DNA from: Eubacterium sp.
GTDB taxonomy: Bacteria; Bacillota; Clostridia; Lachnospirales; Lachnospiraceae
Length of the DNA stretch: 64,000 nt
Direction: 5' to 3'
Assembly (NCBI GenBank): GCA_017433825.1
Contig: JAFRGL010000013.1
Span: 163,277-227,276 of the forward strand
Shown piece by piece: positions 1 to 64,000 of the stretch. The position numbers and the translations under genes were made by a program. The notes below the pieces were generated by a model that was not told the origin of the DNA, did not search any database, and was given only the letters and a program-made list of their open reading frames with translations. Position 1 is the first letter of the stretch. Each line of letters opens with the position of its first letter.

Positions 1-519
1 TTCCATCAGATACCAGTCCAGATCGTCCTGGCCGTCTTCATCGCTCCAGACCGCTGCCCAGAGATCGCAGCCGGAAGGAAGGTCGTAATTCTCCACCACC
101 AGGTCGAACTGTCTGCCGCTGGAATCAGCGGCCTGTGCATAAACTGCGGTTTCCCCCTTGAATACAAACTCCGTACCAGCCACAAAGGTGGGCACGTCAT
201 TCGTATCATAGGTATAGGCATGAATGTAATAAACGCCTTTGTAGTTTCCGTGCGCGGCCATATCCACTTCACCGTTGAAACTTGCGTCCGCCCTGTACCA
301 GTCCAGGTCATCCTGTCCGTTTTCCGCCGTCCATACCGCAAACCAGAGTTCATCCGTGGGATCGGAATAGCTGAAGTTGTTCGTGCTGATATGAATCCTC
401 CCGTTCCCGGCGTAGGATGCGGATACCGTCGTACCGTCTGCCAGGGCTAAGCCTGCAGCAGACGCCAGAAATACCGCTGTCAGTACCAGGGCTGAAATGA
501 TTTTTATCTTTCTGGACAA
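1..519 (-). CDS. secreted GBS-Bsp-like repeat protein (5' part; continues past the left edge)
   Basis: The start is a TTG at 517-519, preceded by AAAGGAGG, and 173 codons run open to the window edge, so the C-terminus is missing. Residues 1-27 are a signal peptide (SRKIKIISALVLTAVFLAS, cleavage near ALA-DG). Two copies of the repeat signature follow: LWFAVWTAENGQDDLDWY and LWAAVWSDEDGQDDLDWY. This signature is typical of GBS Bsp-like repeats (PF08481 type), found on Gram-positive surface or secreted proteins. The same repeat recurs in the 894-residue protein at 54661-57345. No catalytic domain is visible in the part present; one may lie beyond the edge. The role is probably extracellular (cell-wall or glycan contact), but that is inference. 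Confidence 0.8.
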   Translation of the reverse strand, partial: MSRKIKIISALVLTAVFLASAAGLALADGTTVSASYAGNGRIHISTNNFSYSDPTDELWFAVWTAENGQDDLDWYRADASFNGEVDMAAHGNYKGVYYIHAYTYDTNDVPTFVAGTEFVFKGETAVYAQAADSSGRQFDLVVENYDLPSGCDLWAAVWSDEDGQDDLDWYLME

Positions 520-742
520 AATAAAACCTCCTTTATGATGCCCCTCACAAAAAAACAAAACCGAATCATACAGTCGCAAAAAAACCCCTTGCTTCTGATT
601 ATTTGTTTATTGTACTCTATTACAGGAGAAAACACAAGCTTTTAGCGTAACAAATTCGTAATATTTGTGTTTTTATTGCTGTTTTCAAGCATATTTCCCC
701 TTGCTTTACTATATTATATAATTTATTTGAGGCATAAATGAG

Positions 743-2119
743 ATGGCATTAAGGAAACTGAAACACCCCTTACAGATGAAAATCCTGTACTTTCCGGAAC
801 GGTTTTTCATGCAGGCGCTGGCTGTTATGGAGCTTGTCTTTCTGGCGTCCTTCCTGCCGGAATCCTCTTCGCTTTCCGGAATACTCACCCTCCTGCCGCT
901 TCTTGTGCCCGCCGTTACGGATTTTATCTTTTCCTTTATAAACGGCATCCTCATCGAAAAGCTGCCGCATCCTTCGGGAAAACTATCCTTCTGGCTGGCT
1001 TTCGGGGCCATTGCCGGAGGGCTCCTTCTCCTCCCGGTTTTTTTCGTAAGCGGAAATGTCACGGCTGCGGGCGTTCTTGTCCTGCTGGTACTCTCCCGCT
1101 TTTCCCGTTCCCTTTCGGAAGCGGCTTGCCTGACGCTTCCCGCCGTGCTGACGGAGGATGAAAAGGAGCGGTCGTCCCTTTCCGCCGTTTCCGGTGCCGG
1201 AAGGGCCTGGGCTTTCTGCCTGCTCATCCTTGCCGGATTTCCTTTCATTCGCGGTTTAAGCACGGGGTCTGTCCTTCTGCCGGCAGGCTTTCCGTATATC
1301 TGCCTTGCCTGCGCATTGCTTTATATCGTCTTTTCCCTGCTGCTTGCATTTTCCACGGGAAAAGAGGAAAAAGCCGCGGCATCGGCGGAAACAGCGGATC
1401 CGGCCGTTAAGTCCGGCACAGCGGACGGAAAAAGGCCCTCCGTTAAGGATAAGGTAAAAAGCATTTTCGAAAACGGGCCTTTTATCGGCATTCTTGCCGC
1501 GGACCTGGCATACTGGACCATTGCATCCCTGTCAGCGGGCTTTCTGCTTTTTTTCTTCAGAAGCCTGCCCGGGTATCTTTCCTCACTCTCCCTTTTCCTG
1601 GCCGTAAGGGCTTCGGGCAGCGCTCTTTCCGTCTTCCTGTACCCGGTATACATGAAGCTTTTCGGGGGAATAAAAAAACGCGTTGTGACCGTCTGCCTGG
1701 TCCTTTTCGCGTTCTGGAATGTTATTTTCTGGTTCGGCCGCTGGAACATCACGGTATTCCTCATCGGGACTGCCCTCTTCTCCCTTCTGACCGGAAGCAT
1801 GCACCTGCCCTTTACCGCGCTGTACGCCGATGCTGCTTCCTACGGAAAATGGAAGACGGAGACAGCCGCGGAAACGCTTGTCATGCCGCTTTCCGCCATG
1901 CCGGAAAAGGCAGGCCGGCTTATCGTGCGCATCGTACTGCCCGCTGTCCTTGCGGCAGTTCATTATGATCCGGCCCTGCCGGCTGAAAATTTCACGGACA
2001 CCTTCTGCAACAGCTTTATCATGCTGCCGGCTATCCTCAGTCTTGCCATCTGCGTCATCTTCGCCGTAGGATACCGGCTGGACGAGGACAAGGTAACCCA
2101 GATGATGTCGGAAGATTGA
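743..2119 (+). CDS. MFS transporter, GPH-type sugar:cation symporter-like
   Basis: A 458-residue integral membrane protein with about twelve hydrophobic segments and a basic central loop near residues 205-245 (KEEKAAASAETADPAVK...). The C-terminal half carries LYADAASYGKWKTE, which resembles the glycoside-pentoside-hexuronide symporter motif (yaDvvdYgewktg) of MelB-type proteins. That suggests Na+- or H+-coupled sugar uptake, but the substrate cannot be read from the sequence. The ATG at 743 has GAGG 10 nt upstream. The gene stands alone on this strand and converges with the peptidase gene ending at 2121. No good promoter was found in the AT-rich 520-742 gap. Confidence 0.75.
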   Translation: MALRKLKHPLQMKILYFPERFFMQALAVMELVFLASFLPESSSLSGILTLLPLLVPAVTDFIFSFINGILIEKLPHPSGKLSFWLAFGAIAGGLLLLPVFFVSGNVTAAGVLVLLVLSRFSRSLSEAACLTLPAVLTEDEKERSSLSAVSGAGRAWAFCLLILAGFPFIRGLSTGSVLLPAGFPYICLACALLYIVFSLLLAFSTGKEEKAAASAETADPAVKSGTADGKRPSVKDKVKSIFENGPFIGILAADLAYWTIASLSAGFLLFFFRSLPGYLSSLSLFLAVRASGSALSVFLYPVYMKLFGGIKKRVVTVCLVLFAFWNVIFWFGRWNITVFLIGTALFSLLTGSMHLPFTALYADAASYGKWKTETAAETLVMPLSAMPEKAGRLIVRIVLPAVLAAVHYDPALPAENFTDTFCNSFIMLPAILSLAICVIFAVGYRLDEDKVTQMMSED

Positions 2120-2120
2120 T

Positions 2121-2567
2121 TCAGGAGGTATGTTTCTTCTTCAGCCGCCTCCAAACGGCGATGGCGGTCTTTTTGAGCGTTGTACGCACCGGCGCGGTTT
2201 TCATTGTCCAGGCGCTGTACAACCGGTACGGCAGCTCATCCACCGTGTGGGTCTTCCCGTCCCGGACGTAAGCGGTCATGATTCCCAGGATATCGTCGTC
2301 CGTGATGCCGTATTCCCGGCTGACGCAGTTATCCCCCAGGATCACGTAATCCTTCGGACGCACCTCCACTATCCGGTGAAGCACATACCTGCTTCCCCTG
2401 CGGTAAAGCACCACATCACCGGCCCTGCACCGCTCTTCCGTCTTCTTTCTGACGGTGAACAGGTCTTTTCCCTGCCGCAGCAGGGGCATCATGCTCGTAC
2501 CCACATTGGTGTAGGTAAGCTCCCCGTTTGCTTCCAGAAACTCTTCGTAAGAAAATCCTTTACTCAT
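2121..2567 (-). CDS. S24/S26-type signal-peptidase-like protein
   Basis: About 148 residues from the ATG at 2565-2567, which overlaps the stop of the PqqD gene (ATGAGTAA) and has GGAG 7 nt upstream. A longer in-frame start at 2597 is possible but sits inside pqqD. The Ser motif is GTSMMPLL and the second motif is GDVVLYRR followed by YVLHRIVEV. This has His where bacterial type I signal peptidases carry Lys, as in SipW/ER-type Ser-His enzymes, and is followed by the GDN box (YVILGDNCVSREYGI). There is no obvious N-terminal membrane anchor, and the C-terminus is very basic (WRRLKKKH). It is the last gene of the ABC-HprK-PqqD cassette, where it may cleave a leader peptide. That role is inferred from context. 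Confidence 0.75.
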   Translation of the reverse strand: MSKGFSYEEFLEANGELTYTNVGTSMMPLLRQGKDLFTVRKKTEERCRAGDVVLYRRGSRYVLHRIVEVRPKDYVILGDNCVSREYGITDDDILGIMTAYVRDGKTHTVDELPYRLYSAWTMKTAPVRTTLKKTAIAVWRRLKKKHTS

Positions 2568-2820
2568 CCAGCGCTCCGATTTTGGACAGTTCGCCAATCA
2601 CTTTTTCCACATCCGCTTCAATCACGCCTTCCGGCGCCTCGTATTTCTCCCTCATGGCGGCAATCACCTGTTCCTTCGTAGTGTCTTCCTTCAGAAGCTC
2701 CAGGATCGCCCCCAGGGTCTTATTGCCGCGGACCAGGCCCGAAAAGCCCGCATTTCCCGCAGGCACCAGCAAGGCTTCGTCTTTCGTATTGTGTGTGATA
2801 AATTCTTTTTTCAGTTTCAT
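2560..2820 (-). CDS. PqqD-family peptide-binding protein (RRE-like)
   Basis: 86 residues, the normal length for PqqD-like winged-helix proteins. N-terminal strands (LKKEFITHNTKDEALLVP) lead into FSGLVRGNKTLGAILELL, then the helices TTKEQVIAAMREKYEA and VIEADVEKVIGELSKIGAL. In known systems PqqD folds are the RiPP recognition element that binds the leader peptide of a precursor. RBS GAGGAG lies 4 nt before the ATG at 2820. It sits between the HPr-kinase-like gene and the peptidase with gaps of about 20 nt or an overlap, so it is almost certainly cotranscribed with them. No precursor peptide gene is recognisable nearby. Confidence 0.85.
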   Translation of the reverse strand: MKLKKEFITHNTKDEALLVPAGNAGFSGLVRGNKTLGAILELLKEDTTKEQVIAAMREKYEAPEGVIEADVEKVIGELSKIGALDE

Positions 2821-2840
2821 TTTGCTCCTCTTTCTGTTCT

Positions 2841-3581
2841 TTATTCGTCTTTCCGCATGGCTTCGTATGAAAGCTTCGCGGCGGAAATGTCCATGTTGCA
2901 GCCCAGCCGGTACAGCCGGACAGATGCGGCCAGCTTCTCCGTAAGCTCCAGCATCCTTGTCAGGGCGGGTATCCCCTCCGGCCGGTAAGTCTGCTGCAGA
3001 AGCATGGGCAGCGCCTCGCTCCTGTCAATCTGCCGGATGTGATTGTCCTTGGCCCGCTCCAGGATGCAGACTGCCGCAAGCGGGCAGGCGGTATTGGTGC
3101 TCAGGCGGTGCTTGCCGTCCCAGGGCGTGCCGTAAATGACCGCGCCGCCCTCCGTTACGCGCACCAGGGGCTTGTCGTCATTGATCATGACCGCTTTTTC
3201 CTTCAGAAGTTCCCGCCACAGCCGGGTGTGCGTGCTCTTGCCAGTGCCGCTTTTCGCGATGAAAAGATACGCCGCGCCGTCCACAGCCACGGCAGAGCCG
3301 TGCATCAGCAGGGTGTCATAATCCGGCAGGATCTCCGCCATCTTCCGGTACACTGCCAGTTCCTCCAGGTAGCCGTCGGAAAATGACCGTACCGGTATGC
3401 CCTCCAGCTCATCGGTCCTGGCGGACCGCTCTCTTTCGTATTCTATGTCCTCCGGCGTCGTCTCCACGGCAAAATCATAAGTGCCGCCGTCCGTGCGGTA
3501 GTCTTCACACAGCCGGTGGACCTTCTCATGCACCGAAGAAATCCGTATGTCCACGTCCGCAAAGCGGTAGATGTCAGTCAT
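2841..3581 (-). CDS. HPr-kinase-like (HprK-related) ATP-binding protein
   Basis: About 246 residues from the ATG at 3579-3581, which overlaps the ABC gene stop (ATGACTGA) and has GGAG upstream. The P-loop AKSGTGKSTHTRLW is near residue 115 and follows LLMHGSAVAVDG. A downstream MINDDKPLVR segment holds the conserved acidic pair, and GTPWDGKH follows. This is the compact HprK/PEPCK-like fold found next to PqqD proteins. Lasso-peptide LarK/ThcoK/PadeK-type kinases of this fold phosphorylate a precursor C-terminus. The true HPr kinase is longer, with an N-terminal domain missing here, so a role in catabolite repression is unlikely. The peptide-kinase role is inference from neighbours. Confidence 0.8.
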   Translation of the reverse strand: MTDIYRFADVDIRISSVHEKVHRLCEDYRTDGGTYDFAVETTPEDIEYERERSARTDELEGIPVRSFSDGYLEELAVYRKMAEILPDYDTLLMHGSAVAVDGAAYLFIAKSGTGKSTHTRLWRELLKEKAVMINDDKPLVRVTEGGAVIYGTPWDGKHRLSTNTACPLAAVCILERAKDNHIRQIDRSEALPMLLQQTYRPEGIPALTRMLELTEKLAASVRLYRLGCNMDISAAKLSYEAMRKDE

Positions 3582-5286
3582 TTTTCTCCTCCGCAATTCC
3601 CTCTTCCGTAAACCGGTAAATTCTGTCGCAGATGGCCAGAGCCGCTTTCCGGTGGGTCACCGCCACCACGGTTTTGTCCGTCATTTCCTTCAGATTCTTC
3701 AGAAGCCTGCTCTCAGTCTGCGCGTCCAGGGCGCTGGTTACCTCATCCAGCAGCAGCACGGGGCTTTCCGAGAAAACCGCCCGGGCAATGGCAAGACGCT
3801 GCATCTGTCCTTCGGAAAGGCCGGTGCCGCGCTCTCCCAGCAGCGTATCCGGGCCGTTCTCCAGCTCATAGACAAACTCGTCGGCGCAGGCAATCGCAAG
3901 CGCGTTTTTCAGTCTTTCCTCATCGTTTCCCGCAGCCGGGTCGGATAAAGAAACCGCCTCCCGGATGGTGCCGCTCATCAGCTGGTTCCCCTGGGGAACA
4001 TAGGCAAAAAGCCGGCGCATCTGCGCGCCCAGCGGCTTTTCTTCCCCGGCAGGATTCCTGTAATACCGCTCCCCCTCTTCCGGCTGATAGACGCACATCA
4101 AAAGCTTTAAGACTGTGGATTTTCCGCAGCCGGAGGGTCCGGCAAACGCAGTATAACTGCCTTTTTCAATTTCCATGGAAAGATTCTCTATCACCTTCGG
4201 AAGCTCATCCGGCATATTTCCGGCTGCCGCGGGCGGCTTATAGGCAAAGGATACATTCTTCAGGCCGAAGGAAACCAGCTCATCCCGGTAGAAATCCTTT
4301 GCAGTCTCCGGTTCTGCCGCCGTTTCCTCATCCGGATCGTAATCCTCCGCTTCCATCAGGCGTTCGGCGCTGGCGCACATGGCGTAATATCTCGGCAAAT
4401 AGCCGGTCAGGTTGGCAAAGGGCGTCTGTATCTGGGAAATCAGCTGTGTGACCGCGGTCAGGGTGCCGAAGGTCACAGTTCCCATGAGGATTCCGTAGCC
4501 GCACCAGCCCACACCCAGAAGGTACATGCCGTTCATGATGCCGCCGAAGCCGATATTGCACAGGTTCGAGAACCTGTTTTTCTGCATTCTTGCCCGCTGG
4601 TGGTCGTTCAGCTTCTCCAGAAGCTGTATTTCCGTATTCTTCTCCGCTGCAAAGGATTTCAGCATCAGGAGGCTGCCGATGCGTTCCTGAAGGAAAACCC
4701 TTAACCTTCCGTCAGCTTCCTGCACGCCTTTGTGCAGCCGTTTGATGGTTTTGCGGAAAAGCGTGGTAAATATAATCAGCAGTGCGCCGCAGGGCAGGAG
4801 GACGGCCGCGAACCTGGGCTCCAGCAGGATAATCATGACAAGGGCGCTTATCAGCTTCACAATCATGCTGATCATGCCCGGCAGGATTTCCACATAGCCG
4901 TTGGCCACCACCACCGTGTCATTGGTAAGCCGGTTTATCCATTCGCCGGAATGCACCGTGCTTATCTGCCGGTAATCCCGGTGCAGCAGGACATTCGCAA
5001 GCCTTGCCTTCAGCAGGTTTTCAAATGCGGCTTTCGAAAGCTCCGTAAACCACCGGATGACCGCGCGCAGGGCTATCTGCGCTGCCACCAGCACCACGAT
5101 GGCAATAATGCTGTTTTTAAAAGCCGCCAGGTCTTTCGATACCGCGGCATCCACCACCGTACGCAGAAAAAGGGCGTACAGTACGCCGGAAAACCCGTTG
5201 GCTGCCTGCAGCAGCGTCAGGATCAGAATACTGAGTTTTTTCGTTCCCGGAACGGTAAAAAGCCATTTCTCGGCTGACGTCCTCAT
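3574..5286 (-). CDS. ABC exporter, fused membrane and ATPase domains
   Basis: About 570 residues. The start is put at the ATG at 5284-5286 (MRTSAEKWLF); a GTG three codons upstream is possible. An upstream ATG at 5352 is excluded because it falls inside the -35 box of the gene's own likely promoter. Residues 1-310 are a six-helix exporter domain (KKLSILILTLLQAANGFSG...). The nucleotide-binding domain has Walker A GPSGCGKST, signature LSEGQMQR, Walker B VLLLDEVTSALD and H-loop THRKAA. There is no C39 peptidase domain, so cleavage would fall to the separate S26-type protein. It is the first gene of the four-gene cassette. A half-transporter that homodimerises is the family norm. Confidence 0.88.
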   Translation of the reverse strand: MRTSAEKWLFTVPGTKKLSILILTLLQAANGFSGVLYALFLRTVVDAAVSKDLAAFKNSIIAIVVLVAAQIALRAVIRWFTELSKAAFENLLKARLANVLLHRDYRQISTVHSGEWINRLTNDTVVVANGYVEILPGMISMIVKLISALVMIILLEPRFAAVLLPCGALLIIFTTLFRKTIKRLHKGVQEADGRLRVFLQERIGSLLMLKSFAAEKNTEIQLLEKLNDHQRARMQKNRFSNLCNIGFGGIMNGMYLLGVGWCGYGILMGTVTFGTLTAVTQLISQIQTPFANLTGYLPRYYAMCASAERLMEAEDYDPDEETAAEPETAKDFYRDELVSFGLKNVSFAYKPPAAAGNMPDELPKVIENLSMEIEKGSYTAFAGPSGCGKSTVLKLLMCVYQPEEGERYYRNPAGEEKPLGAQMRRLFAYVPQGNQLMSGTIREAVSLSDPAAGNDEERLKNALAIACADEFVYELENGPDTLLGERGTGLSEGQMQRLAIARAVFSESPVLLLDEVTSALDAQTESRLLKNLKEMTDKTVVAVTHRKAALAICDRIYRFTEEGIAEEKND

Positions 5287-5323
5287 ATCCGGCACCCCTG
5301 CCCCCTCGTTTTTATTTCCATAC

Positions 5324-5352
5324 AGTATAAACCATTTGCGAAAGTTGGGCAA
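5324..5352 (-). promoter_or_regulatory. promoter of the ABC-HprK-PqqD-peptidase operon
   Basis: On the minus strand TTGCCC (5352-5347), a 17-nt spacer and TATACT (5329-5324). The expected start of transcription is about 31 nt before the ATG at 5286. Confidence 0.55.
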
Positions 5353-5379
5353 GGGGCGTAAAAGTCTGTTTACTTTATC

Positions 5380-5408
5380 TTGTTAAATCATGGAAAATAA
5401 TGTATAGT
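5380..5408 (+). promoter_or_regulatory. promoter of the CoA-transferase/VTC operon
   Basis: TTGTTA (5380-5385), a 17-nt spacer and TATAGT (5403-5408), about 65 nt upstream of the CoA-transferase start. It is divergent from the ABC operon promoter. Confidence 0.6.
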
Positions 5409-5474
5409 TTACAAAAGTTATACAGCAAAAATATATGTAATTCACATATCTGATTTCAGGAAGGAATGCAGGAA

Positions 5475-6788
5475 ATGAACAAATACGAGGAACTGTATCA
5501 GTCCAAATGCGGCACCATTGACGATGTGCTCGCGATGATCCGGGATGACGACATCATTGTCACCAGCGGGGAATTCTCCGAACCGGCCTTGTTTTACAAC
5601 AATTACCATAAAATCGCGGCGGAGCGTAACAATGTACTGATATTCAAAGGCAAGAAAGGCTCCGGCCACATGTATCCCTTCATGGAAATGGACGGACTGG
5701 CGGGCCATGTCATGATGGCCGCCCATATGTTCGACTCTTCCTTCCGGGAATGCATCAGGAAAGGCATCGCCACCCACCTGCCTTCAAACCTTCATGATAC
5801 CATGGAGCGCTTTACCCAGGCGCACCCGGTGATCAATAAATTCATCGCCATGACCACAGGGCTGGATGAGGACGGCTGTTTTACCGTCTCCGGCTGCGGC
5901 ATGTATGAGGAAGGCGCCTATGAACACGCCGAAGAGGTTATCCTCGAGGTCAATAAAAACCTGCCGAAATTCCCGGGATGCCTGACCATCCCCCTGGACA
6001 GGGTGACGAAAATCGTGGAGGTCGACACGCCGGCCACCATCTACAACGTGCGGTCCGTACCCTCGGAAACCGATTTGAAGATCGGCGCTTTCGCCGCGGA
6101 TTTCATTCACGACGGCGACTGCATCCAGTTAGGCATCGGCGGCATGCCGGACGCAGTGGGCAACTCCTTCTTCGACAAGAAAGACTTAGGCCTGCACACC
6201 GAGCTTTTCACCCCCATTATGGGCGATCTGATTAAGGCCGGCGTTATCACCGGCGCACGAAAGAATATCGACAGGGGAAAGCATGTGGGCAACTTCGTGC
6301 TGGGCGACTGGCAGCTGTACGACGTCCTGACTTCCGACCCGAACGTACTCTTCCGCCAGGCCTCCTACACCAATGACCCCACAGTCATCGCGCAGATCGA
6401 CAATTTCGTGTCCGTCAACACAGCCATGGAAATCGACCTGACCGGCCAGATCTGCTCGGAAAGCCTAGGCCCGGAACAGTATTCCGGCACCGGCGGCGCC
6501 TTCGACTTTGCCTTCGGCGCCCAGCATTCCAAAGGCGGCAGGGGCATTATCGCCATTCCTTCCACCGCGAAAAAGGGCACGATTTCCAAGATTAAGCCCG
6601 TACTCACCCCGGGCAGCGTGGTTTCCATTACCCGGAATGTGGCGGATATCATTATCACCGAGTTCGGCGTAGCCTACATGAGAGGCCGGACAGTGGCCGA
6701 GCGGGTGAAGCAGCTGATTGCAATTGCCCATCCGGATCACCGGGACGAACTTACCTTCGAAGCGAAAAAACTCAACTACATTATATAA
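5475..6788 (+). CDS. acetyl-CoA hydrolase / 4-hydroxybutyrate-type CoA-transferase family protein
   Basis: About 437 residues. The ATG at 5475 is preferred over 5466 because AGGAAGGA lies 9 nt before it but would abut the other. It is a class I-type CoA-transferase of the acetyl-CoA hydrolase/4HB-CoA transferase family. The acyl-CoA-binding loop is GIGGMPDAVG, and LHTELFTPIMGDLIKAG contains the Glu expected to form the glutamyl-CoA thioester. The C-terminal block is ITEFGVAYMRGRTVAERV then IAHPDHRDEL. Relatives use acetyl-CoA with butyrate, 4-hydroxybutyrate or succinate; the substrate cannot be assigned here. It lies 9 nt upstream of the VTC gene and is probably cotranscribed from 5380. Confidence 0.85.
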   Translation: MNKYEELYQSKCGTIDDVLAMIRDDDIIVTSGEFSEPALFYNNYHKIAAERNNVLIFKGKKGSGHMYPFMEMDGLAGHVMMAAHMFDSSFRECIRKGIATHLPSNLHDTMERFTQAHPVINKFIAMTTGLDEDGCFTVSGCGMYEEGAYEHAEEVILEVNKNLPKFPGCLTIPLDRVTKIVEVDTPATIYNVRSVPSETDLKIGAFAADFIHDGDCIQLGIGGMPDAVGNSFFDKKDLGLHTELFTPIMGDLIKAGVITGARKNIDRGKHVGNFVLGDWQLYDVLTSDPNVLFRQASYTNDPTVIAQIDNFVSVNTAMEIDLTGQICSESLGPEQYSGTGGAFDFAFGAQHSKGGRGIIAIPSTAKKGTISKIKPVLTPGSVVSITRNVADIIITEFGVAYMRGRTVAERVKQLIAIAHPDHRDELTFEAKKLNYII

Positions 6789-6797
6789 AGGAAACCA

Positions 6798-7508
6798 ATG
6801 GCTGATACGTTCACACGCCGTGAGATGAAGTTTCTCCTGTCCGGCAGACAGCGTGCCGAACTGGAGGAAAAGCTGGCACCTTACGTGGAGAAAGAAAATT
6901 ACAACCGGTACACCATCTGCAATATTTTCTTCGACACGGAAAGCTTCCACCTGATTACCACCTCCCTGGAGCGTCCGCCTTTCAAGCAGAAGCTCCGGAT
7001 GCGGACTTATTTTGACGGAGGGAAGAGATCCGACACCTACCTGGAACTGAAGAAAAAGCTGGACCACATTGTCTACAAAAGGCGGATTTCCACAGAAGAC
7101 GACCGGTTTATCACGGATTTGTCCGGAGCCCTGGCCGCGCTTGGCAATGATGTAACCGCCCGGGAAATCCGGTATTTCTGCGGACAGTACCCCGATTTGG
7201 CCCCGCGGATTTTCTTAAGTTACAACCGTACCGCTTACCACTGTATCACGGACAAATCCTTACGCATTACCTTCGATGACAACATCCGCTGGCGGACAAC
7301 GGATTTGAATTTCAATTCCGAAACCTACGGCAGCCTGCTGCTTGCGGACGGCTGGTCATTGATGGAAATAAAAGTGGATACCGCCCTGCCGGTCTGGCTT
7401 TCGGAGATCCTGACCGGATGCGGCGTTTACAAAACGACCTTTTCCAAGGTCGGACGGGCTTATACTCAAATGCTGGAACAAAAATCAAAAGAAAGCGCAG
7501 GTATCTGA
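6798..7508 (+). CDS. VTC-domain polyphosphate polymerase-like protein
   Basis: 236 residues that are almost entirely a VTC tunnel domain. Basic and acidic residues lie on alternating strands: RREMKFLLS at the N-terminus, FFDTESFH, KLRMRTYFDGG, TYLELKKKLDHIVYKRR, then IFLSYNRTAYH, LRITFDDNIRWR and a closing LMEIKVDTALP. In yeast Vtc4 this fold makes polyphosphate from ATP. Bacterial stand-alone forms usually sit next to DUF4956 membrane proteins, as here, where the DUF4956 gene starts 1 nt after this stop. RBS AAAGGAAA precedes the ATG. Polymerase activity in this organism is inferred. Confidence 0.85.
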   Translation: MADTFTRREMKFLLSGRQRAELEEKLAPYVEKENYNRYTICNIFFDTESFHLITTSLERPPFKQKLRMRTYFDGGKRSDTYLELKKKLDHIVYKRRISTEDDRFITDLSGALAALGNDVTAREIRYFCGQYPDLAPRIFLSYNRTAYHCITDKSLRITFDDNIRWRTTDLNFNSETYGSLLLADGWSLMEIKVDTALPVWLSEILTGCGVYKTTFSKVGRAYTQMLEQKSKESAGI

Positions 7509-7509
7509 C

Positions 7510-8196
7510 ATGTATGCTGTTCTCTTCTCCGGGCTTTTCAACTCCACAGGCATCACGGTCCCGGGCTTTTTCATCTGTCTTGTCATCGCCATTGTACTCG
7601 GCGCGGTGGTCTCCATTGTCCACACGCTCTGCGAAGAATCCTCCCGGGGCTACAATATCACCCTGGCCCTGATTCCGCCCATTGTCTGCGTTATCATCAT
7701 GATGGTCAGCGGCAGTCTGGGCGCCGGCATCGCGGTGGCGGGCACCTTCTCGCTCATCCGCTTCCGTTCCCGCCCCGGAACCGCCACCGAAATCTGCTCC
7801 ATTTTCCTCGGCATGGCTTCCGGTCTGGCCTGCGGCATGGGCTATCCCGGCTTCGGCATTTTATTTGCGGTCATCCTGTGTGTCATCATGTTCCTGTATC
7901 ACAGGTTCGGCTTCGGCGCCAGAAAGGAAGGCCCCTTAAACAGGGTTCTGAACATCACCGTACCGGAGGATTCCTCCTTTACTGACATGTTTGACGATGT
8001 TTTCGAAAAATATACTTCCTCCTGCACCCTGGTGCGGATCAAAACCACAAACCTGGGCAGCCTTTTGAAGCTTCGTTATGAACTGGTGCTTAGCCAGGCC
8101 GGCACGGAGAAGGCTTTCATCGACGAACTGCGCACCAGAAACGGCAACCTGGAACTGAACCTGGCCTTTAAGGCCGAATCCGAAAACGATCTGTAA
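7510..8196 (+). CDS. DUF4956 membrane protein
   Basis: 228 residues. Three to four membrane segments lie within residues 15-140 (GFFICLVIAIVLGAVVSIV, IPPIVCVIIMMVSGSLGAG, GFGILFAVILCVIMFLY). The conserved loop SLIRFRSRPGTATEICSIF is typical of DUF4956. A soluble C-terminal domain of about 80 residues (NRVLNITVPEDSSFTDMFDD...) follows. It is coupled to the VTC polymerase gene by a 1-nt gap and followed 15 nt later by the surface beta-helix gene. It is a likely membrane partner of the VTC protein, perhaps a channel for the product; the biochemical role is unknown. Confidence 0.8.
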   Translation: MYAVLFSGLFNSTGITVPGFFICLVIAIVLGAVVSIVHTLCEESSRGYNITLALIPPIVCVIIMMVSGSLGAGIAVAGTFSLIRFRSRPGTATEICSIFLGMASGLACGMGYPGFGILFAVILCVIMFLYHRFGFGARKEGPLNRVLNITVPEDSSFTDMFDDVFEKYTSSCTLVRIKTTNLGSLLKLRYELVLSQAGTEKAFIDELRTRNGNLELNLAFKAESENDL

Positions 8197-8211
8197 ACCG
8201 GAGGGCTCCTC

Positions 8212-9849
8212 ATGAAAAAGCTGATTGCATGCATTGCATTGGCGGCGGTCTGTCTGGCGCTTCTTGCGGTATACCGCGGGTCCCTGCCGGAAGAAAAAGC
8301 GGAGGTTCCCGTTCCCACGGAGGTGACGGTCGAAGACGAGGACAAGGTGCAGGCCTACCGGCAGTACACCAGCATCACCCTTTCGGATGCCGGCAGCACC
8401 ACGGACAGCAGTTTTGTGTCCGTGGAGGAAAGCGGTGTGGTGATCAACCGGTCCGGCCATTACCGGCTTACCGGAAGCCTGTCTTCGGGCATGGTTATCG
8501 TCAATGCCCAGGACAACGGCACGGTAGTGGTTATCCTGGACGGCGCATCGGTACACGCGGACAACTGCGCCGCCCTTTACATCCTCTCCAACAATAAGAC
8601 CATCCTCAACCTGGCGGAAGGTTCGGAAAACAGCCTCTCCTCTTCCGGGGAATTTGTTTCCATCGACACCAACCATATCGACGGTACGGTCTTTGCCAAA
8701 TCCGACCTTGTCATAAACGGCAGCGGTTCCCTGACCGTATCCTCCGACGCGGGCCACGGCATCGTCTGCAAGGACGCCCTGGTGTTTACCGGCGGGAAAT
8801 TAAACATAACGGCAGAAAAAAAAGGCATTTCCGCCAATGACGGCATTGCCTTTACGGATGCGGATATTCAGATTAAAAGCGGAACGAGCGGCATTCATAC
8901 CGGCAATTCAGACGATACCGCCTTCGGTGATATCCTGATTTACAGCGGAAACTTTGACATCGATTCCGACGGCGACTGCATCCACTCCAACAATTATTTC
9001 TGGCTTTTTGACGGCACGCTGACCCTTTCCTCCGGAGATGACGGCATTCACGCGGACCGTACGCTGTACATAGAAGGCGGCACGGCGGACATCACCGAAA
9101 GCTACGAAGGGCTGGAGGGCAATAAAGTGGAAATTTCCGGCGGCGAAATCACCATTACCGCCTCCGACGACGGCATCAACTCCAGCGGCGGCAGCGACGG
9201 CTTCTTCCCCGGCTTCAACACAGACGTGTTCAAGGATAATGAAGAAACCGACGAGGATGAGGGCATCCTGATTTCCGGCGGCGTCATCCGCATCAACGCG
9301 AACGGCGACGGTGTGGATTCCAATACGGTGCTTACGGTCACGGGAGGCGAGCTTTTTGTGGACGGTCCGGTCAATTCCGCCAACGGCCCCCTTGACGCGG
9401 AGCATTCCGCTTCCGTTTCCGGCGGCAGGGTGCTGGCCATCGGTTCCGCCGGCATGGCCATTAACTTCGGCAGCGGCTCCACCCAGGGGTCGATACTGTA
9501 TTTCCTGCCTTCCAACCAGCCGGCAGGCACGGTTATCTCTCTTTCGGATGCCGTGGGAAATGAACTGATCCGGCATACGTCCGCCAAGGCTTTCCAGGCT
9601 GTCACCGTCAGCTGTCCGGAAATAACCGCCGGCAAAACCTACACGCTGACCGTCGGAAGCAGTTCGTACGAAATTGAAATGACCTCCCTTATCTATGGGG
9701 AAGGCTACAGCTTCGGTTTCGGCGGACCGGGAGGCCCCGGAGGCAATCCCGGATGGCCCGGCGGACAGGACGGCAATCCTCCGGAAATCCCCGAAGGCGG
9801 ACCGGAAAATGGTCCGGGCGGCCCCGGAGGGCCGCCCGGCAGAAGATAA
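8212..9849 (+). CDS. carbohydrate-binding beta-helix surface protein (Cthe_2159-like)
   Basis: 545 residues with an N-terminal signal or anchor (KKLIACIALAAVCLALLAVY) and no lipobox. Residues about 50-430 are repeated short strands with turns such as GNKVEISGGEITITASDDGI and DSDGDCIHSNNYFW. This is the right-handed parallel beta-helix of the Cthe_2159/DUF4353 (PF14262) family, whose founding member binds polygalacturonate and Ca2+. The last about 45 residues are a Gly/Pro-rich tail (FGGPGGPGGNPGWPGGQ...) with no sorting signal. RBS GGAGGG precedes the ATG. Its link to VTC and DUF4956 genes recurs in Clostridia as I recall; the ligand here is unknown. Confidence 0.8.
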   Translation: MKKLIACIALAAVCLALLAVYRGSLPEEKAEVPVPTEVTVEDEDKVQAYRQYTSITLSDAGSTTDSSFVSVEESGVVINRSGHYRLTGSLSSGMVIVNAQDNGTVVVILDGASVHADNCAALYILSNNKTILNLAEGSENSLSSSGEFVSIDTNHIDGTVFAKSDLVINGSGSLTVSSDAGHGIVCKDALVFTGGKLNITAEKKGISANDGIAFTDADIQIKSGTSGIHTGNSDDTAFGDILIYSGNFDIDSDGDCIHSNNYFWLFDGTLTLSSGDDGIHADRTLYIEGGTADITESYEGLEGNKVEISGGEITITASDDGINSSGGSDGFFPGFNTDVFKDNEETDEDEGILISGGVIRINANGDGVDSNTVLTVTGGELFVDGPVNSANGPLDAEHSASVSGGRVLAIGSAGMAINFGSGSTQGSILYFLPSNQPAGTVISLSDAVGNELIRHTSAKAFQAVTVSCPEITAGKTYTLTVGSSSYEIEMTSLIYGEGYSFGFGGPGGPGGNPGWPGGQDGNPPEIPEGGPENGPGGPGGPPGRR

Positions 9850-9860
9850 TCAGAATCTTC

Positions 9861-11819
9861 TTAATCTGTTAAATATGCCTTCACCGGCAAATTGTCAAAT
9901 GCAAGGCTGCCCATGGTCTGATACTCTCTGACGAGCTGACCGAGGGCAGTCTTCCAGTCTGTCCAGATATCCCCGCCGAAGCAGACATAGCTTTCCTTTT
10001 CATTGACGACCGCATTGGCATACAGCTGCGACGTCCGCAATCCCTGCTGTACCAGGGACTGCACGGTTTCCCTGCCGAAAGCGAAGACGTGGGTCAGCAC
10101 ATATTTTTCCTTACCTTCCACCGCTGCCTTCTGGGACACAACGACGCCGATCCGGTCTCCTTTTTCAAGAGGAAGGGCATCTTTGAATGCCAGACAGTGA
10201 TACCCCGCAAAAGCGAAGCTTTCCGTTACGGTTCCTAGAAGGTCGCCTTCCACAGGCGAGGCCGCATCTTCCTTCAGCCGGTAAACCGAAACCGTCACTT
10301 CCGTATCCCGGTACGCCGTGATTGCGGAGACTTCAGCAAGCTTTCCATCGTCTGCCGCGGTAAACACATTGGCTTCCTGCACTTTGCTGTCGAACAGCAC
10401 GCCGCATAAATAATCGGCCGGCATAAAGTCATGCTGGAGAATACTGCGGCCGACGTCCTCTTCCGAAACATAGAAATCAAACGATACCGGCGTACGGATG
10501 GTCTGGTCATAATACGAAACATAGTAACAACCGTCAATGCCCCAGTCGGCTCCCCAGCTGTTCTTCACGATCCAGGCGCCGTCTGAAGGCGGTTCATGGC
10601 CGTCAAGGAAGGAAGATGCCGGATAGGTATCATCCCAGCCGATAATGGCGACGGCATGATTGTACATGACAGGCTCATAGGTGTACTGCGCATAACTGGT
10701 ATAGTCCGTGTACTGCGTCAGCTTCGAAAGCGCCATATCCAGCGGGTTGCCGAAGGTCGGACTGAAGAGCAGGTAGGCCAGCTGGTCGTGGGTCAGGCCC
10801 GACAGAACGTACATATCCTCATCCTGTTCGTTAAGCTTCAGCCGCAGTCTGATGAATTTGCGCAGCGTCTCGTCTGTCTGGCTGTAGACGTCTTCACCGC
10901 CATACCGCATTTCCACATAAAACCTGGCATCTTCTTTGGGCACGTCCGGGAACAAAGCCAGGATCTTCCCATATAAAGTTTCCGCTTCTTCCCGCTTCTC
11001 CTCCTCTGTCAGTTCCGGCACCGACATGTCAGCATACAAGGTGACAGCCACTGCCTTTCCCTTCAAAAGCTCGCTTTTGATAACGTCCGTGGCTTCTTTC
11101 CGGTAAACATAGTTTTTGTCCGTATCGTAATACACCGGCGACGGCAGCATATTTGCGTCTTTAATCCGGTAATCCGACCGGAAACGCATGCTTTCCGGCA
11201 GGGTCCAGTCATCCGACTTGCTCATCGTACCATTCTTTCCGGTATATGGCGCTTCATCTTCCGCAATCATGCCGGATCCAGACGCCAGTGTTTCTATGAC
11301 ACATAACAGTTCAGCGGTCATGTCATAGCCGTCATCCGCAGCGCCTTCCGGCAGCCTGCGGCCTTCACCGGCCTGGGCTGAGCCGTCCGAAGGCAGTCCG
11401 TGGGAAGTAAACCAGGCCAGATGCTTTTGGGAAAGGCCGGCAGTTGTTCCGAAAGCGTCCCGGTATTCCTCTGCCGTCATGCCCAGGGCGCTTAAAACCG
11501 CAGTTTCGGCGGCAGCCGTGGTACCGAAAGCCCAGCAGTCCTGCCACGGGGACTGATCCTCTGCCTCCGTCACAACACCCTGCTGACGCAGATCGTATTT
11601 CTCCGGAAATGCGGAAGTTTCCGTCATTTTCGATAAATCCGTATAATTATCATTGTAAATCGTATTGACGTCCCTCCGGAACAAATCCAGTACGGACGCA
11701 TAGATTTCCTGCAGGCCTTTTTCCTCGGTCTGAGACAGTTTGGAGGATCCGCTGCAGGCGTTTCCGGTAAGCAGTACGGCAACCAGAAGCATTATACCTG
11801 CTGTCTTTATTCTTCGCAT
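9861..11819 (-). CDS. papain-family (C1A) cysteine protease lipoprotein
   Basis: About 652 residues from the ATG at 11817-11819 (MRRIKTAGIMLLV); an upstream ATG at 11846 is possible. The lipobox is LTGNAC, so the protein is lipid-anchored outside the membrane. The mature enzyme starts near FPEKYDLRQQGVVTE. The catalytic Cys is in WQDCWAFGTTAA, with an oxyanion Gln just upstream in EDQSP. The His is in YNHAVAIIGWDD and the Asn in AWIVKNSWGADWG. A C-terminal beta-rich domain (about 450-640) fits the lectin-like domain often attached to clostridial C1A proteases. The gene lies directly after glpK (about 30 nt) and may share its transcript, an odd pairing. The substrate is unknown. Confidence 0.85.
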   Translation of the reverse strand: MRRIKTAGIMLLVAVLLTGNACSGSSKLSQTEEKGLQEIYASVLDLFRRDVNTIYNDNYTDLSKMTETSAFPEKYDLRQQGVVTEAEDQSPWQDCWAFGTTAAAETAVLSALGMTAEEYRDAFGTTAGLSQKHLAWFTSHGLPSDGSAQAGEGRRLPEGAADDGYDMTAELLCVIETLASGSGMIAEDEAPYTGKNGTMSKSDDWTLPESMRFRSDYRIKDANMLPSPVYYDTDKNYVYRKEATDVIKSELLKGKAVAVTLYADMSVPELTEEEKREEAETLYGKILALFPDVPKEDARFYVEMRYGGEDVYSQTDETLRKFIRLRLKLNEQDEDMYVLSGLTHDQLAYLLFSPTFGNPLDMALSKLTQYTDYTSYAQYTYEPVMYNHAVAIIGWDDTYPASSFLDGHEPPSDGAWIVKNSWGADWGIDGCYYVSYYDQTIRTPVSFDFYVSEEDVGRSILQHDFMPADYLCGVLFDSKVQEANVFTAADDGKLAEVSAITAYRDTEVTVSVYRLKEDAASPVEGDLLGTVTESFAFAGYHCLAFKDALPLEKGDRIGVVVSQKAAVEGKEKYVLTHVFAFGRETVQSLVQQGLRTSQLYANAVVNEKESYVCFGGDIWTDWKTALGQLVREYQTMGSLAFDNLPVKAYLTD

Positions 11820-11852
11820 ACTTCTTTCCCCGTCTTTCATTATCATTTCAGG

Positions 11853-13352
11853 TTATTCAACCCAGCCTTTGGCGCGCTCCACCGCGCGGTTCCAGCCGTG
11901 GATGAGGCGTTCCGCCTCTTTTCTTTCCATATGGGGGAAGAAAATACGCTCGGAAGTACGCAGGGACCGGATATCCGAAAGTTCGTCCCAGACGCCGCAG
12001 GCAAGGCCCGCCGCAAAGGCGGCTCCCAAGGCCGTGGTTTCCACGATGGCCGGCCGGTCAATGGGGATTCCGGAAATGTCAGACTGGAACTGCATCATGA
12101 TATTGCTGACGGAAGCGCCGCCGTCCACCTTCAAATCCAGGATGGCGCCTGCCGCCCTGTTCATGGCGGACAGAAGGTCATTTACCTGGTAGCAGATACC
12201 CTCGACGCAGGCCCGGGCGATATGCCCCCTCGTGGTGCCCCTGGTGATGCCTGCGATAATGCCCCTGGCGTACATATCCCAGTGCGGTGCGCCAAGGCCC
12301 GTAAAGGCGGATACCAGATAGACTCCCCCGTTGTCCGGCACCGTTTCGGCAAGCGTACTCACCTCCGCGGCGGTATTGATGATCTGCAGTTCGTCCCGCA
12401 GCCACTGGATGGAGCTTCCCGCATTGAAGACGCTGCCCTCCAGGGCGAAGACGGTTTCACCGCTGATGTTCCAGGCCACGGTATTCAGAAGCCTGTCCGC
12501 ATCTGCCAGCGGTTCATTTCCCGCGTTCATCAGGGTGAAGCAGCCGGTACCGTAGGTATTCTTCGCCTGCCCCTTTTCGAGACAGCCCTGGCCTAAAAGG
12601 GCTGCCTGCTGGTCGCCCAGGGCACCGGAAACCGGCATGCCGTTAAGCGCCGCAAGCCGCGGGTCCGCACAATGCACGTAACCGTAGATCTGCGAATTGC
12701 CCACCGGTTCGGGCAGCATGCACATGGGGATATTCAAAAGCCCGCACAGTTCCTCGTCCCAGGAAAGTGTATGGATATTGAACAGCATGGTGCGGCTGGC
12801 ATTGGAATAATCCGTGACATGCACCTTGCCGCCGGTAAGGTTCCAGATAAGCCAGGTTTCCACCGTACCGAACAGCAGTTCGCCCGCCTCGGCCCGCGCA
12901 CGCACGCCGGGCACATTTTCCAGAATCCAGGCAATCTTCGTTGCAGAAAAATACGCGTCTATCAGAAGGCCGCATTTTTCCTTGATCATATCCTGCCAGC
13001 CTGCGGCAATCAGCTCATCGCACAGCTTTGCGGTGCGGCGGCACTGCCAGACAATGGCGTTGTACACCGGTTTGCCGGTCTTTTTATCCCAGACAATGGT
13101 GGTTTCCCGCTGGTTCGTAATGCCGATGCAGGAAATATCCTTTCCGGAAAGCCCGCTTTTTGCCAGTGCTTCGGAGATGGCGGCATATTCCGTCTCCAGA
13201 TAATCCATCGGGTCGTGCTCAACCCAGCCTTCCGAAGGAAAATGCTGGTCAAAGGCCTTCTGCCCCACAGATACGATATTTCCGTTTTCATCAAAAATAA
13301 TCGCCCGCGAACTGGTGGTTCCCTGATCGAGCGCAAGAACATATTTATTCAT
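11853..13352 (-). CDS. glpK: glycerol kinase
   Basis: 499 residues, the standard length for the FGGY family. It catalyses ATP-dependent phosphorylation of glycerol to sn-glycerol-3-phosphate in the cytoplasm. The N-terminal phosphate loop is LALDQGTTSSRAI, followed by FPSEGWVEHDP, NQRETTIVWDKKTG, and the C-terminal FGGY signature region LKVDGGASVSNIMMQFQSD. RBS GGGAGGAAG lies upstream of the ATG. No glpF or glpO/D is adjacent. It is followed by the C1A protease gene on the same strand. Confidence 0.95.
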   Translation of the reverse strand: MNKYVLALDQGTTSSRAIIFDENGNIVSVGQKAFDQHFPSEGWVEHDPMDYLETEYAAISEALAKSGLSGKDISCIGITNQRETTIVWDKKTGKPVYNAIVWQCRRTAKLCDELIAAGWQDMIKEKCGLLIDAYFSATKIAWILENVPGVRARAEAGELLFGTVETWLIWNLTGGKVHVTDYSNASRTMLFNIHTLSWDEELCGLLNIPMCMLPEPVGNSQIYGYVHCADPRLAALNGMPVSGALGDQQAALLGQGCLEKGQAKNTYGTGCFTLMNAGNEPLADADRLLNTVAWNISGETVFALEGSVFNAGSSIQWLRDELQIINTAAEVSTLAETVPDNGGVYLVSAFTGLGAPHWDMYARGIIAGITRGTTRGHIARACVEGICYQVNDLLSAMNRAAGAILDLKVDGGASVSNIMMQFQSDISGIPIDRPAIVETTALGAAFAAGLACGVWDELSDIRSLRTSERIFFPHMERKEAERLIHGWNRAVERAKGWVE

Positions 13353-13516
13353 GGACCGGTCTTCCTCCCCTGTCTTTGTATATCCGTATTATTGCACAAA
13401 TAATGTTGAGAATCTACAGTTTTTAATATGAGTACAAGGAAAACGGCCTCAGCTGCGCAGAAGATACTACGGATTGAAATGTAAATTTCTTGGTATGAAC
13501 CGTAATGCCGCCGGCG

Positions 13517-13834
13517 CTAAACCTGATGCTTTGCCAGGATAAAATGATACCCCGCCGCCAGTCCGACGGTGGCGGCCACCGTCCCCAGAATCGTAATGAT
13601 GAAAACCGGGGAATTCTGCCTTCCGAAAAGAAGCGGAAGCCCGAGAAGCTCCAGCACGGCAGCATAGGCAAACCACAGCTTTGCCACCGCGTGGTTGTAT
13701 TTTTTCACATTCTTAACCTGCGGTCCTTCCACCCCCGCGTAGAATCCTGCGGATTTTTCCGACCGCCAGGTTATAACACCGATGACAGCCATCAAAACGC
13801 TTACGGCTGTCCAGATGATAAATCCGGTTAACAT
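13517..13834 (-). CDS. small integral membrane protein, unrecognised family
   Basis: 105 residues with three hydrophobic segments: 1-22 (LTGFIIWTAVSVLMAVIGVIT), about 53-70 (FAYAAVLELLGLPLLFG) and 78-98 (VFIITILGTVAATVGLAAG). The loop between the first two carries GFYAGVEGPQVKNVKKYNHAVAKLW. I do not recognise a function. AGGAAAG lies upstream of the ATG. It is monocistronic, between glpK and the divergent lysophospholipase gene. Confidence 0.6.
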   Translation of the reverse strand: MLTGFIIWTAVSVLMAVIGVITWRSEKSAGFYAGVEGPQVKNVKKYNHAVAKLWFAYAAVLELLGLPLLFGRQNSPVFIITILGTVAATVGLAAGYHFILAKHQV

Positions 13835-14157
13835 TTCCTTTCTTCCTTGTCTTTCTTACCCTGACTGCCGCCCGGCGCCTGAACTGCCCCGGCACAGCGT
13901 GCAGACTGTCTAAGTCTTTATATCATTATAATCATTTTACTTTGACCGGTGAAAGGAAGTCCACCCCGGAATAAGTAAAATAAAGCTGATAATTGTCTCC
14001 TTCACAAAAGAATAGCCTGCCTGATCATCCCGGGGAAACGGCAGTTCTTCATCATGACGAAGGCGGCAGACGGATTAACGCCCTCCGTCTTCCCTTTTAC
14101 CTTCAGTTATGCTATAGTAAAACCACTAAAATGATTGTTAATGCGAGGGTAAGAATC
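13835..14157. other. 323-nt intergenic region
   Basis: This lies between the divergent small membrane protein and the lysophospholipase gene. The only structure seen is an AGACGG (14068-14073) / CCGTCT (14085-14090) hairpin followed by TCCCTTTT, a possible weak terminator or leader hairpin before the hydrolase gene. An ATG-initiated extension of the hydrolase frame through this region lacks a ribosome binding site and protein-like composition. Confidence 0.4.
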
Positions 14158-15198
14158 ATGCCGGAATTAAAAGAATTCACATTTTTATCCACAGACGGTA
14201 AAACGCAGATTTACGTCCGGGAATATCTCCCCGACGGCAATATCCGCGGCACGGTGCAGATTGCCCATGGCGTGGCGGAATACTGCAACCGTTACGATGA
14301 TTTCATGATTTATCTGGCCGAACACGGCTTTGCCGTCTGCGCCAATGACCATCTGGGCCACGGCAAAAGCGTGCAGGACGAGGCGCACCGCCGCTTTTTC
14401 GCCGAGGAAGACGGCTGGAGCAAGGTTGTCGGCGACATCAAGCAGCTGCGGGATATTCAAAAAAACAAATACCCGGACGTACCCTCCGTGCTTCTGGGCC
14501 ACAGTATGGGCAGCTTCCTGGCCCGCACCTTCATGATTAAATTCCCCAATGATTTCGATGCCTTTATCTTAAGCGGCACCGGCCAGATGAGCCGGCTGAT
14601 TGTGAAAATCGGCTATTCGCTGGCCAAGGGCGAATGCGGTAAAACCGGCGCCATGACGCCTTCGCCGAAGTTGTACAAAACCGCTTTCGGTTCCTACAAC
14701 AAGAAAATCGCAAACCCGAAAACCGAAAACGACTGGCTCTCCCGCAATGAGGCAAATGTAGCCGCCTATGAGGCGGATCCCTTATGCGGCGGCATCTGTT
14801 CGGCCGGCCTGTACCGGGATATGATGGGCGGCCTGGTTTTTATTTCCGACAAGAAAAATCTGCTGAAGATGAACAAAAAAGCCCCCGTACTTTTCATTGC
14901 CGGCACCGAGGATCCGGTGGGCGGCTACGGCCAGGGCGTGGTCAAAGCCTGCGAACTGTTCAGATGGGCACTGATGAAGGATGTTACCCTGAAGCTGTAT
15001 GAAGGCGACCGTCATGAAATCTTAAATGAAGACGATAAAGGCACGGTGTATGAAGACGTGCTGACCTGGATATGCGCGAAGGTCCTGGGAACCGGCATCG
15101 ACGGTACTCTGCTGGAAAATGCGCAGGCGCCTGCAGGCCCCACCTCCGAGGAAGAGGCCGTGGCAAAGCTTCAGAAAAGACTGAACAGAAAACTGTAA
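14158..15198 (+). CDS. lysophospholipase / monoacylglycerol-lipase-like alpha/beta hydrolase
   Basis: About 346 residues from the ATG at 14158, which has GAGGG 8 nt upstream; a longer frame from 13993 is not credible. It is a serine hydrolase of the Hydrolase_4 (PldB/MGL) group. The oxyanion strand is IAHGVAEYCNRYDDF, the nucleophile elbow VLLGHSMGSFLAR, the acid GTEDPVGG and the His GDRHEILNE. It has no signal peptide, so it is probably cytoplasmic and acts on lysophospholipids or monoacylglycerols. The C-terminal about 30 residues (PAGPTSEEEAVAKLQKRL) are an extra tail. A terminator follows at 15212, before trmO. Confidence 0.85.
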   Translation: MPELKEFTFLSTDGKTQIYVREYLPDGNIRGTVQIAHGVAEYCNRYDDFMIYLAEHGFAVCANDHLGHGKSVQDEAHRRFFAEEDGWSKVVGDIKQLRDIQKNKYPDVPSVLLGHSMGSFLARTFMIKFPNDFDAFILSGTGQMSRLIVKIGYSLAKGECGKTGAMTPSPKLYKTAFGSYNKKIANPKTENDWLSRNEANVAAYEADPLCGGICSAGLYRDMMGGLVFISDKKNLLKMNKKAPVLFIAGTEDPVGGYGQGVVKACELFRWALMKDVTLKLYEGDRHEILNEDDKGTVYEDVLTWICAKVLGTGIDGTLLENAQAPAGPTSEEEAVAKLQKRLNRKL

Positions 15199-15211
15199 GT
15201 TATCAGACAAA

Positions 15212-15245
15212 AGGCAGCCTGCTGTAAGCCGGCTGCCTGATTTTA
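15212..15245 (+). terminator. intrinsic terminator after the hydrolase gene
   Basis: Stem AGGCAGCC (15212-15219) / GGCTGCCT (15231-15238), followed by GATTTTA. It lies between the hydrolase and trmO, so readthrough may feed trmO. Confidence 0.6.
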
Positions 15246-15261
15246 AAGGAGAAGGACATCC

Positions 15262-15963
15262 TTGGAAGCATTTACCATCACACCCGTTGCCAGAATATAT
15301 ACGGATTTCCCGGAGAAATTCGCCCTGCCCCGGCAGAGCGGCATGATCGAAGAACTGACGGGCACCATCGTCTTTGAGCCGGAATACGCCAGGCCCGAGG
15401 CGGTAAAAGGCCTGGAAAGCTATTCCCACATCTGGGTTTTGTGGCTTTTTTCCGAAAACATCCGGGAAAAGCCGAAGCTGACCGTCCGGCCTCCGGCCCT
15501 GGGCGGCAATACCCGGGTGGGCGTTTTCGCCACCCGCTCGCCCTTCCGGCCGAACAGTATCGGGCTTTCCTGCCTGAAGCTGGAACGTATCGAATTCAGC
15601 CCGGACCAGGGCCCGGTGCTTCATGTCTCCGGCATCGATATGAAGGACGGTACGCCGATTCTGGACATCAAGCCCTACATCCCCATGTGGGATGCGAAGC
15701 CTGCGGCCTCGGAGGGAATGATCGCAGACAGCGGGAAGCTGAAGCTTACGCTGGTTTCTAACGAAGCCTTTGATAACGAACTGCAGAAACTGCCCGAAGA
15801 GAAGCGGACAGCTCTGCTGCACCTGCTGGAGAATGACCCCCGGCCGGCCTACCAGCATGACCCGGACCGCATCTACGGCTTCACCTTTGCAGGTTATGAA
15901 ATCCGCTTCCGGGTGAAGGATGACAGAATATTTCCCCTGACGATAGATAAGGCGGCGCCGTAA
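15262..15963 (+). CDS. trmO: tRNA (adenine-N6)-methyltransferase TrmO family
   Basis: 233 residues from a TTG at 15262 with AAAGGAGAAGG upstream; no in-frame ATG gives the conserved N-terminus EAFTITPVARIYTDF. The TsaA/YaeB beta-barrel signature is clear: SYSHIWVLWLFSEN, then GVFATRSPFRPNSIGLSCLKL, and VSGIDMKDGTPILDIKPYIP. In E. coli TrmO N6-methylates t6A37 of tRNA-Thr using SAM. The C-terminal part (LPEEKRTALLHLLENDPRPAYQ) matches the usual TrmO tail. The gene's last codons form the 5' arm of its own terminator. Confidence 0.9.
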   Translation: MEAFTITPVARIYTDFPEKFALPRQSGMIEELTGTIVFEPEYARPEAVKGLESYSHIWVLWLFSENIREKPKLTVRPPALGGNTRVGVFATRSPFRPNSIGLSCLKLERIEFSPDQGPVLHVSGIDMKDGTPILDIKPYIPMWDAKPAASEGMIADSGKLKLTLVSNEAFDNELQKLPEEKRTALLHLLENDPRPAYQHDPDRIYGFTFAGYEIRFRVKDDRIFPLTIDKAAP

Positions 15964-15985
15964 GCACATGGCGCCGCCTTTATTT
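15951..15985 (+). terminator. intrinsic terminator overlapping the trmO stop codon
   Basis: GGCGGCGCC (15951-15959) pairs with GGCGCCGCC (15970-15978), then TTTATTTT. The 5' arm lies inside the coding sequence. Confidence 0.75.
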
Positions 15986-15993
15986 TCCGGTTT

Positions 15994-17070
15994 TTACCGG
16001 AATTCGTAATCGTTGATCTTCGTAACTTTGCCGCCGGAGACGGTCAATTCCACCCCGTCTCCCGTCTTAAGGCCGTTCCAGATCTCTTCCGGGACATAGG
16101 CGTTGTAGAGCTTGTCCTTGTCAGTCCGGAAGGTAACGCTGTACGATTCCTGTCTGTCCCCCTCCCGTTCATTGGAAGCCAGGTTTACCGCCGGCCAGTA
16201 AGGCGTATCGTCCGTTCCCGAGGCCTTCTCCGTCCGGTCATACAGCCACCTGTCGATATCGTAGTAATAATAGGTGCCGTACACCGGGACACTTATGTAT
16301 ACCGGCCGGCTCTCCCATTCGTAATAATACTCCGTGGTATACCTGGGGATCTGGTGCTCCACTTCCGTGAATGTACCGTCGCCGTTGTCCACGTACTCTA
16401 TCTCGGTATCATAGCCGTCCTGAACCTGCCTGGAACGCTGCACCTGCACGTCCTCGTAATGATCCAGAACCTCTTCATAATACTGTATTTCCTGGGTGGT
16501 CGACGTTACCCGGCCGCCGTATGGCACACTCCAGTCGGATTCCTCCACCGTGGTATATGCTTCGACTTCTATACTGCGGGACCAGTATTTGGCGTCCACC
16601 AGCGTAGCTGCTTTCCGCGGCGCAAAAACGGCAATCAGGGCGACAACGATAATCGCCGCGATGATGCCGAAGACAATACCGGCTTTCTTCCCGCCTCCGG
16701 ATGACTGCTGCGGCTGGCGGCTGGCACGGGGCTCTTCCCGCACCGGCTCCCTTACGGCCTGCCTGGGGTCCATCCGTCTCTGGTTGTCATGATAGCTGCC
16801 GCTGCTCTCGCTTCTGGATGCGCCGCAGCCTTTGCACTGTGTTTCGTTGTAACGGTTCAGGGTATTGCAGTAGGCGCAGGTCCAGTCAGCCCCTTTGCCG
16901 TATTTGTCCGCCGTCTCCTCGTCCAGATACCGGACGGTACCCGGCATATAGAATTTCGTATCCGCATCCTGGGGATGTCCGCACTGGGGACATTCTTTGG
17001 TCAGTCCCCCTATTCCCGTGCAGCCGCAGTACTTACAGTCCCACAGGCCCTCTATTTTTCTTTCTGCCAT
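15994..17070 (-). CDS. double zinc-ribbon (RanBP2-type) single-pass membrane protein
   Basis: About 358 residues from the ATG at 17068-17070, with GGAGG upstream. The N-terminal pair of zinc fingers is WDCKYCG...ECPQCG (about 10-32) and WTCAYCNTLN...QCKGCG (about 64-84). The second matches the RanBP2 pattern WxCxxCxxxN(x6)CxxC. A basic/Gln-rich stretch and one membrane helix (KAGIVFGIIAAIIVVALIAVF, about 128-150) follow. The C-terminal about 200 residues are rich in Tyr and charged residues (HYEDVQVQRSRQVQDGYDTE). The fingers would be cytoplasmic and the C-terminus outside. The function is unknown; zinc binding is inferred from the eight cysteines. Confidence 0.75.
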   Translation of the reverse strand: MAERKIEGLWDCKYCGCTGIGGLTKECPQCGHPQDADTKFYMPGTVRYLDEETADKYGKGADWTCAYCNTLNRYNETQCKGCGASRSESSGSYHDNQRRMDPRQAVREPVREEPRASRQPQQSSGGGKKAGIVFGIIAAIIVVALIAVFAPRKAATLVDAKYWSRSIEVEAYTTVEESDWSVPYGGRVTSTTQEIQYYEEVLDHYEDVQVQRSRQVQDGYDTEIEYVDNGDGTFTEVEHQIPRYTTEYYYEWESRPVYISVPVYGTYYYYDIDRWLYDRTEKASGTDDTPYWPAVNLASNEREGDRQESYSVTFRTDKDKLYNAYVPEEIWNGLKTGDGVELTVSGGKVTKINDYEFR

Positions 17071-17244
17071 GTTCTCCTCCATAAAGTATTGCTGGCATTA
17101 TTATAGCACGCGTACCGTCTTTCGTCTATCTGTGATGCAAAAAGCGGCATTTCATTCCGCGCTTTTTGCCGCTTTATCGCGGCAAATCGGTAAATTGGCA
17201 GAATTTCACAGTATTTCACCGGTAAAAATTGTTGAAACTGTTGC

Positions 17245-17273
17245 TTGACAGAAGAAAATACAACGTTTACAAT
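17245..17273 (+). promoter_or_regulatory. promoter of the T-box/Trp transporter operon
   Basis: TTGACA (17245-17250), a 17-nt spacer and TACAAT (17268-17273), about 7-12 nt before the T-box leader begins. Confidence 0.8.
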
Positions 17274-17280
17274 CTCCGTA

Positions 17281-17570
17281 AACCGTTGAGGAAGAGTAGT
17301 ACATTTTGTCACTCGCTTTACAGAGAGTCCCGGACGGTGGAACCGGAGCAGCGATACAGAATCGAATGGACTTCTGAGGGCAAACAGAACAAAGCTTAAA
17401 AGCTTTCAGTATGTGAGACGGGAGTGGCTTCCCGTAACCAAGAGCCGGCATATGATGGTATGCGCTAAGTGGGTGCTTGAAAAGCACCAAGCCGGGTGGC
17501 ACCGCAGGAAAGATTTATCGTCCTGTCCCAGCGAAGAATCGCGTGGGATGGGACTTTTTGTTTTCCCCCA
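17281..17570 (+). promoter_or_regulatory. T-box riboswitch, tryptophan specifier (UGG)
   Basis: A typical T-box leader. Stem I begins with GAGGAAGAGTAGTA (17288 on), has the AGAGAG bulge and GGTGGAACC apical region, and its distal arm reads CGAATGGACTTCTGAGG. The specifier codon after GAA is UGG (17367-17369), read by tRNA-Trp. The 14-nt T-box core GGGTGGCACCGC is at 17494-17505. A competing terminator follows: 17519-17552 imperfect stem, then GGGACTTTTTGTTTT. Uncharged tRNA-Trp should stabilise the antiterminator and switch on the downstream ABC importer. The specifier assignment is by position only; no folding was run. Confidence 0.92.
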
Positions 17571-17632
17571 GACAAATCCCCCGCAGCACCATCAGAAACA
17601 TTACGCAAAGGAAAAAAGAAAGGGAAATGAAA

Positions 17633-18685
17633 ATGAAAAAGAAAATCTTTGCAGCAATCCTCTCAGCAGCACTTGTTTTAGGTATTACCGCCTGCGGCGG
17701 AAATTCCGGCGGCACCTCTTCCGCTTCCGGCTCCGCTTCGGACGATTCGAAGGTTTATCACATCGGTCTTTGCAACTATGTGGATGATGCCTCCTTAAAC
17801 CAGATCGTGGACAATATTACCGCGACCTTAAAAACCGTCGGCGACGAAAACGGTGTCGTCTTTGAAGTCGATTACGACAACTGCAATGCGGACTCCAACG
17901 TCATGAGCCAGATTATTTCCAACTTTGTCGCCGACGACGTGGACATGATGATCGCCATTGCCACCCCGGTAGCCATGCAGATGCAGGCAGCCACCGAGGA
18001 CAACCGGATTCCCGTGGTCTTCGCCGCCGTATCCGACCCGGAAGGCTGCGGCCTTGTAGCCAGCAATGCAGCCCCCGGCGCCAACATCACCGGCTCCTCC
18101 GACGCACTGGACACGGAAGCCATCCTGAAGCTGATGCTGGTTCAGAATCCGGATCTTAAGACTGTAGGCCTTCTGTATGACCTGGGCCAGGATGCTTCCA
18201 CCACCGCCATCGCTGATGCGAAGGCCTTCCTTACCGCCAACAATATTGCTTTCAAGGAATACACCGGCACCAACGTATCCGAAGTTGAACTGGCAGCCCA
18301 GGCGGCCGTAACCGACAAGGTTGACGCCATTTTTACCCCCAGCGACAACACCATCATGACCGCCGAGCTTTCCATCTACGAACTGTTCGCCGACGCGGGA
18401 ATCCCCCACTATGCCGGCGCTGACTCCTTTGCCTTAAACGGCGCGTTCTTAGGCTACGGCGTTGACTACGCGAACCTGGGTGTGGAAACAGCCAAAATGG
18501 CCGCGGACATCCTCCTTAACGATCTGAACCCCGGTGAAGTATCCGTTCTCACCTTCGACAACGGCACCGCCACCATCAATACAGACATCTGCACAAAGCT
18601 CGGCCTTTCCTACGACGACCTGGCAGCTGCCTTCGATGGCCTGTGCACCAAGGTACAGCCCATTACCACCGCAGAAAGCTTCTGA
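17633..18685 (+). CDS. trpX: ABC transporter substrate-binding lipoprotein, tryptophan-type (TrpX-like)
   Basis: 350 residues from the ATG at 17633, which has AGGG 8 nt upstream; another ATG at 17627 is too close. The lipobox is LGITAC followed by GGNSGGTSSASGS. The mature domain reads VYHIGLCNYVDDASLNQIVD, then MMIAIATPVAMQMQAA and AVSDPEGCGLVAS, which fits the ABC_sub_bind (PF04392) family to which TrpX belongs. With the UGG T-box upstream, tryptophan (or a Trp precursor or analogue) is the likely ligand. A hairpin in the gap to the permease gene (18702-18733) probably stabilises this mRNA segment so the binding protein is made in excess. Confidence 0.85.
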   Translation: MKKKIFAAILSAALVLGITACGGNSGGTSSASGSASDDSKVYHIGLCNYVDDASLNQIVDNITATLKTVGDENGVVFEVDYDNCNADSNVMSQIISNFVADDVDMMIAIATPVAMQMQAATEDNRIPVVFAAVSDPEGCGLVASNAAPGANITGSSDALDTEAILKLMLVQNPDLKTVGLLYDLGQDASTTAIADAKAFLTANNIAFKEYTGTNVSEVELAAQAAVTDKVDAIFTPSDNTIMTAELSIYELFADAGIPHYAGADSFALNGAFLGYGVDYANLGVETAKMAADILLNDLNPGEVSVLTFDNGTATINTDICTKLGLSYDDLAAAFDGLCTKVQPITTAESF

Positions 18686-18701
18686 ATTCCAATAATAACC
18701 C

Positions 18702-18733
18702 GCAGGGGGCTGCCGCATACGGCGGTCCCCTGC
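18702..18733 (+). other. intercistronic hairpin between binding-protein and permease genes
   Basis: GCAGGGGG-CTGCCG pairs with CGGCGG-T-CCCCTGC around a CATA loop. There is no T-run, so it is an mRNA-stability or processing element rather than a terminator. Confidence 0.6.
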
Positions 18734-18749
18734 TGACAGGAGAACCCTT

Positions 18750-19688
18750 ATGACCATCGGATCCGCCATGGGACTGGTCCAGACCGCCCTGGAACTGGGA
18801 CTTATCAGTTCCCTGACCGTACTGTCTCTGTTCTTAAGCTATACCATGCTGAACGTCTGTGATCTTTCCACAGACGGCTGTTTCACCCTCGGCGCTTCCG
18901 TCGGGGCTGTTTTTGCGATCTCCGGCCATCCGTACCTGGCCATTGTCATGGCCATGGTCTCCGGTATGTGCTCCGGCTTTATTACCGCCTTCCTGCAGAC
19001 GAAGCTGGGCATCAACAGCCTGCTGTCCGGCATCATCGTCAATACCGGGCTGTACTCCATCAACATCGCCGTCATGGGCAACTCGTCGCTTCTGAACATG
19101 AACACCACGGTCACCGTCTTCACCAAAATGAAAGACCTCCTGGCGAAAACACCGCTGGCCGGCCAGTTTAAAATCATCGTGGCCGCCATTGCCGTGGTCT
19201 GCGTGATTATATTCCTCTCCCTGTTTTTAAGAACCAGGCTGGGACTGGCCATCCGTGCCACGGGCAACAACCCCGACATGGTGCGCTCCTCCTCCATCAA
19301 CCCGGTTTTCACCATTATCATCGGCCTTTGCATTTCCAATGCCATTACCGGCCTTTCCGGATGCCTCATGGCCCAGTCCCAGAAATCCGTCAACATCGAT
19401 ATCGGCACCGGCATGGTCACCATTGCCCTGGCAAGCCTGCTCATCGGCAACGCTTTCCTCGGAAAAGGAAAAATTCCGGTGCGGGCCTGCGGCGCGGTGC
19501 TCGGCGCCTTTGTCTTCCGCCTGGTCTACACCATTGCGCTGCGGTTCGACATGCCCGCCTTCATGCTGAAGCTGGTCAGCGCCATAATCGTGGTCATTGC
19601 CATTGCCGGACCGTACCTGAAATCCAGATTCCCGGAAATGAAACGCCGGATGAATGCAAAAACGGCGGAAAGGGGAAGAAATGCTTGA
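18750..19688 (+). CDS. trpY: ABC transporter permease, TrpY-like
   Basis: 312 residues with eight or so hydrophobic segments, of the BPD_transp_2 (branched-chain/ribose-type) permease family. The conserved cytoplasmic loop is RTRLGLAIRATGNNPDMVRSS (helix pairing with the ATPase), followed by GMVTIALASLLIGNAFLGKG. RBS CAGGAG precedes the ATG at 18750. The 3' end overlaps the ATPase gene by 8 nt, indicating translational coupling. It forms the membrane channel of the T-box-controlled importer. Confidence 0.87.
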   Translation: MTIGSAMGLVQTALELGLISSLTVLSLFLSYTMLNVCDLSTDGCFTLGASVGAVFAISGHPYLAIVMAMVSGMCSGFITAFLQTKLGINSLLSGIIVNTGLYSINIAVMGNSSLLNMNTTVTVFTKMKDLLAKTPLAGQFKIIVAAIAVVCVIIFLSLFLRTRLGLAIRATGNNPDMVRSSSINPVFTIIIGLCISNAITGLSGCLMAQSQKSVNIDIGTGMVTIALASLLIGNAFLGKGKIPVRACGAVLGAFVFRLVYTIALRFDMPAFMLKLVSAIIVVIAIAGPYLKSRFPEMKRRMNAKTAERGRNA

Positions 19689-20463
19689 GCTGATTCATGT
19701 ATCCAAAACCTTCAACCCCGGCACCCCGAATGCCCGTCCGGCCTTAAGGGACGTAAATCTGCATGTGAAAAAAGGCGATTTCATCTCCATTATCGGCGCC
19801 AACGGTGCGGGCAAATCCACCCTGTTCAACGCCATCTGCGGCAGCTTCCTGACGGATGAGGGGCAGATTATCCTGGACGGGAAGGACATAACCCTCCTTC
19901 CGGAATACAAACGCGCCAAAAATATCGGCCGGCTTTTCCAGGACCCCATGAAAGGCAGCGCCCCGGGCATGAGCATTGAGGAAAACCTGGCCCTGGCCTC
20001 CGGCAAGGGAGGCTGGCTTTCGGCCGTGGGCAAAAAAGACAAGGAAGAATTCAGGGAACGGCTGGCGCTGCTGGACATGGGCCTGGAAAACCGCATGGAC
20101 CAGCCGGTGGGCATGCTTTCCGGCGGACAGCGGCAGGCACTGACGCTTCTGATGGCCACCTACAACCCGCCCAAGCTGCTGCTTCTGGACGAACATACCG
20201 CGGCCCTCGACCCTGCCACCAGCGAGAAGGTGATGACACTCACGGATTCCATCGTAAACGACAACGGCCTTACCTGCCTGATGGTCACCCACAACATGCA
20301 GATGGCCCTGGATATGGGCAGCCGTATCATTATGATGAACGCAGGCTCCGTGATATTTGACGCGGAAGGGGATGAAAAAAGCCACCTGAAGGTGGCTGAT
20401 TTGATGGAACAGTTTAAAATTGCTGCCGGCAAGGCGCTTGATACAGACCGGATGCTGCTCTAG
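19681..20463 (+). CDS. trpZ: ABC transporter ATP-binding protein, TrpZ-like
   Basis: 260 residues from the ATG at 19681 (GGGGAAG upstream, overlapping the permease stop). Walker A is GANGAGKSTLFNAICG, the Q-loop GRLFQDPMKGSAPGMS, the signature MLSGGQRQALTLLMA, Walker B LLLLDEHTAALDP and the H-loop MVTHNM. It powers the importer encoded by the two preceding genes. The stop codon lies in the CTAG palindrome that also supplies the stop of the convergent MFS gene (4-nt tail-to-tail overlap at 20460-20463). Confidence 0.9.
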   Translation: MLELIHVSKTFNPGTPNARPALRDVNLHVKKGDFISIIGANGAGKSTLFNAICGSFLTDEGQIILDGKDITLLPEYKRAKNIGRLFQDPMKGSAPGMSIEENLALASGKGGWLSAVGKKDKEEFRERLALLDMGLENRMDQPVGMLSGGQRQALTLLMATYNPPKLLLLDEHTAALDPATSEKVMTLTDSIVNDNGLTCLMVTHNMQMALDMGSRIIMMNAGSVIFDAEGDEKSHLKVADLMEQFKIAAGKALDTDRMLL

Positions 20464-21686
20464 TCAGCTCCGGTCTTTTTCGTTTTCAGATTCCGGGTGA
20501 TTCGAAGCACCAGTACTGCGGCTATTGCAAGGCTTACAATGATAACCAGGAACGTTTTCGAATAGGCGGTCTGCATTGCCGCGTTTTCTGTCAAACCGGC
20601 AGCTATGCCCTTCACGATGAGATAGTCTGCAATCAGTCCCGCAATATACGGCCCGAAGAAGCTGCCGATATCCTGCCCGAGGAAGAAGGTATTGCCGCCC
20701 ACGCCCCGCCTTTCCGGGGGAACGGAGGTCATGCACAGCGCCTGCATGTTCGGCAGGAGCAGTCCGTATCCGAAGGCCGCAAAAAGGGCGGCCAGGATAA
20801 AGCCGGCCAGGTTTTTGGAAACAGAAAACAGGATGAAAGTAACCGCATAGGATGCCAGGGACGGAAGCAGCACCTTCCGGTAGCCGAAGCGGTCGGCCAT
20901 TCCGCCGGTCACAAATCGTAAAACCACCAGCGCTACCGCGTAAACCGTAAAGAAAAGCCCGATCTGTTCAATACCCAGGATATCCCCGTATATCGCCAGG
21001 AAACCTGTGATCGTGGCATAGGGGATAACCACAAAGATCATGGTCACAGCTGTAGGAAGCGCTTCCTTTGCCACAATTGTGGAAACCCGGATCTGGTATT
21101 TTGCGTCAGCCGGCGGCGCCGCGCTGTACACGAACCGGCTGGTCACCAGGGCGAGGACAATCATCATCAGGCAGATGATAAAGGTTGTCCGGTAGCCGAT
21201 GGTTTTGCTTAAGGACAGGCCGATACCCGGCCCGATTGCCTGGCCCACAGCCTGGCCTAAGGTAAACATGCTGACGCCCTTCGCGAACCCGTTCTGCGGA
21301 AGGTTGTCACAGGCAATACTTAAGGCGATCGGTCCGCTGATGCCCACGCCGACACCCTGCAGCAGTCTTCCGGCGATAAGCAGACTGGTGTTCGGCGCCA
21401 GGAAAAACAGCAGATATGAAAGTATGACGATAATATTGGAAAGGGAATAAATGTTTTTCTTGCTGAAACAGTCAAAAGCGGGGCTGGCCACCGGCCGGAT
21501 GGCGATGGCGGACACAGCAAAAATACCGCTGATGATGCCGATAATCGTGGAAGTGGCCCCCATGGAGGCCGCATATTTCGGAACAAGCGTGGTAATGGTC
21601 TGCTGACCCATGAGCTGGAACAGATTGGCGATGAAGATAAGGATAAAGCCCCTGTTCCAGACTTTTGTTACGGATGCTGTCTGCAT
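20460..21686 (-). CDS. MFS transporter (multidrug-efflux-like)
   Basis: 408 residues with twelve predicted membrane segments. N-terminal FANLFQLMGQQTITTLVPKY is followed by the motif-C-like stretch GVGVGISGPIALSIACD in helix 5 and the loop GGMADRFGYRKVLLP (motif A repeat) in the second half. Motif C is typical of drug:H+ antiporters, so efflux is more likely than uptake; the substrate is unknown. RBS GAGGAGG lies 7 nt before the ATG. It is probably the last gene of the npt-zinc-ribbon-MFS transcript (38-nt gap). Confidence 0.82.
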   Translation of the reverse strand: MQTASVTKVWNRGFILIFIANLFQLMGQQTITTLVPKYAASMGATSTIIGIISGIFAVSAIAIRPVASPAFDCFSKKNIYSLSNIIVILSYLLFFLAPNTSLLIAGRLLQGVGVGISGPIALSIACDNLPQNGFAKGVSMFTLGQAVGQAIGPGIGLSLSKTIGYRTTFIICLMMIVLALVTSRFVYSAAPPADAKYQIRVSTIVAKEALPTAVTMIFVVIPYATITGFLAIYGDILGIEQIGLFFTVYAVALVVLRFVTGGMADRFGYRKVLLPSLASYAVTFILFSVSKNLAGFILAALFAAFGYGLLLPNMQALCMTSVPPERRGVGGNTFFLGQDIGSFFGPYIAGLIADYLIVKGIAAGLTENAAMQTAYSKTFLVIIVSLAIAAVLVLRITRNLKTKKTGAD

Positions 21687-21724
21687 TTCTTTTCCTCCTC
21701 TTGCCAGTTCCCCGGCAGTTTTAT

Positions 21725-22645
21725 TTAACCGAACAGTGTATTCATCAGATACGGCAGCAGATATGCATTGGGAAGATTGGAGTATACAGAGCAGATTTTA
21801 CCGCCGCTTTTGTCCTCAATCAGAATATTTCCCTTCAGCCTGCAGCTTCCCATATTATGGGAATTAATCTCCACCGGCACCTTCTTTAATCCCTTGTAGA
21901 ATACAGCGGAATCCTTTGAAATATCCAGGCCGGCCACGGTTACGGTTTCCCCGTCCAGAATCCGGTTGTATACCAGCTGCGCCATTTCCCTGGCGACGAT
22001 GCTGTAGAAAGGTTTTACCAGCTCCAGATACTTCTGTTCGCCGGTTTTTGTGGTGCCGATGCCGTAGACATTCGTACCGCCCACGGTCAGCTTCTCCTTG
22101 CTGCCGTCATGGAAAATCATCTGCACATAGCCGGAGAAATGGGAAAATGCCACCAGCCCGGTGGCTTTATGGGTGGAACCGTAGGCACTGATGGACTCCA
22201 GCTCCTCATAGAAAACCGGGATGCCGCTGAACACCAGCCTGTCCTTGTAAAAATCACAGATTTCCCCGTTTTTCCCGTAGGCTGCGCTGGCCAGAAGCTT
22301 TCCCGGGTCGGACATCTCCCCGTATATGGTTTCCGCCTGGGAATCATCATCCGGCAGTTCCGTCATATCTTCCCGGCCCTCATCGCTTTCCGCTTCCGGT
22401 TCAAAAACCCGGTTTTCACGGGCAGGCTCTTGCGATGCAAACACATCCGGCTCTTCCGCCGGATAATACTCCTCCGAAAGGTCTTCCGGCTCCGGCTCCA
22501 TCTCCACCTCTACGGGCCGGACCGAATCAAAGCTGTCCTCCAGCACCTCACGGAGTGACCTCCGCATATCTTTATAAGCCGCGCCGCAGCGCGGGCAGAA
22601 ACTGAAGCCTTCCCTCATTTCTTTTCCGCATTCCGGGCAGAACAT
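21725..22645 (-). CDS. zinc-ribbon protein with PH-like C-terminal domain, function unknown
   Basis: 306 residues. The N-terminal zinc ribbon is MFCPECGKEMREGFSFCPRCG, followed by a long acidic region (about 25-120, rich in Glu, Asp and Ser). A globular C-terminal half follows (VFYEELESISAYGSTHKATGLVAFSHF then MIFHDGSKEKLTVGGTNVYG). It may be a PH/GRAM-like fold, judged only by strand pattern. It lies 5 nt downstream of the Na/Pi symporter gene, so it is in the same operon. No signal peptide or membrane helix is present. Confidence 0.65.
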   Translation of the reverse strand: MFCPECGKEMREGFSFCPRCGAAYKDMRRSLREVLEDSFDSVRPVEVEMEPEPEDLSEEYYPAEEPDVFASQEPARENRVFEPEAESDEGREDMTELPDDDSQAETIYGEMSDPGKLLASAAYGKNGEICDFYKDRLVFSGIPVFYEELESISAYGSTHKATGLVAFSHFSGYVQMIFHDGSKEKLTVGGTNVYGIGTTKTGEQKYLELVKPFYSIVAREMAQLVYNRILDGETVTVAGLDISKDSAVFYKGLKKVPVEINSHNMGSCRLKGNILIEDKSGGKICSVYSNLPNAYLLPYLMNTLFG

Positions 22646-22650
22646 ATGTT

Positions 22651-24498
22651 TTATCCTCCGATATTTTTAATTATTTCAGGCGTTTCTTCAAACCTGAGCG
22701 AAGGGTCTATCATTTCCAGCTGACTGAAAAATTCGTTATGCGCTTTGTGGTATTCCTCCGTAAACTGGGCATTGCCCCCCTGATGCAGGGCGGTAATGTA
22801 ATTGTGGGCCACGGCGGCCATTTCCGGCTTCACACGGGTAATAACCGATACGCCCACGTCCGAGCAGAGGTCGGCTATCCGTTCCAGATTGGTCAGAAGG
22901 TCCAGATAGAGAATTCCCGTCTCCTCGTCGCAGATGCCGGCGTTGAGCCGCACCACATGGTTGTCATGCAGGGTGTTGACCATATCGTCCATGACCTCTT
23001 CGAGGGGCTCGATGTGAAGAGCGGCATCCAGATCCCTCTTCTCAAAAGCCAGGTTGGTAAAGCTGAACAGGCGGTCCATCAGTGTCTCCGCTATTTTCAG
23101 TTCAGCCATGGCGTCCTTTGAAAAGGATTTACCCTGTCTGTCCATCCGGGTCGCGGTTTCGGAAATATTCATGGCATGGTCGCCTATACGCTCGAAATAA
23201 GTGGCCAGCTTATTGTACTGGTGCAGGATCTGCATATGCACAGGCTCATTGATGTGGGGCGGCAGCTGGCTCATGTAGGTGGTGAGGGCATCCGTCAGAA
23301 TATCGATATGCTCTTCCTCCTCATTGATTTCCAGGATGACCACCGGTTCGTAGTGGACGAACATATCCAGGGCCTTTTTCACATTTGCCATGCCCAGCTT
23401 CAGGATGGTCTTCAGGATTTCATAGCAGCTGTTCAGGGCCAGGGCTGTCGTGGCGATAAATACCGGGTTTAAGGAATTGATTTCGTCCGCGTATTTGTTC
23501 TCCGGCAGGGGATCGTCCTTGACCAGCCGCATGGCAAGCTTTTCCAGAAGGCCGACTGTGGGCAGGAGGACGATGGCGCAGGCCAGGTTGAAGACCGTAT
23601 TGGCATTCGCAATGGTGCCGGAGGTCATGGGCATCTTCCAGAGATTGTTCAGAAGACCCACGGCATGGAGTATCTGCACCACCAGAATGGTCAGAACCGT
23701 TTTCCCCAGGTTGTAGACAATATTGATAAGGCCTACCCGCTTCTGGTTGGCATTCGCGCCGATGGAGCAGACAATGGCCGTCGTGACGCAGTCGCCCAGG
23801 TATACGCCTACCACGACGATGTACGCTGTTTTGAAGGGAATCACGCTGGACATGGCAAAGGCCTGCAGGATGCCGACCGTGGCAGAGGAACTCTGCAGTA
23901 TGAAAGCCACGCCCGCACCGATGATATAGCCCAGCCACATGTTGTCGCCGATGCTTCGGAACAGGCCTTCCAGTACGCCGGATTCGGAAAGGGAACCCAC
24001 TGCCGCCGTCATATTCATCAGGCCGGTAAAGAGGATGCCGAAGCCCACAAAGATGCCGCCCACCGGCTTGGATTTCGGGAACTTCGTGAACATGATCAGT
24101 ATAACGCCGAGGATCAGCGCCAGCGGTGCCAGCGTGGAGGGCTGGAAGAACTGCAGAAATGAATTGCCGCCGGCATTCACATCCAGAAGACGGATGATCT
24201 GGCCGGTAATGGTGGTGCCGACGTTGGCGCCGATGATGATGCCCAGAGACTGCCGTACACTTAAGATACCGGCGGCCACAAGGCCGGCGGTCAGCACGAT
24301 ACAGGCTGTGGAGGACTGGATAATCGCCGTAATCGCCGCACCGAGGATAAAGGCCTTGATCGGGTTGTTGGTGACCTTTTCCATGAATTTCTTCAGGGTG
24401 CCGGAGGAGTCTTCCTTCAGATTGTCGCCCATAAGGCGCATACCGTACAGGAACATGGCCAGGCCGCCCAGAAGGGTAATAATATCGAAAACACTCAT
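22651..24498 (-). CDS. Na+/phosphate cotransporter with PhoU-like domain
   Basis: 615 residues. The N-terminal two-thirds carries the duplicated Na_Pi_cotrans repeats with the QSS motifs ITAIIQSSTACIVLTAG and VAFILQSSSATVGILQAF. The C-terminal about 220 residues form a helical PhoU-like domain (VHMQILHQYNKLATYFERIG, DHAMNISETATRMDRQGKS). It imports phosphate with sodium across the cytoplasmic membrane, and the PhoU part probably regulates flux. It is the first gene of a minus-strand operon with the zinc-ribbon gene. Confidence 0.9.
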   Translation of the reverse strand: MSVFDIITLLGGLAMFLYGMRLMGDNLKEDSSGTLKKFMEKVTNNPIKAFILGAAITAIIQSSTACIVLTAGLVAAGILSVRQSLGIIIGANVGTTITGQIIRLLDVNAGGNSFLQFFQPSTLAPLALILGVILIMFTKFPKSKPVGGIFVGFGILFTGLMNMTAAVGSLSESGVLEGLFRSIGDNMWLGYIIGAGVAFILQSSSATVGILQAFAMSSVIPFKTAYIVVVGVYLGDCVTTAIVCSIGANANQKRVGLINIVYNLGKTVLTILVVQILHAVGLLNNLWKMPMTSGTIANANTVFNLACAIVLLPTVGLLEKLAMRLVKDDPLPENKYADEINSLNPVFIATTALALNSCYEILKTILKLGMANVKKALDMFVHYEPVVILEINEEEEHIDILTDALTTYMSQLPPHINEPVHMQILHQYNKLATYFERIGDHAMNISETATRMDRQGKSFSKDAMAELKIAETLMDRLFSFTNLAFEKRDLDAALHIEPLEEVMDDMVNTLHDNHVVRLNAGICDEETGILYLDLLTNLERIADLCSDVGVSVITRVKPEMAAVAHNYITALHQGGNAQFTEEYHKAHNEFFSQLEMIDPSLRFEETPEIIKNIGG

Positions 24499-24658
24499 TG
24501 ACTGTCTACCTCATTATACAACTAAACGTATCGTTTCCGTATAAATCCGCAATTTTCACCTATTAACAGTTATTTTATTATAAGTCAATTTTTTTGTAAA
24601 GAGCCATAAGGGCTTAAAAGAAAGCGCCACTGTTTTTTCTTACGCCGTCATATTTTTG

Positions 24659-24686
24659 TTGTTTTTCCCAATGAAAATGGTAAACT
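24659..24686 (+). promoter_or_regulatory. possible promoter of the FAD oxidoreductase/MoaF-like operon
   Basis: TTGTTT (24659-24664), a 16-nt spacer and TAAACT (24681-24686). It is about 75 nt upstream of the ATG at 24763. Confidence 0.4.
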
Positions 24687-24762
24687 GTACCTGTAGAAAC
24701 ATATAATTGCAGTCAAAAATACAGCATTTTGCTGAAACATTAAACATTTAAGGAGAAATGCA

Positions 24763-26280
24763 ATGAGCGCGAAAACCTATTTTGAACCCCAGACCGCCAT
24801 ACCGGTATATGACGAATGTGATGTGCTGGTGGTGGGCGGCGGCGCTGCCGGACATTCCGCAGCGGTAGCTGCTGCCAGGGCCGGCTGTAAAAACGTCATC
24901 CTGATGGAGCGTTACGGCTACTGCGGCGGCGACGTTACCGGCGGCTATGTTCTTTTAATTCCCAGCCTTTCCTTCCATGAGAAAACCTACGTGCAGGGCA
25001 TCCAGGAGGAATGGTTCACCCGTCTTGCCAAAATTCCCGGCGCGGTATGCGGACCCGGCATGGAGCTTGCCGGCAGCACCGACCCCGAGCTGGTTGCCAA
25101 ATGGGGCGATGTAGGCGGCGCAACCCGCATCTGCACCCCCAGGGTCTGCCACGGCTTTATGCTTGAGCCCAACCAGCTGAAGATCGAAATGGATATCATG
25201 CTGGATGAACTGAAGGACAGCATCCGCGTGCTTTACCACAGCTGGGGCTGCAAGCCCATCATGGAAGGCAATGTCTGCAAGGGCGTCATCTTCGAATCCA
25301 AGGAAGGCCGCAAGGCTGTCCTGGCCAAGGTGGTCATCGACGCCACCGGCGACGCGGATCTGTGCAGGCTTTCCGGTGCGCCCACCTCTTCCGCCATTGA
25401 CGACGACTGCCGCTGCGGCTCCACCGCCCTTGTATACCGTATCGGCGGCTTTTCCAGAAAAGCCTTCAAGGAATGGATGCAGGCCAATCCGGCGAAGTTC
25501 GGGGAAATGGCAGGCAAATTAAAAGACATCCACGGCTTCATGAACATGATGATCGCAGGTCCCACAGATGACATCAGCTGGGTAAACAACTGGCAGGCCA
25601 AGCATGACTGCTCCGTTATCGCAGACCAAACCGATACCGAGATGCATACCCGCCTGAAAATCCGGGATGCCATCGAATTCTACAGGACATTCCTTCCGGA
25701 AATCATGAAGGACGCCTATCTGTACGATATTGCGCCGCAGCTGGGCACGAGGGGATCTCACAGGATTGTGGGCGAATATGTAATTTCCTCCAACGACTGG
25801 GCCTTCCCGGTGGAGCACGATGACTGCATCGCATGGCACTGCACCGTGGATACCTTAAACGACAACGCGCCTATCGAGATTCCTTACCGTTCCATCCTTC
25901 CGCAGAAGGTGGAAAACCTCCTGGCACCCGGCCGGCATATTTCCGCCGACGCCATTGCCATCGATAATGTAAACCTGATCCCGCAGTGCGTAGGCACCGG
26001 ACAGGCTGCCGGCGTTGCCGCTGCCGTAGCCGTGGCCGACGGCACCAGCGCGCATACCGTAAACATCCGCAAGGTGCAGGATATCCTGGCCGGCGAACAG
26101 AACGTACCGCTGCCCAGAAACGAGCACACTGATATCAGCTATACGGAATGCCTGAAGGAGCATGAGTACGGCCTCTATACTCCCGCTGCCCAGAAGGCCA
26201 GGGAGATGAAGGACGCCGCAGGCGCCTACCGTCACTGGACCCTTTCCCAGGGCATGGGAAACGCGGACAAAAAAGACTGA
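24763..26280 (+). CDS. FAD-dependent oxidoreductase
   Basis: 505 residues. The N-terminal FAD-binding Rossmann motif CDVLVVGGGAAGHSAAVAAA is followed by the ribose-binding Glu in ILMERYGYCGG. A mid-protein VVIDATGDADLCRLSGAP and a C-terminal second FAD contact, LLAPGRHISADAIAIDNV...VGTGQAAGVAAAVA, complete the FAD_oxidored (PF12831-like) pattern. There is no signal peptide. RBS AAGGAG precedes the ATG. It lies 54 nt upstream of a large MoaF-like gene and probably works with it. Relatives oxidise or reduce diverse small organics; the substrate is unknown. Confidence 0.82.
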   Translation: MSAKTYFEPQTAIPVYDECDVLVVGGGAAGHSAAVAAARAGCKNVILMERYGYCGGDVTGGYVLLIPSLSFHEKTYVQGIQEEWFTRLAKIPGAVCGPGMELAGSTDPELVAKWGDVGGATRICTPRVCHGFMLEPNQLKIEMDIMLDELKDSIRVLYHSWGCKPIMEGNVCKGVIFESKEGRKAVLAKVVIDATGDADLCRLSGAPTSSAIDDDCRCGSTALVYRIGGFSRKAFKEWMQANPAKFGEMAGKLKDIHGFMNMMIAGPTDDISWVNNWQAKHDCSVIADQTDTEMHTRLKIRDAIEFYRTFLPEIMKDAYLYDIAPQLGTRGSHRIVGEYVISSNDWAFPVEHDDCIAWHCTVDTLNDNAPIEIPYRSILPQKVENLLAPGRHISADAIAIDNVNLIPQCVGTGQAAGVAAAVAVADGTSAHTVNIRKVQDILAGEQNVPLPRNEHTDISYTECLKEHEYGLYTPAAQKAREMKDAAGAYRHWTLSQGMGNADKKD

Positions 26281-26334
26281 CCGATAACTACCGGAACTGT
26301 TGTTTTGCAGTATTTCAGCAAGGAGAAATAAACC

Positions 26335-28125
26335 ATGGCATTTTTTACCGAATACAACCCTCTGACCACAGAATATGTTGACGCGAAAGTTGCCGAAAAG
26401 GCGAAAGCCGACTGCGGCAAGGACTGTACCTGTCTGGCAGGGCTTTCCTTCACCTTCCGTTCCGAAAGCCCCTTTGCCCCGGACGAACTGAAATATGACA
26501 TCCTGGACGGCAAGACCTTAAAGGTAACGGAGAACGGACAGACTTACACCGCGCCTTATGCCTACGACCGCCGTGACAACCTGTTCCTGTTCACCCACCT
26601 GATTCCCGGCACCTCCCGGGCCTGGCACATCATCCTGGATAACAAAACCTGGGCGGTTACCGCTTTTGAAACCTGGTTCGGCATCACCGTACCGGTGGGC
26701 TACGACCTGGCCGGCACAAGGCCCGCCAGGGGCAGCAGGGATATTCCCAGGGAAATCCAGCGCCAGTACTATTTCGGCTGGGCGGACAAGGGCGACAATG
26801 AGAAGCCTGCTGCCCTCCACACCACCACCAACCGTATTGAAGGCAGGGGCCTGCACTGGGAATACAATACCGGTCTGGAACGGCTGACCTTCTACCCCTC
26901 TGTCATCTGCTGCACCGTTGTGGAGCTGGGACAGGAAATGGGCAGCATTACCCAGGCGTTCGGTGCTGACTACATCAAGATCGACGATGAAAACTATATC
27001 GTTTCCAACTGGGAAACCGAATACGGCGGAAAGATGCGTATCGATGTGCTGAACTTCTTCGAAATGGAAGCCTTCGGCATGGAATTCGGATTTGAAGCGG
27101 ACGATTCCCTGACCTACCGGATGACCTGCGCGAAGTTTGAACTGACCGGCGACTGCGCCCACCTGGAGAGCATCACCTCCGCCGGCGACAAGGGTCAGAT
27201 TTTCCGGGGCTACGGCGAGGTTAAAGGCGCCCGTTACGCCTACCGGCCCATGGACATCGATATCCCCATGACCCGGGAAGAAGCCCTGGCGCACGCCGCC
27301 GAAAAACAGGACGTGCTGGCCGGCAGCGCTGTCAATATCATGCAGTCCTTCAACCACCTGCCCTTCTGCTATGACCTGGTGGGCAGGCAGTTCACGGTTC
27401 AGCCGGACAATCCCAGGTATGCGGTGGCTCCCTGGAGCGGGAAACCGGGAAATGCCATTGAATACGACGTATTCTCCAAGGATATGCTCAGGTGGCGGAT
27501 TGACGGCGGAGAATGGAAGGAAGACCGCTATGCCTGCTTCCAGTCCGATAAGGAACTGTATTTCTTCTCCCATATCATGAGCGGCGACCCGGATGTATCC
27601 TGCATGTCCCAGGTTATTGACTTCAGAAACGGTCTTACCACCACCGTCAAAGCCGGAATCGGCAACTGGCACAGTGAATGGGAAGCCGGCGCCGACGTAT
27701 ACTTCGGCACCCTGAAATACAAGGACATCAAACCGCCCTTTGCGGCAAGGCATCATTTTACGGATGAGCTGGTGGGCAAATGCTTCGCCTGGTGCTACGG
27801 CGCGAACATGCAGTCCATCCATCTTTACAGCTCGCCGGAAAGCTACAGCTGGACTATTTTCCAGGGCGACAACTCCGGCGGTGCCTGCTGGTCCTCCCCC
27901 TGCTTCTACATCAAGATCCGCCCGGAGGTTTATCTGCTCCAGTGGGTTGAGGAGAAATGCAACGGCAGCCAGGGCCTGGTCATCTTCAACCGCAAGACCC
28001 AGCACGACAGCGGCTTCTTCTACGGCGTAAACGAAGACGGCTTAAGGCTGCAGGTTACCGGCGCCTTCATGAGGGAGCTGGGCAGCTTCGACATTAAGAA
28101 ATACTTCGGCCGCGGCATCCGTTAA
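26335..28125 (+). CDS. MoaF-like protein (duplicated calycin-type domains)
   Basis: 596 residues, soluble, no signal peptide. It appears to contain two similar halves. The first has LAGLSFTFRSE, YDILDGKTLKVTENGQTYTA and YYFGWADKG; the second has FCYDLVGRQFTVQ, VFSKDMLRWRIDG and WCYGANMQSIHLY. This matches the MoaF N/C-terminal domain layout, a lipocalin/calycin-like barrel. It ends in IKKYFGRGIR. MoaF was named from the monoamine regulon of Klebsiella; its reaction is not established. A similar but shorter pair lies at 49474-51220. Pairing with the FAD oxidoreductase suggests catabolism of an aromatic or other small organic. A terminator follows at 28177. Confidence 0.7.
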   Translation: MAFFTEYNPLTTEYVDAKVAEKAKADCGKDCTCLAGLSFTFRSESPFAPDELKYDILDGKTLKVTENGQTYTAPYAYDRRDNLFLFTHLIPGTSRAWHIILDNKTWAVTAFETWFGITVPVGYDLAGTRPARGSRDIPREIQRQYYFGWADKGDNEKPAALHTTTNRIEGRGLHWEYNTGLERLTFYPSVICCTVVELGQEMGSITQAFGADYIKIDDENYIVSNWETEYGGKMRIDVLNFFEMEAFGMEFGFEADDSLTYRMTCAKFELTGDCAHLESITSAGDKGQIFRGYGEVKGARYAYRPMDIDIPMTREEALAHAAEKQDVLAGSAVNIMQSFNHLPFCYDLVGRQFTVQPDNPRYAVAPWSGKPGNAIEYDVFSKDMLRWRIDGGEWKEDRYACFQSDKELYFFSHIMSGDPDVSCMSQVIDFRNGLTTTVKAGIGNWHSEWEAGADVYFGTLKYKDIKPPFAARHHFTDELVGKCFAWCYGANMQSIHLYSSPESYSWTIFQGDNSGGACWSSPCFYIKIRPEVYLLQWVEEKCNGSQGLVIFNRKTQHDSGFFYGVNEDGLRLQVTGAFMRELGSFDIKKYFGRGIR

Positions 28126-28162
28126 GACTTCTTCGCCGGAGTATTGCGAAACAGCATTTTCT

Positions 28163-28216
28163 TATAATTCATATGAGAAAGGGGAAGTCTTGACAAGCTT
28201 CCCCTTTCATGTTTTT
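28163..28216 (+). terminator. strong hairpin terminator directly behind a TATAAT box
   Basis: GAAAGGGGAAG (28177-28187) pairs perfectly with CTTCCCCTTTC (28198-28208), followed by ATGTTTTT. It ends the FAD oxidoreductase/MoaF-like operon. A TATAAT lies just upstream (28163-28168) but has no good -35, so a promoter-proximal attenuator for larE is possible. Confidence 0.75.
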
Positions 28217-28225
28217 ATTGATGAT

Positions 28226-28975
28226 ATGAATCTTACACAGTTTTTTAAAGAAAATCCAAAAGCGGCCATCGCCTTTTCCGGAGGCGTGGATTCCTCCTAT
28301 CTGCTGTACGCGGCGCTTTCCGCCGGCGCGGACGTGACCGCCTACTATGTGAAATCCGCTTTCCAGCCTGCATTCGAGCTGGAAGACGCAAAACGCCTGG
28401 CGGCGCAGCTTCACGCGGACATGCGGATTCTGGAAGCAGACATCCTCTCCTGCGCCGAAGTGACCGCCAATCCCCCCAACCGGTGTTATTTCTGTAAAAA
28501 ACAGATATTTTCCGCCATTGCGGCCCGGGCGGAAGAAGACGGCCATACGCTGATTCTTGACGGTACCAATGCCTCGGATGACGCCGGGGACCGGCCGGGC
28601 ATGAAAGCCCTGGCGGAACTCTCTGTCCGCTCGCCTTTGCGGGAGTGCGGTCTGACAAAAACGGAAATCCGCCGTCTGTCAAAGGATGCGGGTCTTTTCA
28701 CCTGGGACAAGCCTGCCTACGCCTGCCTGGCTACCCGGATTCCTTCCGGCACGGTCATTACGGCGGAACTTCTGGAAAAAACGGAAAAGGCGGAGTCCTT
28801 CCTGACGGATATGGGGTTTACCGATTTCAGGGTCCGTCTGGCGGACGGCGCTGCAAAGCTGCAGGTGCCTGCCGGGCAGATGGAGAAAGTGATGAAAAAC
28901 AGGGAATCCATCCTCAATGAACTGAAAAAATACTATTCAGCGGTAACGCTGGATTTGGAGGCAAGAGATGCGTAA
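28226..28975 (+). CDS. larE: LarE, sulfur transferase for nickel-pincer nucleotide synthesis
   Basis: 249 residues from the ATG at 28226 (weak Shine-Dalgarno). It is an ATP pyrophosphatase with PP-loop AFSGGVDSSYLLY. Lactobacillus LarE adenylates the P2CMN intermediate and donates sulfur from one Cys per turnover. Here three cysteines are present: RCYFCKKQIF (CxxC, near residue 86) and PAYACLATRIPSG (near 167). The CxxC plus third Cys is the arrangement reported for cluster-binding LarE of Thermotoga, so this protein may bind a [4Fe-4S] cluster and act catalytically. It overlaps larB by 8 nt. Confidence 0.9.
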   Translation: MNLTQFFKENPKAAIAFSGGVDSSYLLYAALSAGADVTAYYVKSAFQPAFELEDAKRLAAQLHADMRILEADILSCAEVTANPPNRCYFCKKQIFSAIAARAEEDGHTLILDGTNASDDAGDRPGMKALAELSVRSPLRECGLTKTEIRRLSKDAGLFTWDKPAYACLATRIPSGTVITAELLEKTEKAESFLTDMGFTDFRVRLADGAAKLQVPAGQMEKVMKNRESILNELKKYYSAVTLDLEARDA

Positions 28976-29726
28976 CGCAGTAAAAGAACTCCTGACGGCA
29001 GTATCGGAAGGAAAGGTTTCCGTGGAGGAAGCCTTGCTGAAACTCAAGGAAGAACCTTTTGCGGACATCGGTTTCGCGAAGGTTGACCTGCACCGCGGTG
29101 TACGCAAAGGCGTGCCCGAGGTGATTTACGGCGAAAGCAAAACAGCCGGACAGATAACAGGGATCGTCAAAACCATGCAGGAACATGGTCAGAAAACCAT
29201 CCTGATAACCCGGATGTCACCCGAAAAAGCCGCTGTGCTCAAAAATGCCGTCGGCAGTGACCTGGACTATCATGAAGATGCCCGGGTGGGCATCGTAGGC
29301 GAACTGCCAAAGCCTGACGGCATCGGCACCATTGTGGTCTGTACGGGCGGCACCAGCGATATCCCGGTGGCGGAGGAAGCGGCACTGACCGCCCAGGCAC
29401 TGGGAAACAATGTGCTCCGGCTGTATGACGTGGGCGTTGCGGGACTTCACCGCACTCTCTCCCACCTGGAAGATATTATGAAAGCTTCCGTCATCATCGC
29501 CATCGCCGGCATGGAAGGAGCCCTGGCATCCGTGATCGGCGGTCTTGCGGACTGCCCGGTCATCGCTGTACCCACCAGTGTTGGTTACGGCGCAGCCTTC
29601 GGAGGGCTTTCCGCCCTGCTGTCCATGCTGAATTCCTGTGCCAGCGGCGTAACTGTAGTAAATATTGACAACGGATTCGGGGCAGGCTATTCCGCCAGCC
29701 TCATCAACCATATGGAGGCCAGATAA
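28968..29726 (+). CDS. larB: LarB, nicotinic acid adenine dinucleotide carboxylase/hydrolase
   Basis: 252 residues. LarB carboxylates the pyridinium ring of NaAD and cleaves the phosphoanhydride, giving P2CMN, the first step of nickel-pincer nucleotide synthesis. The N-terminal helical segment (VKELLTAVSEGKVSVEEALL) is followed by an AIR-carboxylase (PurE)-like core: VVCTGGTSDIPVAEEAAL, YDVGVAGLHR, AIAGMEGALASVIGGL and AVPTSVGYGAAFGGLSAL. The ATG at 28968 has GGAGG upstream and overlaps the larE end; larC starts 3 nt after the stop. Confidence 0.92.
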   Translation: MRNAVKELLTAVSEGKVSVEEALLKLKEEPFADIGFAKVDLHRGVRKGVPEVIYGESKTAGQITGIVKTMQEHGQKTILITRMSPEKAAVLKNAVGSDLDYHEDARVGIVGELPKPDGIGTIVVCTGGTSDIPVAEEAALTAQALGNNVLRLYDVGVAGLHRTLSHLEDIMKASVIIAIAGMEGALASVIGGLADCPVIAVPTSVGYGAAFGGLSALLSMLNSCASGVTVVNIDNGFGAGYSASLINHMEAR

Positions 29727-29729
29727 GAA

Positions 29730-30971
29730 ATGAAACTGCTTTACCTCGACTGTCAGATGGGCGCTGCCGGCGACATGCTTTCCGCTGCTCTTCTTGAACT
29801 GCTTCCCGATAAGGAAGCCTTTCTTTCGGAACTGAACAGCCTGGATATTCCCGGCGTATCCTTCCGGGCGGACCCTGCCGTAAAATGCGGCATTACCGGT
29901 ACTCATATGACTGTTCTCGTAAACGGCGAAGAGGAAGAAAGCGCGGACGCGCACGAGCATCACCACGGCCATGATCACGAACATCATCATGATCACGATC
30001 ACGAGCATCATCACGACCACGATCACGAACATCATCATCACGGCAGCATGCATGAAATCGAACATATTGTCCGGGACCATCTTGCCGTTTCCGACAAGGT
30101 TAAAGAGGATATTCTCGCCGTATACGGCCTGATTGCCGATGCGGAAAGCCAGGTGCACGGCGTTCCGGTAAGCGACATTCATTTTCATGAAGTCGGTACC
30201 ATGGACGCCCTGGCGGACGTCACCGCGGTCTGCCTTCTTATGGAGCGTATCGCCCCGGATGAAGTCTTTGCCTCTCCCGTGCATGTGGGAAGCGGCCAGG
30301 TGCATGCGGCCCACGGCATCCTGCCCGTCCCGGCACCGGCCACCGCGCTCATCTTAAAAGACGTGCCCGTTTACGGCGGCAGCATCAGGGGCGAACTCTG
30401 CACCCCCACCGGCGCGGCCCTCCTGAAGCATTTCGTCACAAGGTTCGGCGATATGCCTGTCATGCAGATGGAGAAGATCGGCTACGGCTGCGGCAAAAAG
30501 GATTTCGAAGCCGCCAACTGCGTACGCGCCATTCTGGGAAAATCCAGCCGCTCCACCGGTACGGTCATCGAACTCTTCTGCAATATTGACGATATGACCC
30601 CCGAAGCCCTTTCCTTTGCCATGGAACAGCTTTTTGCCGGCGGTGCCCTGGAAGTGTTTACCACGCCCGTAGGAATGAAGAAATCCAGGACCGGCATACT
30701 GCTTTCCGTCATGTGCAGGGAAAATGACCGGGATAAGATAGTCGGGCTGATTTTCCGGCATACCACCACCATCGGTATCCGGGAGCAGGTAAGCAAACGG
30801 TATACCTTGGACCGCCGGATTGAAACCGTGGAAACGCCCTTCGGCCCGGTCCGCAGGAAGATCTCCGAAGGCTACGGTGTAAAACGCGGTAAATACGAAT
30901 ACGAGGATCTCGCCGAAATCGCCCGCACCAGGGGAATTTCCATCCGGGAGATCCTGGAAGAACTGAACTGA
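29730..30971 (+). CDS. larC: LarC, nickel insertion protein (uninterrupted single ORF)
   Basis: 413 residues. LarC is a CTP-dependent nickel insertase that completes the pincer cofactor. The N-terminal LYLDCQMGAAGDMLSAALL is the family signature. A His-rich metal stretch lies at about residues 71-104 (clusters such as HEHHHGHDHEHHHDHDHEHH). The core has HFHEVGTMDALADVTAVCLL, then HVGSGQVHAAHGILPVPAPA; the C-terminal half has LFCNIDDMTPEALSFAMEQL and the RRKISEGYGVKRGKYEYED tail. In Lactobacillus plantarum the protein needs a programmed frameshift between larC1 and larC2; here both parts are in one frame. No larA is in the window, so the cofactor serves an enzyme encoded elsewhere. Confidence 0.93.
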   Translation: MKLLYLDCQMGAAGDMLSAALLELLPDKEAFLSELNSLDIPGVSFRADPAVKCGITGTHMTVLVNGEEEESADAHEHHHGHDHEHHHDHDHEHHHDHDHEHHHHGSMHEIEHIVRDHLAVSDKVKEDILAVYGLIADAESQVHGVPVSDIHFHEVGTMDALADVTAVCLLMERIAPDEVFASPVHVGSGQVHAAHGILPVPAPATALILKDVPVYGGSIRGELCTPTGAALLKHFVTRFGDMPVMQMEKIGYGCGKKDFEAANCVRAILGKSSRSTGTVIELFCNIDDMTPEALSFAMEQLFAGGALEVFTTPVGMKKSRTGILLSVMCRENDRDKIVGLIFRHTTTIGIREQVSKRYTLDRRIETVETPFGPVRRKISEGYGVKRGKYEYEDLAEIARTRGISIREILEELN

Positions 30972-30975
30972 TTGT

Positions 30976-31003
30976 TTGCAAATCCCTGACCTTATGTTAT
31001 AAT
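30976..31003 (+). promoter_or_regulatory. promoter immediately before a terminator hairpin
   Basis: TTGCAA (30976-30981), a 16-nt spacer and TATAAT (30998-31003). The expected start point is near 31010, so transcription would run straight into the 31013-31057 hairpin. Confidence 0.6.
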
Positions 31004-31012
31004 GTGATGCCG

Positions 31013-31057
31013 AGGGTTCCGCAGGTCTCCTTAGACGGTAAGCCTGCGGAACCTTTT
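31013..31057 (+). terminator. intrinsic terminator (lar operon end and/or attenuator)
   Basis: GGTTCCGCAGG (31015-31025) pairs perfectly with CCTGCGGAACC (31043-31053), then TTTT. It is placed both as the lar operon terminator and as a leader hairpin for the SEC-C gene. Confidence 0.75.
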
Positions 31058-31094
31058 ATAAAAAAATACATTACTTTTAAGGAGTGCTGATATT

Positions 31095-31598
<504 letters not shown>

Positions 31599-31640
31599 AA
31601 GCTGCTGTTTCCTTAAATGCAGCAAGGAGGAACAAGAGGA

Positions 31641-32402
31641 ATGATTCTTGCCATTGACGTGGGCAATACCAACGTGGTGCTGGGCTGTATCCGGGCGAAA
31701 AAGATCCTTTTCATTGAACGGATTTCCACAGACCGGAACAAAACAGCGGCAGAATATGCCATTATGATCAAATCCATCCTGGAGATTCACCAGCTGGATA
31801 TGGGCGAACTGGAAGGCGGCATTATTTCCAGCGTTGTGCCCGAAATCACCTATGAGCTGAGACGCGCCACCAGGCTTCTCATCGGAAAAGACCCCATCAT
31901 CGTAGGCCCCGGCATCAAAACCGGCCTGAATATCCTGCTGGACGATCCTGCCCAGCTGGGCAGCGATATGCTGGTGACCGCGGTTGCGGCCATGAGCGAG
32001 AACAAGCTGCCTGTCATTATCGTGGATCTGGGCACCGCCACCACTTTAAGCCTCATCAATGAAAAGCGGCAGTTCATGGGCGGCATGATTTTCCCGGGCA
32101 TCCGGACCGCTTTGAATTCCCTGGTCAGCAGCACGTCCCTGCTGCAGCAGATCAGCCTGAATTCACCGAAGAAGGTCATCGGCACCAATACCATCGACTG
32201 CATGAAGAGCGGCATTATTTACGGCAATGCCGCCATGATCGACGGACTGGTGGACCGGATTGAAGCCGAAGTGGGCGAATGCACCGTGGTGGCAACCGGC
32301 GGCCTTGCAAAGAGCATTTCAAAACACTGCCGGCACAAGATCATCCTGGACAACGACCTCCTTTTGAAAGGCTTAAGGATTATTTACGAGAAAAATACCT
32401 GA
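31641..32402 (+). CDS. coaX: type III pantothenate kinase
   Basis: 253 residues from the ATG at 31641 (AAGGAGG 12 nt upstream; an ATG at 31617 lies before the RBS and is rejected). It catalyses the first step of coenzyme A synthesis, insensitive to CoA feedback in this type. The ASKHA-fold phosphate loop is LAIDVGNTNVVLG, then ISSVVPEITYEL, GPGIKTGLNILLDDPAQLGS, IVDLGTATTLSLI and a C-terminal VVATGGLAKSISKHC. The usual GADR motif reads GSDML. It lies 7 nt upstream of clpC on the same transcript. Confidence 0.92.
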   Translation: MILAIDVGNTNVVLGCIRAKKILFIERISTDRNKTAAEYAIMIKSILEIHQLDMGELEGGIISSVVPEITYELRRATRLLIGKDPIIVGPGIKTGLNILLDDPAQLGSDMLVTAVAAMSENKLPVIIVDLGTATTLSLINEKRQFMGGMIFPGIRTALNSLVSSTSLLQQISLNSPKKVIGTNTIDCMKSGIIYGNAAMIDGLVDRIEAEVGECTVVATGGLAKSISKHCRHKIILDNDLLLKGLRIIYEKNT

Positions 32403-32409
32403 GGATAAC

Positions 32410-34864
<2,455 letters not shown>

Positions 34865-34872
<8 letters not shown>

Positions 34873-35422
34873 GAAACAGTCTGGCGGTCATGAAAATGGC
34901 CGCCATTGTTTTGCCGTCGGTGATTTCGCCTTCCATAATCTGCTTCACCACTTCGGTTAAAGGCACCTGGATCAGGTTGATAAATTCGTCTTCGTCCAGA
35001 TCCCGGCCCGTTTTGATAAGATCGCGGGCCAGATAAAGGCTTATGACCTCATCGCTGTAGGCTGCGGCCGGAGTATAGTCCCCTATCTTTGCCCAGCTTT
35101 CCGCTTCGTAGCCGGTCTCTTCCTTCAGCTCCCTTTTTGCCGCCGCCAGCCGGTCTTCATCGGGACTGTCCAGCTTGCCGGCGGGGATTTCAGTTACAAT
35201 CCGGCCCACCGGATACCGGAACTGGCGCTCCAGGATCACACAGCCGTCTTCGGTCATGGGCACCACGGCAACCGCGCCGGGATGGGTGAAATATTCCCGC
35301 ACCGCCGTCTTTCCGTCCGGCAGGGTTACTTCGTCTTTCCGCACATGCAGAAGCGCGCCGTCAAAGACGGACTCCCCTGATATTTTCACTTCCTCAAGCT
35401 GTCTGATTTCCTCTTCATCCAT
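34865..35422 (-). CDS. Nudix hydrolase, ADP-ribose pyrophosphatase type
   Basis: About 185 residues. The ATG at 35420-35422 (MDEEEIRQLEEVKI) has AGGAG 8-9 nt upstream. An upstream ATG at 35470 abuts the pcrA stop and has a weaker site. The Nudix box is GKLDSPDEDRLAAAKRELKEE followed by TGY, and the surrounding strands (VAVVPMTEDGCVILERQFRY, VTEIPAG) fit the NudF/ADPR-pyrophosphatase subfamily. It hydrolyses ADP-ribose or related sugar nucleotides and is cytoplasmic. It is probably cotranscribed with pcrA. Confidence 0.88.
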
Positions 35423-35470
35423 TGCGCTGCTCTCCTGTTTTATTTCTTTCCGGTATGCCGTCAATTTCAT

Positions 35471-37726
35471 CTACAGCTTTTCCAACTTCGCGAAGGAGGC
35501 GAACATCCGCTTCCTTCCCGCCGTATCAAAATCCACCGTTACCTCAAAATCCTTGGAACCGTTGACGATCTCCGCCACCGTGCCTTCACCGAATTTCCGG
35601 TGCAGAACCCGGTCCCCTACACCGTAGGAAAGGGAAGTCTCCCGTTCCACCTTGAACTGTTTCGGCGTAAAGCCCGCCGGCATTTTGCCCAGTGAATGGC
35701 TGCCCGCATATTTTCCCTTGCCGGAAGCGCCGTTCACATATCCCAGGCTTCCGAAGCCGCCGGAGGCATGCCGCGGTTCTTCCTTTTTCCGCGCGGCAAC
35801 CGCGCCGCCTTTTATGTCCAGCAGATAATCGGGAATTTCCTTCACAAACCGGCTGACGGCATGACCTTCCGTCTCTCCCATCATCATCCGAAGCTTTGCG
35901 CCGGTAAGCGTCAGCGTCTTCTTCGCCCGGGTAAAGCCCACATAGGCCAGCCTTCTCTCCTCTTCCAGCGCGGAAGGATCCACGTCGTAAATGGTCCGGA
36001 AGCCGGGGAAAAGCCCGTCCTCCATGCCGGTAATATACACATGCTCGAATTCCAGGCCCTTGGCGGAATGAATGGTCATCAGCACCAGGCTGTCCCTGTC
36101 CTCCGACAGCTCATCGATATCCGCCACCAGGGCCACTTCCTCCAGGAAGCCGGAAAGCGTCGGGTTCTCCGCTTCTTTTTCGTAGAGCGCCGCCTTTGAT
36201 ACCAGCTCGTTCAGGTTTTCCAGACGGTCGATGGACTCGTCCGTACCGTCAGCCTCAAGCTTGGCGGTATATCCGGAATCCTGGCAGACAGTCTGTATCA
36301 GTTCGGTAACCGGCATCGTTGGCGCAATCGTGCGGAAACGCAGGATCAGGCCGGTGAAAAGTCTGACTTTCTTTAAGGCACTTCCGATATCCGGAATGTT
36401 TTCCGCATACACCAGTGCTTCGAAAAACGAACTGCCGCGCCGCGCGGCAAAATCCGTCACCCGGTCAATGCTGGTTTTGCCGATTCCCCGTTTGGGAACG
36501 TTGATAATTCTTTTTACCGCCAGGTCGTCCCGGCCGTTGGCTATGGTCTTTAAATAAGCCAGGATATCCTTGATTTCCTTCCTGGCGTAGAAGTTCACAC
36601 CGCCGATGATCTTGTAGGGAACCGATTTCGCGATGAGCTGCTCCTCCAGTGCCCGGGACTGGGCGTTGGTCCGGTACAGGATGGCAAAATCGCTGTAGTT
36701 CGCACCGTTTAAGACCGCCCGTTTAATGTCGGAAGCCACGCCGGCAGCTTCTTCCCGGCCGGTCTCGTACTGGCAGAAAACCACCTTCCTGCCCTCTTCC
36801 GCAGCTGTCCAGAGTACCTTTTCCCTTCTTTCACGGTTGTTTTTTATGACTTCGTTGGCCACGTCCAGGATGGCGCCGGTGGACCGGTAGTTCTGCTCCA
36901 GCTTTATCACCTTCGCCTTCGGGAACACCTTTTCGAAATCCAGGATATTGGAAATATCCGCCCCGCGGAATTTGTAAATGGACTGATCGTCGTCCCCCAC
37001 CACACAGAGATTTTTGTGCTTTTCCGCCAGGAGGCTTACAAACTTAAACTGCACACCGTTGGTATCCTGGTACTCGTCCACCATGATGTATTTCAGCCTG
37101 TCCCGGTACATTTCCAGCACCTGGGGCTTTTTTTCGAACAGTTCCACGGTTTTTACCAGCAGGTCATCAAAATCCAGGGCGTTGTTTTTCCTGAGGCGCT
37201 CCTCATAGGCCCGGTAAGCCGCGGCATAGACGTCGTCGTCCCGGCTTGCGGCCTCCGCTTCCATGTCTTCCACGGAAAGCATTTTGTTTTTCGCCGCGGA
37301 AATCACTGAAAGTGCGCCTCTTACGGTGAAACGCTTCGAATCCACGTTCATTTCCGCAAGGACCGCCTTCATCACGGTTTTGCTGTCGTCGGTGTCATAT
37401 ATGGAAAAATCCGTACCGTAGCCGATACGGTCGATGTATCTGCGTAATATACGTGCACAGGCGGAATGGAAGGTGGAAACCCACACGCTTTCCGCACCGT
37501 GTCCCGCAATCCGGTTTACCCTTTCGCGCATCTCGGAAGCGGCTTTGTTTGTAAAGGTGATGGCCATGATATTCCAGGGATCCACGCCGCAGTCCTGCAT
37601 CAAATACGCGATGCGGTAGGTCAGCACCCGGGTTTTGCCGGAGCCCGCCCCGGCGATAATCAAAAGAGGCCCTTCCGTACATCTGACGGCCTCTGCCTGT
37701 CTGTCGTTTAATACCGAAAAATCCAT
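35471..37726 (-). CDS. pcrA: PcrA/UvrD-type ATP-dependent DNA helicase
   Basis: About 751 residues from the ATG at 37724-37726 (MDFSVLNDRQAEAV), with AAGGAG upstream; an upstream TTG/ATG extension is unsupported. It is a superfamily 1A helicase: motif I IIAGAGSGKTRVLTYR, motif II MVDEYQDTN, VGDDDQSIYKFRGAD, LEQNYRST, and motif V IHSAKGLEFEHVYITGMEDG. The C-terminal linker and Tudor-like end (GDRVLHRKFGEGTVAEI) is the mark of PcrA. It unwinds 3'-5' in repair and in clearing RNA polymerase or RecA. Confidence 0.93.
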   Translation of the reverse strand: MDFSVLNDRQAEAVRCTEGPLLIIAGAGSGKTRVLTYRIAYLMQDCGVDPWNIMAITFTNKAASEMRERVNRIAGHGAESVWVSTFHSACARILRRYIDRIGYGTDFSIYDTDDSKTVMKAVLAEMNVDSKRFTVRGALSVISAAKNKMLSVEDMEAEAASRDDDVYAAAYRAYEERLRKNNALDFDDLLVKTVELFEKKPQVLEMYRDRLKYIMVDEYQDTNGVQFKFVSLLAEKHKNLCVVGDDDQSIYKFRGADISNILDFEKVFPKAKVIKLEQNYRSTGAILDVANEVIKNNRERREKVLWTAAEEGRKVVFCQYETGREEAAGVASDIKRAVLNGANYSDFAILYRTNAQSRALEEQLIAKSVPYKIIGGVNFYARKEIKDILAYLKTIANGRDDLAVKRIINVPKRGIGKTSIDRVTDFAARRGSSFFEALVYAENIPDIGSALKKVRLFTGLILRFRTIAPTMPVTELIQTVCQDSGYTAKLEADGTDESIDRLENLNELVSKAALYEKEAENPTLSGFLEEVALVADIDELSEDRDSLVLMTIHSAKGLEFEHVYITGMEDGLFPGFRTIYDVDPSALEEERRLAYVGFTRAKKTLTLTGAKLRMMMGETEGHAVSRFVKEIPDYLLDIKGGAVAARKKEEPRHASGGFGSLGYVNGASGKGKYAGSHSLGKMPAGFTPKQFKVERETSLSYGVGDRVLHRKFGEGTVAEIVNGSKDFEVTVDFDTAGRKRMFASFAKLEKL

Positions 37727-37854
37727 TGGTCTCCTTTTTGTATCCCGCACCGTAGGAAAGGTAATTCCCCGGCAGAGAAAGAACCGCCGAAGGCCAGGCA
37801 ACGACGGTTCTTCTGATGATAATCTCAAAAAAGTGAGTATCTGTAACCTTTTGA

Positions 37855-38253
37855 TTATTTAAGCAGATCCTCGCCGGGGCCCATCATCGGGATATCCACA
37901 GCGGTAGCATCCTTCAGGTAGAACAGGCCGAGCTTGTTGCCGGTCTCTTCATTATAGATCTTCTTCAGGAAGGGGCTGGCTTCCACAACAGCAGCAGCCT
38001 TCGCTTCATCGGTAATCAGAACGGCAGTGCCGGTATAACGCAGCCAGTGTCCGCCTTCGCCTAGGGCTACAACTTCACATTTCGGGTTCTTCTCAAGCTG
38101 TTTGTAAACATCCTTGAAGGTGCCTACGCCGAATGTTACTTCGCCGTCAAGCTCAAAGGCCATGCCAAGGGGACGAACCTTCGGCTGATCGCCGTCACAG
38201 GTAGCAAGATAAAATGTACCGGCTTTGTTTAAGAAATCCAGAACTTTACTCAT
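37855..38253 (-). CDS. pyridoxamine 5'-phosphate oxidase-fold flavoprotein
   Basis: 132 residues, a single split-barrel FMN-binding fold. VLDFLNKAGTFYLATCDGDQ and PKVRPLGMAFELDGEVTFGV give the PNPOx-like N-terminal strands, then VYKQLEKNPKCEVVALG and WLRYTGTAVLITDEAK. Short single-domain members reduce small substrates or bind F420/FMN or heme; they are not the true vitamin B6 oxidase. It is monocistronic, with AGGAGG just before the ATG at 38253. Confidence 0.82.
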   Translation of the reverse strand: MSKVLDFLNKAGTFYLATCDGDQPKVRPLGMAFELDGEVTFGVGTFKDVYKQLEKNPKCEVVALGEGGHWLRYTGTAVLITDEAKAAAVVEASPFLKKIYNEETGNKLGLFYLKDATAVDIPMMGPGEDLLK

Positions 38254-38675
38254 AATGTTTCCTCCTTAATCTTCTGTCAGAGTGTTACAGATATTCATTA
38301 CCTTTCTATTATAAACATTTCTTTCCGCAAGTGCAAGACCGCTTTTTTCCATACTGCAGCTGGCTATGTAAATCACATGTATTCTTAAAATTGAACAGCA
38401 GCTGTTCCGGCAGAAGAACGGCCGGCTGCACCGTCCGGCAATACCGTTGAACTGTCTGGCTGGTTATAGTACGAAGATAAAGACGAAATTGCAGAATCTT
38501 GGCAGTACCGGCAAAAATAGTGTATGTTGAAAGCGCTGTGTTTGTGACTGCAATTCCCGGCAGACCGTATTGGAACGTTTTTCACGACGAATGTGACCTA
38601 CGGGCTGCGTGAATCTCAGTCACATAACACATCATTTCTAATATAGTTTTTTTGAAGTCAAGCTTTGCGCCTGCA
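38254..38675. other. 422-nt intergenic region holding one copy of a structured repeat
   Basis: No protein-like ORF is seen. The region carries the promoter side of the PPOX-fold gene and, at 38540-38628, the first copy of the repeat described separately. Short minus-strand frames across it look spurious. Confidence 0.6.
38540..38628. repeat. structured intergenic repeat, copy 1
   Basis: About 89 nt bounded by inverted repeats GTGACTG (38544-38550) and CAGTCAC (38617-38623). Inside is a second pairing, GCAGACC with GGGCTGC (one mismatch). The core contains CAGACCGTATTGGAACG, then TTTTTCACGACGAATGTGACC. A second copy lies at 52405-52493 and differs mainly by transitions. It could be an RNA structure, a REP-like element or a small MITE. 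Confidence 0.7.
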
Positions 38676-39854
38676 TCACCGGGACAGTTCCCGGATTTCC
38701 TCTTCGGTATACCCCAGGGCCGACAGGACCTCTTCGGTCTGGCTTCCCTTCGGGTAACCTGCATGCCGGTAGACAGGCGGGCATTTGGACAGCTTGACTG
38801 CCGTGCCCATCTGGCGGACGGAATAATCCGTCCCGGGTACCGGCACGTCCACCACCGCGCCGCGGGCCGATGCATGGGGATCCGCCGCTGTTTCCGCAAA
38901 TGTGAGCACCGGCTCCACGCAGGCGTCTGTCTTATCAAACAGCTCCACCCATTCCTTAAGCGGCCTGGTTATGATGATTTCTTTCAGCTTTGCCTTGAAA
39001 AAGGCCTCCCCTTCCGGTGTGGCAAGAATCTTCTGGTCCGCGTACTCCGGCAGGTTCAAAGTTTCGCACAAAGCCCGGAAAAACTTCGGCTCCAGGGAGG
39101 CAATACTTAAATATCTGCCATCGGCGGTTTCGTAGAAATCATACATGCCGCCGCCGTTTAAGCGCTCCTCGTCCCGCACTGGCTCCCTGCCGCCTGCCAG
39201 GTAAACCGCGCCGTCCATGCCGTTGAAGGGAATCACGCCGTCGTACATGGAAACGTCCACATACTGGCCCTCTCCCGTCATATCCCGGTAATGCACCGCT
39301 GCCAGGATGCCGATAATCGTATAAAGGGAACCGCCGCCCACATCGCTGATCTGCATGTTGGACAGGGCCGGACCGGTGCTTTTACGGCCTGCGGCGGCCA
39401 TGTTTCCGGACAATGCCAGGAAATTCATGTCGTGGCCTGCCCGGCTGGCCCTCGGGCCGGTCTGGCCGTAGCCGGTCAGGGAACAGTAGATAAGCTCCGG
39501 GCAGATTTCCTTTAAGGAATCATAATCCAGCCCGAATTTTTTCATAACCCCGGGACGGAACTGCTCCAGGATAATGTTGTAGCCTTCTTCGGTGATGAGC
39601 TTTTTCACCGCTTCGGCAGCCTCCGGTTTCTTAAGATTCAGGATGATGCTTCTTTTGTTGCGGTCAATCCACGCTGCGGCGGCGGAGCTTTCCGTACCGG
39701 GAAGCTTCGGGCCCCAGAGCGTTACGATATCCGGCTTGCCCGGCGCGGTCACCGTCAGTACGTCGGCGCCTAAATCCGCCAGGGTCAGTGTTGCGAACGG
39801 CCCCGGAAGCAGTGTGGAAAAGTCCAGTATTTTCAGTCCGTGCAGTGCATCCAT
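38676..39854 (-). CDS. CaiB/BaiF class III CoA-transferase or AMACR-like racemase
   Basis: About 392 residues from the ATG at 39852-39854 (AGGAG about 10 nt upstream). N-terminal LHGLKILDFSTLLPGPFATL and LADLGADVLTV, then RNKRSIILNLKKPE, are typical of the family. RAGHDMNFLALSG and ISDVGGGSLYTIIG align with the His and Asp pair of alpha-methylacyl-CoA racemase, while the Asp is also the transferase nucleophile, so either reaction is possible. The C-terminus ends VLSALGYTEEEIRELSR. The substrate is unknown. It is 20 nt downstream of malQ and may share its transcript. Confidence 0.82.
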   Translation of the reverse strand: MDALHGLKILDFSTLLPGPFATLTLADLGADVLTVTAPGKPDIVTLWGPKLPGTESSAAAAWIDRNKRSIILNLKKPEAAEAVKKLITEEGYNIILEQFRPGVMKKFGLDYDSLKEICPELIYCSLTGYGQTGPRASRAGHDMNFLALSGNMAAAGRKSTGPALSNMQISDVGGGSLYTIIGILAAVHYRDMTGEGQYVDVSMYDGVIPFNGMDGAVYLAGGREPVRDEERLNGGGMYDFYETADGRYLSIASLEPKFFRALCETLNLPEYADQKILATPEGEAFFKAKLKEIIITRPLKEWVELFDKTDACVEPVLTFAETAADPHASARGAVVDVPVPGTDYSVRQMGTAVKLSKCPPVYRHAGYPKGSQTEEVLSALGYTEEEIRELSR

Positions 39855-39874
39855 TATTATAGTCTCCTTTTTTG

Positions 39875-41380
39875 TCATCTCCGGCTTCTGCCGGTTATTT
39901 CTGTCATATAACGGATTTTTTCCGCAAGGGAAGGCGTAAGTGCGTCTCCCTCCATCCGCCACGCCCAGTTGCCTTCCGGCACGCCGGGCACATTGATGCG
40001 GCCTTCCGCACCAAGGCAGAGCCAGTCAGCCATCTGCGCCACGAAAATGAACGCCGCAGATGCCATGCCGCCCCGGATAAGCCCGGCGGCAATCCCCTCT
40101 TCCTCATTAAGGCCCAGATACGCTGCGGCTTTGCGCCGTTCCGCGTCTTCTGCGTGTTCAAACCAGTCCCGGGCCGTGGTATTGTCGTGGGTTCCCACAT
40201 AGCAGACACAGTTTTTCCCGTACCGGTGGGGCAGGTAGCTGCTCTCCGAAGCCGGGTCAAAGGCAAATTCCAGAACCTTCATGCCGGGAAGCCCGCTTTT
40301 CTCCAGCAGCTCATACACATCCGGGGTAAGGATGCCCAAATCCTCCGCGATAAACTGCCTGTCGTAAAACCAGCCTGTCAGGACGCTTACCAGATCCATG
40401 CCGGGGCCGGGCCGCCAGCGGCCCTCCTTCGCGCTTTCCGCACCGGATTTTACCGCCCAGTAGCTTGCCAGTCCCCGGAAATGGTCAATCCTTAAGACAT
40501 CATACAGGCGGAAGGCCGCATACACCCGGCGGATCCACCAGCCATAGCCGTCAGTCTTCATCTTCTCCCAGTCATACAAAGGATTGCCCCACAGCTGCCC
40601 TTCTTCCGAGAAATAATCCGGCGGCACGCCTGCAGTTTCCTTCGGGCAGTTTTTCTCATCCAGCTCAAACATGGAAGGCTCGCTCCAGACATCCGCACTG
40701 TCCAGGGATACATACACAGGCATGTCGCCGATGATGAGCACGCCTTTGCCGTTGGCATATTCCTTCAGGGCCTTCCACTGCTTAAAGAAGAGATACTGGA
40801 TATATTCGGTAACGGCAATCCTGTCCGCCAGCGCGTCAGCATGCTTCTCCAAAGCCTCCGGTTTTCTAAGCCGGATGCCCTCCGGCCAGTCAAGCCAGGC
40901 CGCACCGTTGTAATATTCCCTGCAGGCCATGTAAAGCGCGTAGCCGGAAAGCCAGGAGGCTTCGGCTTTGCGGAAGGCTTCAAAAGCTTCCTCTTTTTTC
41001 GCAAGCCCTCTTTCCGCAGCCTTTTCCAGCAGTGCATATTTGGCCGGAACAAGGTTGACATAATCAATTTTTCCCTTCTTCCTGCAGCATGGAAGGGCCG
41101 CAAAATCCGACAGCTCCCCTTCTGTTAAAAGGCCGTCCTCCGCCAGAAGGGCCGGGTCGATAAACAGGGGATTTCCCGCAAAGGAGGAATAGACGGAATA
41201 GGGGGAATTGCCTCCTCCTGCAGGATTTAAGGGCAGGATCTGCCACAGGCTCTGGCCCGCATCTGCCAGGAAATCCGCGAAATCATATGCAGATTTGCCG
41301 AAGGTTCCGGCACCGTAAGGCCCGGGCAGGGAAAACACCGGCAGAAGTATGCCGGCATATCTGTTTGTCACGTCAAGCAT
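39875..41380 (-). CDS. malQ: 4-alpha-glucanotransferase (amylomaltase)
   Basis: 501 residues, the usual GH77 length. It transfers maltodextrin segments and releases glucose in the cytoplasm. N-terminal GILLPVFSLPGPYGAGTFG and LWQILPLNPAGGGNSPYSVY are family signatures. The nucleophile Asp is in VLRIDHFRGLASYWA, the acid/base Glu in IAEDLGILTPDV, and the third acid in YVGTHDNTTARDW. No maltose transporter or phosphorylase is adjacent. It lies downstream of the rplT terminator on the same strand. Confidence 0.94.
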   Translation of the reverse strand: MLDVTNRYAGILLPVFSLPGPYGAGTFGKSAYDFADFLADAGQSLWQILPLNPAGGGNSPYSVYSSFAGNPLFIDPALLAEDGLLTEGELSDFAALPCCRKKGKIDYVNLVPAKYALLEKAAERGLAKKEEAFEAFRKAEASWLSGYALYMACREYYNGAAWLDWPEGIRLRKPEALEKHADALADRIAVTEYIQYLFFKQWKALKEYANGKGVLIIGDMPVYVSLDSADVWSEPSMFELDEKNCPKETAGVPPDYFSEEGQLWGNPLYDWEKMKTDGYGWWIRRVYAAFRLYDVLRIDHFRGLASYWAVKSGAESAKEGRWRPGPGMDLVSVLTGWFYDRQFIAEDLGILTPDVYELLEKSGLPGMKVLEFAFDPASESSYLPHRYGKNCVCYVGTHDNTTARDWFEHAEDAERRKAAAYLGLNEEEGIAAGLIRGGMASAAFIFVAQMADWLCLGAEGRINVPGVPEGNWAWRMEGDALTPSLAEKIRYMTEITGRSRR

Positions 41381-41403
41381 GATTTATTCCTTACTGTAAT
41401 CTT

Positions 41404-41441
41404 AAAAAACGGCTTCCGGTCATTTACCGGAAACCGTTTTT
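41404..41441 (-). terminator. terminator of the infC-rpmI-rplT operon
   Basis: AAAAACGG-C-TTCCGGT pairs with ACCGGAA-A-CCGTTTTT around CATTT. The A-run and T-run make it workable on both strands, but only the minus-strand use fits the genes. Confidence 0.85.
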
Positions 41442-41456
41442 CAATCAGAACGTTTT

Positions 41457-41813
41457 TTAGTTCAGTTTGCCCTTTGCGGTCTCTGCAAGGGCTGCGAAAC
41501 CTTCCTTGTCATTGACAGCCATGTCAGCCAGGATCTTCCTGTTCAGGGAGATCTCAGCCAGCTTCAGGCCGTACATGAACTTGCTGTAGGACAGGCCGTT
41601 CATTCTGGCAGCTGCGTTGATACGGGCAATCCAGAGCTGACGGAACTGGCGCTTGCGCTCTTTCCTGCCGGCAAATGCGTTTGCAAGAGCACGCATAACG
41701 GACTGCTTGGCGATTCTGTACTGTTTGCTTCTGGCTCCTCTGTAACCCTTGGCCAGCTTTAATACGCGATTATGTTTTTTTCTGGCGTTTAATCCGCCTT
41801 TAATTCTTGCCAT
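41457..41813 (-). CDS. rplT: 50S ribosomal protein L20
   Basis: 118 residues, standard length. N-terminal [20 protein letters not shown], the basic helix [15 protein letters not shown] and [17 protein letters not shown] are diagnostic. It binds 23S rRNA early in 50S assembly and, in Firmicutes, represses its own operon through the infC leader. Third gene of infC-rpmI-rplT. Confidence 0.97.
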
Positions 41814-41838
41814 TGTTCATCTTCCTCCTGTCTCTTTC

Positions 41839-42036
41839 TTAGATGTAGGGCCTGATCTTCTTCATGTTCTTCACATTGGTGGGATCTGCTACGGTCTGTT
41901 TTCTGAGGTTACGTTTCCTCTTCTGAGACTTTTTGGTCAGAATATGGCTCTTGTAAGCTTTATTACGTACTAACTTACCGGTTCCGGTAACTTTGAAGCG
42001 CTTCGCTGCAGCTCTGCTTGTTTTCATCTTGGGCAT
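41839..42036 (-). CDS. rpmI: 50S ribosomal protein L35
   Basis: 65 residues. [20 protein letters not shown] and the [17 protein letters not shown] segment are the L35 signature. It lies between infC and rplT in the conserved order, with GGAGGAAAACC upstream. Confidence 0.97.
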
Positions 42037-42053
42037 GTTGGTTTTCCTCCTTG

Positions 42054-42566
42054 TTATCCGTTGCGTTTTTCGGCCAGTATCATGGTCAGGCTCCTGCCTT
42101 CCACCTTCGGCTGTCTCTCGATAACCGCGATATCGGCCAGTTCTTCGGCAAAATCTGTCAGAATGTGTCTGCTCGCGTTCATATGGGCAATCTCTCTTCC
42201 GCGGAAGCGCAAGGTTACCTTAACCTTGTCTCCCTTTGTGAGAAATTTCCGCGCGGCTCCTACCTTAGTGTTCAAGTCATTGGTGTCAATGTTGGGGGAA
42301 AGACGCACTTCCTTAAGCTCGGTTACCTTCTGCTTCTTTTTTGCTTCTTTCTCCTTACGAGCTAATTCGTACCTGTATTTTCCGTAATCAATAATCTTGC
42401 AGACCGGCGGTTTCGCCGTCGGCGCGATTTTCACAAGGTCAAGCTCTGCCTCCAATGCAATGGCATAAGCTTCCTTCGCGGACATAATGCCGAGCTGTTC
42501 GCCATGTACTCCAATCAGGCGGACTTCCTTGTCACGGATCTGCTCGTTAATCATCAATTCGCTAAT
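42054..42566 (-). CDS. infC: translation initiation factor IF-3, with an ATT start codon
   Basis: About 170 residues beginning (M)[18 protein letters not shown]. The start is put at an ATT (42564-42566) because GGAGG lies 9 nt before it; the first ATG (42552-42554) would be 21 nt away. Rare AUU starts are the known self-control device of infC, since IF-3 rejects non-canonical codons. The N-domain ends near [19 protein letters not shown], and the C-domain holds [19 protein letters not shown]. It binds 30S and checks the start codon. First gene of infC-rpmI-rplT. Confidence 0.93.
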
Positions 42567-42735
42567 AGTAGTTTACCTCCCTTTGATTCCACCAATACCT
42601 CCGTCCGCTTTCCACAAAAAAAGCGGACAGTCAAACTATCCGCAAATCAGCAATCAAAGAATTAATCTTCGGTCTATTTAACCATAGTCACGCGCTTATG
42701 CTATGGTGAGAGCGGATACTCTGCTTTGTTTTACC
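42567..42735 (-). promoter_or_regulatory. L20-type autoregulatory leader with attenuator
   Basis: The infC leader (about 170 nt) contains ACCATAG/CTATGGT hairpin arms near 42676-42702. A terminator follows in which GCGGA (42643-42639 on minus) pairs with TCCGC (42627-42623), then seven Ts (42622-42616). This layout matches the Firmicutes L20 leader, in which excess L20 favours the terminator. The match is by architecture; no covariance search was run. Confidence 0.75.
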
Positions 42736-42741
42736 TCGGAT

Positions 42742-42770
42742 AATTTACCATAAGGCAAAATGCCTGTCAA
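42742..42770 (-). promoter_or_regulatory. promoter of infC-rpmI-rplT
   Basis: On the minus strand TTGACA (42770-42765), a 17-nt spacer and TAAATT (42747-42742). Confidence 0.75.
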
Positions 42771-42800
42771 GAAAAATTTTGAGAAAGTTACAGCAGCAGT

Positions 42801-42829
42801 TTGACAAATATCCCCAGTTTCTTCATAAT
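42801..42829 (+). promoter_or_regulatory. promoter of xylB
   Basis: TTGACA (42801-42806), a 17-nt spacer and CATAAT (42824-42829), about 40 nt upstream of the ATG at 42868. No obvious operator or cre site was found beside it. Confidence 0.7.
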
Positions 42830-42867
42830 TATAACAGAAATCCGAATGAAAAGGAACGGTAACAGTT

Positions 42868-44349
42868 ATGCGTTATTATATCGGAATTGATCTGGGGACT
42901 TCAGCGGTGAAAATCCTGCTGGTGGATGCGGCCGGCACCGTTGTCAGGACAGTAACGAAGGAATACCCCTTATATTTCCCCCATCCGGGATGGTCCGAGC
43001 AGGAACCGGACGACTGGTGGAACGCCGTATCCGAAGGTATCCGCGAGCTGACAAAGGATGCCTGCGCGGAGAATATCTGCGGCATCGGCACAGCCGGGCA
43101 GATGCACGGCCTGGTGGTGCTGGATGAAAAGGATGAAGTTATCCGGCCCGCCATCCTGTGGAACGACGGCCGTACCTCTGCGGAAACAGCCTGGCTGAAT
43201 GAAAAAATCGGCAGGGAGAAGCTGTCCTTGCTGACAGCCAATATCGCCTTTGCCGGCTTTACCGCGCCGAAAATCCTGTGGATGGCAAAAAACGAGCCTG
43301 AAAACTTCGCCCGCATCGCGAAAATCATGCTTCCCAAGGATTACATCAACTACAGACTGACCGGCGTGCATGCCTGCGACTACTCCGATGCCTCCGGCAT
43401 GCTTCTGCTGGATGTGAAAAACCGCTGCTGGTCGGAAGAAATGCTTGAAATCTGCGGCGTAAAGCGCGGACAGATGCCGCAGCTTTTTGAAAGCTTCGAC
43501 GTCATCGGCACCGTAACCCCCGGTATTGCGGAAAGCCTGGGGCTTCCCCCTTCCGTTAAAGTCGTTGCCGGCGCAGGAGACAATGCCGCTGCCGCAGTGG
43601 GCACCGGTACGGCCGAAGACGGCAGCTGCAACATTTCCCTGGGCACCAGCGGGACGATTTTCATCGTATCGGACAGTTTCCGCATGGACCCGAACAATGC
43701 CCTGCATGCCTTTGCCCACGCAGGCGGCAACTACCACCTGATGGGCTGCATGCTTTCCGCAGCCAGCTGCAACAAATGGTTCTGCTCCGATATTCTGAAA
43801 ACGGAGGACTATGAAGCCGAACAGGCCGGAATTACCGAAGAAATGCTGGGCACTGATTCCGTCTTCTTCCTCCCCTATCTGATGGGGGAACGCAGCCCGA
43901 TTAACGACACGGACGCGCGGGGGACGTTCATCGGCATGACCATGGACACTTCCCGCTGTGATATGGTCCAGGCCGTGCTGGAGGGTGTGGCCTTTGCCAT
44001 CCGGGACAGCTTCGAAGTGGCAAAAAGCCTGGGGCTTGCCATTGAATCCTCCAAGCTGTGCGGGGGAGGCGCCAAATCCCCGCTCTGGCAGAAAATCCTG
44101 GCCAATGTCTTAAATATCCCGCTGGACATTCCCGAAGCGGAGGAGGGCCCGGGTTACGGCGCCGCAATGCTGGCCATGACTGCCGGAGGCGAATATCCGG
44201 ACGTCAAAACCTGCGCGGAAACACTGGTGAAAATAAAAACAAGGATAAATCCGGACGCCGCTCTTGCGGCCCGCTACGAAAAGCAGTATCATAAATTCCG
44301 GAAAATATACCCTGCGGTAAAAGAACTTTTTCAGGAGGTTAAAGAATAA
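42868..44349 (+). CDS. xylB: xylulokinase
   Basis: 493 residues, FGGY kinase family. The N-terminal phosphate loop is IGIDLGTSAVKILLVD, then GWSEQEPDDWW. The motif IGTAGQMHGLVVLD is specific for xylulokinases. LPKDYINYRLTGVHACDYSD, GAGDNAAAAVGTG and a C-terminal LCGGGAKSPLWQKILANVL complete it. It phosphorylates D-xylulose (possibly another ketose made by the next gene product). The stop TAA shares its last base with the ATG of the isomerase gene. Confidence 0.9.
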   Translation: MRYYIGIDLGTSAVKILLVDAAGTVVRTVTKEYPLYFPHPGWSEQEPDDWWNAVSEGIRELTKDACAENICGIGTAGQMHGLVVLDEKDEVIRPAILWNDGRTSAETAWLNEKIGREKLSLLTANIAFAGFTAPKILWMAKNEPENFARIAKIMLPKDYINYRLTGVHACDYSDASGMLLLDVKNRCWSEEMLEICGVKRGQMPQLFESFDVIGTVTPGIAESLGLPPSVKVVAGAGDNAAAAVGTGTAEDGSCNISLGTSGTIFIVSDSFRMDPNNALHAFAHAGGNYHLMGCMLSAASCNKWFCSDILKTEDYEAEQAGITEEMLGTDSVFFLPYLMGERSPINDTDARGTFIGMTMDTSRCDMVQAVLEGVAFAIRDSFEVAKSLGLAIESSKLCGGGAKSPLWQKILANVLNIPLDIPEAEEGPGYGAAMLAMTAGGEYPDVKTCAETLVKIKTRINPDAALAARYEKQYHKFRKIYPAVKELFQEVKE

Positions 44350-45827
44350 TGAACAACATTCCCGAAGTTAAACTCGGCGTCATCGCGGTCAGCCGCGACT
44401 GCTTCCCCATTGCCCTTTCCATCCGCCGCAGACAGGCAGTCTGCGCGGCGTATAAAGGCGAGCTGTACGAATGCCCGGTTACCGTTGAAAACGAAGCCGA
44501 TATGATGAAGGCTGCCGAAGATGTCCGCAAAGCCGGCTGCAACGCCCTGGTGGTATTCCTGGGCAATTTCGGTCCGGAAACCCCGGAAACCCTGCTGGCC
44601 CGCTATTTCCACGGTCCCTGCATGTTCGTGGCCGCTGCGGAAGGCGACGGCGACCTGATTAACGGCCGCGGCGACGCATTCTGCGGCATGCTGAACTGCT
44701 CCTACAACCTGGGAATGCGCCACCTTCCCGCCTATATTCCGGAATACCCGGTGGGCACCGCGGAAGATATCGCAAAAATGATCGCTGATTTCGTTCCCAT
44801 TGCCAGGGCAGTCATCGGCGTAAAGTCCTTAAAAATCATCACCTTCGGTCCCAGGCCGCAGGATTTCTTTGCCTGCAACGCGCCGATTAAGGGTCTGTAT
44901 GAGCTGGGTGTGGAAATCGAGGAAAACAGCGAACTGGATCTTCTGGTAAGCTACCGCGAGCATGCGGACGATCCCCGTATCGAAGACGTCTGCAAGGACA
45001 TGGCCGAGGAGCTGGGTGCGAAGGGCAACAATTACCCGGACCTCCTGCCCCGCATGGCGCAGTTTGAGCTCACCCTTCTGGACTGGGCTGAAAACCACAA
45101 AGGCGCCCGCAAATACGTGGCCTTCGCAGACAAATGCTGGCCCGCTTTCCCGAAGGAGTTCGGTTTTGAGCCCTGCTTCGTGAACAGCCGCCTGGCGTCC
45201 AGGGGCATCCCGGTATCCTGCGAGGTGGACATCTACGGCGCTTTAAGCGAATACATCGGCGCCTGTGTTTCCGCTGACGCCGTTACCCTGCTCGACATCA
45301 ACAATTCCGTGCCTGCCTCCATGTGGGAAGCCGAAATCAGGGGCAAATACGATTACGCCCTCACCGATACCTTCATGGGCTTCCACTGCGGCAATACGCC
45401 CAGCTGCAAAATGTGCGCTGACCGTGCCGTGAAATACCAGCTCATCCAGCACCGTCTCCTGGAGCCGGAAGGCAGCACGCCTGACTTCACCCGCGGCACC
45501 CTGGAAGGCGACATCGCCGCCGGGGACATTACCTTCTTCCGCCTCCAGTGCGACAGCGAAGGCGTCCTCAGGAGCTACATCGCCCAGGGCGAGGTTCTTC
45601 CCGTAGCCACGACCAGCTTCGGCGGCATCGGCGTATTCGCCATTCCCGAAATGGGCCGTTTCTACCGTCATGTACTGATCGAGAAACATTTCCCGCATCA
45701 CGGTGCTGTGGCATTCGGCCATGTGGGCAAATCCCTCTTCGAAGTATTCAAGTTCCTGGGTGTGGGCGATATTTCTTACAACAGGCCGAAGAGCCTGCCT
45801 TACGCAACGGAGAATCCCTGGGCGTAA
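44349..45827 (+). CDS. L-fucose/D-arabinose isomerase-like sugar isomerase
   Basis: 492 residues with the overall layout of L-fucose isomerase-type proteins. The N-terminal domain has LGVIAVSRDCFPIALS and ALVVFLGNFGPETPE. The middle has KIITFGPRPQDFFACNAPI, and the metal-site half has VSCEVDIYGALSEYIG, DTFMGFHCGNTPSCKM and a C-terminal HFPHHGAVAFGHVG with two His. It would isomerise an aldose to a ketose that the coupled xylB product phosphorylates. The exact sugar is not readable. Translation is coupled to xylB by a 1-nt overlap. Confidence 0.78.
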   Translation: MNNIPEVKLGVIAVSRDCFPIALSIRRRQAVCAAYKGELYECPVTVENEADMMKAAEDVRKAGCNALVVFLGNFGPETPETLLARYFHGPCMFVAAAEGDGDLINGRGDAFCGMLNCSYNLGMRHLPAYIPEYPVGTAEDIAKMIADFVPIARAVIGVKSLKIITFGPRPQDFFACNAPIKGLYELGVEIEENSELDLLVSYREHADDPRIEDVCKDMAEELGAKGNNYPDLLPRMAQFELTLLDWAENHKGARKYVAFADKCWPAFPKEFGFEPCFVNSRLASRGIPVSCEVDIYGALSEYIGACVSADAVTLLDINNSVPASMWEAEIRGKYDYALTDTFMGFHCGNTPSCKMCADRAVKYQLIQHRLLEPEGSTPDFTRGTLEGDIAAGDITFFRLQCDSEGVLRSYIAQGEVLPVATTSFGGIGVFAIPEMGRFYRHVLIEKHFPHHGAVAFGHVGKSLFEVFKFLGVGDISYNRPKSLPYATENPWA

Positions 45828-45840
45828 GGGAAAGCTTTCA

Positions 45841-45869
45841 TTGACTTTTGGCCGTTCTTTCAGTACAAT
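45841..45869 (+). promoter_or_regulatory. promoter of the degV gene
   Basis: TTGACT (45841-45846), a 17-nt spacer and TACAAT (45864-45869), about 45 nt upstream of the ATG at 45914. Confidence 0.7.
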
Positions 45870-45913
45870 AAGGCCCATATACCATTCCAAAACGAAAAAA
45901 GGAGCTTTACTTA

Positions 45914-46810
45914 ATGAATGATTATCTGATTTTCACCGATTCCTCGGCAGACCTGCCCCATCATATTTTTGAAGAGTATGATCTCCGCATCATCCCCATG
46001 GAATATGTGGTAGACGGTAAAACCTTTACCTGCCATACGGAATCGCCGGATCATGACAAGCATTGCGACGAGCTTTTCGCAGCCCAGAAAAAGGGCGCTG
46101 AAGTACATACTTCCCAGATTACCCCGTTCGCCTATGTCGAGGCCTGGGAGCAGCTGCTGAAAGAAGGCAATGACATTCTCTACCTGTGCATGTCTTCCGG
46201 CCTGACCTCCACCTTCGACAATGTGCAGACTGCCGTACAGCAGCTGAAGGAGGACTACCCGGACAGAAAACTTATCGCGGTGGACACCCTTTCCGCCACC
46301 CAGGGCCAGGGCATTATGTGCACCGCAGCCCTCATGAACCGGGCCGCCGGCATGTCCATCGAAGAAAATGCCGCCTGGGTTGAGGAGAACCGCAAATACA
46401 TGTGCCACCGTTTCATGGTAGGCGACCTGAATTACCTGCACAAGGGCGGCCGTGTATCCGGTGCTGTCGCGGTTGTGGGCACCATGCTGAACATCAAGCC
46501 CATGCTCATCATCAATGACGAGGGCAGGCTGGACGTAGTGGCAAAGGTCCGCGGCCAGAAGCCGGCTGTAAAGCGCCTGATTACCGATTATCAGAAGGAA
46601 ATGGGCGTACCGGATTTACCGAAGCTTATCTACATCGGCCATACTTCCCTGTATGAGGAAGTGGAGGTCTTAAAGAAACAGATTGAGGAAATCGCCGAAC
46701 CGGGCACCATCGTGGAGTGCGTAAACTTAGGCCCCATCATCGGCGCCCACATCGGACCGTCCTTCTTCTCCGTATGCGGCTGGGGCTTCCACCGCAGAAT
46801 TGAGGGATAA
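45914..46810 (+). CDS. DegV family fatty-acid-binding protein
   Basis: 298 residues. N-terminal LIFTDSSADLPHHIFEEYDL and IIPMEYVVDGKTF, then EVHTSQITPFAYVEAWEQLL, ILYLCMSSGLTSTFDNVQTA and HKGGRVSGAVAVVGTMLNIK give the DegV fold. Members (FakB) hold a fatty acid for phosphorylation by FakA, which is not encoded nearby. The C-terminal GPIIGAHIGPSFFSVCGWG closes the lipid pocket. RBS AAAGGAG. It ends at a bidirectional terminator. Confidence 0.92.
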   Translation: MNDYLIFTDSSADLPHHIFEEYDLRIIPMEYVVDGKTFTCHTESPDHDKHCDELFAAQKKGAEVHTSQITPFAYVEAWEQLLKEGNDILYLCMSSGLTSTFDNVQTAVQQLKEDYPDRKLIAVDTLSATQGQGIMCTAALMNRAAGMSIEENAAWVEENRKYMCHRFMVGDLNYLHKGGRVSGAVAVVGTMLNIKPMLIINDEGRLDVVAKVRGQKPAVKRLITDYQKEMGVPDLPKLIYIGHTSLYEEVEVLKKQIEEIAEPGTIVECVNLGPIIGAHIGPSFFSVCGWGFHRRIEG

Positions 46811-46826
46811 AAAGTAAAAAGAGAAA

Positions 46827-46873
46827 TAAAAAAAGACTGTTGCATCTCAGTGACGGTGCAACAGTCTTTTTTA
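46827..46873. terminator. bidirectional intrinsic terminator
   Basis: AAAGACTGTTGCA (46832-46844) pairs with TGCAACAGTCTTT (46857-46869), flanked by an A-run and a T-run. It serves degV and the convergent GH3 gene. Confidence 0.9.
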
Positions 46874-46874
46874 T

Positions 46875-49355
46875 TTACTCGTAGGCGTCGGAAAGGAAAA
46901 TGAGACGCACGACCCTGGTGATGCAGTCGGTCAGTGCTTTTCTGTCCAGGGTGCCGTCCGCCAGGGCCGCCAGGATGTTTTCCCGGTCGGCATACTGTCC
47001 GGGCATGACAAGGTCATTTCCGGCCCTCATGCATCCGGCTGCGCAGCATTCATCGCCGGTTTCCGTGGTGGTCCAGTCGGTCATGATGGCGCCGTCGAAG
47101 CCGTTTTCGCAGCGGGCATATTTCATGCAGAGGTCATAATTGTTGGCCGCATGAATGCCGTTGATGCGGTTGTAGCTGGTCATGATGGATTTGGTGCCGC
47201 CCTCCCGGATGGCAATGCCGAATCCGCGCAGGTAGATTTCCCTCAAGGCCCGTTCGGACAGGATGCTGTCGGATGCCATACGGTCGTCTTCCTGGTTGTT
47301 GCAGGCATAATGCTTTATGGTGGTGAAGCATCCGGGCCTGCTCTGGACGCCCCTTGCCATGGCCGCAGCGGTTTTCCCGGCTATGAAGGGATCTTCGGAA
47401 TAATACTCGAAGTTCCTGCCGCATAAGGGATCCCTGTGGATGTTCATGCCGGGGGCCAGCCAGAAGGTTACATGGAAAAGATTCATTTCCTCGGCGACAG
47501 CTTTGCCGATTTCTTCTACAAGCTCTTCATCCCAGGTCTGGGCCAGCAGCGTACCGATGGGGAATGCGGTGCAGAACTGGAAATACTCTTCACCTTCCGG
47601 CGCAGGGCCGTCATACATGAAGCCGCCGTCCATGGATGCCTCGAGGGGAAGCCTGGCAATCTGCCCGTCTTTTACATGATAGCTTCTGGTAAGCCTTAAG
47701 CCCGCCGGGCCGTCCGCCAGCACCACCGGCGCTACACCGTCTTCCGCTGCGATGCTGCTGGTTTCCGCCGCAGATCCGGGCACGGTTATACCCGCGGCTC
47801 CCAGTGCGCTGCCCTGCCCTTTCGCGGGTTCGCCGCAGGCAAGGGCTGCAAGTTTCTCATCAGAAAGGCCGGCGGCAAGCTCAGCCGCTTCGTCTTCCTG
47901 TTCCTTCCAGTCGTAATTTACAAACCAGCTGGGCAGGCCGCTTATATCATATTCAAACGCAGGCACATTTTCCGCCGCGGCTTCCATGGCTGCGAAATGC
48001 GCCGCCCGGACCGCGTCTTCCGGCTGCAGTTCCTCTATCTCCTGCTGCAGCGGGCAGATTTCCTCCACGAATTTCAGGTAATGGTCCCTTTCAAGCTTCA
48101 GCACCGCTGCGGGCTTCGCGTCCGCCAGGCTTCCGCCCAGGTAAAGCAGGTAGCCGCCTTTTTCCACCGCATAAGCACGGTTGGCTTTGTCAAAGGAGGC
48201 CAGTTCGTCCGGGCCGAACAGGAGACGCACCATGCAGCTTTCGCCCGGCGCCAGGGCAGATGTTTTCGCAAAAGCGACAAGCCTCCTGTATTCCTTCACC
48301 AGCGTACCCTTCGGAAGGCCCGCGTACAGCTGGACCACTTCCCGGCCGGCGTACGTACTGCCCGTATTGGTTACCTTTGCCTTCACGCACACCCTGCCTT
48401 CGCTGCCGAAGGTCAGGCCTTCGAATTCCGTCGTAAACTGTGTGTAGGAAAGTCCGTGGCCGAAGCTGTATTTTACGGGAATGTCAAAGCTGTCGAAATA
48501 CCGGTATCCGACGAAAATGCCTTCCTTGTAGACTTCGTGCAACGTATCGCCGTCATTGCCGGAAAAAGCGGCTGCCGCCGGGTAATCCGTATAGGAAAGC
48601 GCCCAGGTATCCGTCAGTCTGCCGGAGGGCACCACGTCGCCGGACAGTACGTCCGCCACGGCATAACCGGCTTCCTGGCCGGGCTGCATGGCGTACAGGA
48701 CAGCCTTAATCTGCGGGAATTCGTCCGTAAAGCCCAGGTCCACGATGCTGCCCGCGTTGATGATAACCACCACGTTTTTATACAGCGCGCAGGTCTGCGC
48801 CACCAGTTCCTTTTCCTCGTCACTTAAGTAATAATCGCCGCCTTCGGCCTTCCTGTCCTTGCCTTCGCCGGCCACACGCGCCAGTACAAATACGGCCGTA
48901 TCGGCATCGGTTCTGGTAATGGCCGGTCCTGCGGGGAAGACAAAAGGATTCTCCGCGTAAGCAAAGAAAATGAATATCCCCTGTTCTTTTACAATCTTCT
49001 GGATTCTGTCCCGCCAGGCGTTGCGGGCGTCATTGTAAATCCGCCTGTAATCTTCAATCCAGTCCCTGCTGGTTATCTCAAAGCCTGATTCCGCCAGGCC
49101 TTCATAAATCGGGATGTTCCTGCGCTCATTGACGTCGCCTGAGCCGGTGCCGCCTTTGATGGTTACCGCCGCGCCGGAACCGAAAAGTGCGACTTTGCTG
49201 CCTTTTTGCAATGGCAGAAGGCCGCCTTCATTTTTCAGGAGCACCATGCCTTCGGCTGCCGCCCTTCTGGAAAGGGCCGCATGATCCAGCTCATACAGTT
49301 CCATCGTCAAATCCTTTGTTCCGGATAATACACGTTCTTTTATTTTTCTTGCCAT
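46875..49355 (-). CDS. GH3 beta-glucosidase-like enzyme, domains in inverted order
   Basis: 826 residues, cytoplasmic (no signal). The usual C-terminal alpha/beta sandwich comes first (GMVLLKNEGGLLPLQKGSKV, IKGGTGSGDVNERR), then a FnIII-like domain (GREVVQLYAGLPKGTLVKEY). The TIM barrel comes last: WLAPGMNIHRDPLCGRNFEY, TIKHYACNNQEDDRM, and the nucleophile Asp in GAIMTDWTTTETG near residue 760. This permuted order is known for a subset of GH3. It likely cleaves beta-glucosides or related plant glycosides taken into the cell. RBS GGAGG lies before the ATG. It faces the two MoaF-like genes across about 120 nt. Confidence 0.88.
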   Translation of the reverse strand: MARKIKERVLSGTKDLTMELYELDHAALSRRAAAEGMVLLKNEGGLLPLQKGSKVALFGSGAAVTIKGGTGSGDVNERRNIPIYEGLAESGFEITSRDWIEDYRRIYNDARNAWRDRIQKIVKEQGIFIFFAYAENPFVFPAGPAITRTDADTAVFVLARVAGEGKDRKAEGGDYYLSDEEKELVAQTCALYKNVVVIINAGSIVDLGFTDEFPQIKAVLYAMQPGQEAGYAVADVLSGDVVPSGRLTDTWALSYTDYPAAAAFSGNDGDTLHEVYKEGIFVGYRYFDSFDIPVKYSFGHGLSYTQFTTEFEGLTFGSEGRVCVKAKVTNTGSTYAGREVVQLYAGLPKGTLVKEYRRLVAFAKTSALAPGESCMVRLLFGPDELASFDKANRAYAVEKGGYLLYLGGSLADAKPAAVLKLERDHYLKFVEEICPLQQEIEELQPEDAVRAAHFAAMEAAAENVPAFEYDISGLPSWFVNYDWKEQEDEAAELAAGLSDEKLAALACGEPAKGQGSALGAAGITVPGSAAETSSIAAEDGVAPVVLADGPAGLRLTRSYHVKDGQIARLPLEASMDGGFMYDGPAPEGEEYFQFCTAFPIGTLLAQTWDEELVEEIGKAVAEEMNLFHVTFWLAPGMNIHRDPLCGRNFEYYSEDPFIAGKTAAAMARGVQSRPGCFTTIKHYACNNQEDDRMASDSILSERALREIYLRGFGIAIREGGTKSIMTSYNRINGIHAANNYDLCMKYARCENGFDGAIMTDWTTTETGDECCAAGCMRAGNDLVMPGQYADRENILAALADGTLDRKALTDCITRVVRLIFLSDAYE

Positions 49356-49473
49356 ACAAATCCTCCGGGTTTATCATAATAATGGACAGTAAACAGGCTG
49401 CCGCCTTATGACACCGCGTTATACATGCCGGACGGCCTTCCTCAAAAATGATTGTAACACAGGAGACACAAAG

Positions 49474-50331
49474 ATGAAAGAAAAGAAACCCGGCAAGCCG
49501 GAATTTCCCAAAAAATTCGACGGTTTTTCCCAGTACCGGCCGCCGCTTTCCTTTGATTTGCTTGGCAGAAGCTTTACCTGCGTTATGGATTCCGGCTATG
49601 ACTACGTGCTGAAATTCACCGATGAGAAAAAGCTTTCCTTCAAGGAAGCGGGAAAACGGGCCAAATCCTACGCCTATGAATGCCTGAAATGCGATGACCG
49701 GACCTATTTTGTGAACTTTGAACTGACGGGCAGCAATCCCCGGTGCGGCCTTTCCGTAGTACTGGATCTGGAGCAGGATCTGACCACCTTTGTCTTCGCC
49801 TGGACCGGACTGAATCCGAAACTGCCCAAACTGCCTTCCACCAGCATCGTCTTCGGGGCAGTTTTAAAAGAGGACGGCACCCTGGCGGAGCGCAGGCACG
49901 GTTATACCGCGGACCTGACCGGCCTTGCCATTCACTGGTATTACTCCACCATGGAGGTGGTGCATGTATACACCAGCGAGCGCTACTACCGCATCGCCCT
50001 GCCCCAGTCATTCCTGGATAAAATGGCGGCAAAAGGCACGCCCATCGAGGACGGCGGCCCAAGCCTCGTTCATTTCTTCGAGGAGCCGGCCAATTATGTG
50101 AAGATCAAGGACGGCATTTACCTGCTTTCCTTTGTGGAGGAGCAGATGCACCGGGAACTCGGCGCGGGCGGCAGCATGCTGTACCTGATGGATTTGAACC
50201 GGATGCATGACGTGGGCCGCGGTTTCGGCATCGGCTTCGACGGCAGGCCGGAAAACTACACCTTCGGCGCTTTCGGCGAGCCTGTGGAGCATGAGCTCAT
50301 GGACAAACCCAGCTATTACTGGATACGTTAA
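49474..50331 (+). CDS. MoaF-like protein, tandem copy 1
   Basis: 285 residues from the ATG at 49474 (CAGGAG upstream). PPLSFDLLGRSFTCVMDSGYD begins the first calycin-like barrel. DRTYFVNFELTGSNPRCGLS follows, and then LAERRHGYTADLTGLAIHWYY starts the second, ending KPSYYWIR. By eye it is roughly 70% identical to the next gene and is more distantly related to the protein at 26335-28125. The reaction is unknown. Divergent from the GH3 gene, with which it may share a control region and a glycoside-derived substrate. Confidence 0.72.
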   Translation: MKEKKPGKPEFPKKFDGFSQYRPPLSFDLLGRSFTCVMDSGYDYVLKFTDEKKLSFKEAGKRAKSYAYECLKCDDRTYFVNFELTGSNPRCGLSVVLDLEQDLTTFVFAWTGLNPKLPKLPSTSIVFGAVLKEDGTLAERRHGYTADLTGLAIHWYYSTMEVVHVYTSERYYRIALPQSFLDKMAAKGTPIEDGGPSLVHFFEEPANYVKIKDGIYLLSFVEEQMHRELGAGGSMLYLMDLNRMHDVGRGFGIGFDGRPENYTFGAFGEPVEHELMDKPSYYWIR

Positions 50332-50371
50332 GGAACCGGCAGATTTTGCATTTAGAATAAGGAGAATGAAA

Positions 50372-51220
50372 ATGAAGAAGAATGCAGCTGAATTTCCCAA
50401 GAAATATGAAGGCCTTTCCCAGTACAGGCCTCCCCTGTGCTTCGAACTGACAGGCAGAAGCTTCACCCTTGTCATGGACTCAGGTTACGACTATGTAATG
50501 ACGTTCAAAAGCGATGATGAGCTGACCTTCGGCAAGACAGAGGAAGAACCGAAAGCTTATGCTTACAACTGCCTGAAGGCGGACGACCGGATTTATTTCG
50601 TCAACTTCGAAATGACCGGCTCCAGCCCGCGTACGGGCCTTTCCGCCGTACTGGACCTGGAACAGGACCTGGTAACCTTCGTCTTTGCCTATGAAGGCCT
50701 GAACCCGAAAATGCCCCGGCTTCCTTCCCTGGAATATGTGTTCGGCGCGATTTTAAAGGAGGACGGTACGCTGGCGGAACGGCGTCACGGCTTTACCGCT
50801 GACATGGTGGGCATGTGCGTCCACTGGTACTACGCCACCCTCGAGGTTATCCATATCTATTCCAGCGAACGGTATTACCGGATTGCCATCCCCCAGTCCT
50901 TCCTTGACAAGATGGAAGCCAAAGGCACGCCCATGGAAGGCGGCGGCCCCGACACCGTGAATTTCTTCGAGGAGCCTGCCAGCTATATCAAGATAAAGGA
51001 CGGCATTTATCTGTTTGCCTTCGTGGAGGAACTGATGGCCCGCAAACGCGGCAGCGGCAACTCCATGCTTTTTGTCATCAACCTGGACAGGATGCACGAC
51101 GTGGGCAGAAGCTTCGGCTACAATGCCGACGGCGAGCGTGAAAACTACACCTTCGGCGCCGTCGGCGAGCCGGTGGAGCACGAGCTTGTGGACAAGCCCA
51201 GCATCTACTGGATTCGTTAA
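50372..51220 (+). CDS. MoaF-like protein, tandem copy 2
   Basis: 282 residues from the ATG at 50372 (AAGGAG upstream); longer frames read back into copy 1. It shares with copy 1 the blocks MDSGYDYV, YFVNFE, VLDLEQDL, LKEDGTLAERRHG, SERYYRIA, SFLDKM and the C-terminal GEPVEHEL...WIR. This is a clear tandem duplication. It probably differs in specificity, because differences cluster in the loops (for example residues 45-60). A terminator follows. Confidence 0.72.
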   Translation: MKKNAAEFPKKYEGLSQYRPPLCFELTGRSFTLVMDSGYDYVMTFKSDDELTFGKTEEEPKAYAYNCLKADDRIYFVNFEMTGSSPRTGLSAVLDLEQDLVTFVFAYEGLNPKMPRLPSLEYVFGAILKEDGTLAERRHGFTADMVGMCVHWYYATLEVIHIYSSERYYRIAIPQSFLDKMEAKGTPMEGGGPDTVNFFEEPASYIKIKDGIYLFAFVEELMARKRGSGNSMLFVINLDRMHDVGRSFGYNADGERENYTFGAVGEPVEHELVDKPSIYWIR

Positions 51221-51232
51221 CCGCCTGTAAAT

Positions 51233-51285
51233 AAAAAGGCTGCCGCTTTCAAGCAGATTTCCTGCGGCACGCGGCAGCCTTTTAT
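51233..51285 (+). terminator. terminator of the MoaF-like pair
   Basis: AAAGGCTGCCGC (51235-51246) pairs with GCGGCAGCCTTT (51271-51282), followed by TTATCTTTT. Confidence 0.8.
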
Positions 51286-51312
51286 CTTTTCTTTTATCCG
51301 GGAGGAAGACTC

Positions 51313-52359
51313 ATGCAGACCGGGGACAGACTGTATGTGTTCGACAATATCAAAGGCATCTTAATCTATCTCGTGGTCTTCGCCCACCTTCTGGAGTGCG
51401 CAGGCCTTACGGGCTGTTTTGCCTACCGTCTGATCTATGTCTTCCACATGCCCATGTTTCTGTTTGTCAGCGGCTTCTTCGCCCGCTTTTCCCCGAAAAA
51501 GCTACTGACTGACCTGGTCTGGCCTTATGTGCTGTTCCAGGTGGTTTTCCTGCTGTTTGACGGCTTCGTCATCAATCCGGGAACATTCCGCCTGCAGTTT
51601 ACAAAGCCTTACTGGATCCTCTGGTATCTTTTTGTTTTAATCATTTATACACTGCTGACAGGCATCATAAAACCGAAAAAACCGGTCATTCAGATAACCG
51701 CCGTCGCAGTGTTTACGGTTCTGGCCCTGCTGGCCGGCTATGCAGGCAGACTCGGCTATGAATTCTCCGCCTCCCGGCTTATCGTATTTTCACCGTTTTT
51801 CTTCTCCGGCTTTTTCCTTGGGCAGAATAAATCCTTCAAAGACCGGCTTTCCAAAAAAAGCCGGGACGAGGCCAGATGGAAGGAACTTTATCCGAACCTG
51901 AAATACGCAGGCGGCAGCGCTTTTGCGGTTTCCCCCGCAGCGGTTGTCTACGCCGCAATAGCCGTCGTTTTATGCATTCTCCTGCTGATCCGGCTTCCGC
52001 AGATTACACCGAGGGTGCTCTGGGGTTCTTACCCCTACGCTTCCACCGGCACCGGACCGGTCATCCGACTTCTGTGCCTTCTCATGGCCGCAGTGTGGAT
52101 CTGCCTGGCACTCTTTACCGTGCCGGATAAAAAGCTTTTCGTGCTCACCACTGCCGGCAGGAATTCCTTATCGGTCTACCTGCTGCACGTCTTTATCTGC
52201 CGTCTTCTGTCCAAATACAGAATCTTAAGGGGTCTGCCGGCCGTCTGGGCGGTCTGCCTTGGGCTGGCTTTCGTCATCGTCCTCCTCCTGGGAAGCGAAC
52301 CTGTGGCGAAAGTCTTCCGCAAAATCGCCACGGCATGGTGGATCAGGCCTCACCGTTAG
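51313..52359 (+). CDS. integral membrane acyltransferase (acyltransferase 3 family)
   Basis: 348 residues with about ten membrane segments. N-terminal RLYVFDNIKGILIYLVVFAH holds the conserved catalytic-type His after the first helix, followed by RLIYVFHMPMFLFVSGFF. This is typical of fucose-4-O-acetylase-like and OafA-like transferases, which acetylate surface sugars from cytoplasmic acyl-CoA. The ATG at 51313 has GGGAGGAAG upstream. Convergent with a second acyltransferase gene; the 155-nt gap holds repeat copy 2. Confidence 0.82.
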   Translation: MQTGDRLYVFDNIKGILIYLVVFAHLLECAGLTGCFAYRLIYVFHMPMFLFVSGFFARFSPKKLLTDLVWPYVLFQVVFLLFDGFVINPGTFRLQFTKPYWILWYLFVLIIYTLLTGIIKPKKPVIQITAVAVFTVLALLAGYAGRLGYEFSASRLIVFSPFFFSGFFLGQNKSFKDRLSKKSRDEARWKELYPNLKYAGGSAFAVSPAAVVYAAIAVVLCILLLIRLPQITPRVLWGSYPYASTGTGPVIRLLCLLMAAVWICLALFTVPDKKLFVLTTAGRNSLSVYLLHVFICRLLSKYRILRGLPAVWAVCLGLAFVIVLLLGSEPVAKVFRKIATAWWIRPHR

Positions 52360-52404
52360 CAACCTCCCGTCCGGGCACAAAAAAACGGTTTTATAACCGC
52401 TGAA

Positions 52405-52493
52405 TGTGTGACTGGATTTCCCTGCAGACCGTATTGGAGCGTTTTTCACGACGAATGCGACCTGCGGTCTGCGGGACCTTCAGTCACAAAACA
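52405..52493. repeat. structured intergenic repeat, copy 2
   Basis: Bounded by GTGACTG (52408-52414) and CAGTCAC (52481-52487). Inside, GCAGACC pairs fully with GGTCTGC. The core CAGACCGTATTGGAGCG then TTTTTCACGACGAATGCGACC matches copy 1 except for a few purine or pyrimidine transitions. It lies between two convergent acyltransferase genes. Confidence 0.7.
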
Positions 52494-52514
52494 CGCAGTT
52501 GCAAAACATTTGAT

Positions 52515-53552
52515 TTACAGTATTTTATTGAAGAACGGCACCTTCCGCAGGAATATATCCGCAATCCATGCCAGGACAAAAGATATCACCACCAGCAGCA
52601 CGACGCCTAAGAAGCCGCCGTGGAGGAACGGATCCCATTTCAGGACGGTATAAGCCAGCCAGATGAAGACCATATGAATCAGGTAGATACCGAAACTGTG
52701 TCTGTCCGCAGCCAGCAGGAACCTGTCTGCCCTGCCATCATCCCTCACCTTCAGATAATGCACCATTCCCGTGATGCCGTAGGTCTGCAGGATAACCAGG
52801 ACAGATGAATAGTTGAACAGCCTGTCCAGCGGGTTTATGAGCAGTTTCCAGCGGATAACCGTAACGATGATAATCGCAATGGTAGCAATAACCGTCCACA
52901 TCAGATAATGTGAGAAATTCTTCTTGAATCCCCACTTCTTCAGATAAAAGCCGAAAAACATCCAGAACGGATAAATGGAAGAAACATGGATGTAAAAACC
53001 GATTTTAATGTCCCAGCCCGTCACAAATGGCAGGATGGACAGAAATGCGATATACACCCCCAGCAGATATTTCATATCCTGCTGTCTCGCCTTTGCGGCA
53101 ATCATCCGGTAGAAAGGCAGCAGCAGGTACAGCCCGATGAGGGCGTACAGATACCACAGGTGCGCCCATGACTGGCCAGCGAAAACCGCGTAAATACCGT
53201 TTTTGAAAGTTTCCCCCGGGCTGCTGCCGGTTCCGGCTGCATAAACCGTATCCAGAACGGCGAAAATTACGCCGAAGCAGATAAGGGCCTTCAGTGCCCT
53301 TGCTACATAAGAGGAAAACAGCTTGGGATAGGTTACCTTCCGCTCCGGATCCAGAAGCAGCATGCCCGTCACCATCATGAAGGCCGGCACGCCCCATTTC
53401 ATATTGTTTAAGACCGACCAGTACGCTGCATTTGCCGTACCCATGGAAGCACTGTAGGCAGAAATGCCCTGGCTCAGCACATGGATAAAAATAATGGCGA
53501 TACAGGCAAGCGCCCTTAAATAACTGTATTCCTTAATCTTTTCCGTTTTCAT
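52515..53552 (-). CDS. integral membrane acyltransferase (acyltransferase 3 family), second gene
   Basis: About 345 residues from the ATG at 53550-53552 (GGGG 7 nt upstream); an ATG at 53585 is possible. About ten membrane helices. N-terminal EYSYLRALACIAIIFIHVLS carries the conserved Arg and His of the family. WGVPAFMMVTGMLLLDPERK and a late FGIYLIHMVFIWLAYTV follow, of WecH/YiaH type. It is probably an O-acetyltransferase for cell-surface glycans. It is not closely similar to its convergent neighbour beyond the family level. Confidence 0.82.
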   Translation of the reverse strand: MKTEKIKEYSYLRALACIAIIFIHVLSQGISAYSASMGTANAAYWSVLNNMKWGVPAFMMVTGMLLLDPERKVTYPKLFSSYVARALKALICFGVIFAVLDTVYAAGTGSSPGETFKNGIYAVFAGQSWAHLWYLYALIGLYLLLPFYRMIAAKARQQDMKYLLGVYIAFLSILPFVTGWDIKIGFYIHVSSIYPFWMFFGFYLKKWGFKKNFSHYLMWTVIATIAIIIVTVIRWKLLINPLDRLFNYSSVLVILQTYGITGMVHYLKVRDDGRADRFLLAADRHSFGIYLIHMVFIWLAYTVLKWDPFLHGGFLGVVLLVVISFVLAWIADIFLRKVPFFNKIL

Positions 53553-53660
53553 TAAAATCCCCGTCACTTCATCAGAACCGCTCACGCAGTCCCGGATAAT
53601 CAGAAATCATCTGTATGTAAAATCGAACACGGGGAGTACTTCCCCGTGTTCTGATAATCC

Positions 53661-54515
53661 TTACGGATAAAAATCGCCGTCGTCTCCGATACAGCCGTTG
53701 TCATCGTTGCTCTGCTGTCCGCCTTCACCGCCGCCGGCCGCTGCCGCAGCGGCTGCTTCCGCTTCTGCCTGTGCTCTTGCTGCTTCCGCTTCCGCTGCTG
53801 CCTGGGCTGCTGCTGCCGCTTCAGCTTCAGCCTGAGCCTGGGCTGCAGCTTCCGCCTCAGCCTGCTGTCTCGCCAGCTCTTCCGCTTCAGCCTGGGCCCT
53901 TGCTTCCTCTTCCAGTCTGACTACCGCAAGTTCGTATTCCTTGGAATTGACCATCTCATGGCTAGATGTGCTCTCGTATTTCAGGAAAGCAACCTCATCC
54001 TCCAGACAGATTTCACATTCCTTCATGTCCTCCAGCGGGAAGCCGTGGATAACCTTCTGCGTATCATCCTCAAAGGTAAGCTGCAGCTGGTATTCCGGGG
54101 TGATTTCGAATTCATCCGGCGCGGCTTCGCTGTCCGCTTCTTCCGGCGCTTTCCAGAATACAACTACTTCCTCATCCTTTGCGACGGCATCTTCACCCGC
54201 CGGGATCAGGGATTCCGGGAACTCCTCCACCGGGTAGACCCCGAAGGACAGGGCTTTAATCTCCATGCCGGTGGAATTCTTCATACGGAATTCAAAGGCG
54301 TCTTTTTCCTCTGTACCGAAGGTACGAAGAACGACTTCCTCCTCTTCGGATACCGAAGATACCTCCGATACGGAAGATGCCTCCGAAACAGAGGATACTT
54401 CCGCTGCGGAAGAGCTTTCCGAAACCGCAGCCTCTTCTTTATTCGAACCGCAGCCGGACAAAAGCGCTGCTGTCATCACAGCTGCCAGCATTGCTGCTGT
54501 TATTCTTTTCTTCAT
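53661..54515 (-). CDS. lipoprotein with Ser/Glu linker and Ala/Glu coiled coil
   Basis: 284 residues. Lipobox ALLSGC with mature GSNKEE. Residues 29-62 are imperfect SSVSE repeats. A globular domain follows at about 65-195 (TFGTEEKDAFEFRMKNSTGM, IKALSFGVYPVEEFPESLIP, YQLQLTFEDDTQKVIHGFPL). Residues 200-270 are Ala/Glu/Gln-rich and predicted coiled coil (ARAQAEAEELARQQAEAEAA), ending GGQQSNDDNGCIGDDGDFYP. The globular part resembles domains that describe ligand-induced side-chain positions, but I cannot name it. It lies downstream of the GBS-Bsp/transglutaminase gene, same strand. Confidence 0.7.
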   Translation of the reverse strand: MKKRITAAMLAAVMTAALLSGCGSNKEEAAVSESSSAAEVSSVSEASSVSEVSSVSEEEEVVLRTFGTEEKDAFEFRMKNSTGMEIKALSFGVYPVEEFPESLIPAGEDAVAKDEEVVVFWKAPEEADSEAAPDEFEITPEYQLQLTFEDDTQKVIHGFPLEDMKECEICLEDEVAFLKYESTSSHEMVNSKEYELAVVRLEEEARAQAEAEELARQQAEAEAAAQAQAEAEAAAAAQAAAEAEAARAQAEAEAAAAAAAGGGEGGQQSNDDNGCIGDDGDFYP

Positions 54516-54660
54516 GTTTATTTTCCTCCTAAGCTGTACGCCTTTACAGGCTCATGTGATACTCATTTCCTGCGTATTTATTATTTATCACAGATCGGGC
54601 GTCCCTGTCTACTCAAAATTGCCGTTCTGCCGGTTCATGGTGGCTGTTCCGCTACAAAAG

Positions 54661-57345
54661 TTACTCCACCCGTTCGTAGTTGTTATACCGCCAGGTGCCG
54701 GACTGGCCGTAGGTAATCTGGTAGCCGTTCCGACCGGTTTCATTGGTAAAATTCGGGTCGAAGACATAGGATGTGCCGTTTATAACGATTTCCGTCCAGG
54801 CATGTTTGTGCTGTACACCGCCGGAAAGGACATAGCCTTCCACCAGCGTGCCTTCATATCCTAAAAGCCGGGCCATGTACAGGAAGGTGGATGCCATGCA
54901 GTAGCAGTTGCCGCTCTTGTTCCGGAAGCCGTATTCGGCGAAGTATTCCGAATGCACCAGGCCTTCCGGCACCTCATCGTTATAGCAGGGGGCCTTCCGG
55001 TAAGTCATGGCGGCGGACCAGTTGTAGGCCGCACGGAGATCCCATCCGATACTGTTCAGAACCGATTCCGCCATCTGCATGGCTTCCGTGTAGGCAGGCG
55101 CGGTCCAGGCAAAGGAAGTATCCAGCACCTGTTCCCCGTCCGCATAAGCCAGCAGGCGGTATTCACTGGGCGTTTTATGCTTTATCATGGAAATCTTCGT
55201 GTAATAGAAATGCCTTCCGTTGTCCGTACCGTCATAGGTTACGGCGCTCTCCTCCCCGTCTTCCAGGGAATAAACTACGAAATGCACTTCCGACGCCGTC
55301 CGGTTATACAGCCAGAGATTCCTGACTGTAGTCTCCGCCGTGCCGTCCAGCGCCCAGGAATTGGGCTGGATCGCCGTGGTAACCTTTGAGCCGTCGTAGA
55401 ATCCGTAAATGCCGTTGCCTGACAGGGCGTAAACATGCACATTGTATTCGCCCACGTAGTAACCATGGTCGGAAATATTGTCGTTAAGCGTCCAGATACC
55501 TTCATCGTTTTGAGAAAAATCCAGCCATTTTATATCATCCTGGCCGTTTTCTGTGGACCAGATGGCTGCCCGCACCCGGGCTGTGCCGGAAGGCGATACG
55601 ATATCGGATATGGTCACCTGTATGCCGCCGTCCTCGTCTGTCGTACTGGAATAGCCGCCGTCAATGATGCCGTGAATTTCAAACGTGAAGGATTTAACGA
55701 ACACCATCGCACCGGTATTGGTCCTGGCATAGGTGTGGGCATACCACGTACCTTCGTCCGGGTCATCCGCATGCGCAGGGATGGAGAAATCCGTATTCCA
55801 CTTTGTGCCGTCTTTTGTACCGTTATACCAGACAAGGTCATCCTGCCCGTTCTTCTGGGACCAGACCGCAGTCTCAAGACTTACTGCATTTGCAGGAACC
55901 AGCTTCGCGGGGATTACAACCCGGTAATCCGTTTCCATACTGCCCTCTTCGCCCAGATCAACCAGTTCAGGTGCATTGCCGGATTCATCCTTATAGTTCA
56001 TCTCCGTCTTGCAGGAATACACCAGACTTCCGGTTCTGTCGGTGATATAGGCGTGACAGTAATACTCCCCTTCATCATAATCATGGGAGGCAAACTGTCC
56101 GTTCACCACATAGGTATCACCGGAAACAGAGGCCGTGTACCAGATTAAGTCATCCTGCCCGTCTGTCTTCGACCAGACGGCAATCCTTAACCGGCTGATG
56201 CCTTTCTGCGCATAAGCGTTGGTTACGGTAAGGGTAAAGGTGCCTTCCTTATTATCCGTTTCAGCTGTGAGGACTGCCGGTTCTGCCGGAGGTTCCGGTT
56301 CCCTGAAGGTCACATTCACGTAGACGTCGCCCACAAAGGTATTGACCCCCCTGGCATCAGAAGCGTACACATGCACTGCCACCCTGCCGTCGTTGTTGAA
56401 GGTGTCATAGGAAACTTCCGTTACATAATTGCCGGAGGAATCCTTCCTCATGGTATTCCAGGTCAGGTCGTCCTGGCTGTTTTCCAGTGTCCAGACTGCC
56501 GCCCGGATATTGGAAAAGCCTGCTGCCAGTTCGGAAGGCAGGATAACGGTCAGCACGCCGGCGTCATCGTTTGCCGCAGCGGTCAGTTTCGGTTCGTTTT
56601 CCCGCACCAGATCGTAGCTTACGGCTCCAACGCAGTTCGAAATGCCGTTGTTGTTGACAGCATATACGTGGGAAATGTACCTGCCGCGGTGATTCTGGTG
56701 ATTGGATGTGCTGACATTGCAGTACCAGCTTCCGGTATTTGCATCATAAGAAGCGTCATACCAGCGGATATCGCTCTGATTGGGAGCACACCAGGTGGGA
56801 ATTTTCACCTGACGGATGCCGGAAGGACAGCTTAAACCGTCCACTACCACCACGGCGGTTCCCGCTTCACCGTCCACATTGTCCGCATGTACGGAAGAAG
56901 CATCTGAAACCGGGCTTACATTAAATGTCACACCGCCGACATATTCCGGCGTACCTTCCCAGTAGTAAAGATCCGCATAATAAAGCCCTACCGAAGCATG
57001 GTCCGCGGGTTTTACTGCAACATGGTAATCAGCCCCGTCTGCAGCCAAATCGTACCAGGCAAGATCGTCCTGGCCCTGATCTGCAGACCAGACCGCGACC
57101 CTGAGCCTTCCCGTTTTGTCAAAGCCGGAAAGCCGCAGGTCAAAGGAAAGCTCATCGCCCGCCATGTCTGTGGCTGTAAAGGAAGGCGCGGCAACCGATA
57201 CCGGTATTTCCTCACCGGTATCGTCCGTTACAGTCTCCTGTATAGTTTCTTCTTCGGCGTATACAAAGGCAGGCAGTGCAGACAAAGTCATCGCCGCAGC
57301 CAGTACTGCCGCTGTTATTTTCATCGTTATTTTACGCATAGGCAT
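54661..57345 (-). CDS. secreted GBS-Bsp-like repeat protein with transglutaminase domain
   Basis: 894 residues with a signal peptide (KITAAVLAAAMTLSALPAF-VYA). Six to seven repeats of about 95 residues each carry a strand-turn signature such as RVAVWSADQGQDDLAWY, LRIAVWSKTDGQDDLIWY and VRAAIWSTENGQDDIKW. The last about 140 residues are a transglutaminase/protease-like domain: Cys in SGNCYCMASTFLYMARLLGY, His in HKHAWTEIVING, Asp in VFDPNFTNET. It may crosslink, amidate or cleave a cell-wall peptide. The start is ATG 57345 or 57339. It shares repeats with the protein at the left edge. Confidence 0.83.
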   Translation of the reverse strand: MPMRKITMKITAAVLAAAMTLSALPAFVYAEEETIQETVTDDTGEEIPVSVAAPSFTATDMAGDELSFDLRLSGFDKTGRLRVAVWSADQGQDDLAWYDLAADGADYHVAVKPADHASVGLYYADLYYWEGTPEYVGGVTFNVSPVSDASSVHADNVDGEAGTAVVVVDGLSCPSGIRQVKIPTWCAPNQSDIRWYDASYDANTGSWYCNVSTSNHQNHRGRYISHVYAVNNNGISNCVGAVSYDLVRENEPKLTAAANDDAGVLTVILPSELAAGFSNIRAAVWTLENSQDDLTWNTMRKDSSGNYVTEVSYDTFNNDGRVAVHVYASDARGVNTFVGDVYVNVTFREPEPPAEPAVLTAETDNKEGTFTLTVTNAYAQKGISRLRIAVWSKTDGQDDLIWYTASVSGDTYVVNGQFASHDYDEGEYYCHAYITDRTGSLVYSCKTEMNYKDESGNAPELVDLGEEGSMETDYRVVIPAKLVPANAVSLETAVWSQKNGQDDLVWYNGTKDGTKWNTDFSIPAHADDPDEGTWYAHTYARTNTGAMVFVKSFTFEIHGIIDGGYSSTTDEDGGIQVTISDIVSPSGTARVRAAIWSTENGQDDIKWLDFSQNDEGIWTLNDNISDHGYYVGEYNVHVYALSGNGIYGFYDGSKVTTAIQPNSWALDGTAETTVRNLWLYNRTASEVHFVVYSLEDGEESAVTYDGTDNGRHFYYTKISMIKHKTPSEYRLLAYADGEQVLDTSFAWTAPAYTEAMQMAESVLNSIGWDLRAAYNWSAAMTYRKAPCYNDEVPEGLVHSEYFAEYGFRNKSGNCYCMASTFLYMARLLGYEGTLVEGYVLSGGVQHKHAWTEIVINGTSYVFDPNFTNETGRNGYQITYGQSGTWRYNNYERVE

Positions 57346-57370
57346 AAATCCCCTTTTATCACGAATACAA

Positions 57371-57376
57371 ATTATA
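57371..57376 (-). promoter_or_regulatory. extended -10 promoter of the GBS-Bsp/transglutaminase gene
   Basis: TATAAT with an upstream TG (TGTTATAAT) on the minus strand, about 26 nt before the ATG. No clear -35. Confidence 0.55.
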
Positions 57377-57426
57377 ACACAGAATATACAGGTTTGTATA
57401 TCTTTTTTATCCAGACATGTCTTTCA

Positions 57427-57470
57427 CTGATATTAGAGTTATTCAGATAAGGCCTTCTCTGATATTAGAG
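57427..57470. repeat. direct repeat CTGATATTAGAG, two copies 32 nt apart
   Basis: CTGATATTAGAG occurs at 57427-57438 and 57459-57470, upstream of the repeat protein promoter. The spacing is three helical turns, which suits a regulator binding one face. Confidence 0.5.
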
Positions 57471-57604
57471 CGTTTTTCCTGCCCGAAAGTCCCACTTCGA
57501 GTCCTTGAAAAGGATAAAACATCCGGTTATTCAACTACTTTTGTAGTATTTGTGTTTCCATTATAAGGTGAAATTAAAACAAATGCAATCTGTTTTTTCA
57601 TTAA

Positions 57605-57643
57605 ATGAAAAAAGGACGGCGCTTTCAAAGCGCCGTCCTTCAT
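57605..57643 (-). terminator. terminator of the desulfoferrodoxin gene
   Basis: AAGGACGGCGCTTT (57612-57625) pairs with AAAGCGCCGTCCTT (57627-57640) around one base; the A-run at 57608-57613 gives the minus-strand T-run. Confidence 0.8.
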
Positions 57644-57684
57644 GCAGGAGCAGTTATTAAAGTATTGTCTCCTGTATGCGGTAT

Positions 57685-58050
57685 TTATTTCATCCACAGT
57701 CCGTGGAGGTTGCAGTAAGCGTAAACCGCCTTTACTTCCTCATTCTCGGTCAGGGCGAACCAGGCTTCGGGCTTGTGTCCGGGAGCCAGGGCTCTTCTCT
57801 GTACGCCGAAATTAGTCTCAACAGCTACCCACTCGATGTAATGGGCGTCTACCATGGGATGTTCCACGGCGCCTACGGTTACGATAACCTTGCCGTCTTC
57901 AACCTTATATTCAGGCACATGTTTCTCAACGGCAGCATCCGTGGTTCCGGGAACCAGCTCTTTCATGGGCTGTCCGCAGCAGGTAAGGGGGCCGCCGGGT
58001 TTTACTTCCTCAACGATTCTTCCGCAGATTTCACAGCGATAAAACTTCAT
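57685..58050 (-). CDS. dfx: desulfoferrodoxin (superoxide reductase)
   Basis: About 121 residues. The start is ATG 58050, 4 nt after AGGAGG; ATG 58053 is too close. The N-terminal desulforedoxin-type centre uses CEICGRIVEEV and LTCCGQPM (four Cys). The superoxide reductase centre uses His in VEKHVPEY, VEHPMVDAHYIEW and the CNLHGLW motif near the C-terminus. It reduces superoxide to peroxide in the cytoplasm of anaerobes. Monocistronic, divergent from the TIR operon. Confidence 0.95.
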   Translation of the reverse strand: MKFYRCEICGRIVEEVKPGGPLTCCGQPMKELVPGTTDAAVEKHVPEYKVEDGKVIVTVGAVEHPMVDAHYIEWVAVETNFGVQRRALAPGHKPEAWFALTENEEVKAVYAYCNLHGLWMK

Positions 58051-58239
58051 CATTCATTCCTCCTGTTTAATAGCATTGCTTTCCGCCGTATCCGGCGGGA
58101 TTTATAACATAATGCAAGGATTTTTCCTTGGTTTAATATTACCATATATTCCGCCTGGACGCAACTGATATCGGCAATAATTATCGGAATCATTACGGAT
58201 TTTCTGAACAGAAGTGCCGCGGCTTTGCGAAACTTCAGA

Positions 58240-58269
58240 TTCACACCGGTATGTACTATATGATATAAT
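58240..58269 (+). promoter_or_regulatory. promoter of the TIR-TM-LRR operon
   Basis: TTCACA (58240-58245), an 18-nt spacer and TATAAT (58264-58269), about 95 nt before the first ATG. Confidence 0.6.
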
Positions 58270-58364
58270 TATAAATAATCTTATCGTCCGCAAGGCCGGT
58301 AATGTACTGTGCCATCAGACAGCTTCGCATCCTTAAGCAGGCTGTTTCCCCGAAAGGACCGCAA

Positions 58365-59183
58365 ATGAAGCCCGAAAGCACCGACCTTATCCCCTATGAG
58401 GGTGACAAACCATATATGTTCTTCTGCTTTTCTGACGCGGATGCCGCAAAAATCAGGCCTCTCCTGGCCCGGCTGTACGCCCGGGGCGTCAGAATCTGGT
58501 ATCATACCGGGAAGTCTTCCGACATGGCAGAACGCGCCTTCCGCCAGCAGAGGATGAAAGGTGCGGCCCTGACGGTTTTATATCTGACCGATGCGGCAAG
58601 GGCAGACCTGGATATGAAAAGCGACATACTGTCCTGCCAGGCCAGAGGCTGCCCGGTCATCTGTATTGACACCGATGCCGGCGATTCCGGGCTTTCCATG
58701 GGCCTTACCGATGCCGTCAGGCATATACAGGCATACAAAGGCACCTCGCCGGAAGATACGGAGGAAAAACTGATCCGCACGGAAGGTTTTACCCAGGAAC
58801 TGGTGGGCGAGCCCCGCCAGGTATCTGAAGCCGCCGGTACCGGCAGCCTGGTAAAAATCCTCCTTGTCATCGCGGCTGTCATGATAGCCGCGGGAATCTT
58901 CCTTGCCGTTTACAAAAACCGTCCGAAAGATACGGTAAGCCTTACGGACCCGGTCATTGAAGAAGCGGTACGCGAGGCCTGTGACAGCAGGGTGCTGACG
59001 GAAGAAATTCTGGCCGGCATTACCGTCCTGCGGCTTTCCGCGGTACCGGATAATACAGACGATCTTGCCCTGCTGCCTTCGCTTGTCCGGCTGGAAATCC
59101 CCCTGGAGGACGCCGCTGGCGCCGAAAAGCTTCTGGAAAGCGGGCTTTACGAGATCGCGCTGTATAAAGGGGGCGGATCATGA
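58365..59183 (+). CDS. TIR-like domain protein with one TM helix (operon gene 1)
   Basis: 272 residues from the ATG at 58365 (AAAGGA 7 nt upstream); a 58302 start has no site. Residues 14-130 form a TIR-like domain: YMFFCFSDADAAKIRPLLAR, GVRIWYHTGKSSDMAERAF, ALTVLYLTDAARADLD, GCPVICIDTD. At the position of the catalytic Glu the sequence reads Asp (D87, KSDILSC). A TM helix (VKILLVIAAVMIAAGIFLAV, about 163-183) follows. The short outer part resembles the capping end of an LRR domain (ITVLRLSAVPDN, SLVRLEIPLEDA). The stop overlaps the next start (ATGA). Confidence 0.75.
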   Translation: MKPESTDLIPYEGDKPYMFFCFSDADAAKIRPLLARLYARGVRIWYHTGKSSDMAERAFRQQRMKGAALTVLYLTDAARADLDMKSDILSCQARGCPVICIDTDAGDSGLSMGLTDAVRHIQAYKGTSPEDTEEKLIRTEGFTQELVGEPRQVSEAAGTGSLVKILLVIAAVMIAAGIFLAVYKNRPKDTVSLTDPVIEEAVREACDSRVLTEEILAGITVLRLSAVPDNTDDLALLPSLVRLEIPLEDAAGAEKLLESGLYEIALYKGGGS

Positions 59184-60370
59184 GTATTTATTTCCGACCC
59201 TATGAAGGCAGAAAGCCTTATCTTTTCATCAGTTATTCCCATCAGGATTCCGTAAAGGTCCTGGATATCATTACCCTGCTGCATAATGCAAATGTGCGCC
59301 TCTGGTATGATGAGGGCATCCCGGCCGGAAGCGACTGGCCGATGAACATTGAAACCCACATGAAAAACTGCGCCGCCGTGCTGTTTTTCACTTCAAAGGA
59401 CGCCTATGCCTCCCCCAACTGCTTCAGCGAACTGGTGACCGCCAAAAGGCTCGCAAAGCCCGTACTGACGCTTTCCCTGGACCATTCGGAAAGGCCGGAG
59501 AAATGGCAGCCTGTCCTTGCGAGGGAAAAAGCAGCTGCCCTCAGGGATACCCCGGAAGACACGGCAGCAGAAATCCGCAAATCCGGCATTCTGACCCGCG
59601 CCTTCTATTCCGGGCGGGCTGACAGCGCTTCCGGAAAAGCTGCAGGCCTCATCCTGGCCGTTATACTGCTCGCTGCAGGCGCAGGCCTTCTGTACGCCGC
59701 CGCCTCGGGGAAACTGTCCGGCGGACAGCAGGAAAATCCGGGTTCGGCAGATACGCGGCCTTCTGTCACACCCACACCCGCACCGACTGCAGGGCCGGAG
59801 CCGGAGGAAGAGGTGGATCTTACAAAATACGGGGATTTCTTCACCGCCTATATCACCTTCCCTGACGTAAAGCAGGAAGAAGCCATCCGGAATATCCTGC
59901 GTACGGATGAGGAAAAGATCAAAAAAGAACGGCTGGCTGAGATAACGGAACTGTATTTCGTCGGAAATATGGCGCTGGACAGCCTGGAAGACGTCTCCTA
60001 CAGCACGGAAAAAGGCTATGCGGTAAACGGCGCGCCGGTTAAAACCGGCCCGGTAAACGACCTCTCGCTTATCGGCGACTGTCCGTACCTTGTATCCCTG
60101 GCGCTGATAGACCAGTCGGCAGGCAGCCTGAAAGAGCTGTCCGGCCTGGTGCTTTTAAAGGAACTGTATCTGTGCGGCTGCGAAGAAGCGGATTTGACCG
60201 GGCTTACAGACCTGCCGGGCCTTAAAACACTGCATCTTGAGCATTCCGGCATCCGGGACCTGACGCCGCTTACCGCTTTTAAACGGCTCAAAACCGTTAC
60301 CGTAAGCACGGATATGCTTCCCCTTGCCCTGAATGCCGACGCGGATTTTGATATTCTGCTCGTACCTTAA
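59180..60370 (+). CDS. TIR-TM-LRR protein with intact TIR catalytic Glu (operon gene 2)
   Basis: 396 residues. The TIR domain (about 11-140) reads KPYLFISYSHQDSVKVLDII, BB-loop LWYDEGIPAGSDWP, AAVLFFTSKDAYASPNCFSE and AKPVLTLSLDHSE. Glu84 (NCFSEL) aligns with the catalytic Glu of NAD-cleaving TIR proteins. The TM helix is about 154-175 (AAGLILAVILLAAGAGLLYA). A Pro/Thr/Glu linker (TPTPAPTAGPEPEEE) follows, then a short LRR region (LVSLALIDQSAGSLKELS, LVLLKELYLCGCEEADLTGL). The TIR end should be cytoplasmic and the LRR outside. Translationally coupled to gene 1. Confidence 0.82.
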   Translation: MSIYFRPYEGRKPYLFISYSHQDSVKVLDIITLLHNANVRLWYDEGIPAGSDWPMNIETHMKNCAAVLFFTSKDAYASPNCFSELVTAKRLAKPVLTLSLDHSERPEKWQPVLAREKAAALRDTPEDTAAEIRKSGILTRAFYSGRADSASGKAAGLILAVILLAAGAGLLYAAASGKLSGGQQENPGSADTRPSVTPTPAPTAGPEPEEEVDLTKYGDFFTAYITFPDVKQEEAIRNILRTDEEKIKKERLAEITELYFVGNMALDSLEDVSYSTEKGYAVNGAPVKTGPVNDLSLIGDCPYLVSLALIDQSAGSLKELSGLVLLKELYLCGCEEADLTGLTDLPGLKTLHLEHSGIRDLTPLTAFKRLKTVTVSTDMLPLALNADADFDILLVP

Positions 60371-60420
60371 GACACTTTTTTACCGATATAACAGCACAAT
60401 CTGAAAAAGGAGGACCGAAT

Positions 60421-63400
60421 ATGCCGTCTTCACTGAAACTGTTCCCGCTGTACGCGGAAAATGACCGGGAAGCCGTAAAGCCCGTACTGGACGCCCTGAA
60501 ACTGAAGAACGTCACTGTGACGGGAGGTGAAAACCCTGCTCCCGGCAGTACCGTGCTGCTCTTCCTCTCGGAGAACTTCTCTGCGGATGAAGACCTGCAG
60601 ATAAAATATTTCGCTGCAGAGGGCTCCGCGCTTTCCGTCATACCGGTGAACCTGGACGGTTCGGAACCGCCGGAGCTGGTGAAAAGCGCCCTTTACGCCC
60701 GGCATACCATTTCCGCAAAAGACCGCAGCCCGGAGGAACTGGCTGAGCTCATTGCCGCATCGTCCGAACAGACAAAGCCCAAATCCCGCCTTCCCATTAT
60801 CCTCGGCATTGTCATTGCCGCCGTGGTGATCATCGTCCTCGCGCTCACGCTTGGAAAAAAAGGTGACGGTGACAAGCCGGATGAACCCGCTGTTTCCTCT
60901 TCTTCGGAGGAAGAAGCCGAACCGGAAGTCTATTTCGGCATGACGAAGGAAGACCTGGCAAAAATCGAAGACGTGATTATCATCGGTGAGAAATATGCCT
61001 TCATCGGGCCCTCCGAAATGCGGAATGCCGGCCAATGGCCGGATACAAATTACCTGGGCTACCGTAACTGGGAGGACAATCATGCCGTCTGGTACAGTAC
61101 CGAAGACGGCAGCGCCATTCCTTCCGCCCGGTACGACGATCTGGGATTTTTAAGCTATATGCCGAATCTGCGGTTTTTATACCTGTGCAACGCACAGCTG
61201 GACGGCATTCCGAGCCTTGCAGATGCGGAAAAGCTGCAGGATGTCTATCTGCAGGACTGCACCGTTCCCGATCTTGCCTGGCTTGAAGGCGCAGGTATGA
61301 CATCTTTCAACGCCTCTGCCTGCGGAATTGAGGATTTTTCGTATCTGGGCAGCTGTGAATGGCTGAAATTCGTGCATATTGATTTTACCGGAACCGCCCG
61401 GGCGGATTTTACGGATTTTTCGCCCACACATCTGGACCGGCTGGAGCTGGAAAACGGTTATGAACTGGCGGATATCGACCTTTCCTCCCTGGCTTCCTGC
61501 AAAAGCATCAGCCTTCTGCGTTTCCGGGATATTCCTCTTTCCGATATCTCCTGGCTGTCCGGCAATCCCTCCATACAGCATCTGGAGCTGGAAAACCTGC
61601 AGCGGCTGTCGGACATTTCCGCCGTGGAACCCCTGACAACACTGAAAGGAATCCATATCTCAAACTGCCCGCAGATTACGGATTATACGCCGGTTTCCGG
61701 CTGTACCAGGCTTAACGAATTCTCCCTGCATGCCGAAGGGAATCGGGAAACCGACCTGATGTTCCTGTCCGGTCTGAACAGGCTTTCGAATATTTCCGTC
61801 TCCGGCCTGTCCATGGACAGTCTGGATTTTCTGGAAGAGCTTTCCGGAAACGGCCGTATATCCCTGAGTCTGTACGCGGATGTCCGGGATTACGCGGGAC
61901 TTGCCGCCGCTGACGGCTATGAGAGGCTGGAAATCGGTCCCGATAACGGGGATGCCTCCTCCTTCCTGCCCCATCTTGCGGACAAATATGTCAATGAGCT
62001 GGTTCTGGACAGATGCTTCGGTCTGGATTTAAGCACGCTGCCCGATGTCAGAAGCCGTCTGGAGATCAAGAATAGTGACCTTCGGGATCTGTCCGGCATG
62101 CCGGCCATGAAAATTCTGGAGCTTGCCCTTATAAATAATCCGTATCTGACCAGCCTTTCAGGCATCGAAGCCTTTGCCACCCTGGGCAAGGACTACATCG
62201 GCAAACTGGATATCCTGAACTGCCCCCGTCTGACTGACTTTTCCGCCCTGGACGGAGCCGTTTTCAAGGAGCTGTGGTTCCGCTATCAGTTTATCCTTCC
62301 GGATTTCGGGAAAATGAGCTTCAACAACCTGTATTTTGAAGGCGTCGACGGTATGACCGACCTTCATTTCCTGGAAAATATCGAAGACAGGAAATATGAT
62401 ACTTTCAGCTTCGCGGGTCAGGATGAAATCACAGATTTAAGCCCGTTAAGGAAATTATCCATCCAGACTCTGAAGATCCCGCCTCAGCTGGAGGCCCAGG
62501 CAAAGGAGCTGAAAAATGACGGTGTGATCGGCAAATATGAAATTGTCTTCCCGGAAGCCGGCTGGTTCTATGACGAAAGCGAGCTTTCGCTGCTTTCCCT
62601 GGAGGAACTGGATACCTTGCCTGCCGCCCTGCTTTCCAGGGTCGCCAGGGTCAAAATCATCGGAAACCGGGTTCTGGACTGGCACCGGTACAATCTCGAG
62701 AAACGCTGGTACGATGACAGCGACCATATCGTACTCAGGGACCATCAGCGGGATTATGAGGAAGAGTTTACGGAAACCGGCAGTATTACGGACTTTGAAA
62801 AGCTGCTCCGCCTTTCCTCTCTGCGCGAACTGGAGCTTGACTGTCAGCCCATAACCGACCTTTCCGGCATCCAGGACTTTTCCTCCCTGGAAGTGCTCAC
62901 GCTTCAGTATGACAGCCAGCTCACCGATATTTCACCGGCCTTCACTCTGCAGAGTATACGCAGCCTCATGCTGCGCGGCATTCCGGTTGACTCTCTGGAG
63001 GGCATCCAGAACCTGAAAAAACTGGATTTCCTGAATCTGGACAGCATGCAGATAACCGATCTTTCGGCGCTGGAATCCTGCGATTTCTCCAATGCTGAGG
63101 AATACGGCGGCTTCCAGCTGGAAATGTACTCGATGAATGACTGCAGGGATTTTGATTTCCTGGAGAACATTCACAGTTTCCGGTATCTGGCCATCTGCGA
63201 CAATGACACCGCGAACTGGCTTGACAAGGTTAAAGATGCTTATATCCCGTATCTGACTGCCCATAACTCGAAGATGACCAATGAAGACGTAGCCGGCATT
63301 GCAGCAAATCATCCGGAGCTTACAGAACTGCAGATGTCCTGGAACCAGGAAGTGACCGACCTTACCCCGCTTCTGCAGCTGGAAAACCTGACGTTCCTGC

Positions 63401-63483
63401 GTATCTCCCACGATATGGAAGAAGCCATCCGCAGCCTCGACGGAGCTGAATATACCTTCCGGCTGGAGATCGAGGGAGAGTAA
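60421..63483 (+). CDS. large TIR-like-TM-LRR receptor-type protein (operon gene 3)
   Basis: 1020 residues, RBS AAGGAGG. Residues 1-115 are a reduced TIR-like domain (LKLFPLYAENDREAVKPVLD, STVLLFLSENFSADEDLQ, LSVIPVNLDG). At the Glu position the sequence reads Lys or Gln, so it is probably not catalytic. The TM helix is about 124-144 (LPIILGIVIAAVVIIVLALT), followed by an acidic Ser-rich linker (SSSSEEEAEPE). From about 150 to the C-terminus are many LRR units of internalin type, such as LRELELDCQPITDLSGIQDF and NLKKLDFLNLDSMQITDLSA, with a shorter degenerate set before 700. This is the putative sensor of the operon. Confidence 0.8.
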   Translation: MPSSLKLFPLYAENDREAVKPVLDALKLKNVTVTGGENPAPGSTVLLFLSENFSADEDLQIKYFAAEGSALSVIPVNLDGSEPPELVKSALYARHTISAKDRSPEELAELIAASSEQTKPKSRLPIILGIVIAAVVIIVLALTLGKKGDGDKPDEPAVSSSSEEEAEPEVYFGMTKEDLAKIEDVIIIGEKYAFIGPSEMRNAGQWPDTNYLGYRNWEDNHAVWYSTEDGSAIPSARYDDLGFLSYMPNLRFLYLCNAQLDGIPSLADAEKLQDVYLQDCTVPDLAWLEGAGMTSFNASACGIEDFSYLGSCEWLKFVHIDFTGTARADFTDFSPTHLDRLELENGYELADIDLSSLASCKSISLLRFRDIPLSDISWLSGNPSIQHLELENLQRLSDISAVEPLTTLKGIHISNCPQITDYTPVSGCTRLNEFSLHAEGNRETDLMFLSGLNRLSNISVSGLSMDSLDFLEELSGNGRISLSLYADVRDYAGLAAADGYERLEIGPDNGDASSFLPHLADKYVNELVLDRCFGLDLSTLPDVRSRLEIKNSDLRDLSGMPAMKILELALINNPYLTSLSGIEAFATLGKDYIGKLDILNCPRLTDFSALDGAVFKELWFRYQFILPDFGKMSFNNLYFEGVDGMTDLHFLENIEDRKYDTFSFAGQDEITDLSPLRKLSIQTLKIPPQLEAQAKELKNDGVIGKYEIVFPEAGWFYDESELSLLSLEELDTLPAALLSRVARVKIIGNRVLDWHRYNLEKRWYDDSDHIVLRDHQRDYEEEFTETGSITDFEKLLRLSSLRELELDCQPITDLSGIQDFSSLEVLTLQYDSQLTDISPAFTLQSIRSLMLRGIPVDSLEGIQNLKKLDFLNLDSMQITDLSALESCDFSNAEEYGGFQLEMYSMNDCRDFDFLENIHSFRYLAICDNDTANWLDKVKDAYIPYLTAHNSKMTNEDVAGIAANHPELTELQMSWNQEVTDLTPLLQLENLTFLRISHDMEEAIRSLDGAEYTFRLEIEGE

Positions 63484-63582
63484 AACATAAAATTATAAAT
63501 CATTCTGTTTGCAGCAAAATCAGCCGGCTGAACCGGCCGTAGGTCGCTTCGCAGAAAGAAATAAACCGAATACTCGAATCCC

Positions 63583-63969
63583 GATTTCGGGTACCGCTCA
63601 AAGAGGGAGAGTTCTGTTGATCACAACTCTCCCTCTTTCGCTCGGAAACCTGGCATGGTAAGCGCAGTTTCCGCCCCTCATCGGTCTTCTCATCTTCGGT
63701 ATTTCTTTGCCTGCTTGCTCCAATACGGCCTCGTTCAGCCAGGCTGATTTTCTGCTGCAAACCGCCTGCTTTGGGACCCGGCCCGGGAACTGCAAAGCAG
63801 CCGTACCGGCAGAAAGAACAGGTCGGGATTGGAGTAAGGCCCATGAAAAATACAGCTGTCGGAAACGGCTGATGAGGGGCAAAAAGTTGCTTCCGAGCAA
63901 TTCTTTTTGAGGCCTGCTGAGGCGAGTTGTCATCAGAGAACTCGTCGAATCAGGCCGGTACCCGAAATC
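63583..63969. repeat. long imperfect inverted repeat (palindromic element)
   Basis: Nested inverted pairs: GATTTCGGGTACCG (63583-63596) with its complement at 63956-63969; GCCCCTCATC (63673-63682) with 63871-63880; CTCCAAT (63718-63724) with 63828-63834; CTGCTTTG (63766-63773) with 63793-63800. Each arm also has its own hairpin: AAAGAGGGAGAGTT/AACTCTCCCTCTTT at 63600-63638 and CGAGTT/AACTCG at 63923-63944, with similar loops. A further related sequence (CAGCTGTATATTTTTCAGGC) starts at 63981 and runs off the edge. Confidence 0.7.
63600..63642 (+). terminator. likely terminator of the TIR operon
   Basis: A 14-bp perfect stem, AAAGAGGGAGAGTT (63600-63613) with AACTCTCCCTCTTT (63625-63638). The T-run is only TTT, and the hairpin belongs to the palindromic element, so the terminator role is inferred. 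Confidence 0.5.
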
Positions 63970-64000
63970 AGACGGTTTCGCAGCTGTATATTTTTCAGGC

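What the first reader, a model, noticed from the sequence alone, without database searches (positions are those of the whole stretch)
58365..63483. Three-gene operon of TIR-TM-LRR proteins with a Toll-like-receptor-like layout
Each protein has an N-terminal TIR or TIR-like domain, a single TM helix and then an LRR or LRR-like region (272, 396 and 1020 residues). Genes 1 and 2 overlap by 4 nt and gene 3 has a strong RBS 50 nt later. Lacking a signal peptide and with a Pro/Thr or Ser/Glu linker after the TM, the proteins should place TIR inside and LRR outside, the same topology as animal TLRs but with reversed N-C order. Known bacterial TIR proteins are mostly soluble NAD-cleaving immune effectors. 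A membrane sensor pairing suggests detection of an external ligand (phage, rival or host surface) and NAD depletion or signalling inside.
Basis: partly seen in the sequence, partly recalled or inferred. Interest (0 to 1): 0.85.

Follow-up and report, generated by a model that had tools for sequence, protein, structure and literature searches.

The report
Bacterial membrane TIR–LRR receptor system
A gut bacterium carries three linked membrane proteins that look like a back-to-front bacterial version of animal Toll-like receptors, and the same gene set recurs in related bacteria, often beside a predicted nucleotide-sensing membrane protein, which suggests an undescribed alarm system.

Summary
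Three genes (272, 396 and 1020 aa) at 58365-63483 each encode an N-terminal TIR or TIR-like domain, one TM helix and a C-terminal LRR part. Only gene 2 is a canonical TIR (Pfam E 1.2e-15). Genes 1 and 3 are degenerate TIRs by profile comparison; gene 3 also by an AlphaFold model whose 18 best PDB matches are TIR domains. Catalytic Glu: 47/47 gene-2 homologues, 1/45 gene 1, 4/47 gene 3. The trio is conserved: of 48 core loci from Clostridia/Bacillota MAGs, all 48 hold gene 2 and at least part of gene 1, and 43 gene 3; a SLOG-plus-TM gene is in 26 and an HD/RyR gene in 29. The window's genome has SLOG-TM on another contig and no RyR match. In duplicated gene 3 the inner domains are 61-100% identical, the outer parts only 37-45% (8 pairs). 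Best reading: a heteromeric type-II membrane receptor whose catalytic TIR makes an NAD-derived signal for SLOG-TM, like Thoeris with surface receptors. Ligand, chemistry and defence role are untested. Ten full-text searches showed no description.

The parts
58365..59183 (+). gene 1: degenerate TIR - TM - short LRR-type cap, 272 aa
   Evidence: ORF; TM 165-183; TIR_2 E 0.025, sub-threshold; hhalign 99.1 to the gene-2 TIR profile; Glu at the catalytic position in 1 of 45 homologues
59180..60370 (+). gene 2: canonical TIR - TM - Pro/Thr linker - short LRR, 396 aa; presumed enzyme
   Evidence: TIR_2 E 1.2e-15 at 16-126; TM 157-175; Glu84 in 47 of 47; full-length homologues in G097 and G233
59429..59431 (+). 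codon of the presumed catalytic Glu84 of gene 2
   Evidence: invariant 47 of 47; role by analogy with TIR NADases
60421..63483 (+). gene 3: degenerate TIR - TM - Ser/Glu linker - large LRR part, 1020 aa
   Evidence: LRR_4 E 2.4e-24; TM 126-144; N-terminal model matches TIR folds; hhalign 95.8 to the gene-2 TIR
59180..59183 (+). ATGA overlap of genes 1 and 2
   Evidence: sequence; same 4-nt overlap in 40 of 47 scored pairs in relatives
60405..60413 (+). ribosome-binding site AAAAGGAGG of gene 3
   Evidence: sequence

Best explanation
The three proteins form a heteromeric receptor complex in the cell membrane, TIR and TIR-like domains inside, LRR parts outside: the topology of animal TLRs built in reverse N-to-C order. 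Gene 2 is the enzyme. Genes 1 and 3 carry non-catalytic TIRs that hold or gate the gene-2 TIR through TIR-TIR contacts, and gene 3 carries the main recognition surface. An external ligand brings the TIRs into an active arrangement; gene 2 turns NAD+ into an ADP-ribose-type signal; a SLOG-TM protein senses it and acts at the membrane (pore, depolarisation or arrest). In many relatives an HD/RyR protein is also encoded and may bind or remove the signal. In the window's genome SLOG-TM lies on another contig and could serve several membrane TIR receptors. Shown here: domains, conservation, Glu pattern, gene linkage. Inferred: complex formation, topology, chemistry, signal, effector action, ligand.
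For: TIR/TIR-like domains in all three. Catalytic Glu 47/47 in gene 2, 1/45 in gene 1, 4/47 in gene 3. Trio kept in relatives with a 4-nt overlap in 40 of 47. SLOG-TM in 26 of 48 core loci and, in G574 and G478, directly beside a propeller-type TIR gene, in G156 beside a TIR-TM-PASTA gene: of six sampled genomes with a near-full-length SLOG-TM gene, five have it in a cluster with a TIR gene and the sixth is the window's own, unlinked. SLOG fold by Pfam and model. Lys/Arg bias on the N side of the TM and Lys+Arg 14% before, 7-8% after it. Within-operon gene-3 copies: inner 61-100%, outer 37-45% identity, 8 pairs.
Against: No activity, ligand or complex shown. 10 of the 22 core loci without SLOG-TM have more than 2 kb downstream, and in the window's genome it is unlinked. 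Gene 3's outer part is richer in Cys (1.80%) than its inner part (0.58%). The gene-3 Glu count depends on the alignment: the column next to it has Glu in 9 and Asp in 22 of 47. The TIR of G574 and G478 shows no TM at the cut-off used. DUF4231/SLATT matches to the TM part are weak.
Confidence: 0.55

Rival explanations
1. Direct NAD depletion: on ligand binding the gene-2 TIR simply destroys NAD+ and no dedicated effector is needed.
For: Canonical TIR with Glu84; 22 of 48 core loci show no SLOG-TM gene, 10 of them with more than 2 kb downstream.
Against: Recurrent SLOG-TM partner with LRR, PASTA and propeller TIR types; the window's genome also has one.
Confidence: 0.17
2. A scaffold-only envelope sensor: the TIRs are assembly domains and the complex reports cell-wall state or a nutrient or host glycan, without NAD chemistry and without a defence role.
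For: Two of three TIRs lack the Glu; PASTA in a related TIR protein; not found in plasmids, and only one TIR-only hit in phages.
Against: Glu84 and the WYDEG loop nearly invariant in gene 2; link to SLOG and RyR domains.
Confidence: 0.2
3. Inverted or inside topology: the LRR parts are cytoplasmic and sense an internal ligand such as a phage protein.
For: Gene-3 LRR part has 1.80% Cys, near the 1.85% of cytosolic ORFs and above the 1.16% of exported ones (heuristic sets).
Against: Charge bias across the TM in all three families; Cys nearly absent from gene 1's C-part, 0.08%; PASTA right after the TM in G156.
Confidence: 0.08

Closest known systems
Thoeris (ThsB TIR + ThsA SIR2-SLOG or TM-macro)
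   Same: TIR protein(s) linked to a SLOG-domain or membrane effector; several TIR genes per effector; an active and an apparently inactive TIR together (EcThsB1/EcThsB2; passages of PMC11204291).
   Different: TIRs are membrane-anchored with LRR parts; SLOG is YspA-type and fused to TM helices; no SIR2, macro or STALD hit; gene 2 misses the ThsB_TIR cut-off (13 against 21.2 bits).
Animal Toll-like receptors
   Same: One-pass protein with a TIR on one side and an LRR part on the other (TLR layout: passages of PMC7075850); gene-2 TIR profile hits TLR15/TLR2, MyD88 and TLR6 chains.
   Different: Reverse order (TIR first), three different subunits, presumptive enzyme in gene 2, internalin-like LRRs.
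TIR/SLATT nucleotide-signalling conflict systems predicted by Burroughs, Aravind and colleagues
   Same: TIR next to SLATT or SLOG domains, predicted ADP-ribose-derivative-regulated membrane effector (passages of PMC9503650 and PMC7159879).
   Different: In the passages seen, no TM-LRR TIR receptors, no degenerate-TIR partners, no RyR; the 2015 paper itself is not held.
TIR-TM-propeller pairs of the same genome (C8, C14, C18)
   Same: Canonical TIR-TM protein next to a degenerate-TIR-TM partner (hhalign 99.6).
   Different: Propeller-type (PQQ_2) instead of LRR outer part in the canonical proteins; partner outer parts unassigned or weakly WD40; different TIR subfamily (hhalign 94.8 to the gene-2 TIR).

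Membership tests
Thoeris | TIR protein of ThsB type | tested here: not met
   ThsB_TIR 13 bits against cut-off 21.2; PADLOC ThsB models only weakly, best E 4.5e-5 over residues 14-84
Thoeris | ThsA effector with SIR2-SLOG or TM-macro | tested here: not met
   SLOG-TM partner: no SIR2, macro or STALD among the Pfam families matched by its 20 members
Thoeris | phage-triggered ADP-ribose-type signal and abortive infection | not testable with these tools
   needs an experiment
Animal TLR | LRR and TIR on opposite sides of one TM helix | tested here: inconclusive
   one TM and charge bias fit; gene-3 cysteine content does not
Animal TLR | N-terminal LRR, C-terminal TIR | tested here: not met
   order reversed in all three
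TIR NADase | TIR fold with catalytic Glu | tested here: met
   gene 2: 47 of 47. Genes 1 and 3: mostly not met (1 of 45, 4 of 47)
TIR NADase | NAD+ cleavage | not testable with these tools
   needs an assay
SLOG/SLATT effector (partner gene) | SLOG domain | tested here: met
   YAcAr in 14 of 20, best E 7.1e-6; model close to YpsA (E 7.3e-4), DprA, ShosA
SLOG/SLATT effector (partner gene) | SLATT-type TM part | tested here: inconclusive
   DUF4231 in 19 of 20 (best 1e-6), SLATT_3 in 2 of 20 (best 0.017); its relation to SLATT is recalled
HD/RyR partner gene | RyR domain | tested here: met
   Pfam RyR in 13 of 25, best 1.8e-15; RyR chains in PDB, best 3.9e-10
HD/RyR partner gene | HD phosphohydrolase domain | tested here: inconclusive
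   Pfam HD in 4 of 25, best 0.034; H158, H213-D214, H317, H352, D388 invariant in 25 rows, read as an HD site by eye

The most novel reading that the evidence does not exclude
Some gut Clostridia have a true innate-immune receptor repertoire: membrane TIR receptors with interchangeable outer modules (LRR, beta-propeller, PASTA), each a catalytic TIR gated by degenerate TIR partners. External recognition becomes a nucleotide messenger read by a shared SLOG-membrane effector, and outer domains diversify while inner domains are kept matched: a bacterial analogue of TLR signalling with its own second messenger.
Probability: 0.35. Interest if true: 0.95.

Novelty: new variant of a known kind. Interest (0 to 1): 0.82.

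Why it matters
The tested bacterial TIR systems that I know sense infection inside the cell (recalled; Thoeris passages). A conserved membrane TIR complex with an external LRR surface would be a bacterial counterpart of Toll-like sensing by layout. It would let one ask how one-pass receptors couple outside recognition to TIR catalysis, extend TIR-SLOG nucleotide signalling to surface detection, and make gating by degenerate TIR partners directly testable.

Tried and rejected
Single-protein scans: gene 3 in viral contigs and gene 2 in genome contigs found no relative; the four-row gene-2 alignment did. Viral contigs with the gene-2 and SLOG alignments: none. Gene 2 by tblastn: plasmids none; phages one TIR-only hit. 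Gene-1 and gene-3 profiles against PDB sequences: no significant TIR, so profile and fold comparison were used. PADLOC: weak ThsB/SAVED-type matches to gene 2 only (best E 2.1e-5), three weak one-member hits for SLOG-TM, none for HD/RyR. Simple Thoeris: rejected by the membership test. SLOG-TM as a chance neighbour: judged unlikely from its recurrence. Co-occurrence in 397 family genomes (full-length gene 2 in 3, near-full-length SLOG-TM in 4, overlap 3) is partly circular, since the SLOG query came from one of these loci; the independent case is the window's genome. G156's first gene (318 aa, TM-LRR) looked TIR-like by eye but did not match the gene-1 or gene-2 profiles (hhalign 11.8 and 3.2), so I do not count it as a degenerate TIR. 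Ten paper searches listed no bacterial TIR-TM-LRR operon; the library is open-access only.
Full report
WHAT IS THERE. The window is the end of contig C12 of a 2.6-Mb draft genome, 92.7% complete. Two relatives that share its family are titled Lachnospiraceae: contig lengths of G097 C8 and G233 C24 equal those of CAMVNR010000008.1 and JAFSTX010000054.1. Three genes at 58365-63483 encode 272, 396 and 1020 aa, overlapping by 4 nt and then separated by 50 nt with a strong ribosome-binding site. Each protein has one hydrophobic helix after an N-terminal domain. Gene 2 is a clear TIR (TIR_2 E 1.2e-15) and gene 3 a clear LRR protein (LRR_4 E 2.4e-24); gene 1 is only a sub-threshold TIR (E 0.025), gene 3's N-terminus has no Pfam TIR hit, and gene 2's LRR hit is below cut-off, though two relatives of gene 2 pass it (E 3.2e-9 and 5e-9).

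ARE ALL THREE TIR-LIKE? Profiles of 33 gene-1, 27 gene-2 and 32 gene-3 N-termini were built. hhalign gives 99.1 for gene 1 against gene 2, 95.8 for gene 3 against gene 2 and 96.9 for gene 3 against gene 1. Gene 3 against two unrelated profiles gives 0.1. The AlphaFold2 model of the gene-3 domain (pLDDT 78.6) has TIR-containing entries as its first 18 PDB hits, among them plant RPS4/RRS1, Hydra TRR-2, SARM1 and MAL, at modest E-values (2.1e-4 to 4.4e-3). By sequence, the gene-2 profile hits Cat1 (2.7e-7), TLR15/TLR2, MyD88 and TLR6 chains. The gene-1 profile hits no TIR significantly (one at E 0.93). The gene-3 profile's best hits are designed helical repeats (6.5e-4 over 31 residues or fewer), which I take as chance helix matches.

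CATALYTIC PATTERN. At the catalytic position gene 2 has Glu in 47 of 47 sequences, gene 1 in 1 of 45, and gene 3 (aligned through hhalign) in 4 of 47; for gene 3 the neighbouring column has Glu in 9 and Asp in 22, so the exact figure depends on the alignment. In the WYDEG loop of gene 2, Trp, Asp and Glu are 47/47 and Tyr 46/47. So the operon encodes one presumptive enzyme and two presumptive regulators or scaffolds. The window's genome shows the same division in TIR-TM pairs on C8, C14 and C18, where none of the three degenerate partners has Glu in the aligned column.

A CONSERVED SYSTEM. In 397 family genomes 22 have a gene-2 match at E<=1e-10, full-length in three: the window's own, G097 and G233; in 391 class genomes only the window's own is full-length. 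Those loci showed the same trio plus two more genes; G233 has a second locus with genes 1-2 only. A scan of named genomes with the gene-2 alignment kept 80 of 147 loci. I took L089-L136 as the core: 47 of 48 titles name groups within Clostridia and one says Bacillota; many name ruminant gut samples. In these 48 loci gene 2 is present by construction; gene 1 is in 48 (in L130 only as a fragment in another frame, in L123 cut by the contig start); gene 3 in 43 (counts of two or three in 8 loci include cut or split genes, as in L100, L104 and L116); HD/RyR in 29 (seven of a shorter, 24-28% identical kind, two on the opposite strand); SLOG-TM in 26. Three of the five without gene 3 end at a contig edge (L107, L130, L136); L122 and L124 lack it. 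Of 22 without SLOG-TM, 10 end within 200 bases but 10 have more than 2 kb downstream. The 4-nt overlap recurs in 40 of 47 scored pairs. Some loci are near-duplicates, so these are not 48 independent events.

THE PARTNERS. The 530-aa partner has an N-terminal SLOG domain (Pfam YAcAr 14/20, best 7.1e-6; model pLDDT 84.4; PDB YpsA, DprA, ShosA) and hydrophobic helices matched weakly by DUF4231 (19/20, best 1e-6) and SLATT_3 (2/20). The other has a RyR domain (13/25, best 1.8e-15; PDB RyR chains 3.9e-10) and an invariant His/Asp set that reads as an HD site, though Pfam HD reaches only 4/25, best 0.034. In the window's genome SLOG-TM is on C17 at 49% identity, behind a clostripain-family gene (E 8.1e-46) and a lipoprotein-like gene with short overlaps; no HD/RyR relative or RyR domain was found. 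In samples of 397 and 391 genomes, six have near-full-length SLOG-TM: the own, G097, G233, G156, G574, G478; G316 has a partial match, in a locus with a RyR gene. In five of the six it sits in a cluster with a TIR gene: the LRR trio (G097, G233), a TIR-TM-PASTA gene and a TM-LRR gene (G156), a TIR gene with WD40-type propeller (G574, G478; no TM at the cut-off used). This recurrence with different outer modules is the main reason to couple TIR and SLOG-TM. G156's TM-LRR gene has an N-part that did not match the TIR profiles.

TOPOLOGY. At the 1.7 cut-off 44/45 gene-1, 44/47 gene-2 and 46/47 gene-3 proteins have exactly one helix. Lys/Arg within 15 residues is higher on the N side in 26/45 gene 1 (12 equal), 40/45 gene 2 (3 equal) and 41/45 gene 3 (3 equal). 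Lys+Arg falls from about 14% before the TM to 7-8% after it in all three. Cysteine is nearly absent from gene 1's C-part (0.08% against 2.17%) and lower in gene 2's (0.88 against 1.71), but higher in gene 3's (1.80 against 0.58); by a rough heuristic the genome's exported ORFs pool at 1.16% (11 ORFs) and cytosolic ones at 1.85% (53 ORFs, some spurious). So cysteine speaks for an outside location in gene 1, weakly in gene 2, and not in gene 3. PASTA directly after the TM in G156 fits outside placement (PASTA as an external peptidoglycan binder is recalled).

OUTER PARTS VARY. Six loci gave 8 pairs of within-operon gene-3 copies: inner identity 100, 80, 61, 65, 63, 61, 74 and 100% (the L100 pair over 54 residues only), outer identity 39, 45, 41, 37, 42, 45, 40 and 40%. 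In L092 and L128 the inner domains are identical over 126 and 130 residues; in L092 the DNA is identical over the first 400 bases compared. Between genomes (9 chosen pairs) the outer part was less similar by 10 points or more in 4, within about one point in 3 and more similar in 2. This fits duplicated receptors whose signalling part is kept matched while the recognition part differs; assembly error in MAGs cannot be excluded, though two separate loci show it.

MECHANISM. Most likely an external ligand clusters the trio, gene 2 makes an ADP-ribose-type product, and SLOG-TM responds at the membrane. The chemistry is by analogy with Thoeris (passages of PMC11204291 and PMC7272460). The effector role follows the published prediction that SLATT domains are ADP-ribose-derivative-regulated membrane effectors near TIRs (passages of PMC9503650). 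Every functional step is inference.

KNOWN OR NEW. PADLOC has no close model. Ten paper searches listed no bacterial TIR-TM-LRR operon. A TIR survey (PMC7075850, passages) says prokaryotic TIR groups have diverse architectures; the passages seen do not name this one. It may work like a Thoeris-type TIR-SLOG system with TLR-like receptors but fails Thoeris and TLR membership. I file it as a new variant of TIR-SLOG nucleotide signalling; if the receptor reading is right it would deserve its own kind.

Noticed in passing
G000 C8, C14, C18 (L024 2269-7432, L027 1824-6795, L028 2844-7906) and C20 (L029 6479-9511): Same genome: three pairs of a canonical TIR-TM-propeller-type protein and a degenerate-TIR-TM partner, plus one unpaired TIR-TM protein on C20.
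   Followed up: partly
G000 C17 (L088 4181-10411): SLOG-TM gene follows a clostripain-family gene (Pfam E 8.1e-46) and a lipoprotein-like gene with 4- and 8-nt overlaps.
   Followed up: partly
G000 C13 (L025 5218-6911): Two adjacent genes without a TM at the cut-off, each with two TIR_2 stretches; nearby ORFs look like an ADP-ribosylglycohydrolase and a 2H phosphoesterase by eye.
   Followed up: no
G000 C8 (L024 9834-12446): BspA-type LRR - TIR - Sel1 protein without a TM at the cut-off.
   Followed up: no
G000 C8 and C13 (L023 2653-4977, L026 4461-6245): Two further TIR_2 proteins with a zinc-ribbon-like N-terminus by eye.
   Followed up: no
L092 11178-17864; L128 5933-15911: Tandem gene-3 copies with identical inner domains and outer parts 39-40% identical.
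   Followed up: partly
L051 6161-8752 (same genus, G003): TIR-TM protein with a C-terminal part without a Pfam hit over cut-off, another outer module on a related TIR.
   Followed up: no
L172 7690-12115 (G316): SLOG-type fragment beside a 1176-aa ORF ending in a RyR domain (E 1.7e-16), in a genome whose TIR hit lies on another contig.
   Followed up: no
window 63484-64000: Contig ends about 520 bases after gene 3, so the operon's downstream side is unknown.
   Followed up: no
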